In this document: positions 1 through 34,235 of the stretch, one piece after another
How positions within the stretch are numbered: the first letter of the stretch is position 1
Layout: each line of letters starts with the position of its first letter
Assembly (NCBI GenBank): GCA_947311825.1
Contig: CAMZLY010000199.1
Location: forward strand, 1-34,235
DNA: 34,235 nucleotides
Reading direction: 5' to 3'
Origin: an uncultured bacterium
Lineage (GTDB): Bacteria > Verrucomicrobiota > Kiritimatiellia > UBA8416 > CAMZLY01
Position numbers and translations under genes: made by a program
Notes under the pieces: model-generated
Databases searched by the model: none
The model's input: the letters and a program-made list of their open reading frames with translations, nothing else
Told to the model about the DNA's origin: nothing

Positions 1-142
1 CGTTATGCTTGGACGAGGTGGCACTCGTCGCTCCCGTTATGCTTGGACGAGGTGGCACTCGTCGCTCCCGTTATGCTTGGACGAGGTGGCACTCGTCGCT
101 CCCGTTATGCTTGGACGAGGTGGCACTCGTCGCTCCCGTTAT
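1..142. repeat. 34-bp tandem repeat, four copies, each with a 6-bp hairpin
   Basis: Four identical 34-bp units occupy 1-34, 35-68, 69-102 and 103-136, followed by the first six bases of a fifth (CGTTAT, 137-142). Each unit contains GACGAGGTGGCACTCGTC, a perfect 6-bp stem around the loop GTGGCA. The array starts at the window edge, so the copy number is a minimum. It abuts and slightly overlaps the stop codon (139-141) of the minus-strand M42 peptidase gene, so it would be transcribed as that gene's 3' untranslated region. A short plus-strand reading frame through the units is repeat-derived and is not called as a gene. No variable spacers are present, so this is not a CRISPR. Confidence 0.93.
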
Positions 143-1200
143 ATGAACGGGATTTTTGTTGGTGTTAATGACTCGATGAAGCCGGCTATTAATTTTACTG
201 TGTCTTCGGCATCTTTTAGTGCAATGGTTTCTACCGGACTGTGCATGTAACGGTTTGGAATACTGATTAGTCCTGCTGGCACTCCGGCACGTGTCATCTG
301 TAATGCATAGGCGTCTGTGCTTGTGCCACGTGATTCCGGTTGATGTTGAACTTTCATTTTTAGTTTTTTGGCTGTGTTTTCAATTTGTTCAAATATCCAT
401 GGATTATATGTAGGACCGCGGCGTATGATTGGGCCATTGCCCAGAGTGGCTTCGCCTAGTCGTTTTTTGTTCATGCCGGGTGAGTCGGTTGCGAATCCTA
501 CGTCAACGGCTAATCCTAGTTGCGGGTCAATGCCAAATGCGGCCATTCTGGCACCTCGTAAACCGACTTCTTCCTGAATTGTGCTTACTGCATAAACTGC
601 TACGTTCAGTTTTTTCTTTGCTAATAGGCGTAGTACATCGGCAATGATGAATGCACCTATACGGTCATCAAATGCTCGGCAGGCAACTAGTCCGTTTTGT
701 AATTCAATCCAGCCGGTATCAATAGTGATAGCATCGCCTAGCCTAATAACTTTTTCTGCATCTTTTCTGTTTTTTGCACCGATATCAATCCAAAGATCGT
801 GAATTGGTGGTGGTCCGGCTGTTCGTTCTTTGGCACTCATCATGTGTAATGCTTTAACTCCAATAATTCCATAAACTGGACCTTTTTTGCCGTGAATAAT
901 TATGCGTTCGCCTTGTAGCAATCTGACGTTAACGCCGCCAATGGCGGATAGATAGACAAAGCCATCATCGTCAATATACTGAACCATTAGACCTATTTCG
1001 TCGCAATGTCCGGCTAGCATAATTTTTACTTCAGCGTCCGGATTAAGTATGCCGATGACATTGCCGTTTGGGTCTCTGCTTACTTTGTCGGCATATTGGC
1101 TCATATAATCAGCTACAATCGCTTGACCTGCTTCTTCATATCCTGATGGTGTTGGTGTTGCTAACAAATGTTTTAGAAATGAAAGTGATGTTTTGTTCAT
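139..1200 (-). CDS. M42 family metallopeptidase (glutamyl aminopeptidase/TET-like)
   Basis: A 353-residue protein of normal length for the M42 family. These are cytosolic di-metal aminopeptidases that trim short peptides, usually as dodecameric TET particles; older annotations call them cellulase M or endoglucanase. The metal and catalytic signature is complete: H65 in GHCDEIG, D178 in RAFDDRIG, the E210-E211 pair in QEEVGLRGA, D233 in DVGFATD and H320 in YMHSPVE. The start is the ATG at 1200, with AAGG about a dozen bases upstream. It is divergent from the GT2 gene across a ~185-bp intergenic region that must hold both promoters, although neither is obvious. The stop codon lies inside the 34-bp tandem repeat. 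Substrate preference cannot be read from the sequence. Confidence 0.93.
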   Translation of the reverse strand: MNKTSLSFLKHLLATPTPSGYEEAGQAIVADYMSQYADKVSRDPNGNVIGILNPDAEVKIMLAGHCDEIGLMVQYIDDDGFVYLSAIGGVNVRLLQGERIIIHGKKGPVYGIIGVKALHMMSAKERTAGPPPIHDLWIDIGAKNRKDAEKVIRLGDAITIDTGWIELQNGLVACRAFDDRIGAFIIADVLRLLAKKKLNVAVYAVSTIQEEVGLRGARMAAFGIDPQLGLAVDVGFATDSPGMNKKRLGEATLGNGPIIRRGPTYNPWIFEQIENTAKKLKMKVQHQPESRGTSTDAYALQMTRAGVPAGLISIPNRYMHSPVETIALKDAEDTVKLIAGFIESLTPTKIPFI

Positions 1201-1384
1201 AGTTTTAAACCTTATAATAAGTTGATTGTTGATAATTCAGACGAAAATCTATCAGGTATGGTTCATAATGTCGATAAGTAATGAGTGTAATGTAATCATT
1301 GTGGTGGGCGGTTGATGGCATTAATTTTAAATCTACAATTTATTAGGCTTGCAGGGATGAGATGACTTTGACTAGTATATCATC

Positions 1385-2083
1385 ATGAAATTATCAGTTG
1401 TTATTCCAGTTTATAATGAAGAAAATACTGTTAGTGAGCTTATTGCTAAGGTTCGTGCGGTTGATGTTGGCTTTGATAAGGAGATTATCATTGTTGATGA
1501 CTGTTCTAGTGATGGAACTGGCAAGGTTTTGGAGGAATTGTGCGAAAAAGAGGCCGATATTGTCTTTAAGTCTCACAATGTCAATCAGGGAAAGGGTGCT
1601 GCACTTCGTACTGGCTTTGAGTTTGCCACAGGCGATATTGTTGTTATTCAGGATGCTGACCTTGAGTATGATCCTAATGATTATAAGCAGTTGCTTGGCC
1701 CTATCCTTGATGGTCATGCGGATGTTGTGTATGGATCTAGATTTCTTGGTGGTGGGCCGCATCGTGTTGTTTACTATTGGCATTATCTAGGTAATCGCCT
1801 TCTTACAACTTTTTCTAATATGATGACTGATCTCAATCTCACTGATATGGAGGTTTGTTATAAGATGTTCCGTCGGGAGGTTATACAGAGTATTACAATT
1901 TGTGAATCCCGTTTTGGTTTTGAACCTGAGATTACAGCTAAAGTGGCAAAAAATAAGAATTGGCATGTGTATGAAGTGCCTATTTCTTATTATGGGCGTA
2001 ATTATGATGAGGGAAAGAAGATCGGCTGGAAAGATGGTATTAGAGCGATTTGGTGTATTGTTAAGTACCGGTTTGTTAAGTAG
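1385..2083 (+). CDS. Glycosyltransferase family 2 (polyprenyl-phosphate sugar synthase-like)
   Basis: A 232-residue GT-A enzyme resembling dolichol/polyprenyl-phosphate mannosyl or glucosyl transferases. Visible motifs are the N-terminal VVIPVYNEE, then [12 protein letters not shown], and the acidic metal/nucleotide site QDADLEYDP at about residues 89-97. [12 protein letters not shown] is typical of the DPM1-like branch, as is the tail with [15 protein letters not shown] followed by a hydrophobic/basic end. There are no C-terminal membrane helices, so it is the short, soluble or peripheral type. The likely role is transfer of a sugar from a nucleotide sugar to a lipid phosphate carrier at the inner face of the membrane. 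The Shine-Dalgarno sequence is weak. The gene stands alone, 15 kb from the main EPS operon, and donor and acceptor are unknown. Confidence 0.85.
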
Positions 2084-2127
2084 GTAAGATGCTTTTGCTG
2101 TAACTTTTTAAAAAACTATAGATTTAT

Positions 2128-2303
2128 GCCACCACTGGGCTTGTTCCGGTGGAGCATTGATTGAAATTAATATCAGTCTTTGGTATTCCCCCGCCCGCCA
2201 TTCTTGCCGCTTTGCGGTAAGAATGGCGGGCGGGGAATGAATTATTATCTGTTTTCTAGTAGTAAGCAATCATCATCCCACCGAGACAAGCTCGGTGGTG
2301 ATG
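2128..2303. repeat. Cluster of three palindromic (REP-like) elements
   Basis: Three inverted repeats lie within 176 bp after the GT2 gene. P1 (2129-2152) pairs CCACC with GGTGG around GGGCTTGTTCC. P2 (2185-2238) is a nearly perfect ~24-bp GC-rich stem with a TTT loop; its arms differ by one extra C and one G-T wobble. P3 (2271-2303) pairs CCACCGAG with CTCGGTGG around ACAAG, with a 2-base bulge and a further CATCA/TGATG stem. P1 and the reverse complement of P3 share the GCTTGT loop and CCACC...GGTGG ends, so they look like members of one family. P2 could act as a terminator for the GT2 gene but lacks a following T-run. The GC-richness in an AT-rich region argues for dispersed palindromic elements. 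Confidence 0.75.
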
Positions 2304-2531
2304 TATATAAATATATTTTTTGTAACTTGGTTGTCTCATTGGTTGCTGTATCACTGTAACATTGATTTGGCTTGTGATACACATTGTTCTGTTGCCGCAC
2401 AATTAGTTTTGCAAGCACCTCTAGGCTCAGAAGGCGTCTTTGTTTTTGATGTTTTCTGTTTGTGTTGGGTAATTATGTGAAATGTTGCCGTTATGTTAAA
2501 ATATTGCAATAGCCGATAATTGATTGGTTGT

Positions 2532-2540
2532 TGGTATACT
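2532..2540 (+). promoter_or_regulatory. Extended -10 promoter (TGGTATACT)
   Basis: TGGTATACT fits the extended -10 form TG-N-TATAAT with one mismatch in the hexamer. There is no good -35 at 16-18 bp. A transcript from here would start near 2547 and run into the strong terminator at 2659-2703, which is the main reason for calling it. Confidence 0.45.
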
Positions 2541-2546
2541 CTCTGC

Positions 2547-2703
2547 TTAATTATAGACAGCTTGCGAATGGTATTAAGAAAATTAGACAGCAACCAAAAG
2601 AGCTGCGAGCGAGTCTAAATGATACTGTTCAACTAGTCGATTCAGTTTTACTGAGTGTTAAAAAGGAAGACCGTTGCTTTTGCTGCGGTTTTCCTTTTTT
2701 TAT
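2547..2703 (+). ncRNA. Putative small non-coding RNA (~155 nt) ending at an intrinsic terminator
   Basis: Between an extended -10 element and a textbook intrinsic terminator lies ~110 bp with no convincing gene. It contains a small perfect hairpin (TCAGT-TTT-ACTGA, about 2640-2653) just before the terminator and a direct repeat TAGACAGC (about 2553 and 2583). A 69-codon frame (2528-2737) runs through it but continues straight across the terminator stem and T-run, which argues against a real protein. The transcript may be a trans-acting sRNA or a leader controlling the downstream YdcF-like gene. I cannot assign it to 6S, SRP or another known RNA family by eye. Confidence 0.4.
2659..2703 (+). 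terminator. Rho-independent terminator upstream of the YdcF-like gene
   Basis: AAAAGGAAGACCG pairs with CGGTTTTCCTTTT over 13 positions (one G-T wobble), around a short loop, and the stem runs directly into a T7 tract. It lies 39 bp upstream of the ATG at 2742, so it terminates something transcribed from upstream or attenuates the following gene. Confidence 0.8.
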
Positions 2704-2741
2704 TGATGTTTTATGGAATGATTCATATTCTGATTAGTATT

Positions 2742-3470
2742 ATGAATGAAAAAGTAATTACAGATACAGATTATCATCCTGATGGATTTTTTAAGCGACT
2801 ATTTATTATTGCAGGTTTCTTTTTTATGATTCAGGTTGGATTTGCGGTTTTCGGTGTTCCACATGCAGTTGTTAATTGGCTTAGGTGTATTGAGGTTAAG
2901 AAAGTTTCTAATCCAAGCAATATTATTATTCTTGGTGGCAGTGGAATTCCAAGTACAACAACATTGATACGTTCATATTATGGGGCAGAATATGCAAAGA
3001 AACATCCGAAATCACGTTGTATTGTTGCTCTTCCTGTAAAGGGTAGGCCAGAAAGTGGCAGCACTGGACGCATGCGAAATGAGTTAGTCTTGCGTGGTGT
3101 TGCCAAAAATCGAATTGATATGGAGTATCGTGGTCTTAATACTCATCAGCAAGCAGAGAATATTGCCAAGATTGTAGGTCCTGATAAAATTAAGGAGCCT
3201 ATTATAATTGTTACATCGCCTTATCATATGCGTCGTGCATATTTCTGTTTTAAGAAGGTTGGATTTACTGATATTGGATGTCTACCTGCAAATAGTACAG
3301 GTTCTGAGGCTGATTATGAGCAGGCGGTTATTGCTTGGAGCGGAATTCCGCCAATAGGTAGTATGATAGGGAATTTGCGATATGGATTATGGAGCAATAT
3401 GACTGCTCAGGTTTGGATGTCGCGTGAGTTGTTGGGTTTAATGATATATAAAGTGCGGGGATGGATATAA
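2742..3470 (+). CDS. YdcF/ElyC/SanA-like DUF218 membrane-anchored protein
   Basis: With the ATG at 2742 the protein has 242 residues: one transmembrane segment near residues 17-38 (FIIAGFFFMIQVGFAVF), then a DUF218 domain. Family signatures are NIIILGGSG at the start of the domain, GLNTHQQAENI in the middle and IIIVTSPYHMRRA. DUF218 proteins such as ElyC and SanA take part in cell-envelope and peptidoglycan maintenance; the exact reaction is unknown. The frame is open back to 2655, but those 29 codons would be encoded by the terminator hairpin and T-run, so I prefer 2742 although its ribosome-binding site is weak. C-terminal residues after about 215 are less typical. Confidence 0.78.
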   Translation: MNEKVITDTDYHPDGFFKRLFIIAGFFFMIQVGFAVFGVPHAVVNWLRCIEVKKVSNPSNIIILGGSGIPSTTTLIRSYYGAEYAKKHPKSRCIVALPVKGRPESGSTGRMRNELVLRGVAKNRIDMEYRGLNTHQQAENIAKIVGPDKIKEPIIIVTSPYHMRRAYFCFKKVGFTDIGCLPANSTGSEADYEQAVIAWSGIPPIGSMIGNLRYGLWSNMTAQVWMSRELLGLMIYKVRGWI

Positions 3471-3481
3471 AATAAAGATAA

Positions 3482-3682
3482 AGGGTAAAAGTTAAGGAGT
3501 TAATAGGTGTTCCGGTTAGTACTTCCCATGCAATTATTGGTGCCGTTCTTGGAATTGGTATATTGTGTGTAACACACGCTATAGACTTTTCTAATTTACG
3601 CAAGATGACTTTAGGTTGGATTGCAACACCAGTGATATCACTTATATTATCCGCTACTGCGTATGCAATATTCTGCCATTAA
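3482..3682 (+). pseudogene. Remnant of a PiT-family phosphate permease (C-terminal end only)
   Basis: The frame read from 3506 gives GVPVSTSHAIIGAVLGIG, then a linker with SNLRKMTLGWIATPV and a hydrophobic end, stopping at 3680-3682. This matches the end of inorganic phosphate transporters (PiT/PHO4), whose last repeat has the signature G-x-P-V-S-T-T-H-A followed by a final transmembrane helix. Only ~58-66 residues remain of a normal 330-500, there is an in-frame TAA at 3479-3481 and no start codon, so the gene is dead. It lies between the YdcF-like gene and the converging glutaredoxin gene. Minus-strand frames over the same DNA are shadows. Confidence 0.8.
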
Positions 3683-3686
3683 ACAG

Positions 3687-3711
3687 AGGGAGCGTCGAGT
3701 TCCACCTCGAC
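3687..3711. repeat. Dispersed single copy of the 34-bp-repeat hairpin
   Basis: GGAGCG followed by TCGAGTTCCACCTCGAC forms a 6-bp stem GTCGAG/CTCGAC around a 6-base loop. The reverse complement (GTCGAG-GTGGAA-CTCGAC) matches the repeat at 1-142 (GACGAG-GTGGCA-CTCGTC), including the adjoining GGAGCG flank. The one difference in the stem is compensated on the other arm. It lies about 12 bp downstream of the glutaredoxin stop codon. Confidence 0.7.
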
Positions 3712-3721
3712 TGATGGTGTA

Positions 3722-4006
3722 TTAATCTTTTAGCAATCTATCCAGCTCGCCGGATTTTATCATTGGCTCTAGTTCTCGCCAGCCAGAGACCCAGCGGTCA
3801 CCAATAAAGAATTGCGGAACAAACTCTACTTTTTCACCACAGCGATTAAATAGGCGGCGGCTTTCTGCGGAATCTTCCCAATTGCCAGTTGTGGCATCCC
3901 ATTTTAATTTATATTTATCAAAAGGAATATTGTTTTCTGTTAGATAGTCCATTGCCACGTGGCATAGTCCACACATATCAGAATAATAAACTTCAACTTG
4001 GATCAT
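3722..4006 (-). CDS. Glutaredoxin-like thiol-disulfide oxidoreductase
   Basis: A 94-residue single-domain thioredoxin-fold protein. The redox motif C12-G-L-C15 sits in DMCGLCHVAMDYL after the first beta strand. The expected cis-proline is in VEFVPQFFIGDRWVSGWREL, followed by the usual C-terminal helix (LEPMIKSGELDRLLKD). Glutaredoxins reduce disulfides or glutathionylated proteins in the cytosol; the CGLC site differs from the classical CPYC and the partner is unknown. The ATG at 4006 has a good Shine-Dalgarno (CTGGAGAAAAT). It is monocistronic and converges on the PiT remnant. A repeat-family hairpin follows just after the stop and might act as a 3' structure. Confidence 0.88.
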   Translation of the reverse strand: MIQVEVYYSDMCGLCHVAMDYLTENNIPFDKYKLKWDATTGNWEDSAESRRLFNRCGEKVEFVPQFFIGDRWVSGWRELEPMIKSGELDRLLKD

Positions 4007-4131
4007 ATTTTCTCCAGAATGTTAATTAAAGTGTGTAATAATAATAATTTGTAATTATCGACAATTATTATCGATTATGTCAAATTATTTGTGATGGGTT
4101 TAACCTACGATTTAGGTTTAAGGATTATGAA

Positions 4132-4445
4132 ATGACATTAAATGATGAACAGATAGAACGATATTCAAGAAAATTATTCTGCAGGAAGTGGGTATTAAGG
4201 GGCAAATGAAGTTGCTTGAGAGTAGTGTTCTAATAGTCGGCGTCGGAGGTTTGGGCTCGCCTGTTGCACTATATCTTGCGGCAGCAGAGGCAATAAAATA
4301 TCTTCTTCAAATAGGGTCATTATTGACTAATACTCTTCTTGTATATGATGCACTTGATATGTCTTTCAGAAATATTGCTATTAACAAAAGCAGCGATTGT
4401 CCGCTTTGTGGTGAAAATCCTACTATTACAGAACTAAAATATTAA
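4132..4445 (+). pseudogene. Remnant of a MoeB/ThiF-family adenylyltransferase (frameshift plus internal deletion)
   Basis: The ATG at 4132 starts [14 protein letters not shown], the normal N-terminus of MoeB/ThiF/HesA E1-like enzymes. A one-base loss in the A-run near 4173 shifts the frame; restoring it gives [11 protein letters not shown], then [21 protein letters not shown] with the intact nucleotide-binding glycines. Directly after LAAA the sequence jumps to [12 protein letters not shown], then [14 protein letters not shown] and [13 protein letters not shown], which belong to the family's C-terminal third. The middle (~100-150 residues with the adenylation Arg/Lys/Asp residues and the first zinc CxxC) is missing. 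The remaining CPLC zinc pair has lost its partner, so the gene cannot make a working enzyme. Confidence 0.88.
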
Positions 4446-4510
4446 AATGCTAAAAATTGCCGTGTACAGTAGTTTTTACAAGCATCTCTAGAATTATAGA
4501 TTTAAGATAA

Positions 4511-4539
4511 TTGACAATTTCTACTTTATAATTAAGAAT
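4511..4539 (+). promoter_or_regulatory. Candidate sigma70-type promoter for the SEC-C MetAP gene
   Basis: A perfect TTGACA at 4511-4516 is followed after 17 bp by AAGAAT (4534-4539, 4 of 6 to consensus). It predicts a start near 4546, about 19 bp before the ATG at 4565. Confidence 0.4.
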
Positions 4540-4564
4540 AGTGACTAATTTATAGAGAAAAGAG

Positions 4565-5563
4565 ATGTTTAATAATATGAATAAACTTGGGCGAAATGAT
4601 CCATGCTGGTGTGGTAGTGGTAAAAAATATAAAAAATGCCATTTGGGGAAAGATAATGATAGAGAGTTATGCTCTGAGGCTCCTGTTGATGATGGTTCTT
4701 TTTATGTAGTTAGTCCTTCTATAAAGAAAGGAAATGTCACGCCTATGCGGGTTGTTCCTGTAAATATTCCGCATCCTATTTATGCAACAACAGGGAAAGG
4801 TGAGGGTAAGGGGCGTAAGCAGACTATTCTAAATGATGCAGAGCTGGCAATAATGCGCGAGACTTGTCGTGCAGCACGGCGAGTATTAGAAAAAGGGCTT
4901 GCTGCCGTTAAGCCGGGGATTACAACGGACGAAATAGACCTAGTTGTGCATGAAGCGTGTATTGCAGAGGGGGCGTATCCAAGTCCGTTAAATTATCATG
5001 GTTTTCCTAAAAGTGTATGTGTTTCCGTAAATGAGGTTATTTGTCATGGTATTCCCGATGATAGTCCTTTACGGGAAGGTGATATTGTTAATGTTGATGT
5101 TACTATTTATTTAAACGGTTTTCATGGCGACTGTTCAGAGACTGTTGCTGTTGGTGCAATTAATAATGGCTCGCAGGCTTTGATTGATACTACGCGCGAA
5201 TGTTTAAATATAGGTATAAGTGCAGCTAAGCCTGGTAATAGAATACGAGATATAGGAAGGGCTATACAAGTACATGCACATAATCATGGTTATAGTGTAG
5301 TTCAGGCGTATTGCGGACACGGAATAGGGAAAACATTTCATGCCGACCCTGTTATTCCGCATTTTTATGATAGAAAAGAACGTGGTAAAATAAAACCGGG
5401 TATGATTTTTACGATTGAACCTATGATTAGTATGGGGGAGTGGGATCATAAGGTTTGGGATGATGGTTGGACTGCGGTAACAATTGATAATAAGAGGAGT
5501 GCACAGTTTGAAAACACTATTCTTATAACGGAAGATGGGGCAGAGATTTTGACTAAGTTATAG
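4565..5563 (+). CDS. map: Type I methionine aminopeptidase with N-terminal SEC-C zinc motif
   Basis: A 332-residue protein that removes N-terminal methionine from new proteins. Residues 8-26 are a SEC-C motif (GRNDPCWCGSGKKYKKCH), a small zinc site found at the end of SecA and at the N-terminus of some MetAPs, where it may help ribosome or nascent-chain contact. A linker precedes the pita-bread domain (~85-332). All metal ligands are present: D178 (NVDVT), D189 (HGDCSET), H252 (GHGIG), E285 (FTIEPM) and E316 (QFENT), plus the substrate-contact histidines H161 and H259. The next in-frame ATG is four codons on. The gene is followed 62 bp later by the HIT gene in the same direction. Confidence 0.95.
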   Translation: MFNNMNKLGRNDPCWCGSGKKYKKCHLGKDNDRELCSEAPVDDGSFYVVSPSIKKGNVTPMRVVPVNIPHPIYATTGKGEGKGRKQTILNDAELAIMRETCRAARRVLEKGLAAVKPGITTDEIDLVVHEACIAEGAYPSPLNYHGFPKSVCVSVNEVICHGIPDDSPLREGDIVNVDVTIYLNGFHGDCSETVAVGAINNGSQALIDTTRECLNIGISAAKPGNRIRDIGRAIQVHAHNHGYSVVQAYCGHGIGKTFHADPVIPHFYDRKERGKIKPGMIFTIEPMISMGEWDHKVWDDGWTAVTIDNKRSAQFENTILITEDGAEILTKL

Positions 5564-5625
5564 TCCATTCTTGCTTAATTCCCGATTATTTTATAGATTA
5601 AGTATTATATTTTAGGAATATTATT

Positions 5626-6066
5626 ATGACTGAAACAGATTGTATTTTTTGCAAGATTATTGCTGGCGAACTGCCGTCTACAAAGATATATGAGAATGAT
5701 ACTACTTTGGCATTTATGGATATAGGTCCAATAGCTAAGGGACATGTGTTGGTTGTACCTAAAAAGCATAGAGAGATGATTACCGATACCGAACCGGAGA
5801 TTTTGGCTGGTATTATGACGGTGACGAAGATGGTTTCACAAGCACAAATTGATGGGATGAATGCTGATGGGGTTAATATTACGCAGGCTAATGGAGCCGT
5901 TGCCGGGCAAGTTGTGCCGCATTTGCACTTTCATGTTATTCCACGGTTTAAAGATGATGGTGTAGATTTTAATTGGCAGGCACAAAATTATAGTGATAAT
6001 GAGGAAATGATAGAGTTTGCGGAAAAAATAAAAAAAGAATTTAGACAAAATGATTTGAAAAGATAA
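5626..6066 (+). CDS. HIT family protein (histidine triad nucleotide hydrolase)
   Basis: 146 residues with the HIT fold. The catalytic triad motif H99-L-H101-F-H103 lies in VVPHLHFHVIPR, and the N-terminal CIFCKI zinc pair (C6, C9) and LAFMDIGPIAKGHVLVVPKKH are typical of the HinT/Hit branch, which hydrolyses purine nucleoside phosphoramidates or Ap4A-like compounds. The start has AGGA about nine bases upstream. The last residues (QNDLKR) are encoded by the first unit of the tandem array at 6044-6296, so either the C-terminus was extended by the repeat or the array grew from the gene's 3' end. The domain itself ends well before this point. Confidence 0.93.
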   Translation: MTETDCIFCKIIAGELPSTKIYENDTTLAFMDIGPIAKGHVLVVPKKHREMITDTEPEILAGIMTVTKMVSQAQIDGMNADGVNITQANGAVAGQVVPHLHFHVIPRFKDDGVDFNWQAQNYSDNEEMIEFAEKIKKEFRQNDLKR

Positions 6067-6296
6067 GTCTCGACAAAATGATGGTCGACAAAATGATTTG
6101 AAAAGATAAGTCTCGACAAAATGATTTGAAAGATAAGTCCGACAAAATGATGGTCGACAAAATGATTTGAAAAGATAAGTCTCGACAAAATGATGGTCGA
6201 CAAAATGATTTGAAAAGATAAGTCTCGACAAAATGATGGTCGACAAAATGATTTGAAAGATAAGTCCGACAAAATGATGGTCGACAAAATGATTTG
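6044..6296. repeat. Tandem array of alternating 28-bp and 15-bp units (seven A, five B)
   Basis: Every unit begins GACAAAATGAT. A units continue TTGAAAAGATAAGTCTC (28 bp), or the 26-bp variant TTGAAAGATAAGTCC; B units continue GGTC (15 bp). The order is A(6044) B(6072) A(6087) A'(6115) B(6141) A(6156) B(6184) A(6199) B(6227) A'(6242) B(6268) and a partial A(6283-6296). The usual higher-order period is 43 bp, or 41 with A'. The array overlaps the HIT gene's last codons and ends 30 bp before the ATG of the Minf_1886 gene. Minus-strand reading frames through it (repeating FCRPSFC-like peptides) are artefacts of the repetition. Confidence 0.93.
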
Positions 6297-6326
6297 GTGA
6301 AAAGGATTGAAGGAAAAAGAGTTGTT

Positions 6327-6719
6327 ATGCAGGAAAATGCATTTTTAGAAATAATTAATAAGATTTGCGCAAAAGATAGTCGATATCCGGTAGAGGCATA
6401 TCTTTTTGTTAGGCAAGCGTTGGATACTACGGTTAAAGCACTTGATAAGCCTAAAGAGGGACCAGGGCGGCATGTAACTGGTCAAGAATTACTAGAAGGG
6501 ATTCGCCTATTTACCTTGCAAGAGTTTGGTCCTATGAGCTTGACAGTGTTAAATACTTGGGGAATATCTAATACAGATGATTTTGGCAATATAGTATTTA
6601 ATTTAGTTGAAAGCGGGATTCTTGGCAGTACTGCGGAGGACTCTAAGGAGGATTTTTCTGCGGGATATGATTTTGATGAGGCATTTAAAAAGCCTTTTCT
6701 GCCCAAGTCGAACAAATAA
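6327..6719 (+). CDS. Minf_1886 family protein (planctomycete/verrucomicrobial conserved hypothetical)
   Basis: 130 residues from the ATG at 6327; the frame is open back to a TTG at 6294 inside the repeat array, but FLEIINKICAKDSRYPVEAYLFVRQAL is where family members normally begin. Family-typical segments include the DSRYPVEAYLFVRQAL helix, the HVTGQELLEGIRLFTLQEFGPMS block, and GDI-like DDFGNIVFNLVESGIL near the end. The family is largely restricted to Planctomycetes and Verrucomicrobia and relatives; its function is not known. It has no membrane segment or catalytic motif I can identify. It is the strongest lineage marker in the window. A stretch with a repeated AAAGTRCGAATG motif follows before the next gene. 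Confidence 0.85.
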   Translation: MQENAFLEIINKICAKDSRYPVEAYLFVRQALDTTVKALDKPKEGPGRHVTGQELLEGIRLFTLQEFGPMSLTVLNTWGISNTDDFGNIVFNLVESGILGSTAEDSKEDFSAGYDFDEAFKKPFLPKSNK

Positions 6720-6821
6720 AAAGTGCGAATGGAAAAAGGGAAAGAATTGCCACCTAGCCTTCGTGCTTCACTTGTTACGGCGGGCACGGCGAATGCAGGA
6801 ATGAAAAGTACGAATGAAAAT
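6720..6821. repeat. Imperfect 17-bp direct repeat bracketing a short GC-richer element
   Basis: AAAGTGCGAATGGAAAA (6720-6736) and AAAGTACGAATGAAAAT (6805-6821) are 85 bp apart. Between them is CTTCGTGCTTCACTTG followed by TTACGGCGGGCA, which resembles 27138-27163. The second copy includes the start codon of the sugar transferase gene. Confidence 0.5.
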
Positions 6822-8319
6822 GCAACCAGAACCTACAGCCTATAGTCTAAAGTCTAAACAACCTAAGACGAATTTACATCTTTGGTTATTTAATATAGCC
6901 GCAGACCTTATTGCGGTGATTGCTGCATATTATACAACATATTTGATTCGTTTTCATACGGCCTGGGGTAATTATTTGTTAAGCACTATCAAACCGGCAT
7001 TTGGTGGTTCGTATAACACATTTCCTGCAAATAGTTACCCTGATTTCTATATTGCAAGTGCTCCTCGTATAATTTTTATTGTATCAATGATTCTTTTTAC
7101 AATTTATGCGTTACGAAACTTGTATGCCGGACGGCGTTTTATTATCAAACGTGATGAAGTATGGAATATTCTATATGCAAATTTTATAACACTAATAATT
7201 TTCTATTCATATTTCTATCTTCGCCGTAATATGTTTCATCCACGTAGCTTCTTTGCCATGTTAATTGTGTTGAATTGCGGATACACTATTATATTTCGCT
7301 CATTAGCAGAACGCTTATTAAAGATTATCCGTGCTGATGGAATAACAGATCGTTGCCGAACTATTGTTGTGGGCAACAGCGAACAAGGTGAGATTTTATG
7401 TAAATATATTGATAAAACCCATCCGCATGGAATGCATATTGATAAAAAACTTATCCGTAATCCGCATGAATCATTCAGTACCTTTTGTGAAAGAATTGCA
7501 CAAGTAGGTCAAAAACAGAAGATTGATATGATTATATCTGCGGATAAAGATTTACCAGTAGTAGAAATAATGCAGTTATTAGAAGTCGGTGATAAACTTA
7601 ATTGTGCAATAAAAGTATTATCGGACAAGCTGGATGTCCTTATTATAGAGGCAAAAATGCCGGTTGATATGATACAAGGAGTAGCACTGTTTCATTTTGA
7701 TGCACCGACTTCTAGTTGCCTGGATATTATGAAATTAGCCTCATCATTTACGCTTGCTCTATTTGCCAGCATAATTTTACTACCGTTACAGTTATTCATT
7801 GCATTCCTAGTCAAAACAACATCTAAAGGGCCCGCATTATTTGTTCAAGAACGTATCGGGGTTAACCGTATTCCGTTCAAAATGTATAAGTTCAGAACAA
7901 TGAAAGATTGTGCCGAAGAAGAACTGGCACAAATAGAAGAGTTTAATGAATCAGATGGTGGCCTTTTCAAAATCAAGGACGATCCAAGAATTACACCCAT
8001 TGGAAAGTTCCTTCGAAGATACAGCCTGGACGAGCTTCCGCAACTGCTAAATATTCTTAAAGGTGAAATGCGTATTGTTGGCCCGCGTCCATTACCGCGT
8101 AGAGATTTTGAGAACTATTATGAAGAATGGCATTATAGCAGGCATGGAGGAATGCCAGGCTTAACCTGCCTTTGGCAAGTTTCAGGACGTAGCCATATAG
8201 ATTTTCATAATATGTGTATCTTGGACGTTTATTATCTTCGCAATCATAATTGGATTCTGGATATAAAAATAGTATGGAGAACATTTGCTGTTGTCCTATT
8301 TGCCAAAGGTGCATATTAA
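6814..8319 (+). CDS. Polyprenyl glycosylphosphotransferase (EPS-priming sugar transferase, WbaP/WcaJ-like)
   Basis: 501 residues. An N-terminal membrane part has about four helices (residues ~20-45, 85-105, 120-145, 150-165), followed by a Rossmann-like CoA-binding middle domain, another helix (~305-335), and the bacterial sugar transferase domain. Landmarks in the last are GPALFVQERIGVNRIPFKMY, KFRTM, DDPRITPIGKFLRRYSLDELPQ, GPRPLPRRD (~423) and the GLTCLWQVSGRS region. The enzyme transfers a sugar-1-phosphate to undecaprenyl phosphate, the first step of EPS/O-antigen repeat synthesis. Residues ~5-16 are encoded by 7-bp repeats (CCTACAG, CCTATAG, TCTAAAG, TCTAAAC), so the extreme N-terminus looks repeat-derived. 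AGGA lies 13 bp upstream of the start. Confidence 0.93.
   Translation: MKMQPEPTAYSLKSKQPKTNLHLWLFNIAADLIAVIAAYYTTYLIRFHTAWGNYLLSTIKPAFGGSYNTFPANSYPDFYIASAPRIIFIVSMILFTIYALRNLYAGRRFIIKRDEVWNILYANFITLIIFYSYFYLRRNMFHPRSFFAMLIVLNCGYTIIFRSLAERLLKIIRADGITDRCRTIVVGNSEQGEILCKYIDKTHPHGMHIDKKLIRNPHESFSTFCERIAQVGQKQKIDMIISADKDLPVVEIMQLLEVGDKLNCAIKVLSDKLDVLIIEAKMPVDMIQGVALFHFDAPTSSCLDIMKLASSFTLALFASIILLPLQLFIAFLVKTTSKGPALFVQERIGVNRIPFKMYKFRTMKDCAEEELAQIEEFNESDGGLFKIKDDPRITPIGKFLRRYSLDELPQLLNILKGEMRIVGPRPLPRRDFENYYEEWHYSRHGGMPGLTCLWQVSGRSHIDFHNMCILDVYYLRNHNWILDIKIVWRTFAVVLFAKGAY
6832..6859. repeat. Degenerate heptad repeat within the sugar transferase N-terminus
   Basis: Four consecutive 7-mers, CCTACAG, CCTATAG, TCTAAAG and TCTAAAC, occupy 6832-6859. 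The same 7-mers (CCTATAG, CCTACAG) recur upstream of cysNC at 22704-22724. Confidence 0.7.
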
Positions 8320-8330
8320 TTTAGACAAAC

Positions 8331-8534
8331 TTATCCTTGCTTCACTTCCCAATATCCGCCTTTGTCAGCACCTATACGCTTAATAGTCTTATTTTCTTTA
8401 AGTTTTGATATCTGTTTTTCAATGGCTCTGGTTGAAACACCAATATTTTCAGGCAGTTCAACTGCCAAATTGAGGATAAATATATCTGTTGATTTATATA
8501 CATAACCTCGGTGCATAATAGTATTATTCACCAC
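8331..8534 (-). pseudogene. Winged-helix C-terminal remnant of a larger (AlbA/RecG-like or Fic-like) protein
   Basis: A 67-codon minus-strand frame ends with ELPENIGVSTRAIEKQISKL, then KENKTIKRIGADKGGYWEV. That pattern (HTH with a sorting helix, then xRIGxDKGGxWxV) is the winged-helix tail commonly found at the C-terminus of AlbA_2-type ATP-binding/RecG-like or Fic-type regulators. The N-terminal ~300 residues expected are absent upstream (8535 onward has stops and AT-rich sequence), so I read it as a decayed remnant rather than a small regulator. It sits between the sugar transferase and the polymerase gene, converging on the former. Confidence 0.6.
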
Positions 8535-8707
8535 AGCTTTGCGGTAATCACAAATATAGATACCGTATTCTCTTGTGATACTAGAATAAGTTTGATAGCG
8601 TTGTGAAATATTTTTTTAATAAGTTACGGCATGAAGAATATATAAATATCAAAAAACAAATATAATATGGATATTTGTGATAGAGGTTAATAAAAAAGGT
8701 TTAATTA

Positions 8708-10186
8708 ATGCGTAAAATAGGCATTCTTACATTTGCAGCGATAGTATTACTTCTCTTTCTAAAGGGTTTTTCTGCCCTTTTATCATCAAACTTTTCCTTG
8801 TCTGGTATAGTGACTGCAGGTATATGCTTGCTTCCAGTATTTTTTATTTTTTGTATAAGAGCACAAAAATGGTGGTTAGGTATATTGATTGGCGGAACTG
8901 TATGGCAGTTTTATATTCCATTCCCTTTCATAAAAAGTTTTGAGATAGGCATTATTATGACCGTTATCATTACTTTTCTGATTGTTATACAAACCACACA
9001 ACAGAAACAATTATGGATAACGGCTATAAATAGTTGGCAAAGTAAAATAATGTTTATTGTTGCAGCTTGGATCTTTATGAGAGTTATTATTGATCGCCCA
9101 GAATCAATACACGTTGGAGGTGCCGGAGGGGCAAAAGAAGCATATACATTTCTTCTTGGTGGGGTTGTCTTTTTTCTGCCTAAGTTTTTGTTTGACATGA
9201 AGCCTGATATGAGAATAACAAGACGTCTAGTTGCAAGGCTCGCAATAGGAGCTTTAGTTTTTCATGTTGGTGATATGTTTGTTATCCATGGTAGTGAGGG
9301 AATAATACATTTTTTTGTGCGTTCTGCGTGGTTTCTTTGTGCATACGTTCTGGCGAGTGTGGCAGAGTATTCTTGGAGGTATGGCTATAATAATATACGT
9401 AGCAATCTAATAATTGGTGCTACTTTACTGCTCGGGGCATTATCTGCTCATCGAAGCCGATTTTTCTTTGCTACTGGGATTGTATTTATTGTTAGCTATT
9501 TATATGGTCGTTTGTCACGAAATATGATGCTGTTGTTTACCGTTGGTATGCTTGTCTCAATGCTCTTATTTGTTTCTGGTGCAGATCTTCCTACTCCGGT
9601 GGCTCGTTCTCTTTCAACTATATTTCCATCACATGCAACCAAAGCAACGGAATATATACAAATACACAAACTATCGGATGAAGTTGGCTGGGTCTCTCCT
9701 TTCCGGAAAGTATTGTTAGATATGGCTGGCAGGAACATTCGTCAACATCCGTTCAGGGGTAAGGGTTTTACTTTTTCTATAAATGATTACTGGGTTGCAT
9801 ATTATAAACGCAATACAATGGAGGGAATATATCAAACTCTTGCCTCAACAGGAGCTTATCATAACTCGCTTATTGAACTTGCGGTAGCATACGGAGTGCC
9901 TGTTGTTTTTCTGTTTTGCTTAGTATATATTGGAGTCTTGATTCCTTTTATTAAACAGTTGAAGCTGTCAGAGGATGCTGATGTGCGAATTTTGTTTGCA
10001 GGTATACTTGGATTGTTTGTGGCAGAATCGGGGCAGTTATTGATGAATGGTGGGGCACAGGATTTTTATGTTATATCGTTACTGATGGGAGTAATGCATT
10101 ATTCAAAACCTCTTTTTAAGCCACCAACTGTAGAAAATATAGAAGCCATTAATTGTAATAATAATATAACGGATAATTATAAATGA
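8708..10186 (+). CDS. O-antigen ligase/polymerase-family membrane protein (Wzy_C-like)
   Basis: 492 residues with about 11-12 predicted transmembrane helices. The large periplasmic loop (about residues 310-380) is followed by GAYHNSLIELAVAYGVPVVF, equivalent to the conserved H-N-x-x-L-x-x-x-x-x-x-G of O-antigen ligases and Wzy-type polymerases. FRGKGFTFSIND just before it corresponds to the G-x-G region. It probably polymerises repeat units or ligates glycan to an acceptor at the outer face of the membrane; ligase and polymerase cannot be separated by sequence alone. The start ATG has AAGG nine bases upstream, and TATAAT occurs at 8661-8666 in the AT-rich leader. Its stop overlaps the next gene (ATGA). 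Confidence 0.8.
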   Translation: MRKIGILTFAAIVLLLFLKGFSALLSSNFSLSGIVTAGICLLPVFFIFCIRAQKWWLGILIGGTVWQFYIPFPFIKSFEIGIIMTVIITFLIVIQTTQQKQLWITAINSWQSKIMFIVAAWIFMRVIIDRPESIHVGGAGGAKEAYTFLLGGVVFFLPKFLFDMKPDMRITRRLVARLAIGALVFHVGDMFVIHGSEGIIHFFVRSAWFLCAYVLASVAEYSWRYGYNNIRSNLIIGATLLLGALSAHRSRFFFATGIVFIVSYLYGRLSRNMMLLFTVGMLVSMLLFVSGADLPTPVARSLSTIFPSHATKATEYIQIHKLSDEVGWVSPFRKVLLDMAGRNIRQHPFRGKGFTFSINDYWVAYYKRNTMEGIYQTLASTGAYHNSLIELAVAYGVPVVFLFCLVYIGVLIPFIKQLKLSEDADVRILFAGILGLFVAESGQLLMNGGAQDFYVISLLMGVMHYSKPLFKPPTVENIEAINCNNNITDNYK

Positions 10187-11190
10187 GAATACTACTTTCC
10201 CACGGATTGCCATTTTCTCTTGCTCATGGTGGAACGCAAACCGTCATCAATGAGCTAATGATTGAGTATGCTCATTTAGGAATAAATGTTGATTATGAAA
10301 AGTGGTGGTTGCAAGAGCAGCCATGTGATATTATTCATTCATTTGGACGTCCGTCATATATTAATGTTAAATTAGCACATGAAAAAGGTATAAGAACTGT
10401 TATGACGGAATATCTGGATCAAGTGTCGTCACGACCACAGTGGTATCGGCTACTGCAGCGGTTTGCTGTGCAGTCTTTGGGTTGTGTTAATGGTGGTAGT
10501 ATGGATAGGTTGGGATGGAAGGTATATAAGGAATTAAATGCCTTGATATATACAACTCAGCATGAATGGGAAGTTGCACAGTATATTTTTGGTGCTAACC
10601 ATAACTGTGGATATATTATTCCACACGGTTTGCGACCAGAAGCGATTAATGCACTATCAAGGTCATCTACATCTGGTCAATATCTCGTTTCCGTAGCAAC
10701 AATTACCGAGCGTAAAAACAGCATATTACTCGCAAAGGCTGCAATAGAAGCAAATATCCCAGTTCATTTTATTGGTAAACCGTATGCTAAGGATAAATAT
10801 TTTCGGCAATTTTCTGAATTAGTTGATAACAAATATGTATTTTATCATGGTTTTGTTTCCGAGGAGGAAAAATATGAATTGTTAATAAAGGCAAAAGGCT
10901 TTGTTTTGTTAAGTAGATTTGAAAGTGGTTGTGTTGCCGTATATGAAGCTGCGGCTGCTGGACTACCATTGCTGCTTCCGTCATTACCATGGGCAGAAAC
11001 AGGATATCCAGATACGAAGTATCTGTCTCATGTTAGATTGACAAATATCAAGAATATTGCAAATGGGTTAACAAGTTTTTATGAAAATAACAAACGTCAA
11101 TCAGATATGACGTTTCCTGTTTTATCATGGAACGATATAGCAAAAAAATATGTCGAAATTTATGAAAAGGTTATGAATGAAAGTAAATAA
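10183..11190 (+). CDS. Glycosyltransferase (GT4-like, GT-B fold)
   Basis: 335 residues. The N-terminal half starts ILLSHGLPFSLAHGGTQTVINEL, the usual glycine-rich acceptor-side loop. The C-terminal half has SVATITERKNSILLAKAA, HFIGKPY and the donor-binding E-x7-E motif, E247...E255, within RFESGCVAVYEAAAAGLPLL. It probably adds one sugar of the EPS repeat unit from a nucleotide sugar in the cytosol. It overlaps the upstream polymerase gene by 4 bp and the downstream methyltransferase by 14 bp, so the three plus-strand genes are translationally coupled. Donor and acceptor are unknown. Confidence 0.85.
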   Translation: MRILLSHGLPFSLAHGGTQTVINELMIEYAHLGINVDYEKWWLQEQPCDIIHSFGRPSYINVKLAHEKGIRTVMTEYLDQVSSRPQWYRLLQRFAVQSLGCVNGGSMDRLGWKVYKELNALIYTTQHEWEVAQYIFGANHNCGYIIPHGLRPEAINALSRSSTSGQYLVSVATITERKNSILLAKAAIEANIPVHFIGKPYAKDKYFRQFSELVDNKYVFYHGFVSEEEKYELLIKAKGFVLLSRFESGCVAVYEAAAAGLPLLLPSLPWAETGYPDTKYLSHVRLTNIKNIANGLTSFYENNKRQSDMTFPVLSWNDIAKKYVEIYEKVMNESK

Positions 11191-11986
11191 TATATCTACC
11201 GCTTTTGAGGATGCATTTTTATCAGTGCCGTTGGATCAACAAATTAATAATTGTAATCATTATGAACTTGCTGATTATTTTATACAACAGCTATCATCGC
11301 ATCAGCCAATATTAGAGGCTGGATCTGGGTCTGGACGTTGGGTGGGGTGGTTTATTGAACAAGGTATGGATGCTACCGGTGTTGACTGGAGTGAAGAGCT
11401 TTGTAAGGTGGCAGAACAGCTAATACCAAATGGAACATTTGTTGCTTCAGATATAGCAGATATGCCTTTTCCCGATAAGTCATTTTCTAGCATAGTTGCG
11501 CTTGGTTCAATAGAGCATACTAAAACTGGGCCTTCAAAGATACTCTGGGAGTTTAATCGATTACTTACAGATGATGGAATTGTAATAATTACAGTTCCGT
11601 ATCTTAGTCCCATACGTAGGTTTAGACGGTTTATCCGGTCTTGTGCGGGGAGAAGAGATGAAATAAAGGTCAAAGCACCTATTCCATATTCAGGTAAGTG
11701 GGCTGCGGATTATCATTATGAAGACGAAAGCTTATCATTTTTTCAATATGTATTTAGCAAAAAGCAGATGCGTAAATTCTTATTAGATGCAGGATTTATT
11801 ATAGAGGATGAATTTGTGGATTTTAAGGATGAAGGAATTTTACATAATTTTGGACATACAGTAGGATCGTATGATCATTATACGGGAAATGTGTCATTTT
11901 CACAAATAGGCAAACTGTTGCGAAAATTACTACCAGTATGGTTGTCTGGGCATATGTTGTGTTATAAAGTTAAGAAAAAGCTTTGA
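11177..11986 (+). CDS. Class I SAM-dependent methyltransferase
   Basis: 269 residues with a Rossmann methyltransferase domain. Motif I is LEAGSGSGRWVGWF (47-60), the ribose-binding acid D70 is in ATGVDWSEE, then SDIADMPFPDKSFSSIVALG and the post-II region HTKTGPSKILWEFNRLLTDDG typical of the Methyltransf_11 type. In this setting it probably methylates a sugar or lipid-linked intermediate, but no substrate residues can be named. It begins inside the end of the GT gene. Its 3' end overlaps the oppositely oriented GT4 gene by 17 bp (11970-11986), so the two EPS transcription units converge with overlapping coding sequence. Confidence 0.88.
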   Translation: MKVNNISTAFEDAFLSVPLDQQINNCNHYELADYFIQQLSSHQPILEAGSGSGRWVGWFIEQGMDATGVDWSEELCKVAEQLIPNGTFVASDIADMPFPDKSFSSIVALGSIEHTKTGPSKILWEFNRLLTDDGIVIITVPYLSPIRRFRRFIRSCAGRRDEIKVKAPIPYSGKWAADYHYEDESLSFFQYVFSKKQMRKFLLDAGFIIEDEFVDFKDEGILHNFGHTVGSYDHYTGNVSFSQIGKLLRKLLPVWLSGHMLCYKVKKKL

Positions 11987-13181
11987 TACTTTCTTTATAT
12001 AATATGGTATATTGTTTTAATATAGATTCTGCATTAGTAATTTTATTTATATGTTGTTTTGCCAATGGGCATACTGTTTTTTTTATTTCTCTTATTTGAT
12101 TTAAGGTTTCGGCAAGGTGTAAAGCCATGCTCTCTGGTTTTTTACCGTCCGTAGCAATTCCATATTGTCCGTTATTAATTAACCACATTGGCCCTTTTGC
12201 TTGTATCGCACAAACTACAGGTATTCCTAATGACATAGCTTCCGCAACTTGACACCCCATAGCCTCTTCTAGTGCTGGATGAAAAAGTATATCTGCATTA
12301 CTAATGTATTTAACACACTCAGAATAGGGTACGACACCAGTAAAAATAACATTATGCGATAATCCGTTTTCCCTAGCCCATTTTTCTGCCGAGCTTCCGG
12401 AACCAAGTCCTGGACCAATAAGAATCAATTTTACGTTATGTTTGGTGTTAACAAGCATTTTAAATGCCAACAACCCATTCTTAACGTTCTTGAATTTAGA
12501 CCAATTCAATATTGAAACAATAGTTTTTTCTACACATTCTGAGTTATTTTTCTTTGTATTATCGGTCATATTTAACAAGGGAAGATGAATAGGGTTTGGA
12601 ACACACTTTGCATGTTTTCCGCTAAAAGACTCTATAAATCTACAAACATATGGAGAAACACCGGTAATAATTGGTGCTTTTTTTACCAAAGAAATACTGA
12701 TATACAAAGGTATTATATGACGAACTCCAATCCATTTAAAAAATGCGGCAGGGTTATCATGCAAAGAAAGAATCCATGGCATCTTAGAGTGAAAAGCTGC
12801 TAACGCATACTCTGTAGTCCAATTTGCATGTAAACATTCTGCATTAGATTCTTTAATAGCTTTAAGTAGAAAATTACGTTCAATTTTGTAGAAATCACGT
12901 AAAAGTCCTTTTGTACGGCGAGGAACAACCCATAACCTTAAAAAATCCCCTTCAAAATAACGAATCGTTGATATTCCAGGATCACAGGTTATCATATCTG
13001 TACGAATGTTATTATCAAGTCTGGCAAGAATTAAGTGTGATATATTGTATCCTCCCATTCCTTTTGGAAGTGAAGATATATCTGTTTTTAGATATGGTAT
13101 AAATGGCTTAGTGTGGCATGGTCCTAGTATTGCAATGTGCATTTCGCTAGCACAAGATATTTTGTGGTTAGATGATGTCAT
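11970..13181 (-). CDS. Glycosyltransferase family 4
   Basis: 403 residues, GT-B fold. The N-terminal domain includes GGYNISHLILARL, and HANWTTEYALAAF precedes the hinge. The C-terminal domain has VSILNWSKFKNVKNGLLAFKML, KLILIGPGLGSG and the E306-x7-E314 nucleotide-sugar motif in HPALEEAMGCQVAEAMSLG, with IPVVCA after it. It is the last gene of the minus-strand EPS operon. Its start overlaps the pyruvyl transferase stop by 4 bp (ATGA). An in-frame ATG a dozen codons in (MHIAILGPCH) would be the more usual family start, so residues 1-13 are uncertain. It most likely transfers one sugar during repeat-unit assembly. Confidence 0.9.
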   Translation of the reverse strand: MTSSNHKISCASEMHIAILGPCHTKPFIPYLKTDISSLPKGMGGYNISHLILARLDNNIRTDMITCDPGISTIRYFEGDFLRLWVVPRRTKGLLRDFYKIERNFLLKAIKESNAECLHANWTTEYALAAFHSKMPWILSLHDNPAAFFKWIGVRHIIPLYISISLVKKAPIITGVSPYVCRFIESFSGKHAKCVPNPIHLPLLNMTDNTKKNNSECVEKTIVSILNWSKFKNVKNGLLAFKMLVNTKHNVKLILIGPGLGSGSSAEKWARENGLSHNVIFTGVVPYSECVKYISNADILFHPALEEAMGCQVAEAMSLGIPVVCAIQAKGPMWLINNGQYGIATDGKKPESMALHLAETLNQIREIKKTVCPLAKQHINKITNAESILKQYTILYKESIKAFS

Positions 13182-14245
13182 TGTGTTTCTAGTGCACCCT
13201 TTAGCCAGTGAAATGATGATGCAATATCCCTATCTAATATATTATTAGATTCTGTAAAATCTATATTTGTAGTAAGAATAGTGTCGAGCTCATTCTCCTG
13301 CTTAATGACTCTATGCAACAGCCCAATGCGTTCTAGTAATGGTTCCAACTTAGGGCTAACACTATATCCCATTTTAACGGCAAAAGCTTTTTTATATTTT
13401 ATAGAAAAGATGGAGCCATGAAATGTATTTGTATAAATGAAAGAAGCATGTTTTATTATCCAAAGCCATTCAAATGGTGTTAATCCCATAAGAGTATAAT
13501 CAAATAAATGCCCTTTTAGCCTGTATCCTACGCCAATTATTTTCAGTTTGTGTTTTGCTGCAAATGACTTTATCTCAACAATCATAGAATCGCTTAAATC
13601 AAAGGCATACACAAGCAGGAAGGGTTTCTTAATGGCAGGTGTTTGTGGTTGTTTTTCTGTTCCTGAAAAATCCCAAAGAAGCGTTGGGTCAAGGACTATG
13701 GGCGGAGTAATACCAGATACTTTATTAACAATCTTTTGAGAATTAATATCACGTACAGATATACTGTTAAATTTAGTTAGTTTATTTTTTAATTCAGGTG
13801 GAGGAGGGTCATCAATAGATGCCCAACCGAAACTAGGTGCATAAGCAATACGTTGTTGTGCGTCAAAATTACCAAAGAACGGCGAATCACATGCATTAAG
13901 GTGATAATTCCAAACAATATCTGAACCAACAATAACTTTAGGAAAGGAGATGTTATATAAATCTTCTTTACTACGTGTATATGGTGTCATATTTAATTGC
14001 TTTAAGCTTTTATTAAACGCAATATTTTTTTGAATAAAATCCAATAACCTTATTGGGCGCCTAAACTTCCGTATTACCGGATATGATTCAGACAACCACT
14101 GGTTACGATCCTGATAATTTATTACATAAGGAACATAACCTAATTTTGAAGTAATATTATATAAAGCAAAAGTTTGAAGGAAGGCACCAAAATTATGAGT
14201 GCGGTGAAATGTCAATATTCCGACATCTTTATTTGTGTTCGTCAT
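13178..14245 (-). CDS. Polysaccharide pyruvyl transferase family protein
   Basis: 355 residues. VGILTFHRTHNFGAFLQTFALYN at the N-terminus is the classic start of this family (G-x-x-T-x-H-x-x-x-N-x-G-A-x-L-Q), and the central VGSDIVWN plus the late NTFHGSIFSIKYKKAFAVKM (the H-G-S site) match CsaB/PssK-like enzymes. They transfer pyruvate from phosphoenolpyruvate to a sugar as a ketal, giving the polysaccharide a negative charge, on the cytosolic side. The start and the nitroreductase stop share one base (TAATG). Its partnering with that nitroreductase recurs in other EPS loci as far as I know; here it is directly visible as an overlap. Confidence 0.92.
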   Translation of the reverse strand: MTNTNKDVGILTFHRTHNFGAFLQTFALYNITSKLGYVPYVINYQDRNQWLSESYPVIRKFRRPIRLLDFIQKNIAFNKSLKQLNMTPYTRSKEDLYNISFPKVIVGSDIVWNYHLNACDSPFFGNFDAQQRIAYAPSFGWASIDDPPPPELKNKLTKFNSISVRDINSQKIVNKVSGITPPIVLDPTLLWDFSGTEKQPQTPAIKKPFLLVYAFDLSDSMIVEIKSFAAKHKLKIIGVGYRLKGHLFDYTLMGLTPFEWLWIIKHASFIYTNTFHGSIFSIKYKKAFAVKMGYSVSPKLEPLLERIGLLHRVIKQENELDTILTTNIDFTESNNILDRDIASSFHWLKGALETQ

Positions 14246-15225
14246 TATCGTCTCCTTAAAATATCTGATAATGGTAATCTACCAGAGATTGGTACATCAT
14301 ATTTGTCGCTTGGCATGCCTACTGCAATAAGCATTATAATCGTTTCGGAATGTGGTATAGCAAGTTGTTTGTGTATTCTGTAATCGTTTATTGGTGATGT
14401 TGACCAATTAAGTGGACAGCTTGCTAGTCCTACTTCTGTAAGTGATAATAATAAATTCATAGCAAACATTCCTCCATCAACATATGCAGCCCACCGTTCG
14501 CGTGGGCCTTGGAATGATGCAATATCAACGGTAACAATCAACCAGGCCGGAATGGAGTCGCCAAACCCACGAGAACCAGAATGTGCTTTAGCGAGTATAT
14601 GGCATTTTTCCTTATTGCGGATCCAATAAACTCGCCAACTCTGACGATTACAAGCTGAAGGTGTATTTATTGCCAGCTCAACAGCATCTTCAATCTGTTT
14701 AGCTTGTGGTGGGTTAGAAAAATCACGTACGCTTTTTCTATTTCGAAGTATGGATGTAAAGCTGTGATCGTCTAAAAAACTTTTACTCGACAAAGTCTTA
14801 ATTCCGGCAGAAGCGGCTTGTTTTGAGTCAGTTACAAGCTTTATATCTTCAGATAATGTACCAATGTTAAAATTATGAATATCGTGGTATTTCTTATACT
14901 CAAGTAAAACACCACATGCAATTGATTCAACATTAGAGCTCGGATTATGTCTTTTACTGTTAAGTGCATAGCATATAAACTTTGCTGTAGCTGCCCCATA
15001 CGCTCGTTTAGGTTCAGGAAAGGATAGCCCCTTCTCTAGTACATGACAGGCGGCAAGAATTCTACTGTTACGTTGTGCTATAGAAGGGGATAAACGGAGC
15101 ATTCCTGAGTGATAGATATATCTCCATGTATCGTAGAAAACAAAGATAAGAGACCATATAGGCCACATAATATGCTTGTTAATTAATACAGTTAATCTGT
15201 CAAATAGATTTTTATAAAGATTCAT
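14245..15225 (-). CDS. Nitroreductase-family flavoprotein of EPS loci
   Basis: 326 residues from the ATG at 15225, which overlaps the flippase stop as ATGA; the longer upstream frame to 15432 lies inside the flippase gene and is discarded. An N-terminal ~150-residue extension carries a membrane-like patch (WPIWSLIFVFY) and the motif HVLEKGLSFPEP (61-72). The FMN-reductase domain follows: R161NRKSVRDF, NTPSACNRQSWRVYWI, a glycine-containing YVDGGMFAMNLLLSLTEVGLASCPLNW, and the C-terminal IAVGMPSD. Such proteins use FMN and NAD(P)H, but the EPS-associated members have no proven substrate. The constant pairing with pyruvyl transferases suggests a modification step on sugars or lipids. Confidence 0.85.
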   Translation of the reverse strand: MNLYKNLFDRLTVLINKHIMWPIWSLIFVFYDTWRYIYHSGMLRLSPSIAQRNSRILAACHVLEKGLSFPEPKRAYGAATAKFICYALNSKRHNPSSNVESIACGVLLEYKKYHDIHNFNIGTLSEDIKLVTDSKQAASAGIKTLSSKSFLDDHSFTSILRNRKSVRDFSNPPQAKQIEDAVELAINTPSACNRQSWRVYWIRNKEKCHILAKAHSGSRGFGDSIPAWLIVTVDIASFQGPRERWAAYVDGGMFAMNLLLSLTEVGLASCPLNWSTSPINDYRIHKQLAIPHSETIIMLIAVGMPSDKYDVPISGRLPLSDILRRR

Positions 15226-16535
15226 TTGAAGCGTTTTATAGCATATGGAATAATCCGTGTAAAGCCCGTTAGTATGGAACTTATTTGTAGCATGAATATA
15301 TGACGACATTTTGGAATTAATATCATACAAAAGAATGAGGAGGTAAGAGCAGAAGTCACGGTTGCAATTGCAGCACCAACACCTGCAAGTCTCGGTATTA
15401 AAACAAGGTTTAGAATGATATTTAGACCACACCCAATAATATTGCGTATGGGAGCTAAATACTGAAGATTTTCAGTAAGCATCTGTTGCCCTGAAGCCGC
15501 CCCCATAGATGTGGCTAAAACTAAAGGTGATGCAATAATCATAATTAGAATTGCGGGAGAAAAAGATTTACCACATATATATGGAATAAATTGTGCTGCT
15601 ATAATGATCGAAACCATAATTCCTCCACTCATAAACGTTGTTAAATCGTATAGTTGTTGAGCTTTAATATTATATTGTTTCTTATTGTTAAGTTTATAAG
15701 ATTTAAGTAGCTTAGGGGCTAGAGATCGCACGCCAAGTACAGGAATTATTGCCCCAGCATAAACCAACCTTAATGCAAGAGAGTATAATCCTACAGCTTC
15801 AGAATCTATCATTATCTTTAACATTATCTTATCTATCTGCTGATATACAAGTATCATTACTCCTGATAAAATCAATGGAGAAATTTGCCGCAAAATTTTG
15901 GTCATTACCCTTGTTGATACTTGCCACTTCTTATATTGTGGAAAATTCTTATTAAAAAATAGTATTTGAACAAGAAAAAGGATAGTCCAGTCACCAACCC
16001 ATGCAAAAACAAACATCATAATATCAGCTTTTATGTAAATAAGAAATAAACGTATTAATAACCCGAGAAACGCCTGAATACATTCAGAATACATGATATA
16101 ATTACCAGCAAGATGAGAATCAAAAAATGCAGTAAATATTGAAGAAGATCGAGGGAGATAACTAATTCCACATATAGCTATCAACAACCATACCGACCGC
16201 TCGTCTGCCACAATTGTGCTAATTGCCATAAGCAACAAAAAACTTATTATTGAAAATACTAAATAAATCGCCATTGATGAACCAAGTTGCACTCTTTGTG
16301 AATTAGAATTGTTCAATAACTGTTTTGTCAAAACACTATCTAGACCAGGACCGGGAAATACCGAAAGAAGTAGGGTCATACTTATTGCAAAACTAAGCAG
16401 TCCGAAATTATTAGGGCCAAGATACCGTGCTGTCATGGTAATGGATATTAGCATAAGAATAGAGCGGATAGATTTGCCGATAACAAGCCAAAGCATATGT
16501 TTCGCACTTGATTGATTTCTATTAATACCCGTCAC
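15222..16535 (-). CDS. Oligosaccharide flippase (Wzx/MOP family)
   Basis: 437 residues with about 12 transmembrane helices and almost no soluble domains. The start NQSSAKHMLWLVIGKSIRSI, followed by LISITMTARYLGPNNFGLLSF, is the standard N-terminus of polysaccharide flippases (ARYLGPxxFG). It should move undecaprenyl-diphosphate-linked repeat units from the cytosolic to the outer leaflet before polymerisation. The C-terminus (CLNI-like GCGLNIILNLVLIPRLAGVGAA) is the family's last conserved block. Its start overlaps the exosortase stop (ATGA) and its stop overlaps the nitroreductase start. Confidence 0.92.
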   Translation of the reverse strand: MTGINRNQSSAKHMLWLVIGKSIRSILMLISITMTARYLGPNNFGLLSFAISMTLLLSVFPGPGLDSVLTKQLLNNSNSQRVQLGSSMAIYLVFSIISFLLLMAISTIVADERSVWLLIAICGISYLPRSSSIFTAFFDSHLAGNYIMYSECIQAFLGLLIRLFLIYIKADIMMFVFAWVGDWTILFLVQILFFNKNFPQYKKWQVSTRVMTKILRQISPLILSGVMILVYQQIDKIMLKIMIDSEAVGLYSLALRLVYAGAIIPVLGVRSLAPKLLKSYKLNNKKQYNIKAQQLYDLTTFMSGGIMVSIIIAAQFIPYICGKSFSPAILIMIIASPLVLATSMGAASGQQMLTENLQYLAPIRNIIGCGLNIILNLVLIPRLAGVGAAIATVTSALTSSFFCMILIPKCRHIFMLQISSILTGFTRIIPYAIKRFK

Positions 16536-18223
16536 AACGAAGCAGCTCCTGATTCGCTATAATTATCAGCACTATCTGACATTATAGCATGTTCCAGTTT
16601 ATTCACAAAACTAGGAATAAGCTTGCTTATACGTGATGAATTAGGACCAGATATTGAAATATAAGCCCAGCGGGTTGAGTGACCCTTGATTATACGATCA
16701 AAAGCCATATGAAGTACGCGTGAAGTATGATATGGGGTTGAGTGATTATTTCCGATAAACCAATAACAGAAAAAAGAATTATTTCGTTTGTTTGGCATTT
16801 TTAAATCTAAAAGAGCGACCTTTTTATCTCCATAAGTTCTGTATTTTGGGAATGATGTTGAAACAACCTCGAATCCCTGTGCTGATATACACCATTGAGG
16901 CTTATGGATACTACCGCGTGTTTCTCCACTCATAACTAATGTTACAAAAAATTCAGTACCGTCAGTATATGTATATATAGATTTAATGATTTTTGTATCA
17001 GATGGAAGCCCTATACGCTCTTGATAAGAGGCACTTACTAGCTCGCCGCCAGTATTAGGGTTAATGCCGTTTTCTAGAACTTCACTTTCTCGTATAATCT
17101 TTGATGTATGGTCATTTTTATCGTAATATATCCTCTCTCCATTCCATTCAGCAACTTGCTTTGGTAAAAACATCTTAATTGGTGTTGCTCTAAGGATAGA
17201 TATTTTTTCCATTCTTAGACTATATGGAAATGCGACAAGTAAAATTATAAATAAAGTAATAACGGTATACTTGCAACTTGACTGTAGTAAGTTAGTATTT
17301 TGAGATGAATAATCAATTTTGCTGTACTCTTCATGGTAAAACCGTTTTTTTAGAACATGCTCTAGAGAGATTAGTAAAAGTGTTGCAATTACAAAAACAA
17401 GATATCCCGAAATATCATGATATGCCCCCATTGCCAATTTTACACCAAAAAACTTTGTTACAAAAGCAATCGTAACAATACGCACTATATTAGCAATAAT
17501 AGCAATAGGCAGAAAACTCAGAAATAGTATTATTTTTCCTGTTTTCTTAAGTTGAGAGATTTTAGCAAATGCTAAACTTAAAGCCATTAGAGCCAAAAGA
17601 GAACGAATGCCGCTACAAGGATCGGCGACATCTAGCTTAAAAGTTCCATTTACATCACAAATAGCAGTTCCAACATTTGTAACAGGAATAGCTAATCCGT
17701 TAAGTATATATACGGAAAGTTTTGAAGCAATGCTTCGTAACGGAAATGTTGCACGTTCAATAAAACTTAAAGGTATGGCAAGAGTTAGGTATATTGCAGG
17801 AAATACAAGCTTTTTCCCTATTTGCACTCCGCCTAATGAAGTTGCAAGAGCCCAAAGAGCACCAATAAATGAGATTGCTGATATATGAGGAAGTTGTGCA
17901 CGTAGTGCTATGCCGTGTAATATCAGAAAAAATGCTAAGAGTATTAATCCTTTAGAATAATAGTACCAGTGTGAAAAATGAAGTTGTTTTCGTTCACGCC
18001 AAATAAACCAAACAGCAACCAATGGGATAATATAACTAAAAGTGTAATTTACAGCACCTATAGAATCAAATTTCCATACACAGTGTAGCCAAATAAACAG
18101 AGAGCCGTGTGCCCAATCTTCATATACAGATGTTCCATAAAAATGAAAAAGACAGACAAGCATTATTGAGCCTGCTAATAAATATAATGTACGAAGTGTA
18201 TGTTTTGATTTAAATAAATTCAT
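16532..18223 (-). CDS. Exosortase with fused C-terminal EpsI domain
   Basis: 563 residues. Residues ~1-290 form an eight-helix exosortase, a membrane cysteine protease/transpeptidase that processes PEP-CTERM-type sorting tails. The catalytic triad is visible: C203 in DPCSGIRSLLALM, R248 in NIVRIVTIAF and H269 in GAYHDISGYLVF. After a further helix (~318-335), residues ~340-545 are an EpsI-type domain: LPKQVAEWNGERI, a SASYQERIGLPSD block and SIHKPQWCISAQGFEV, equivalent to the usual H-x-P-x-x-C-x-x-x-x-G-(W/F). Fusion with EpsI is known in planctomycete and other EPS-linked exosortases. No substrate protein with a PEP-CTERM-like tail is encoded in the window. The gene lies between WecG and the flippase; its start and the WecG stop share one base. 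Confidence 0.92.
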   Translation of the reverse strand: MNLFKSKHTLRTLYLLAGSIMLVCLFHFYGTSVYEDWAHGSLFIWLHCVWKFDSIGAVNYTFSYIIPLVAVWFIWRERKQLHFSHWYYYSKGLILLAFFLILHGIALRAQLPHISAISFIGALWALATSLGGVQIGKKLVFPAIYLTLAIPLSFIERATFPLRSIASKLSVYILNGLAIPVTNVGTAICDVNGTFKLDVADPCSGIRSLLALMALSLAFAKISQLKKTGKIILFLSFLPIAIIANIVRIVTIAFVTKFFGVKLAMGAYHDISGYLVFVIATLLLISLEHVLKKRFYHEEYSKIDYSSQNTNLLQSSCKYTVITLFIILLVAFPYSLRMEKISILRATPIKMFLPKQVAEWNGERIYYDKNDHTSKIIRESEVLENGINPNTGGELVSASYQERIGLPSDTKIIKSIYTYTDGTEFFVTLVMSGETRGSIHKPQWCISAQGFEVVSTSFPKYRTYGDKKVALLDLKMPNKRNNSFFCYWFIGNNHSTPYHTSRVLHMAFDRIIKGHSTRWAYISISGPNSSRISKLIPSFVNKLEHAIMSDSADNYSESGAASL

Positions 18224-18978
18224 TAAGATTTTTTGTGTTTTATAACTTCTTTAAATAATCTCAAGGAAAAGATTATATTTCCTATAATGTATCGTTTCCA
18301 AAGCCGCCGTGGCTCAATAAGCATTCTTCCTAGCCATTCAAGACCATTACTTGTCATCCATAATGGCGGTCTTTGTATTGCTCCTCCAATATAATCAAGA
18401 GCGGCTCCTCCATTAAGTATAACATTTGCATTTATTTTACGCCTATTTTCTTCAATCCAGTATTCTTGCACCGGCATACCGAAACAGACAAGTAAAATAT
18501 GAGGCTTTGCATTATTTATTTTTTCAATAACCAGGTCATTTTCATGAGATTTATTTTGCTTATCAAAAAAACCATGGTGCATACCGACTATTTTTATTTT
18601 AGGTGCTACTTCTTTTAGCCTCTTTGCTGCTTTATTTGCTATTCCGTCCTTTCCTCCGAGAAGAAAGATTTTAAGCTCGTGCTCTTCACTGTAAACAGCT
18701 AATTTAGGGAACCAGTCGGCATAGGTGATTTTTTCTGGAATATGTTTTCCAAGAACACGTGCAGCAATCATAACACCATGACCATCACAGAAGCAGTAAT
18801 CAGCCATATCTATAGTTTTCTTGAATTTCGGATATTTTGCTGCTATATTTAAAGCGTGAACATTTACATTTGTGATTATTATGTGTTCTGCACTTTTTGT
18901 AGCTTTTAAAATACAATTATTTAATGATTCTGTGGTGAAACAATCAATTTTAGTGTCAAAAATATATATACTATCCAT
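18223..18978 (-). CDS. WecG/TagA/CpsF family glycosyltransferase (GT26)
   Basis: 251 residues from the ATG at 18978, chosen because AAAGGA lies seven bases upstream and it overlaps the upstream stop by 8 bp; a start seven codons earlier (18999) is possible. Family features: TNVNVHALNIA near residue 35, DYCFCDGHGVMIAARVLG, IFLLGGKDGIANKAAKRL, then PHILLVCFGMPVQEYWIEEN, NVILNGGAALDYIGGAIQR and the basic, amphipathic C-terminus WLGRMLIEPRRLWKRYI. GT26 enzymes (N-acetylmannosaminyl or related transferases) extend undecaprenyl-PP-linked sugars at the membrane surface. It is probably the second-sugar transferase of the repeat unit. Confidence 0.92.
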   Translation of the reverse strand: MDSIYIFDTKIDCFTTESLNNCILKATKSAEHIIITNVNVHALNIAAKYPKFKKTIDMADYCFCDGHGVMIAARVLGKHIPEKITYADWFPKLAVYSEEHELKIFLLGGKDGIANKAAKRLKEVAPKIKIVGMHHGFFDKQNKSHENDLVIEKINNAKPHILLVCFGMPVQEYWIEENRRKINANVILNGGAALDYIGGAIQRPPLWMTSNGLEWLGRMLIEPRRLWKRYIIGNIIFSLRLFKEVIKHKKS

Positions 18979-20419
18979 TATTAAATCCTTTATTGGCATA
19001 ACAACGTCCTATAAGAAACTCTACCAATGTTATTAAATCCATCCATATAAGCACAAATAAGAAATGAGTATTTAACATAGATAAAACAACAAGTATTATA
19101 TTTTTCCATATAATAGGTTGTAATATTATTTTCTTAAAATGATTTATATTTTTATTTATAGAATGCTTATATTTACTATGAATATATTTAGGTAAATATG
19201 TTAAGGGAAAAAGTATACAGAAAATAAGATACATTACAGGAATTATGTTTAGTGATGCTACTACAGCAGTAAGTACAACAAGACCTTTTATTAAGTATAG
19301 GAGGTAAAAAGTAAGAATACGCTGGCGTGGCTCAAGAGAGTTATGAAGCCAGAAAATGGTATAAAGTAATATGAACATGGACGTAACAATAAGACCTACG
19401 TGAATGTTCATAATAAATACTATTAATAAACATAGTAAAGCCCATAAAAAGCTACTTGTAAAAAAAGCTAAAGAATTATCATAATAACTTACTTTATTCC
19501 TTGTGGTTCCTTTATCTTCAAAACTTGCTTTCGTATCATTCTGGAAACAGCCAATATCATAAATTGCGAGATAGGCAATAAAAGAAGGCAATAAATAGTA
19601 GAAATTTATTTGCCCGGGAATCGTTAGTTGTATTGTTAACAGATAAGACCCCCAGAATTTAAGAATATGAGCAAAAGGTTTATATAAATTATCATAACGT
19701 GTAGAATAATAATAAACACCAGGAAATGAGTATAATAGATATTTCAACTTGCTTTTTGTCTGTTTTTTGAAAAGTGGCATATAAACTGGGTAACCTACTG
19801 ATTGCAACATGCTTTTATCCGCAACAAGATCATCCGTTATAAAGCATATACAATCTAAATTTTTTTTCCAGTTTTCCGGTAAACATTTTTCTTTATTACA
19901 GTTATTAAGAGCAGTCTTATACCGTCCTGTACATATATTCAAGTTGTTGTAATCCAGTTCTCTGGCACAAAGAATATCTCCTCCGTATTCATCTTTAACT
20001 GCCTGAGCAATCGACTTTAGCGTAAACGTTGCATAACCAAACTCTATTTCTTTTCGTTTTACTTCAGTAAGAATGTCTATTGCATTTTCTCTACGGTGTA
20101 AATATTGATATACTAATGTCTTAGACTCATTGGCAATTACGTCTTTGGAAACTCCGCATAGCCCCTTAATTCGTATATGCATGTATTCTACCGGAGAAAT
20201 TAGATTCAATCGTTTTCCTAAAAAAGCAACAATATGCCAGAATACTATTTGTATAGATTGAATCCCCCCGTATGAAGCAATCTGATTTAGAAGTGCAATA
20301 GTTGTATTTTCTATAAATAATGTACCGCAAATATCAAAAACTACACGACTGAAATCTTTATTTTTCTCTATATTTGGCAATACAGTATCAATACTATAAT
20401 ATTTATATGAACTTTTCAT
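18971..20419 (-). CDS. HAD-phosphatase / UbiA-like membrane prenyltransferase fusion
   Basis: 482 residues. Residues ~24-220 are a HAD phosphatase of the phosphoserine-phosphatase type: VVFDICGTLF with nucleophile D29, then GYATFTLKSIAQAV, and the acidic motif ITDDLVADKSML (D196, D197). The second Asp of the usual DxD is replaced by C31, a variant also known in capsule-locus HAD proteins (DVCGTL). Residues ~255-480 hold about seven membrane helices; INDIGC-like AIYDIGCFQNDTKASFEDKG (~286-303) resembles the Asp-rich N-D-x(6-8)-D prenyl-diphosphate site of UbiA. HAD plus UbiA suggests a two-step transfer to polyprenyl phosphate followed by phosphate removal, as in decaprenylphosphoryl-ribose synthesis. 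The UbiA call is less secure than the HAD call. Confidence 0.65.
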   Translation of the reverse strand: MKSSYKYYSIDTVLPNIEKNKDFSRVVFDICGTLFIENTTIALLNQIASYGGIQSIQIVFWHIVAFLGKRLNLISPVEYMHIRIKGLCGVSKDVIANESKTLVYQYLHRRENAIDILTEVKRKEIEFGYATFTLKSIAQAVKDEYGGDILCARELDYNNLNICTGRYKTALNNCNKEKCLPENWKKNLDCICFITDDLVADKSMLQSVGYPVYMPLFKKQTKSKLKYLLYSFPGVYYYSTRYDNLYKPFAHILKFWGSYLLTIQLTIPGQINFYYLLPSFIAYLAIYDIGCFQNDTKASFEDKGTTRNKVSYYDNSLAFFTSSFLWALLCLLIVFIMNIHVGLIVTSMFILLYTIFWLHNSLEPRQRILTFYLLYLIKGLVVLTAVVASLNIIPVMYLIFCILFPLTYLPKYIHSKYKHSINKNINHFKKIILQPIIWKNIILVVLSMLNTHFLFVLIWMDLITLVEFLIGRCYANKGFNNG

Positions 20420-21288
20420 TATTTATTAGCGTAATAATCTAAAGATTTAAGTTTATGCATCTGCATCCAGAAGGGAGACGGTTTAGTAACATTAAAAGTT
20501 TGTCTGTCTTGAGTGTTATTCTTAGTATAAACGGAATAAGAAAATGGCTTTTGGTAATAGCAACCATTTATTAGTTTATACATTCTGTAGTAAATAAATT
20601 GTAACATCCATTGTATACGAGGAAAACTACCTGCCGTCTCAAATAGTTCTCGACTTTCTTGTCTAGCAATATCTGATAAGCTTAGGTTTTTTTCTGTTGC
20701 TGTAACTATTGTGGTATATTGGTTTTTATGAGCTGTTTTATATTTAGCTTTAAGTATATCTAAAATCCACCAAGAATCACCAAGTGCTTTTTTTGATGTA
20801 TCAAAGTGTATGCCATCTTCCCATACTCGACGTCGAAAAAATGTTCCTGCTGTATATGTTGAAAGGTGCGATAGTAAAGTTTGTGTTTTAGTTGGCTTGA
20901 TTACCTTTTGAAAACATACAAATGAAGCATCGTCTTGCAATACAAGCACATTAGTAAACAAAATATCAATATCGGGGTGATTTTCAAAAAAGGTTGCTAC
21001 AATTCTCAGTACTTGTGGTAAATATTGTTCATCAGAGTTAATATGAGAAAAAATATCTCCTGTTGCACGATTAAAACCTTTGTTAATAGCATCATACATC
21101 CCTGTGTCAGATTCTGTGATCACGCTAATATCTGCATAATTCTTGAGAATATTAATAGTTCCATCTGTTGACCCTCCATCTTGAATTATATGTTCAACAT
21201 CTACTCCCTGTTGATCAGAAACAGATTTTATGCAACGCTCAATATAATCAGCAGAATTATAACAAGGTGTTACTACTGACAATTTCAT
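20419..21288 (-). CDS. Glycosyltransferase family 2
   Basis: 289 residues from the ATG at 21288 (AGGTGG eight bases upstream); an upstream ATG at 21360 is open but adds a non-family leader. Motifs: MKLSVVTPCYNSADYIERCI, EHIIQDGGSTDGT, TGMYDAINKGFNRATGD, and the metal/nucleotide site INSDE (~residue 90). It is a GT-A enzyme that most probably adds a sugar to the lipid-linked repeat unit. It is the first gene of the eight-gene minus-strand operon, so its leader (21289-21400) should carry the operon promoter. A near-palindrome, GTACTAAGTAC (21348-21358), is the only notable structure there. The stop shares a base with the HAD-UbiA start. Confidence 0.9.
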   Translation of the reverse strand: MKLSVVTPCYNSADYIERCIKSVSDQQGVDVEHIIQDGGSTDGTINILKNYADISVITESDTGMYDAINKGFNRATGDIFSHINSDEQYLPQVLRIVATFFENHPDIDILFTNVLVLQDDASFVCFQKVIKPTKTQTLLSHLSTYTAGTFFRRRVWEDGIHFDTSKKALGDSWWILDILKAKYKTAHKNQYTTIVTATEKNLSLSDIARQESRELFETAGSFPRIQWMLQFIYYRMYKLINGCYYQKPFSYSVYTKNNTQDRQTFNVTKPSPFWMQMHKLKSLDYYANK

Positions 21289-21400
21289 TATTTCTACCAC
21301 CTTATGTACTATATTATTATCAATTTGTTTCCTACTGCATGCGAATAGTACTAAGTACATTTCTATAAATCAAACAAAAACAAAACAAGCTCCCCGCAGG

Positions 21401-21697
21401 ATGATGAAGTGTGGCCTAGAATGGTTCTTTCGCCTTTGTGCTGAACAATTTGTAGGGCAGCAGTTACGGTGTATCCCTCGTGCACTTGAAGAGCCAAGAC
21501 TATTCTACTGGCAACGAACAAATGGATGCCAAGGAGAAATTGACTATATCATTCAAAATGGAATGCGTATTGTTCCTATTGAGGTCAAAGCACCGTTGTG
21601 CGGGGAAGTAAAACGATCCTCTGGACCGTTATTTTGTGTCAGCACTGCTCTATTGACATTACCACTGATAAATGAGAACTTAATACAAGTAAATTAA
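21401..21697 (+). pseudogene. DUF4143-domain (ATPase C-terminal) remnant carrying a dispersed repeat
   Basis: EWFFRLCAEQFVGQQL, then RALEEPRLFYWQRTNG and GEIDYIIQNGMRIVPIEVKA match the C-terminal DUF4143 domain of AAA ATPases of the DUF4143 type (PD-(D/E)XK-like tail: E-I-D...E-V-K). The ~300-residue ATPase part is absent; the 5' DNA is AT-rich EPS leader. Directly after IEVKA the DNA changes into a 40-bp repeat (21589-21628) also found upstream of the hydrogenase operon (29558-29597), then resumes with a hydrophobic end. I read it as a broken gene. Its stop is 15 bp before cysD. Confidence 0.8.
21589..21628 (+). repeat. ~40-bp dispersed repeat, copy 1
   Basis: It matches 29558-29597 at 32 of 40 positions. 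The best-conserved core is GCACCGTTGT-R-CGGGGA, followed by a GTAAA and a TCTGG block. This copy lies inside the DUF4143 remnant. Confidence 0.7.
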
Positions 21698-21712
21698 GTG
21701 AAATAAGAAACT

Positions 21713-22624
21713 ATGAAAACAGAAGAGTACTCTATTACAAATCTAAAAGTCTTGGAAGCTGAGAGCATTCATATTATGCGAGAGGTAGTCGCCGAGTTTG
21801 AACGCCCAGTGATGCTTTACTCTATTGGCAAAGATTCGTCTGTTATGGTTCGCCTCGCACAAAAAGCTTTTTATCCAGGGAAAATCCCATTTTCTTTACT
21901 ACATGTTGATACTAGCTATAAATTTCCACTTATGACAAAGTTTCGTGATGAGTTTTGTACAGAAATAGGGGCAGACTTAATTGTAGAGCAGAATAAGGAA
22001 GCATTAGCAAAAAATGCTAACCCGTGGGATCTCGGTACAATAAAATGCTGTGCACAGCTTAAAACCGGAGCATTGCTTGGTGCATTGGAAAAAGGCAATT
22101 ATGATGCCGCCTTTGGTGGAGCACGACGTGATGAAGAAAAATCCCGAGCAAAAGAACGTATTTACTCATTCCGTGATGCCCACGGACAGTGGGACCCCAA
22201 AAATCAACGCCCGGAGCTATGGAATCTATATAATGGTCGCCTCAATCAGGATGAAACAATCCGTGTTTTTCCTATTTCCAACTGGACTGAACTTGATATT
22301 TGGCATTATATCCACCTAGAAAATATTCCTATTGTGCCCCTATATTTTGCTAAAGAGCGCGAAATGATTGTTCGTAAAGATCAACTTATACCTGTAGGTG
22401 ATAAAACCCAACTGCAACCAGACGAAGTTCCTGAAAAGGTAATGTGCCGATTCCGAACTCTTGGATGCTATCCCTGCACTGGTGCCGTTCGCTCAACAGC
22501 CACCTCTGTTCCTGATATTATCCAAGAAATGATGGTAGAACGGAACTCTGAGCGCATTACACGTATTATTGATCACGATCAAGAAGGCTCAATGGAACAA
22601 AAGAAAAAAGAAGGATATTTTTAA
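21713..22624 (+). CDS. cysD: Sulfate adenylyltransferase subunit 2 (CysD)
   Basis: 303 residues, the usual length. It is an ATP-pyrophosphatase-fold enzyme: the PP-loop is [14 protein letters not shown] (S37-I-G-K-D-S-S43), followed by [11 protein letters not shown] and [38 protein letters not shown] and [17 protein letters not shown] are CysD hallmarks. With CysN it makes adenylylsulfate (APS) from ATP and sulfate in the cytosol, driven by GTP hydrolysis. It is followed 111 bp later by cysNC, and the gap contains heptad repeats. The upstream DUF4143 remnant leaves only 15 bp, so the promoter must lie within that remnant or further upstream. Confidence 0.96.
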
Positions 22625-22628
22625 AAGA

Positions 22629-22724
22629 TAGTGAACAAATAATAACTAATAGTGAATACTGAATAGTAATGTAATAATAGTTACCGAATAAACTTTAAAA
22701 ACCCCTATAGCCTACAGCCTAAAA
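22629..22724. repeat. Degenerate heptad repeats between cysD and cysNC
   Basis: Nine consecutive 7-mers run from 22629 to 22691: TAGTGAA, CAAATAA, TAACTAA, TAGTGAA, TACTGAA, TAGTAAT, GTAATAA, TAGTTAC, CGAATAA. After a 12-bp break, CCTATAG, CCTACAG and CCTAAAA occupy 22704-22724 and run into the AAGGA ribosome-binding site of cysNC. The second group shares two 7-mers with the sugar transferase N-terminus (6832-6845). Confidence 0.7.
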
Positions 22725-22735
22725 AAGGACATGAA

Positions 22736-24646
22736 ATGAATGTAGATGAATTACTAAAACAGAATCAAGAGTCTGATCTCCTGCGCTTTACAACCGCTGG
22801 CAGTGTTGATGACGGTAAATCTACCTTAATTGGTAGGATGCTTTCTGACAGTAAAAATATCTACGAAGATCACCTAGAAGCCCTCACACGCGATTCCAAG
22901 AAACTAAACCGCGAAGAAGTCGACCTTGCCCTATTGACTGACGGCCTAAAAGCTGAACGTGAACAAGGTATTACTATTGATGTTGCTTACCGTTATTTTT
23001 CAACTCCAAAACGTCGTTTTATTATAGCCGATACCCCTGGGCATGTTCAGTATACCCGCAATATGGTAACAGGAGCATCAACCGCTAATCTTGCAATTAT
23101 CCTTATCGACGCCAGAAACGGAGTATTAACACAATCCAAACGTCACGGATTTATTGCCTCACTCTTACAAATCCCACATGTAGTTGTTGCAATCAACAAA
23201 ATGGATCTTGTCGATTACTCCGAAGAGATTTATGAAAATATACGTGCTGAATATAATGCATTCTTGGCTAAGCTGAACATTCCGGATTTAACATATATTC
23301 CTATCAGTGCACTATGCGGGGATAATGTTGTAAACAAAAGTGATGCTATGACTTGGTATAAAGGTGTACCTCTATTACAATATCTTGAAGATGTTGAAAT
23401 AAGCGGCGACAGAAACCTGATAGACCTCCGTTTCCCTATTCAGTATGTAAACCGACCAAATCTGGATTTCCGCGGCTATTGCGGAACAGTTGCTTCGGGC
23501 GTTGTTCGGTGCGGTGATAAAGTTATGGTGTTACCATCAAAGAAGACTTCACGCATTAAATCAATTGACACGTTTGATGGCAAACTGGAATATGCATTCC
23601 CGCCACAATCTGTAACGCTATGCTTGGAAGATGAAGTCGATGTCAGTCGCGGCGATATGATTGTGCATGTAGGCAACCAGCCACGGGTAGATCATAATGT
23701 TGAAGCTATGATTGTTTGGATGAACGAAATAAAAATGGAAATCAATAAACCATACATAATTAAGCATACTGCATCTGATGTTCGAGGTGTAGTTGCAAAA
23801 TTACATTATCATATTGATTCTGATAATTTGCATAGAAACCAAGCGGACGGCCTTGAGCTAAACGAGATTGGTCGCATCTCCTTAGAACTATTCAAACCTA
23901 TTATATTTGATCCTTATGTTAAAAATCGAGCAACAGGCAGTATTATCCTAATTGACCCAATGACTAATGCCACCCTCGCTGCCGGAATGATTATTGATAG
24001 ACGCGGTACTACAGAAAAAGAATTAACAAATTCCAGAAGTGAGCCCGCAAGCAGTAATATCGTTCGCGAAGAGAGTCTAGTCTCATCAAATGACCGGCAA
24101 CGGATCATGCGGCAAAAGCCTGTAACAATCTGGATGACTGGATTAAGCGGATCTGGAAAATCAACTATTGCAAAAAGCCTTGAGAAAAAACTTATAGAAC
24201 TGGGACGGCCATGCTACTTGCTTGACGGTGATAATGTCCGGCATGGGCTAAACCGTGATCTAGGATTCTCAGCTGAAGACCGTGGTGAAAACATACGACG
24301 AATAGCTGAAGTTGCACAACTATTTAATGATGCCGGTATGATAGTTATCACATCATTTATTTCGCCGTACAGAGAAGATCGTGCCGGTGCAAAAGATATT
24401 ATCGAAGAAAATAAGTTTATAGAAATATTTATAGATGCACCGATCGAAATATGTGAAAATCGTGACCCAAAAGGACTATACGTGAAAGCCCGTTCAGGCG
24501 AAATTACAAGTTTTACTGGCATTTCCGCTCCTTACGAGCCCCCAAAAACACCTGATATCCACATAGAAACAAACACAACCGATGTATCCGTTGCCGTTGA
24601 CCGTATCGTAAAACAACTTGTTGATGCTGGGATTATTATAAAATAA
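22736..24646 (+). CDS. cysNC: Bifunctional sulfate adenylyltransferase subunit 1/adenylylsulfate kinase (CysNC)
   Basis: 636 residues, two fused enzymes. The N-terminal ~430 residues are the CysN GTPase: G1 loop GSVDDGKST (22-30), switch [24 protein letters not shown] and NKMDLVDYS, then two beta-barrel domains. A short linker leads to APS kinase (~460-636) with Walker [10 protein letters not shown] (469-477), [16 protein letters not shown] and a C-terminal GITSF/APYEPP-type block. The N-terminal half activates CysD and the C-terminal half phosphorylates APS to PAPS. The start has AAGGA eight bases upstream, coming straight out of the heptad repeat. PAPS can feed sulfate assimilation or sulfotransferases; neither cysH nor a sulfotransferase is in the window. 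Confidence 0.96.
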
Positions 24647-24834
24647 AGTTAGCCTATTCGTTCTTCCCTCTTCGCTAAAAGGCTACGGAGGACGGATAAG
24701 TTTAATACGTTTTTAACAATAAAACTGTTGTAACGGTGGCTCTGTGAGCCAAAATATCTTAGTTTTACAAGAGGCTCAAGTTATTAAAAGTATAAATTCT
24801 ATATCTTTTCAATTCAACTGCCGTTTCCATTTTT
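24647..24834. other. Intergenic region with hairpin and TAGTTTTRCAAG motif
   Basis: No gene is seen. TGGCTC-TGT-GAGCCA (24737-24751) is a perfect 6-bp hairpin just before a copy of the TAGTTTTRCAAG motif (24760-24771) and may end the cys operon, but it lacks a T-run. A CTTCG...GGCTACGGAGGACGG stretch (24670-24695) resembles pieces at 6760-6790 and 27138-27163. Both flanking genes point into this region. Confidence 0.5.
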
Positions 24835-25491
24835 TTATATTTCTATCAGTTCAATTTTATCATCAGTAACTCGGACAGAAGATAGTGGCGATTCTGTCCA
24901 GGCTCCGGTGTTTAGGTAGCGGATACCATTAACTGTTTTGTCCTCCACAAAATGAGTATGTCCGCATGTTACAGCTTTATAACCATTTTGCTTGGCGTAT
25001 TTTATTGCCTTTTTTCTTACGTGTCGGGTTAATACTTCATAGAGGTGTGGAAATTTTTTCGCATAATGTGCAACGTGTACAGTTTCTAGACCTAATAGCT
25101 TTATACGTAAATTATGTAGCATCTTAAAAATTATTATGAATCCTTTATGTGATGGCATAACTTTATCAAAATTATGACCATGTGCGATAAATAATAGTTT
25201 ATCTATATTGTATGAGTTGACAAATTTAATGTTTGAGTCGCCCTCCAATTCGTATTTGCCATCATGGTTACCGCGTACCCAGACAATTTTTCGCTTATAT
25301 GACTCAGCTTTTAATCGTTCCAATGCTTCTAGGTTAATGCCAGCCAGATCCCGATGCCAGTGGTCAACAACATCTCCGTTCATAATTAAGGTAGCCTCTG
25401 CCGGAAGGTTCTCCAGAAATTTTATAAAGTTCGCTGCACGGCTGTGCGGAGACCCTAAATGTATATCGCTTATTATGTAAAAAGTCTTCAG
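24835..25491 (-). CDS. LpxH-like calcineurin-type metallophosphoesterase (start codon apparently CTG)
   Basis: Read from a CTG at 25491 the protein has 218 residues: LKTFYIISDIHLGSPHSRA, then NLPAEATLIMNGDVVDHW. All metal-binding motifs of the family are present: D9-I-H11, G39-D-x-x-D43, G74-N-H-D77 and G177-H-T-H180, plus IAHGHNFD. The first ATG (25383) would remove the DxH motif, so the true start must lie upstream, yet there is no ATG, GTG or TTG between the in-frame TGA at about 25497 and the DxH codons. The CTG stands exactly where ATG is expected (ATGAAGACT), and the bases before it are heptad repeats. The family hydrolyses UDP-2,3-diacylglucosamine (lipid A) or other phosphoesters. Either CTG is used or the gene has lost its start. 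Confidence 0.8.
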   Translation of the reverse strand: MKTFYIISDIHLGSPHSRAANFIKFLENLPAEATLIMNGDVVDHWHRDLAGINLEALERLKAESYKRKIVWVRGNHDGKYELEGDSNIKFVNSYNIDKLLFIAHGHNFDKVMPSHKGFIIIFKMLHNLRIKLLGLETVHVAHYAKKFPHLYEVLTRHVRKKAIKYAKQNGYKAVTCGHTHFVEDKTVNGIRYLNTGAWTESPLSSVRVTDDKIELIEI

Positions 25492-25512
25492 TTGTCAGTC
25501 CTCAGTTTTCAG
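25485..25512. repeat. Four heptad repeats filling the O-antigen ligase/metallophosphoesterase junction
   Basis: TCTTCAG, TTGTCAG, TCCTCAG and TTTTCAG (25485-25512, on the plus strand). On the coding (minus) strand these read CTGAAAA CTGAGGA, CTGACAA CTGAAGA. They fill almost the whole gap between the ligase stop (25518) and the first codons of the metallophosphoesterase. The last unit supplies the CTG that replaces the expected ATG. Confidence 0.8.
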
Positions 25513-25517
25513 TTTGT

Positions 25518-26924
25518 TTATCTGTGGTCATAATTATCATTTCGGGTGATTGGCAAAGTGATAATCGTCGCTAATATCCAAACCGTTGCCGGCATTTGCA
25601 AGTTGAAGTCACCCAGTGAATGAAAGCCCATACAGATACAAGCCAAAAGCCCGGCAAAGGATGCCGCATATAATGGTGGATATTCTACGCGGTGACTTGT
25701 CTTAGTTTCATCCGGCAACTCTTTTCTTAATACGTTAAACCACAACATGAAAGGAGTTAAAAATAAGATGAAGCCAATAATGCCATATTCTTCAAGGAGT
25801 TGTAGCCAATCATTATGTACTTCGTAAGAGTGAAAATAGTGATTCGTCATTGATGGCCAAATATTCTTTTCTCGGTCTCCATCATCCGTTGCCGCAAAGT
25901 GAAACCAGAGGTTTTCGTGCATACCTGCACCGATTCCCACTACGGGGCTGCTTTTCCACGCACGGACGGCTCCGCCGTACATTCTACCACGCGAAGTGCG
26001 ACTAAGTTGCTTCATTATAGCATCTTTTTTCTCTACCAAAGACGTTTTCTGTTTATGTTCATGTCCAAAGTAGTTTTTAAATCTTTTTATATAGGCGATA
26101 TCTGATAGCCAAATAGAGGCGAGTAAAGCTAGTCCAACCAAAATAACTGCTCCTCGTAAATACCAACGGACAATTTTTGGTAATTGTGTGCCGCCCCATA
26201 TCACAACGGCCAGTCCGATTATCATTAAAGTTAGCCCAGCACCTCTGGATTTGCTTAATAAAATTGCTGTTACGGTAGTAATACTCATTAATATTCCGGC
26301 AATCCGCCATTTACCACTAGACCGTAAATCTAGTAGTAAGGGAATGGCCATACATAAGCCCAGTTCCATAACGCCGGCAAAATGATCCGGGCAGAAGTAG
26401 GAACCGGTTGCACGGTGGTCTTTATAATACTGTTCATATCCGGGGGCCCACATCACAAGCTCGTTACCGGTAATAAAATGGTTTATGATGCCGTATAGAC
26501 CAAGTATGAGAACATCAAAGAATAATAGCACCCACAGCAAGCGTCGCTGCTTATTGGTTAATCCAAAAATAATATTTAGGCCAACTAATAATGGTGTCAG
26601 GTAAAGCAGAAAACTTCGTTCGGCACTCATAAAAACTTCTGCTTGCATAAACCGTATTACTACATATATCAAAAACAGACAAAATGAAAGTAAGGTAAGA
26701 CCAATACCGCTGAAAAAAGAAAAAGTATTAATTTTTTCTTTGGTATGTTTTTGGATGAGTAAGAGTAAGGCGAAAAAGAAAGTGGAGGCAAATATTATTG
26801 TTGTAAATGGCCAGAACCACCACATTTCCCAAGCTCCAAAGAACCAGGGAGAAACCACGATAGCAATTAATAATAGGCTAAAGCTAATCCATCCTAATGT
26901 TTTATCAATTATTTTTGTCGTCAT
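25518..26924 (-). CDS. O-antigen ligase family protein
   Basis: 468 residues with about 11-12 transmembrane helices. Conserved family spots are LLSKSRGAGLTLMI (the S-x-S-R-G-A motif), a periplasmic loop with RAWKSSPVVGIGAGMHENLW, and YEVHNDWLQLLEEYGIIGFIL, the H-N-D-x-L-x-x-x-x-x-x-G ligase signature. It probably transfers lipid-linked glycan to an acceptor, or polymerises it, on the outer face of the membrane. It is the second such gene here (the other is at 8708-10186) and matches the classical ligase pattern better. It lies upstream of the metallophosphoesterase in the same direction, separated by four heptad repeats. The ribosome-binding site is weak. Confidence 0.87.
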   Translation of the reverse strand: MTTKIIDKTLGWISFSLLLIAIVVSPWFFGAWEMWWFWPFTTIIFASTFFFALLLLIQKHTKEKINTFSFFSGIGLTLLSFCLFLIYVVIRFMQAEVFMSAERSFLLYLTPLLVGLNIIFGLTNKQRRLLWVLLFFDVLILGLYGIINHFITGNELVMWAPGYEQYYKDHRATGSYFCPDHFAGVMELGLCMAIPLLLDLRSSGKWRIAGILMSITTVTAILLSKSRGAGLTLMIIGLAVVIWGGTQLPKIVRWYLRGAVILVGLALLASIWLSDIAYIKRFKNYFGHEHKQKTSLVEKKDAIMKQLSRTSRGRMYGGAVRAWKSSPVVGIGAGMHENLWFHFAATDDGDREKNIWPSMTNHYFHSYEVHNDWLQLLEEYGIIGFILFLTPFMLWFNVLRKELPDETKTSHRVEYPPLYAASFAGLLACICMGFHSLGDFNLQMPATVWILATIITLPITRNDNYDHR

Positions 26925-26980
26925 TTGGCTATAGTAATCAATTTATTAATATAAGAACAAGGTAGAAAAGAAGTTTTTAT

Positions 26981-27086
26981 GGATGAAGGGGGTGTTGTCC
27001 ACAGATTACGCAGGTGTACGCAGATGTACGCAGATTATAAAGGTTGATCTATAAGGATAGAGGTGTTGCCACGTATGTTTACGAAT
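26981..27086. repeat. ~105-bp repeat, copy 1 (left of purM)
   Basis: It aligns with 28364-28468 on the same strand. Shared blocks: GGATGAAGGGG, GTTGTCC-x-CAGATTACGCAG with nested ACGCAGAT units, GTTGATCTA, AAGGATAGAGGTGTTG and CACG. No gene is seen in the surrounding 26925-27194 apart from a CTTCGTGCTT element at 27138. Confidence 0.85.
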
Positions 27087-27194
27087 AAGATTTGTGTGTT
27101 GTGTGTCCACTGCGTATACGCTTGACTAGAGACCGGACTTCGTGCTTTGCTTGCTACGTCAGGCAAGCGACCTACGCCACATCTTGCGGGTAAT

Positions 27195-28235
27195 TCACAC
27201 TTTTGAACTTGTGAACTTTACTGTTTTATTCCCTTTTGTAACTTTTCCTATTATGACAGGGCGTACTTTGGCTTTTTTAAGGATCTTCATAGATTCTTCG
27301 GTATCTTTTTTGCGAACAATAATTATATATCCAATACCCATATTGAAGACGCGGTACATTTCTTCGCGATCGACTTTGCCTGTATCTTGAATAAATTGGA
27401 ATAGAGTAGGAGTTTTCCAAGTAGAACGGTCTATTTCTGCATCAACTTTATCCGGTAGAATACGCGGAACATTATCTATTAATCCGCCACCGGTAATATG
27501 TGCCATGCCGCGAACTTTTACTTTTTCCATTAAGGCTGTAACTGGTTTTAGGAAACTTTTGTGTACTTTTAGTAATATGTCGGCAACGGTTTGTTTGGTG
27601 CCGGGAAAAATATCATCAATTTTTAGTCCGGCTTGCTCAAATATCACTTTTCTTGCTAGTGAATAGCCGTTTGTTTGTAGTCCGGATGATGGCAGCCCTA
27701 TAATTGTGTCACCGGCTCTTACTGCACTGCCGGTAATAATATTCTTTTTTGCTACTGTACCGATAATAGTGCCTACCAAGTCATATTCTCCTTCAGGATA
27801 TAGCCCTGGCATTTCTGCTGTTTCTCCGCCGAGTAGGGCACAGCCGTTTTCGGAGCATGCTTTACATAGACCTTTTACAACATCTTTAAAAACTGAACCT
27901 TCTAGCTTGGCAGCTCCTAAATAGTCTAAGAAAAAGAGTGGTTTTGCACCCTGAACAAGAATGTCATTTACGCAATGATTTATCAGGTCTTGTCCGATGG
28001 TATGATGGCGGTTGGCCATTGCCGCAACTTTTAGCTTTGTGCCAACTCCGTCAGCACTAGCGACAAGAACATTTTCTTTGCCGGGTGATTTAAATAATCC
28101 ACCAAAAGAGCCAATATCACTGAGTACATCAGAGGTGGCTGTTTTTTTGACCATTTTTTTTACTGCAGTTAGTGATCCCATCATTTCGTCAATATCAACA
28201 CCTGCTTCAGCATAAGATGATTTTTTCTTTTTCAT
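27195..28235 (-). CDS. purM: Phosphoribosylformylglycinamidine cyclo-ligase (AIR synthetase, PurM)
   Basis: 346 residues, the usual length. PurM catalyses the ATP-dependent ring closure of FGAM to aminoimidazole ribotide, the fifth step of purine synthesis, in the cytosol. Family motifs are YAEAGVDID at the start (residues 8-16), S60ADGVGTKLKVA, NDILVQGAKPLFFLDYLG, GGETAEMPGLY (136-146) and, in the C-terminal domain, HITGGGLIDNVPRILP and FNMGIGYIIIV. It stands alone rather than in a pur operon. It is flanked on both sides by copies of the same ~105-bp repeat. GGAA lies about 15 bases upstream of the ATG at 28235. Confidence 0.97.
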   Translation of the reverse strand: MKKKKSSYAEAGVDIDEMMGSLTAVKKMVKKTATSDVLSDIGSFGGLFKSPGKENVLVASADGVGTKLKVAAMANRHHTIGQDLINHCVNDILVQGAKPLFFLDYLGAAKLEGSVFKDVVKGLCKACSENGCALLGGETAEMPGLYPEGEYDLVGTIIGTVAKKNIITGSAVRAGDTIIGLPSSGLQTNGYSLARKVIFEQAGLKIDDIFPGTKQTVADILLKVHKSFLKPVTALMEKVKVRGMAHITGGGLIDNVPRILPDKVDAEIDRSTWKTPTLFQFIQDTGKVDREEMYRVFNMGIGYIIIVRKKDTEESMKILKKAKVRPVIIGKVTKGNKTVKFTSSKV

Positions 28236-28363
28236 TTTTCATATTTCCGTATTTCTGATTGTGCTATTGTTTTTTAATCAATTGAAAAGAGATAGTACAG
28301 TGAGAAAGCTTTATAAGAAAGTAAAAAAGTGAAAAGGGTGAAAAGAGGTTTTTACAACCAAGG

Positions 28364-28468
28364 GGATGAAGGGGATGTTGTCCGCAGATTACGCAGATTA
28401 CGCAGATTAAAAATGTTGATCTACACAAGGATAGAGGTGTTGTCACGAATGCACGGATTTACACGAAT
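28364..28468. repeat. ~105-bp repeat, copy 2 (right of purM)
   Basis: The counterpart of 26981-27086 in the same orientation. It contains the nested run GATTACGCAGATTACGCAG, then GTTGATCTA, AAGGATAGAGGTGTTG and CACGAATG. Confidence 0.85.
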
Positions 28469-28544
28469 GCTGATAGACGGTAATGATGCCTCATTTGATT
28501 ATTTCTCAGGCTCGATAATAAAATGTGGCATCATGTGTGCATTT

Positions 28545-28612
28545 TAACTCTATTCTCGCTGTGCGAGCTGGGAAAAAGATGGGTGGCAGAATGATTTCTA
28601 AAGCTTTGTTGG
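28545..28612. repeat. 68-bp direct repeat, left copy
   Basis: It is identical to 29458-29525 at 65 of 68 positions, in the same orientation. It starts TAACTCTATTCTCGC and ends CTTTGTTGG, and contains the hairpin CTCGC-TGT-GCGAG. The two copies bound the nucleotidyltransferase module. Confidence 0.92.
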
Positions 28613-28807
28613 TAACTTCTCAAAAAAGTTATAAATTTAGAGTTATAAGCAAGATTGCATATTTTATCGGCAGTTCAACTACCGTTTCTGGAATTAAAAT
28701 TTTATATGTTATTGTAATCTCAGTTATTTTCATGTTAGGCTTATCTTCATTCAGTCGTTGTTTAGGTGCGTATTGTCCTAGATGATAAACTACGGAGTTG
28801 AAGAAGC

Positions 28808-28999
28808 ATGGAAAAAGTACTTAGTATAGAAAAAAATAATTCTAACGAAAAAGGTATTGATCTCACAAAAAACTATAGTGGAAATCAGAGGGTTTCAATG
28901 CTAGAAGATTTAAGACGACAGATTTCAAAGGTAACACAACATGAATATCCAAAACGACTTCGAAGAATTCTTGAGATTACTCGTCAAACACAAAGTTAA
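28808..28999 (+). CDS. Small protein encoded with a nucleotidyltransferase (putative module partner)
   Basis: 63 residues with no membrane segment. The recognisable part is the C-terminal half, SMLEDLRRQISKVTQHEYPKR followed by LRRILEITRQTQS: basic, probably helical, and resembling small proteins that I recall being encoded directly upstream of stand-alone nucleotidyltransferases. The last 59 bp overlap the nucleotidyltransferase gene in another frame, so translation is coupled. It has no HEPN motif (R-x4-6-H), so this is not a standard HEPN/MNT pair. The start has GGAG fifteen bases upstream. The molecular role is unknown, perhaps an antitoxin-like or DNA-binding partner. Confidence 0.6.
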   Translation: MEKVLSIEKNNSNEKGIDLTKNYSGNQRVSMLEDLRRQISKVTQHEYPKRLRRILEITRQTQS

Positions 29000-29408
29000 G
29001 TTTGTGCTTGTTGGAGGCTATGCTGTTGCTTTCCACGGCTATGTGCGGACCACTAAAGATATGGACATTTTCTTCTGTGACTCCGATGATAATATTGAAA
29101 AAATTATAAATACGCTACGTGATTTCAGTATCAATACAGATAATACTCTCAAAAAGGAACTACAAGAACCTGGTAGCATAATCAGAATGGGCATACCGCC
29201 TGTTATGATAGAAATGATAAATAGACTTAGCGGTATCTCATTTTCTGAAGTATGGGAACATCGTATTGCCGGAAAGTATGGTGATATTTCGGTAAATTAT
29301 ATTTCTTATAAAAACCTGCTGATTAATAAAAAAGCGGCTGGGCGACCCAAAGATCTTGCAGATGTTGATGAACTTGGCGGAAACCGCCCTCCAACCTTCA
29401 ACATTTAA
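28941..29408 (+). CDS. Nucleotidyltransferase (MNT/AbiEii-like, DUF6036-type)
   Basis: 155 residues. The nucleotidyltransferase core is clear: FVLVGGYAVAFHGYVRTTKDMDIFF gives the G25-G...H-G33 loop and metal pair D40-x-D42, and MIEMINRLSGISFSEVWEHRI supplies the third strand region. ISYKNLLINKKAAGRPKDLAD is the usual C-terminal helix pair of this group. Such enzymes transfer NMP groups to RNA or proteins, and several act in toxin-antitoxin or abortive-infection modules. The terminal GGNRPPTFNI is not typical and may be a read-out into adjoining DNA. It overlaps the 63-residue gene by 59 bp, and the pair is bounded by 68-bp direct repeats. Confidence 0.85.
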   Translation: MNIQNDFEEFLRLLVKHKVKFVLVGGYAVAFHGYVRTTKDMDIFFCDSDDNIEKIINTLRDFSINTDNTLKKELQEPGSIIRMGIPPVMIEMINRLSGISFSEVWEHRIAGKYGDISVNYISYKNLLINKKAAGRPKDLADVDELGGNRPPTFNI

Positions 29409-29457
29409 CCTAAAAAAAGCATTTGAACTACGATAAATTACGAAAAATCTGAACTCC

Positions 29458-29525
29458 TAACTCTATTCTCGCTGTGCGAGCTGGGAAAAAGATGGGTGGC
29501 AGAATGATTTTTTAAACTTTGTTGG
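29458..29525. repeat. 68-bp direct repeat, right copy
   Basis: The partner of 28545-28612 (three mismatches, all in the last 15 bp). It begins 49 bp after the nucleotidyltransferase stop codon. Confidence 0.92.
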
Positions 29526-29557
29526 CTAGGGAAAGAGGTGTGCGGGGAACGGTGCAG

Positions 29558-29597
29558 AGCACCGTTGTACGGGGATGTAAATCGGTTTTCTGGGTCG
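29558..29597 (+). repeat. ~40-bp dispersed repeat, copy 2
   Basis: It matches 21589-21628 at 32 of 40 positions. Here it is joined to an upstream arm forming the AACGGTGC/GCACCGTT hairpin and is bracketed by GTGCGGGG and GTACGGGG. Confidence 0.7.
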
Positions 29598-29644
29598 ATG
29601 TATATGCTGGAAACAATAAGAATTACAGCCTAATTCTCTGCACC

Positions 29645-29660
29645 TGTGAAAAAAATCACA
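29645..29660. promoter_or_regulatory. Operator 1 of the hyd operon (Rex- or CRP/FNR-like palindrome)
   Basis: TGTGAAAAAAATCACA is a perfect 5-6-5 inverted repeat (TGTGA-N6-TCACA), ending 7 bp before the -35. It fits the inner part of the Rex consensus (TTGTGA-N6-TCACAA) and equally the CRP-type site. Rex, an NADH/NAD+ sensor, is the more logical regulator for an NAD-linked hydrogenase. Confidence 0.7.
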
Positions 29661-29667
29661 CTTTATG

Positions 29668-29695
29668 TTGACATAATTACAATATCTGTTATCTT
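29668..29695 (+). promoter_or_regulatory. Promoter of the hydCBA operon
   Basis: A perfect -35 TTGACA (29668-29673), 16-bp spacer, and -10 TATCTT (29690-29695, 4 of 6). The predicted start is at about 29702, inside operator 2. Confidence 0.65.
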
Positions 29696-29700
29696 TCAGC

Positions 29701-29716
29701 TGTGTTTTTTTTCACA
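29701..29716. promoter_or_regulatory. Operator 2 of the hyd operon
   Basis: TGTGTTTTTTTTCACA; its reverse complement TGTGAAAAAAAACACA matches operator 1 at 15 of 16 positions. It covers the predicted transcription start, as expected for a repressor site. Its right half also belongs to the perfect hairpin CACAACCA-N7-TGGTTGTG (29713-29735) in the leader. Confidence 0.65.
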
Positions 29717-29775
29717 ACCAGAAGAAGTGGTTGTGTTTGCTAGTAGGCTCTTGGAGTTAATTAAGGAGAAATATA

Positions 29776-30306
29776 ATGTATGATGACTGTAGTGAGTGTC
29801 ATAAAGAACTGGATATTTTAGGTAATCTTCCAGAAAAACGTGCTGAACTTGAGGCGTATATTGAGTCTCTTCCGCTGGGAGATGATCGTGATAAGAACCG
29901 TGGATATTTGATTCAGGTCTTACATAAAGCACAGGGGATCTTTACTTATTTGCCGCAATGTATTCAGCTGTTTGTGGCTGATAAGCTTAAACTTCATCTT
30001 TCTGAAGTATATGGAGTTATTTCATTTTATTCATTTTTTACCGATACACCGGTAGGAAAATTTAAAATTAATGTCTGCATGGGAACTGCCTGCTTTGTTA
30101 AGGGGGCTGGTGCGGTACTTGATGAATTTAAGCGGTACCTTGATCTTGATGAGGGTGAAACGTCTGAAGATAGAAAATTCTCTCTGGGCGGCTTGCGTTG
30201 TGTTGGTGCGTGCAGTCTGGCACCGGTTGTTATGGTGAACGATAAGGTTTACGGTGGTGTAACCACAGATATGGTTCCTAACATTATTAACGAATGTAAA
30301 TTATAA
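29776..30306 (+). CDS. hydC: NuoE-like subunit of NAD-dependent [FeFe] hydrogenase (HydC)
   Basis: 176 residues. A four-helix N-terminal part is followed by a thioredoxin-like [2Fe-2S] domain with ligands C101 and C106 (VCMGTACFVKGA) and C142 and C146 (LRCVGACSLAPV), the C-x4-C...C-x3-C pattern of NuoE/HydC. LIQVLHKAQGIFTYLP and EVYGVISFYSFF are family hallmarks. In the heterotrimeric HydABC complex it relays electrons between the flavin subunit and the hydrogenase subunit. AAGGAG lies 8 bases before the ATG. It is the first gene of the operon, 9 bp before hydB. Confidence 0.94.
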   Translation: MYDDCSECHKELDILGNLPEKRAELEAYIESLPLGDDRDKNRGYLIQVLHKAQGIFTYLPQCIQLFVADKLKLHLSEVYGVISFYSFFTDTPVGKFKINVCMGTACFVKGAGAVLDEFKRYLDLDEGETSEDRKFSLGGLRCVGACSLAPVVMVNDKVYGGVTTDMVPNIINECKL

Positions 30307-30315
30307 GGATTTATT

Positions 30316-32154
30316 ATGATTGATTCTGCAAATAAACTTACTGAGTTGGCTAATGAGCTGAACGGTAAAGATAAAACTGATATTTCAATTCTTGTTTCGA
30401 TGGGAACTTGTGGTATTGCAGCCGGAACAACTCCGGTATTAGATAAACTTAAAGAAGAAGTAACTAAACAGGGGGCTGATAGCGAGATTAGTATTCTTGA
30501 AGTTGGCTGTATGGGGTTATGCCACAGTGAGCCAACAATTAAAGTTGTTGATAATAAAACTGGCGACTGTATGTTTTACGGTAACGTAAAGCCTGAAAAT
30601 GCTGAACATATTATTGCACGTAAAGCACCTAAGCCGGTTGCGGGTGTTGAAAGTATTGATAAGAATTGGTGCTATCCTGAAGAGGAAGATTGCGGCGATG
30701 CTTTACAAACGCGCATTGTTCTGAAGAATACAGGCGAGATTAATCCTGAGATAATTAATGATTACATTGCAAAATCCGGTTATCAGGCTTTAGCTAAAGT
30801 TTTAACAGAGTCTACGCCGGAAGCTGTTATAAAAGAGATTATTGAGTCTGGTCTTCGTGGCCGTGGTGGTGGTGGTTTCCCGACAGGGCGTAAGTGGAGT
30901 TTTGCGGCAGCCCAAGATAGCGAACAGAAGTATATGATTTGTAATGCTGATGAAGGTGACCCTGGTGCATTTATGGATCGTGCTGTTCTTGAAGGTGACC
31001 CACATGCGGTACTGGAAGCTATGGCGATTGGTGGTTATGCTATTGGTGCATCTGAAGGTGTTATTTATATTCGTGCAGAATATCCGTTGGCAATTAAGCG
31101 TTTAGAGATTGCTATTGCACAGGCCGAAGAACTTGGGTTGCTTGGAAAAAATATTTTAGGCACAGGTTTTAACTTCAACATTGAGCTTAAGTTCGGTGCC
31201 GGAGCATTTGTTTGTGGTGAAGAAACTGCATTGATTGCCTCTATTGAAGGTAAGCGCGGCGAACCGACATTCAAACCACCATTTCCCGCGGTATGCGGTC
31301 TTTGGGGTAAGCCGACAATTGTAAATAACGTTGAGACCTATGCAAATATACCGGCAATTATCCGTAATGGAGCTGCTTGGTTTAAGAAAATCGGTACAGA
31401 AAAATCATCTGGCACAAAAGTATTTGCACTGGCCGGTAAGGTTGATAAGGTTGGTCTAGTAGAAGTTCCAATGGGAACGACACTGCGAGATATTATCTTC
31501 GGATTAGGTAACGGCATAAAGGGCGGTAAAGAGTTTAAGGCTGTTCAGACCGGCGGACCATCCGGTGGATGTCTTACTAAAGAACGGCTAGATGCCAAGA
31601 TTGATTATGACACACTTGTTGCTTTAGGTTCTATGATGGGCTCTGGTGGTATGATTGTGATGGATGAAGATGACTGTATGGTTAATATTGCAAAGTTTTT
31701 CCTTGAGTTTACTCTTGATGAATCTTGTGGAAAATGTACACCGTGCCGTATCGGAAATAAACGTCTGCATGAGATGCTGGAAGATATATGTTCGGGTAAA
31801 GCTGATATTAGAACTTTCAATAAGCTAAAGACTCTATCTGGGGTAATCAAAGACACTGCACTTTGTGGATTAGGGCAGACTTCTCCGAATCCTGTTCTTT
31901 CTACAATCGTAAATTTTGAGGATGAATATCTTGCTCATGTAAATGAAAAAAAATGTCCGGCGGGCGTTTGTTCGAGTCTTATCTCGTATAAAGTCAATGA
32001 TGCTTGTGTTGGCTGTACACTGTGTGCACGTAACTGCCCTGTTCAGTGTATTTCAGGTGAAGCAAAAGGTGCACATTTGATTGACCAGGATAAATGTATT
32101 AAATGTGGTGTATGTTTCACCGCATGTAAATTCCATGCTATTGATAAAATATAA
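30316..32154 (+). CDS. hydB: NuoF-like FMN/NAD-binding subunit of [FeFe] hydrogenase (HydB)
   Basis: 612 residues. The N-terminal ~100 residues form a thioredoxin-like ferredoxin domain; I see three of its usual cysteines clearly (C32, C65, C69). The NuoF core carries the FMN/NAD loop GLRGRGGGGFPTGRKWSF (~179-196), CNADEGDPGAFMDR, GAGAYVCGEE-like GAGAFVCGEETAL, and the N3-type cluster SCGKCTPCRIG (~471) with CGLGQTSPNPV. The C-terminus adds two [4Fe-4S] motifs, CVGCTLCARNCPVQC and CIKCGVCFTACK. This is the layout of HydB in electron-bifurcating or NAD-dependent hydrogenases: it oxidises or reduces NAD(H) and probably ferredoxin. It is followed 34 bp later by hydA. Confidence 0.95.
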   Translation: MIDSANKLTELANELNGKDKTDISILVSMGTCGIAAGTTPVLDKLKEEVTKQGADSEISILEVGCMGLCHSEPTIKVVDNKTGDCMFYGNVKPENAEHIIARKAPKPVAGVESIDKNWCYPEEEDCGDALQTRIVLKNTGEINPEIINDYIAKSGYQALAKVLTESTPEAVIKEIIESGLRGRGGGGFPTGRKWSFAAAQDSEQKYMICNADEGDPGAFMDRAVLEGDPHAVLEAMAIGGYAIGASEGVIYIRAEYPLAIKRLEIAIAQAEELGLLGKNILGTGFNFNIELKFGAGAFVCGEETALIASIEGKRGEPTFKPPFPAVCGLWGKPTIVNNVETYANIPAIIRNGAAWFKKIGTEKSSGTKVFALAGKVDKVGLVEVPMGTTLRDIIFGLGNGIKGGKEFKAVQTGGPSGGCLTKERLDAKIDYDTLVALGSMMGSGGMIVMDEDDCMVNIAKFFLEFTLDESCGKCTPCRIGNKRLHEMLEDICSGKADIRTFNKLKTLSGVIKDTALCGLGQTSPNPVLSTIVNFEDEYLAHVNEKKCPAGVCSSLISYKVNDACVGCTLCARNCPVQCISGEAKGAHLIDQDKCIKCGVCFTACKFHAIDKI

Positions 32155-32188
32155 TATACTGCAGAAATAAAATCAGGAGATTTATAAA

Positions 32189-33925
32189 ATGATTAATTTA
32201 ATAATTAATAACACTAAGGTAGAAGCTGAAGAGGATGCAACCATTCTTGAAGCTGCTGCCACGATTGATATAAAGATACCGACTTTATGTCATTTGACTA
32301 TTGACTGTATTGATGTAGAACATCGTACTGGTTCATGCCGTATTTGTGTGGTTGAAGTTGAAGGACGCCGTAATCTTGCTCCGGCTTGCTGTACACCGGT
32401 GGCAGAGGGCATGGTTGTTAAAACTAATTCTATCCGTGCAATCAACGGACGTCGGACAATGTTGGACTTGTTGCTGTCTGATCATCCTAAAGAGTGTCTT
32501 ACTTGCGAAAAGAACGGACAGTGTCAGCTACAGGATCTGGCTTCTGAGTTTGACTTGCATCATCTTCTTTATACAGGTGAACAGTCAACGTATGATATTG
32601 ATTTGGCGAATAAGTCTATTGTTCGTGATCTGAATAAATGTATTATGTGTCGCCGTTGCGAAACTGCATGTAATGTTACTCAGACGGTAGGTGTACTTTC
32701 AGGAGTAGGGCGTGGCTTTAACGCTGTTGTTGGCCCGGCAAACTTAATGCCACTTGACGAAACAAAATGTACATTCTGCGGACAGTGCGTAACTGTATGT
32801 CCGGTAGGTGCATTAACTGCAATGAGTAGTCGATACCCTGTATGGGGAATGTTAAATGATCCTACCAAAACTGTAGTCGTGCAAACTGCTCCGGCTGTTC
32901 GTGTTGCTATTGGTGAGGAGTTTGGCATGGAGCCGGGAAGTATAGCGACAGGTAAGTTGGTAACATCTCTGCGTATGTTAGGATTTGATGCCGTATTTGA
33001 TACGGATTTTGCCGCAGACCTGACTATCATGGAAGAAACTACTGAGTTTATTGATCGCGTTAAGAAAAACGAGAATCTTCCGATTCTTACATCCTGTTGT
33101 CCGGGCTGGGTTAAGTTCTTTGAACATCAGTTTCCTGAATTAATCTATATGCCATCAACAGCAAGATCACCGCAGCAGATGTTTGGTGCAGTGGCCAAGA
33201 GTTACTATGCTGAAAAGATTGGCGTTAAGCGTGAAGATATAATCGTGGTATCAATTATGCCGTGTCTTGCTAAGAAGTATGAAGCAGCCAGAGATGAACT
33301 TAAAACTGACGGTATTCCTGATGTGGATGTAGTTCTTTCAACTCGGGAATTGGCCGATATGCTTAAAGAGGCTGGCATTGCCTTAGATAAAGTAGAGGAA
33401 TCAGAATATGATAGTCCTCTAGGTGAAGCTTCCGGTGCCGGTGTAATTTTTGGTGCTTCCGGTGGTGTGTTAGAAGCTGCACTTCGTACAGCTGCCGATT
33501 GGCTGACGGGCGAAGATGTACAAGAAATTGATTTTAAAGCAGTACGTGGACTTGAAGGTGTAAAAGAGGCTACAGTTAATGTAGCTGGTCTTGAGATTAA
33601 GGCTGCAATTACATCCGGTCTCGGAAACGCACGTAAAATATTAGAAAAAATTCACCGTGGTGAAGCTGAATATCATATTATTGAAATTATGGCATGTCCC
33701 GGTGGTTGTCTTAATGGTGGTGGTCAGCCATACTCGGCTCACGATAGTACTATACTGGAGAAACGTAAGAAAGCCATCTATACGGACGATAAAAATAACA
33801 AGATTCGTAAGTCACATCAGAATCCTGATATTATCAAGTTGTATGATGAGTATCTTACAGAGCCGGGTAGTCACCGTGCTCATGAGTTATTGCATACAGC
33901 ATATACTCCGCGTAAGTTTGACTAA
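32189..33925 (+). CDS. hydA: [FeFe] hydrogenase catalytic subunit (HydA)
   Basis: 578 residues. Order of domains: plant-type [2Fe-2S] (C34, C50, C53, C67); the His-Cys3 [4Fe-4S] site (H99, C103, C106, C112 in DHPKECLTCEKNGQC); two [4Fe-4S] clusters (CIMCRRCETACN and CTFCGQCVTVCPVG); then the H-cluster domain with all three signatures: L1 TSCCPGW (301-307), L2 MPCLAKKYEA (from 357), and L3 MACPGGCLNGGGQP (501-514). The last ~55 residues are the small-subunit domain ending YTPRKF. It reduces protons or oxidises H2. Together with HydB and HydC it is likely a cytosolic NAD-dependent, possibly ferredoxin-bifurcating, complex. AGGAG precedes the ATG. The maturases HydEFG are not in the window. Confidence 0.97.
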   Translation: MINLIINNTKVEAEEDATILEAAATIDIKIPTLCHLTIDCIDVEHRTGSCRICVVEVEGRRNLAPACCTPVAEGMVVKTNSIRAINGRRTMLDLLLSDHPKECLTCEKNGQCQLQDLASEFDLHHLLYTGEQSTYDIDLANKSIVRDLNKCIMCRRCETACNVTQTVGVLSGVGRGFNAVVGPANLMPLDETKCTFCGQCVTVCPVGALTAMSSRYPVWGMLNDPTKTVVVQTAPAVRVAIGEEFGMEPGSIATGKLVTSLRMLGFDAVFDTDFAADLTIMEETTEFIDRVKKNENLPILTSCCPGWVKFFEHQFPELIYMPSTARSPQQMFGAVAKSYYAEKIGVKREDIIVVSIMPCLAKKYEAARDELKTDGIPDVDVVLSTRELADMLKEAGIALDKVEESEYDSPLGEASGAGVIFGASGGVLEAALRTAADWLTGEDVQEIDFKAVRGLEGVKEATVNVAGLEIKAAITSGLGNARKILEKIHRGEAEYHIIEIMACPGGCLNGGGQPYSAHDSTILEKRKKAIYTDDKNNKIRKSHQNPDIIKLYDEYLTEPGSHRAHELLHTAYTPRKFD

Positions 33926-33946
33926 TGTTAGGGTAGGTTTGTTGAT

Positions 33947-33980
33947 AAACGCTTCACGAAGAGATTCGTGGAGCGTTTTT
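33947..33980 (+). terminator. Rho-independent terminator of the hydCBA operon
   Basis: AAACGCTTCACGAA and TTCGTGGAGCGTTT form a 14-bp stem (one T-G wobble) around GAGA, followed by a T6 run. It begins 22 bp after the hydA stop. Confidence 0.93.
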
Positions 33981-34235
33981 TAACTCTAATCTACCACACA
34001 TGATGTCAAATAAACGGTAGTTAAACGGGCCGACCTCTCCGCCTGACGGCGGCACTACGAACAATGGAGGAAAATCTTTGAACTAAGTGATTATATAAAT
34101 TCACTTATAAGAGGCACTTGCAAAACTATCTGCGGGCACTTTTTGATTTTATGCGGCATATTCCGCTTTTTCGCAATTTTACAGACCCTACGGGTATGCT
34201 CCAATTGTTCAAAAGGCAGAATTTGCTCGCCTAAA
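33981..34235. other. Gene-poor window end with palindrome and TAGTTTTRCAAG motif
   Basis: No certain gene. CCGCC-TGAC-GGCGG (34048-34061) is a GC-rich palindrome. On the minus strand a frame is open from the window edge to about 34090 (LGEQILPFEQLEHTRRVCKI and a lysine-rich end), which could be the 3' end of a gene or mobile element lying mostly outside the window. The minus-strand motif TAGTTTTGCAAG (34117-34128) lies within it. I cannot name the protein. Confidence 0.35.

Follow-up and report, generated by a model that had tools for sequence, protein, structure and literature searches.

The window analyzed here, a whole contig of 34,235 nt from a MAG (G000; 2.50 Mb, 214 contigs, 88% complete), carries on the minus strand an open reading frame (ORF) for a calcineurin-like phosphoesterase in which no canonical start codon precedes the first metal motif. 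Read from a CTG codon, the ORF spans 24835..25491 and encodes 218 aa plus stop (PF00149, E=1.6e-13; PF12850, E=3.3e-12). The PF00149 match exceeds the cut-off, and the metal motifs DxH, GD, GNH, H, and GHxH of the family are all present. Positions D9, H11, G39, D40, G74, N75, H104, G177, H178, and H180 are invariant in the alignment, and H76 is conserved, with N in its place in a few orthologues. The residues of motif I (D9-x-H11, 25459..25467, minus strand, and G13), which precedes the first canonical in-frame ATG, are invariant among 20 aligned orthologues. The gene is present in a single copy, and a protein search found no close relative of it among the 6 other PF00149 places in the genome. 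The co-directional gene upstream encodes an O-antigen ligase (Wzy_C; 25518..26924, minus strand; PF04932, E=1.1e-15), the TAA stop of which is followed by ACAAACTGAAAACTGAGGACTGACAACTGAAGACTTTTTAC and lies 26 nt from the CTG. A relative of the ligase gene adjoins the phosphoesterase gene in G001, a genome of the same genus, and in 39 other fetched loci (40 of 107, the loci partly overlapping), which may point to a role of the phosphoesterase in surface polysaccharide or lipid metabolism.

The beginning of the ORF is embedded in an array of 4 heptads of a degenerate NNACTGA/TAACTGA type (25483..25512, minus strand), namely, CTGAAAA (25512-25506), CTGAGGA (25505-25499), CTGACAA (25498-25492), and CTGAAGA (25491-25485), followed by CT. 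The 4 units lie at 25485..25512 exactly as described in the initial annotation, and both the CTG (25489..25491) and an in-frame TGA stop 2 codons upstream of it (25495..25497) fall within them. On the coding strand, CTGAAGACT occupies 25491-25483; translation across the TGA reads D*QLKTFYIISDIHLG, and the frame encoding KTFYIISDIHLG opens directly after this stop. The codons preceding the metal motif are CAA CTG AAG ACT TTT TAC ATA ATA AGC, and the interval from the TGA to the metal Asp lacks ATG, GTG, and TTG, in agreement with the same annotation. The first in-frame canonical start is an ATG at 25381..25383, 36 codons into the ORF and beyond D9, H11, and G13, which would yield a 182-aa protein. 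The claim that all metal motifs require an upstream start holds for motif I but not for the others, all of which lie after this ATG, so that a start there would cost motif I only. A gene caller limited to ATG, GTG, and TTG would annotate the truncated start, with the first metal motif missing.

To place this region in the context of the family, we compared 91 distinct orthologous places, counting identical stretches once (a few records occurred in both the genome and the contig searches) and omitting 3 places (2 with the motif DLHM and 1 partial). A canonical in-frame start, taken as any ATG, GTG, or TTG in the stretch from the preceding in-frame stop to the metal Asp, precedes the motif in 90 of the 91; the sole exception is the gene in G000. 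The criterion is a lenient one, because for a few of the 90 the closest such codon sits just 2 to 5 codons ahead of the Asp. The modal start lies 7 codons before the metal Asp (50/91; 41 ATG and 9 GTG). This position maps not to the CTG at 25491, where the initial annotation had expected an ATG, but 1 codon downstream, to AAG (25486..25488, minus strand).

The orthologue in G001 (locus L013) encodes a protein approximately 75% identical and is likewise located downstream of the ligase gene. Comparison of the junction in a close relative had been proposed at the outset, and the G000 and G001 sequences (GACAACTGAAGACTTTTTACATAATAAGCGAT and GATAACTAATGATTTCTATACTAGTAAGCGAT, respectively) align without gaps, with the matching segments GACAACTGAAGACT and GATAACTAATGATT placing an ATG within a recognizable heptad (ACTAATG) of G001 opposite the AAG of G000. 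Because the homologous block aligns ungapped and carries the ATG, the heptad-like block is, judging from this alignment, an old feature common to both genomes, and substitution in the start-bearing heptad is a likelier cause of the start loss than fresh spread of repeats. We infer the direction of change, from ATG to AAG, mainly from the modal start of the wider family, with only one close relative to compare. The gap upstream of the G001 gene is approximately 100 bases longer and contains TCATCCTGCCAATCCTGTCCATCCATGTAAAT, which resembles another dispersed repeat.

The second heptad contains a Shine-Dalgarno (SD)-like GAGG (25500..25503, minus strand), 8 nt before the CTG. Its predicted duplex for a CTG start is −5.9 kcal/mol, calculated with an anti-SD sequence that was assumed rather than taken from the 16S 3′ end, and approximately 32% of 66 sampled starts in the genome pair as strongly or more so. 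The GAGG suits the AAG position equally well (−6.4 kcal/mol) and may have been inherited from an old start there. The leader is no more structured than its shuffles (z 0.84). We also considered other starts. Those at ATA 25476 or 25473 have poor SD pairing (−1.0 kcal/mol), and the ATG at 25383 has fair pairing (−5.8 kcal/mol), yet motif I would be lost. Recoding of the TGA or a start farther upstream was rejected as well, there being no in-frame ATG, GTG, or TTG back to a TAA near 25539, and the frame of the ligase gene being different.

TAACTGA direct repeats are known from Beggiatoaceae, Cyanobacteria, and Bacteroidetes (MacGregor 2015, PMC4679880); in one genome, most of them are in forward orientation immediately before start codons, and a role in translational regulation has been proposed. 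The heptads of the genus studied here are of this known type. Their 7-bp unit, ACTGATA, is a rotation of TAACTGA, and they share with the published repeats the arrangement in few-copy sets split by related heptamers, the mostly intergenic and forward placement ending a few nucleotides before starts, and stops in 3 frames. They differ in their host, a genus of the PVC group (Kiritimatiellota-like), in the degenerate unit (NNACTGA) at the phosphoesterase gene, and in that several loci of the genus have the start codon inside a heptad, with AAG at this position in the phosphoesterase gene. Furthermore, a GAGG is present in the phosphoesterase array, in contrast to most repeat-led genes of the earlier study, which are without an SD sequence. 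That paper mentions neither Kiritimatiellae nor Lentisphaerae, and the passages of it consulted here do not describe a start codon inside a repeat unit.

Within the window, CTGANNACTGANNACTGA occurs in 4 copies with at most 2 mismatches, against 0.17 expected, and the genome holds 11 exact matches to the repeat pattern ACTGANNACTGANNACTGA but none to its reversed control. A looser heptad pattern was not enriched over its reversed control, and evidence for the repeat family is taken from the tighter pattern only. Exact triple TAACTGA repeats are found in 3 of 146 genomes and occur elsewhere in G000; the array at the phosphoesterase gene has no exact TAACTGA unit and is at most a diverged member of the family. 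Among 24 arrays in the fetched stretches of G000 and G001, 16 end between −15 and +25 nt from a start on the same strand, whereas non-coding 17-mers taken from these stretches would do so in 9.4% of cases (p about 1e-11). With ORFs called mechanically and the arrays themselves guiding which stretches were fetched, this p value is indicative. Most arrays in the other class members examined lie away from starts, and we claim start-adjacent placement for the genus only. An ATG lies inside a heptad unit on G000 contig C10 and on its G001 homologue on C90, as well as on G001 C6 and C201. On C201 (locus L096, 2699-2722), the ATG and first codons (MTNN) of a glycosyltransferase gene are themselves heptad sequence, and this ATG sits exactly at the start conserved among relatives of the order; in G000, a contig end truncates the corresponding gene, leaving no start to compare. 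Antisense heptads on G000 C69 (14486-14504; L083) hold an ORF open, adding residues like SVISYQ, an extension of the kind described for reverse TAACTGA repeats (MacGregor 2015).

The phosphoesterase itself looks constrained and intact, as far as comparative analysis can tell. Between G000 and G001, pN is 0.143 and pS is 0.74 (saturated), with a pN/pS ratio of 0.19, and the reading frame is full-length, without internal stops or frameshifts. The aligned orthologues agree to at least 90% at 42 sites, and at none of these does the G000 protein depart alone; the same is true of G001. The full-length frame and the absence of lone departures show that decay has not begun, although a very young loss, too, would leave exactly this picture.

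Tentatively, and with chances that we put close to even, we interpret the locus as an intact gene that lost its start codon within a heptad and is now weakly initiated at the CTG 1 codon upstream. The start would formerly have lain within a TAACTGA-type array in the unit form ACT[G/A]ATGACT, which sets a CTG or CTA codon and an ATG adjacent in frame. In G000, the heptad reads ACTGAAGACT, which would leave AAG at the conserved start position, and the in-frame CTG would then most likely serve as a low-rate start, aided by the GAGG of the neighboring heptad and the weakly structured leader and possibly also by ribosomes finishing the ligase gene 26 nt upstream. As in known cases of non-canonical CUG starts in bacteria, the only plausible start of the ORF is a CTG, preceded at 8 nt by the SD-like GAGG; all other examined orthologues have a canonical start, so that this would not be a conserved regulatory CUG start. 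Both the use of the CTG and the resulting amount of protein are our inference. This interpretation is weakened by the poor performance of CUG as a bacterial start, cited in PMC11497404 as giving 0.86% of AUG output and accounting for 0.024% of bacterial starts, by the degenerate array together with the lack of enrichment of the looser heptad pattern, by the equally good fit of the GAGG to the AAG position, and by the fact that a recent loss of the start, as an isolated event, would give the same appearance.

Such a loss, in which substitution of the start codon has left an incipient pseudogene with negligible expression, is a serious, if less probable, alternative; CTG initiation and inactivation were the 2 readings put forward in the initial annotation, and both are still live. 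The missing start is the sole lesion, and CUG normally performs at about 1% of the level of AUG (PMC11497404). Loss of the gene may also be tolerated, considering that an orthologue was found in 41 of the 95 relatives searched and not found in the remainder, over half of them, and the window holds further gene remnants, a short piece of ThiF (4188-4445) and a piece of DUF4143 (21401-21697). Against recent inactivation stand the GAGG and the in-frame CTG, both in place, as well as the lack of additional lesions, relaxed constraint, or excess change at conserved sites, although a very young loss would show none of these yet. Of the 2 fragments, the ThiF-family ORF (85 aa, plus strand) has only 2 short matched stretches and is probably a ThiF/MoeB-like remnant, and the other (98 aa, plus strand), which matches only the end of DUF4143, is probably what is left of a DUF4143 ATPase gene.

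Rather improbable, in our estimate, is an error in the consensus or assembly of the MAG, with a true start that is canonical: one base is decisive, the MAG is fragmented, and repeats invite misassembly, but a short array (approximately 30 bp) of non-identical units should assemble readily, and the flanking ORFs are intact. These weights, about one half for CTG use, one third for recent inactivation, and one eighth for a consensus error, are judgements and were not computed. Very unlikely is the original proposal that freshly spreading heptads overwrote an ancestral ATGAAGACT start with its ATG at 25491, since, even though CTGAAGACT and ATGAAGACT are one base apart and one orthologue (L028) starts at the 25491 column, the homologous heptad-like block of the nearest relative has its ATG 1 codon further on, ungapped, most orthologues start at the codon after the CTG, and ATGs within heptads recur in the genus.

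Returning to weak initiation at the CTG, a broader version of this interpretation, which we regard as unlikely, would be that heptads of the genus constitute an initiation region that includes the start codon and tolerates non-canonical starts, so that the CTG keeps the gene under selection in the absence of ATG, GTG, or TTG. The occurrence of TAACTGA heptads with starts inside their units in a PVC-group genus provides pairs of homologous genes whose start codons differ through changes in the repeats, and such pairs make the proposed role of the heptads in translation initiation testable.

The gene had been described as LpxH-like, and the enzyme indeed belongs to the PF00149 fold family together with LpxH and YfcE, with the motifs DxH, GD, GNHD, HG, and GHTH, and its profile matches include YfcE and the solved UDP-2,3-diacylglucosamine hydrolase 5k8k (E=2e-5). 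It differs in finding no NCBIfam match above the curated cut-offs (yfcE, 40.2 versus 56.25 bits) and, by the family tests available, is not LpxH. A check for another lpxH in the genome, also suggested at the outset, returned nothing for TIGR01854 (lipid_A_lpxH), which did recover the Escherichia coli positive control. The genome encodes LpxI_C (E=4.7e-47), and LpxH is therefore probably dispensable.

The window contains several other repeats. A long tandem array between 2 genes (6044-6296; units of approximately 28 and 43 bases, CGACAAAATGATTTGAAAAGATAAGTC) has the TTG start of the next ORF (6294) at its end, and a perfect 34-base tandem repeat of 4.2 copies occupies the contig end (1-142). 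Short tandem repeats are located in gaps near a purM-like gene, at 27002-27035 (10-mer CAGATGTACG) and 28383-28409 (9-mer CGCAGATTA).

Follow-up and report, generated by a model that had tools for sequence, protein, structure and literature searches.

A MenAT-like gene pair between 68-bp direct repeats that may be the scar of its insertion

The window, by which we mean the whole stretch of 34,235 nucleotides that was analysed, contains a two-gene module enclosed by direct repeats in the spacer between a purM-like and a nuoE-like gene (Table 1). The two repeats lie on the same strand, with a start-to-start spacing of 913 and 845 bp between them. The sequence-only reading had described two 68-bp repeats matching at 65 positions, each with a CTCGC-TGT-GCGAG motif; the pair was confirmed at exactly the coordinates of Table 1, and the motif is present in both copies. 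A match of this quality is not to be expected by chance (self-BLAST E about 1e-21 to 1e-24). The homology is cut off abruptly at all four edges, and the three mismatches are confined to the final 15 bases, after 53 identical ones. An assembly artefact of one repeat was rejected, since the two copies differ and the sister species has the same two neighbours, purM and the nuoE-side promoter. The content of the interval also proved to be as the sequence-only reading had it, i.e. just the two genes and a leader (a 63-aa ORF, a nucleotidyltransferase (NTase) gene and 195 bp of leader), with no recombinase, integrase or transposase among them. An 86-aa ORF at 28525-28785, which overlaps the left repeat, showed a sub-threshold Pfam match alone and is unsupported as a gene, and no credible Rfam match was obtained in the locus.

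Table 1. Features of the purM-nuoE spacer and of its borders, with positions in the window
Feature	Position	Strand	Remarks
Left neighbour, purM-like gene, 346 aa (named by eye)	27195..28235	-	Conserved in sister species
Left direct repeat, 68 bp	28545..28612	+	Found in the genome at this locus only
Dispersed genomic repeat, 36 bp (GGTAACTTCTCAAAAAAGTTAT...)	28611..28646	+	Abuts inner edge of left 68-mer; 4 other genomic copies
Leader between left repeat and small ORF, 195 bp	28613..28807	+	No gene supported
Small ORF, 63 aa, probable antitoxin	28808..28999	+	Conserved partner 5' of most related NTases
NTase, 155 aa, probable toxin (DUF6036/DUF2204, AbiEii/MenT-like)	28941..29408	+	T38, D40, D42, K130, D138, D141 conserved
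Right direct repeat, 68 bp	29458..29525	+	65/68 identical to left repeat
Dispersed hairpin element (ACGGTGCAGAGCACCGT...)	29544..29600	+	Just outside right 68-mer; many genomic copies; fold z = -4.0
Promoter-side sequence of right neighbour	29644..29697	+	91% in sister species; right limit of variable spacer
Right neighbour, nuoE-like subunit, 176 aa (named by eye)	29776..30306	+	

The NTase scored above the Pfam cut-offs of DUF6036 (34.9 against 23.6) and DUF2204 (24.7 against 20.3), and with DUF1814/AbiEii (PF08843) it reached 19.6 bits, under the cut-off of 22.5. The residues G25, T38, D40, D42, K130, D138 and D141 are invariant in 12 NTase homologues, and the protein exhibits the GG...T.DxD motif with the downstream Lys and Asp expected of an NTase. 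A profile built from the 12 homologues matched MenT1 of M. tuberculosis (8an4/8an5/8rr5) with E = 1.7e-6. The alignment covers the NTase core over 127 positions with the catalytic residues aligned, and T38, D40, K130 and D138/D141 are the apparent counterparts of MenT1 residues T39, D41, K137 and D152, as these are given in PMC10435456. The single-sequence structure prediction of the NTase had a pLDDT of 40, too poor for use, and a literature search found no paper under the Pfam name of this NTase family. The NTase is probably a toxin.

The small ORF and the NTase gene overlap by 59 nt, and an ORF of ~60 aa, overlapping the NTase start, was found just upstream in most of the NTase homologues. 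Purifying selection acts on the non-overlapping part of the small ORF, with a dN/dS of 0.11-0.21 in seven of eight homologous pairs and of 0.52 in the remaining one. The single-sequence model of the 63-aa protein is one long helix, residues 25-61, with a pLDDT of 72. No family match was found in Pfam, NCBIfam or PADLOC, and none to a HEPN domain; a PDB profile search together with the same three resources gave no match to MenA1 or to COG5340 (AbiEi). The helical protein is a probable antitoxin, and it represents a conserved family missing from Pfam, NCBIfam and PADLOC that could be new.

MenAT1 of M. tuberculosis consists of a DUF1814/AbiEii NTase toxin, MenT1, and the 68-aa MenA1 (PMC10435456, PMC11375011). 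MenA1 is encoded upstream of MenT1, apparently without a DNA-binding domain (PMC10435456), and the system has been described as potentially horizontally acquired (PMC10435456, PMC11375011). Like MenAT1, the module in the window has a small antitoxin-type gene directly upstream of an NTase whose core aligns; unlike it, the NTase is of 155 aa against 196 aa for MenT1, with its best scores in DUF6036/DUF2204, and the small partner has no detectable sequence similarity to MenA1. Because AbiEii remained below its cut-off and no similarity between the partner and MenA1 was detected, the module is termed MenAT-like here and is not assigned to MenAT/AbiE itself.

MNT-HEPN and other mobile two-gene modules of toxin-antitoxin (TA) type have been described, with cases in which a module is inserted at a locus where close relatives are otherwise syntenic (Makarova et al. 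2009, PMC2701414); "direct repeat" is a term absent from the main text of that paper. The module shares with MNT-HEPN a small NTase in a two-gene arrangement and a patchy distribution, whereas its partner, of ~60 aa and with a single predicted helix, is not HEPN. Direct repeats beside a TA pair were reported in Mycoplasma mycoides subsp. capri, where the authors read them as scars of previous recombination (PMC8562856). That module is a different one, with an AAA-ATPase and a subtilisin-like protease, and the likeness is in the repeat arrangement, as described there.

Relatives of the NTase were found in 38 of 57 related genomes. At L103, L104 and L107, loci from three genomes of two families, the modules are 82-90% identical in DNA. 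The stretch they share, about -153 to +459 around the NTase start, corresponds to the two genes, and the likeness extends at most ~25 bp past these on either side, the flanks being unrelated. In the sister species (G003), the purM-nuoE spacer measures 339 bp between conserved flanks (79% on the purM side, 91% on the nuo-promoter side) compared with 1315 bp here; module and 68-mer are both absent from it, and its content is fully replaced by other repeats. L102, a related NTase module, has no counterpart at the aligned position in a congener, which has 102 bp there against 891 bp. For L110, L160 and L108, no relative with both sides of the junction conserved was found, and no phage carriage of the module was detected in phage records or IMG/VR. 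The absence from the orthologous site in the sister species, the absence of L102 in the congener and the near-identical modules at unrelated loci show that the two genes form a genuine, mobile unit, one that moves although it encodes no recombinase. A gain in this lineage is most likely, rather than a loss in the sister species. As to the suggestion of a non-autonomous element carrying a TA pair, the part that stands is thus a TA-like pair that moves without its own recombinase, and the part that finds no support is the 68-mer as a working component of recombination.

The sequence-only reading had proposed a recombination cassette, to be checked by a search for other 68-mers and for empty sites with a single one. 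No third full copy was found in the 2.5-Mb genome itself (88% complete), in 30 other genomes of the order, in 345 others of the class, or in phages or plasmids, and no other cargo lies between such repeats in this genome or in the 345 class genomes. An empty site with a single 68-mer was likewise not found. A 20-bp core of the repeat was not found in viral contigs, and its three exact matches in genome contigs, with nothing similar around them, are consistent with chance. Because the full 68-mer is found nowhere else in the genome, the 345 relatives, phages and plasmids, it is not a disseminated recombination site, and a role as a disseminated mobile site was rejected. Folding of either copy, on either strand, was not significantly better than that of shuffled sequence, and a hairpin function of CTCGC-TGT-GCGAG was rejected on this ground.

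A short intergenic motif, seen both in this genome and in the sister species, counts the 3' half of the 68-mer (GATGGGTGGCAGAATGATTT) among its members. The motif is genus-level and dispersed, and it occurs without any cargo. Single scattered 68-mers had been named in advance as the finding that would speak against a cassette: this applies to the 3' core motif and not to the full 68-mer. The same motif family forms a tandem array of ~43-bp units on TCGACAAAATGATTTGAAAAGATAAG at 6032-6296 of the window, directly after a HIT-like gene (named by eye).

We also searched related loci for flanking repeats, applying a single test to every set. Of 67 NTase modules, 15 lie between direct repeats, compared with 6 of 69 PIN (VapC) toxins (p = 0.024) and 0 of 22 purM genes (p = 0.009); at the gene level and on the same contigs, the counts were 11/54 for NTase modules against 3/90 for small ORFs (p = 0.0013) and 7/219 for large ORFs (p = 7.5e-5), all p-values being indicative only because the first cases were already known when the thresholds were set. 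No flanking repeat was detectable at the other 52 of the 67 modules. The bracketing repeats are about 30-170 bp long and of a different sequence in each case, and they form a mixed set, in which some are dispersed elements and others resemble a duplicated target. To the dispersed elements belong the repeats at L107 and L118, of which further copies exist, and those at L126. There, the NTase module has a group II intron remnant (RF02001) on either side, at 1682-1780 and 2477-2575 (strand-turned), the first with an apparent internal deletion, and an Rfam match is also present at 7637-7807 of this locus. The group II intron as a general carrier was rejected, intron remnants being found as repeats at this one locus. 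L108 and L205 are the cases that resemble a duplicated target. At L108 the repeat corresponds to the 3' end of a small gene. At L205 (G037:C28), a VapC-like PIN module lies between a transposase-like and a glycosyltransferase-like gene (both named by eye), and its repeats, at 1417-1496 and 2146-2226, are an 81-bp duplication from the 3' end of the transposase-like gene, which precedes the module. This site is empty in three relatives, where the transposase-like gene is single and is followed by the same downstream gene, without the module.

Some repeat pairs in the same material were noted in their own right. The second NTase module of this genome, L098 (G000:C111), is bracketed at 197-257 and 1414-1474 by repeats of 61 bp with 95% identity; these belong to a different, hairpin-rich family and resemble a repeat in the purM-nuoE spacer of the sister species. 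Within the same 645 kb, solitary accessory genes, e.g. those of ORF6N and AAA_14 proteins, are likewise enclosed by background repeat pairs. Direct repeats of 108-281 bp were observed around AAA_14 ATPase, ORF6N and histidine-kinase-like genes (L113:1914-3345; L100:49-1522; L107:5389-6656).

We favour the reading, with a probability of about 0.58, that a MenAT-like module entered the spacer and that the 68-mers are the scar of this insertion and duplication, not a dedicated recombinase site. The repeats are best read as a duplication at module entry because the full sequence exists only as a pair around the module. The pair at 28808-29408 would be a MenAT/AbiE-like module, composed of an NTase toxin and a 63-aa antitoxin from the overlapping upstream ORF, and the toxin might act by nucleotide addition to tRNA or another RNA. 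Such a module would spread as a bare two-gene unit and would have entered the repeat-rich purM-nuo spacer, most likely after the split from the sister species. Duplication and insertion would then be one event, in which a pre-existing stretch of the spacer was copied so that it now stands at either side of the insert as the 68-bp repeats, possibly by fill-in of a staggered break, by template switching or by recombination with an incoming molecule carrying the same sequence. The finding adds modestly to a known type of selfish gene pair and is not a new recombination system.

A pre-insertion state with a single 68-mer was not found in the sister spacer, and an independent duplication in this repeat-rich spacer therefore stays a serious rival, although we consider it clearly the less probable account. 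It supposes two coinciding processes, i.e. a local duplication of the 68-mer unrelated to the module, and a module that came between or beside the copies in some other way. Dispersed elements do abut both edges of the pair, the sister spacer was wholly replaced by other repeats, and the bracketing repeats of several related modules are themselves dispersed elements. The mini-repeat inside the 68-mer, its 3' half, belongs to a motif that is dispersed intergenically in the genus, which makes an independent local duplication possible. A coincidence sits less well with a full 68-mer that exists only as a pair, exactly around the module, and with the enrichment of flanking repeats at NTase modules over the same-contig gene-level controls.

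A dedicated recombination site is unlikely, and a non-autonomous cassette of which the 68-mer would be the site, attC-like as in integrons or attL/attR-like, served by a recombinase in trans, appears very improbable. The layout resembles that of integron cassettes, a single small module having direct repeats on either side with a spacing of ~0.9 kb, and the repeat begins with TAAC and ends with GTTGG. The integron attC is an imperfectly palindromic site with RYYYAAC ... GTTRRRY ends. The ends found here, GTTGGTA and GTTGGCT, do not fit GTTRRRY, the halves of the 68-mer are not complementary, neither strand forms a long hairpin and the bottom strand is without the attC fold; attC identity was thus rejected. 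Unlike integron cassettes, the locus also has no conserved boxes and no array, and the lack of a third copy or of other cargo in the 2.5-Mb genome and the 345 class genomes speaks against any cassette, as do the related modules, flanked by entirely different repeats or by none. Still less credit can be given to a transposable-element relic, in which the 68-mers would be the directly repeated ends of an IS, a MITE or a composite transposon whose transposase was lost. Short dispersed repeats do abut both 68-mers, but no inverted repeats pair the two ends, no transposase lies in the interval and, unlike an IS end, the 68-mer is absent from other loci; such ends were rejected.

The insertion scars of bare TA gene pairs without transposase or integrase have rarely been examined. 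Comparison across the class yielded module boundaries, empty sites and a raised rate of unrelated flanking direct repeats, and these make the insertion mechanism testable through single-copy targets in strain collections. The family of the small partner could be new; a common insertion process that leaves long target duplications could be so too, but with low probability. An undescribed class-wide process that inserts TA-like modules and also solitary accessory genes (AAA_14, ORF6N), none of them with its own recombinase, duplicating tens to ~170 bp of the target, with the 68-mers as one of its footprints, is a doubtful proposal when taken as a whole.

At the contig edge, positions 1-136 of the window consist of four exact 34-bp tandem units (CGTTATGCTTGGACGAGGTGGCACTCGTCGCTCC), and these probably explain why the contig stops at this point.

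Follow-up and report, generated by a model that had tools for sequence, protein, structure and literature searches.

Twin palindromes framing an [FeFe] hydrogenase promoter as candidate Rex operators in an uncultured Kiritimatiellia bacterium

The promoter of an [FeFe] hydrogenase operon in an uncultured Kiritimatiellia bacterium is framed by two closely similar palindromes, one just upstream of the -35 hexamer and the other downstream of the -10 hexamer. On the basis of their sequence and of what lies downstream of their copies elsewhere, we propose that these palindromes are operators for the redox regulator Rex encoded on contig C182 of the same genome, a reading to which we assign a probability of about 0.85. 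They are candidate sites, and the features of the window (the whole stretch of 34,235 nucleotides that was analysed) are collected in Table 1 together with other sites of the genome.

Twin palindromes around the hydrogenase promoter

The two operators match each other at 15 of 16 positions in inverted orientation, and their centres are 56 bp apart. The initial annotation had described such a pair bracketing the hydrogenase promoter, and the sequence comparison found it as stated. It had equated the spacing with about five helical turns; the distance in base pairs holds, and at 10.5 bp per turn it amounts to 5.33 turns. Between the operators, the promoter scan gives the -35/-10 pair a consensus score of 10/12. 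Transcription of hydC would start at about position 29702, which would place the centre of operator 1 near -49 and that of operator 2 near +7. The core TGTGA-N6-TCACA is perfect in operator 1 and has one mismatch in operator 2, where a T stands in place of an A in one half. At the level of this core, both sites conform to the Rex operator form TTGTGAA-N4-TTCACAA; at the outer T/A positions of the 18-bp Rex consensus, operator 1 has a C on each side. Operator 2 is the more degenerate member of both pairs of this genome, in the window and on contig C185.

The pair is unremarkable when up to three mismatches are allowed over the whole window (two sites seen for 1.13 expected). When no more than one mismatch to TGTGA-N6-TCACA is tolerated, 1 of 20,000 dinucleotide shuffles of the 367-bp intergenic region contained two sites. 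The twin palindromes are real and not a product of chance.

A sister species of the same genus (G001, 74% complete) holds the identical 16-mer of operator 1 and both promoter hexamers, TTGACA and TATCTT; the stretch of 54 bp that contains them has 90.7% identity to window positions 29644-29697. Its neighbouring purM aligns at 78.6%, and there is no significant blastn alignment between purM and this promoter stretch. The contig ends at the promoter, the position of operator 2 being beyond its end. No rex gene was found in this 74% complete genome, though the site is present. In the window, purM is separated from the hydrogenase promoter by a nucleotidyltransferase gene (DUF6036, weakly AbiEii-like; 28941-29408), which is unaligned to the sister species.

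The genes downstream encode the subunits of an NADH-dependent hydrogenase. As a separate observation, HydC of the window is, among the matches listed, closest to that of a locus from a Lentisphaerota-labelled MAG (L026, 81% identity) and 64% identical to the best sampled members of its own order. This pattern, seen in the comparison of L026 and L111, could point to gene transfer or to MAGs with wrong labels. The host itself probably belongs to the Kiritimatiellota, since G120, a genome of its order, is the Kiritimatiellae MAG BS750m-G23; the locus L146 from contig C58 of G120 and L072 are identical over 5501 bp.

Table 1. Features of the window and other operator sites of the same genome
Feature	Position	Strand	Remarks
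Operator 1, TGTGAAAAAAATCACA	29645-29660	.	7 bp 5' of the -35 hexamer
-35 hexamer, TTGACA	29668-29673	+	consensus scan; kept in the orthologous promoter of G001
-10 hexamer, TATCTT	29690-29695	+	16-nt spacer, TG preceding; kept in G001
Operator 2, TGTGTTTTTTTTCACA (minus strand reads TGTGAAAAAAAACACA)	29701-29716	.	over the putative transcription start
Leader hairpin, 8-bp stem, CACAACCA-GAAGAAG-TGGTTGTG	29712-29734	+	overlaps the right half of operator 2
hydC-like gene, thioredoxin-like 2Fe-2S subunit (NuoE/HydC)	29776-30306	+	first gene of the operon; PF01257, E 1.9e-44
hydB-like gene, FMN/NADH-binding subunit	30316-32154	+	PF01512, PF10589
hydA, NADH-dependent [FeFe] hydrogenase, group A6	32189-33925	+	NF040763, 884 bits (cut-off 765)
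Twin sites on C185, 55 bp apart			5' of genes for a 2Fe-2S ferredoxin, a hydrogenase-like PAS protein and a SpoIIE-type phosphatase, and of a hydrogenase-like gene
Site on C29			5' of a NifU-like gene and a GGGtGRT gene
Site on C38			5' of serC (class V aminotransferase)

The rex gene and the other sites of the genome

The genome (2.50 Mb in 214 contigs, 88% complete) yields a single PF06971 match in the profile search (54.6 bits), which is a Rex protein of 211 residues encoded on C182. This protein reaches 199.5 bits with NF003995 (cut-off 126), and its PF06971 and PF02629 matches give it the winged-helix N terminus and the Rossmann NAD(H) domain of Rex. Against Rex proteins of solved structure in the PDB it scores 95-117 bits (best E 8e-33). 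Downstream of its gene, in the same orientation, lie hydG and hydE, which code for [FeFe] hydrogenase maturases, and the three genes appear to form one operon. A 16-mer identical to operator 1 is present at C182:3463-3478, 8 bp 5' of the TTGACA of rex-hydG-hydE, so that the same operator stands before rex itself, as in autoregulation.

At most one mismatch to TGTGAANNNNTTCACA is found at seven places in the genome, compared with one for the reversed control. Five of the six places outside the window promoter precede hydrogenase-, rex-, GGGtGRT- or serC-linked genes. The sixth, on C108, is inside a coding frame and was set aside as a probable chance occurrence. The operator is shared by redox and fermentation genes, namely hydABC, rex-hydG-hydE, the C185 cluster, the GGGtGRT pair and serC. 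On C185, the identical 16-mer of operator 1 occurs in reverse orientation, and the N-terminal part of the hydrogenase-like gene product matches monomeric [FeFe] hydrogenase. The promoters of rex, the GGGtGRT pair and serC (C182, C29 and C38) have a site in the position of operator 1 alone, with no second near-consensus operator. When two mismatches are allowed, the genome shows no excess (81 sites, compared with 93 for the reversed control); because of this, weak sites are not trustworthy and only one-mismatch sites were used. Of a different order is the observation that the C185 cluster under twin operators (L018, 5404-9500) looks like a sensory hydrogenase module.

Recurrence of the sites in related genomes

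Twin operators also occur in other genomes. They precede rex-response regulator-hydC in G091 and G131, at 55 bp in each, and a response regulator/kinase-hydG operon of G131, at 58 bp; a further pair lies 57 bp apart before hydC in L027, where the promoter is less clear. Operator 2 has a perfect core in the rex-response regulator-hydC promoters of G091 and G131. By eye, operator 1 ends 6-8 bp 5' of the -35 hexamer in the window, C182, C185, C29, G091, both promoters of G131 and G001, and it abuts the -35 in C38, while operator 2 begins 3-5 bp 3' of the -10 hexamer in the paired promoters except L027. A search of 345 genomes of the class for the twin-site pattern was positive in seven, with one match in the reversed control. 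The matches at hyd or rex promoters were in G000, the genome of the window (two places), G091 and G131. Those in G244, G246 and G247 were set aside as one common palindromic array, and that in G339 was set aside because no rex or hyd gene was recognised among the surrounding frames. The array, an observation in its own right, is a series of palindromes resembling TGTGATAATCATCACA that lies in the space separating two genes (L160, 1490-1575, in G244, and also in G246 and G247, all of one genus); no rex or hyd gene was recognised in its neighbourhood in G244.

The occurrence of the site follows the type of Rex. The fetched loci contain 76 distinct rex genes, of which our own and seven relatives score at least 156 bits and the 68 others at most 123 bits. 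With the dividing line at 140 bits, which was set after the scores had been seen, a perfect TGTGA-N6-TCACA lies within 300 bp 5' of 7/8 rex genes of our type and of 0/68 of the others, and the reversed controls are at 0 in both groups. In a tree of 48 Rex proteins, ours groups with those of G091 and G131 (support 0.98). More broadly, a sample of 146 genomes of the class contains a rex match in 102 and a HydC/NuoE-like match in 123. Among the 102 genomes with rex, this gene is within 8 kb of a HydC/NuoE-like gene in at least 53 and within 1.5 kb in at least 43, counts in which the NuoE-like genes are not necessarily hydrogenase genes. Rex had been the regulator favoured in the initial annotation, which had advised looking for a rex gene and for the same site before other genes. 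Both were found, the latter before rex-hydG-hydE and on C185, C29 and C38, the site before rex being identical; the absence of Rex from the genome, which would have told against this assignment, was looked into, and Rex is present.

Other observations limit how far the pattern extends. A perfect site 5' of hydC-like genes was found only in L027 among 53 loci (L048 offered only 106 bp, and L061 and L067 were left out), and L026, which has the closest HydC (81% identity), has none there. G349, G363, G364 and G369 have the site before rex and lack it before hydABC, and G346, the genome of L027, has no perfect site before rex. One-mismatch sites exceed the reversed control in G000 (7:1), G131 (13:4), G363 (12:2), G364 (16:3), G369 (9:1) and G349 (8:4), with little or no excess in G001 (5:5), G091 (3:2), G061 (5:4), G081 (5:4) and G346 (3:5). 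An excess is also found in G120 (11:2), G040 (6:1), G071 (6:1) and G028 (6:0), in which our Rex type is not established. It is therefore the positions of the sites, and not their raw count alone, that we take as evidence for Rex. Scoring half-sites in 20 rex/hydC loci from the class yielded one site of the TGTGA type (L140) and two of the TCGTTAA type (L147 and L148).

Several of these loci have further features. Another palindrome (ATAGATATTTTTTTATCTAT or TTGATATTTTTTTATCAA) lies 5' of hydC in L044, L045, L079 and L049, from Victivallales-type genomes without a TGTGA site at that place; it is possibly the site of a different regulator. A response-regulator-like gene is found between rex and hydC in L140 (G091) and L141 (G131), at about 1890-2260, and a response regulator/histidine kinase precedes hydG in G131 (L217). 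These genes may indicate a second input to hydrogenase control in G091 and G131. In L027, two perfect operator palindromes in inverted order lie a few bases apart 5' of hydC (4912-4948) and fold into a hairpin of 17 bp where the leader begins. A site of the same type precedes a formate/nitrite transporter gene in G349 (C135; L221, position 1984). Binding of Staphylococcus aureus Rex before nirC has been reported, according to excerpts of that study (PMC2883068).

Mode of action and comparison with known Rex systems

We picture the regulation as follows. In an NAD+-rich state, a Rex dimer would occupy operator 1, just 5' of the -35 hexamer, and a second dimer would sit on operator 2, over the start site. 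With the core promoter framed by Rex on both sides, RNA polymerase would be kept out. A rise in NADH would release Rex, hydC-hydB-hydA would be made, and the NADH-dependent hydrogenase would then dispose of electrons as H2. The same Rex would control its own operon with the maturase genes hydG and hydE and the second hydrogenase-like cluster, and probably also the GGGtGRT pair and serC. The promoters that have only operator 1 suggest a role for this position even without operator 2. We also put forward, tentatively and at less than even odds, a fixed promoter clamp, used by a separate lineage of Rex that belongs to Kiritimatiellota and Lentisphaerota and is genetically linked to [FeFe] hydrogenase genes. 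Two dimers, at the -35 and at the start site, would act jointly at hydrogenase, rex and hydG promoters to give a sharp NADH switch, and promoters with a single upstream operator would respond more gradually.

How the two sites are used can be read in other ways. One operator may be the functional one, either operator 2 as a roadblock at the start site or operator 1 at the -35, the other being a relic or a weak auxiliary. The rex, GGGtGRT and serC promoters, which do with the upstream position, and the degeneracy of operator 2 in our genome speak for this reading; we nevertheless find it somewhat doubtful, as G091 and G131 have the two sites in the same places, with a perfect core in operator 2. 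Alternatively, Rex bound at both operators might close a DNA loop or form a higher-order complex that depends on helical phase, and the initial annotation had mentioned looping. The spacing does stay within 55-58 bp in six promoters (55, 55, 55, 56, 57 and 58), which follows from the -35 and -10 hexamers lying between the sites. These distances correspond to 5.24-5.5 turns at 10.5 bp per turn, never near an integer, and drift over about 100 degrees of helical phase, not the constant phase of repression by a loop. The gap between the operators, of 39-42 bp, is short and stiff for a DNA loop, and the pair is not required at the rex, C29 and C38 promoters. Looping is thus an unlikely explanation, and the helical phase speaks against that part of the annotation.

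The identity of the binding protein and the nature of the second palindrome also need to be considered. TGTGA-N6-TCACA is the classical core of CRP sites, and the operators of CRP/FNR regulators have this core in common with those of Rex, so the 16-mer alone cannot separate the two families. The initial annotation had named CRP/FNR-type regulators as fitting the palindrome, and our searches do not bear out a binding protein of this family, such as a sensor resembling FNR or HcpR. PF00027 has no match in this 88% complete genome, in a search that was positive in 10/14 control genomes, and the three PF13545 matches are weak and all below the curated cut-off; no regulator of that family was detected. 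Furthermore, the sites track one Rex type, and operator 1 would be centred at about -49, which is not a usual position for a CRP activator. We therefore hold such a regulator to be very improbable. Even less credit goes to the idea that the second palindrome serves chiefly as a hairpin of the RNA leader, in stability or attenuation, and not as an operator. The perfect 8-bp hairpin described as merging with the second site is there, and its stem overlaps operator 2; its folding energy is ordinary (z = -1.08; RNAfold, 300 shuffles). The inverted operators of L027 do fold into a long hairpin (z = -5.67), whereas four of the five leaders fold about like their shuffles (z -0.54 to -1.12). A scan of the window leader for an attenuator or terminator gave no terminator-like site (0), and the element that recurs is the DNA palindrome itself. 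The leader hairpin of the window is probably incidental, and we retain the reading of both palindromes as candidate Rex operators.

Assigning a regulator and a signal to H2 production would be of value in this little-studied and mostly uncultured group of anaerobes. The proposed regulon is small and testable, comprising the hydrogenase, its maturases, rex and the second hydrogenase-like cluster. As the promoter-framing pair recurs, it provides well-defined natural examples in which to study whether the response to NADH becomes sharper with two Rex sites. Our literature search, in open-licence papers, found no study of Rex in Verrucomicrobia, Lentisphaerae or Kiritimatiellota, and no report of Rex looping or of paired operators of a comparable kind.

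Known Rex operators include sites upstream of hydrogenase and maturase genes. In Thermotoga maritima, according to excerpts of the structural report, a Rex dimer binds its operator with NAD+, and NADH releases it (PMC8836258). Our Rex is a clear relative of the solved Rex proteins, though of a type without a solved structure. As for S. aureus, the excerpted study gives the consensus TTGTGAAW4TTCACAA, which contains the TGTGA-N6-TCACA core, and places Rex sites in or beside promoters, where Rex is thought to block the polymerase (PMC2883068). There, ldh1 has two Rex sites and gives two shifted complexes; as far as these excerpts go, this is one gene with two sites, whereas here a pair framing the promoter at 55-58 bp is found at several hydrogenase-related operons. 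The closest parallel is Caldicellulosiruptor bescii, a Firmicute in which, in the portions of the report considered here, Rex binds upstream of genes for FeFe hydrogenase and for a class V aminotransferase, of hydG and of rex itself, and NADH disrupts the binding (PMC6391272). Those portions describe no operator pairs framing promoters, and in our genome, in contrast, rex shares one apparent operon with hydG and hydE. Nevertheless, the list read here from the sites alone (hydABC, rex-hydG-hydE and serC) is nearly the same as that of C. bescii, as given in those portions.
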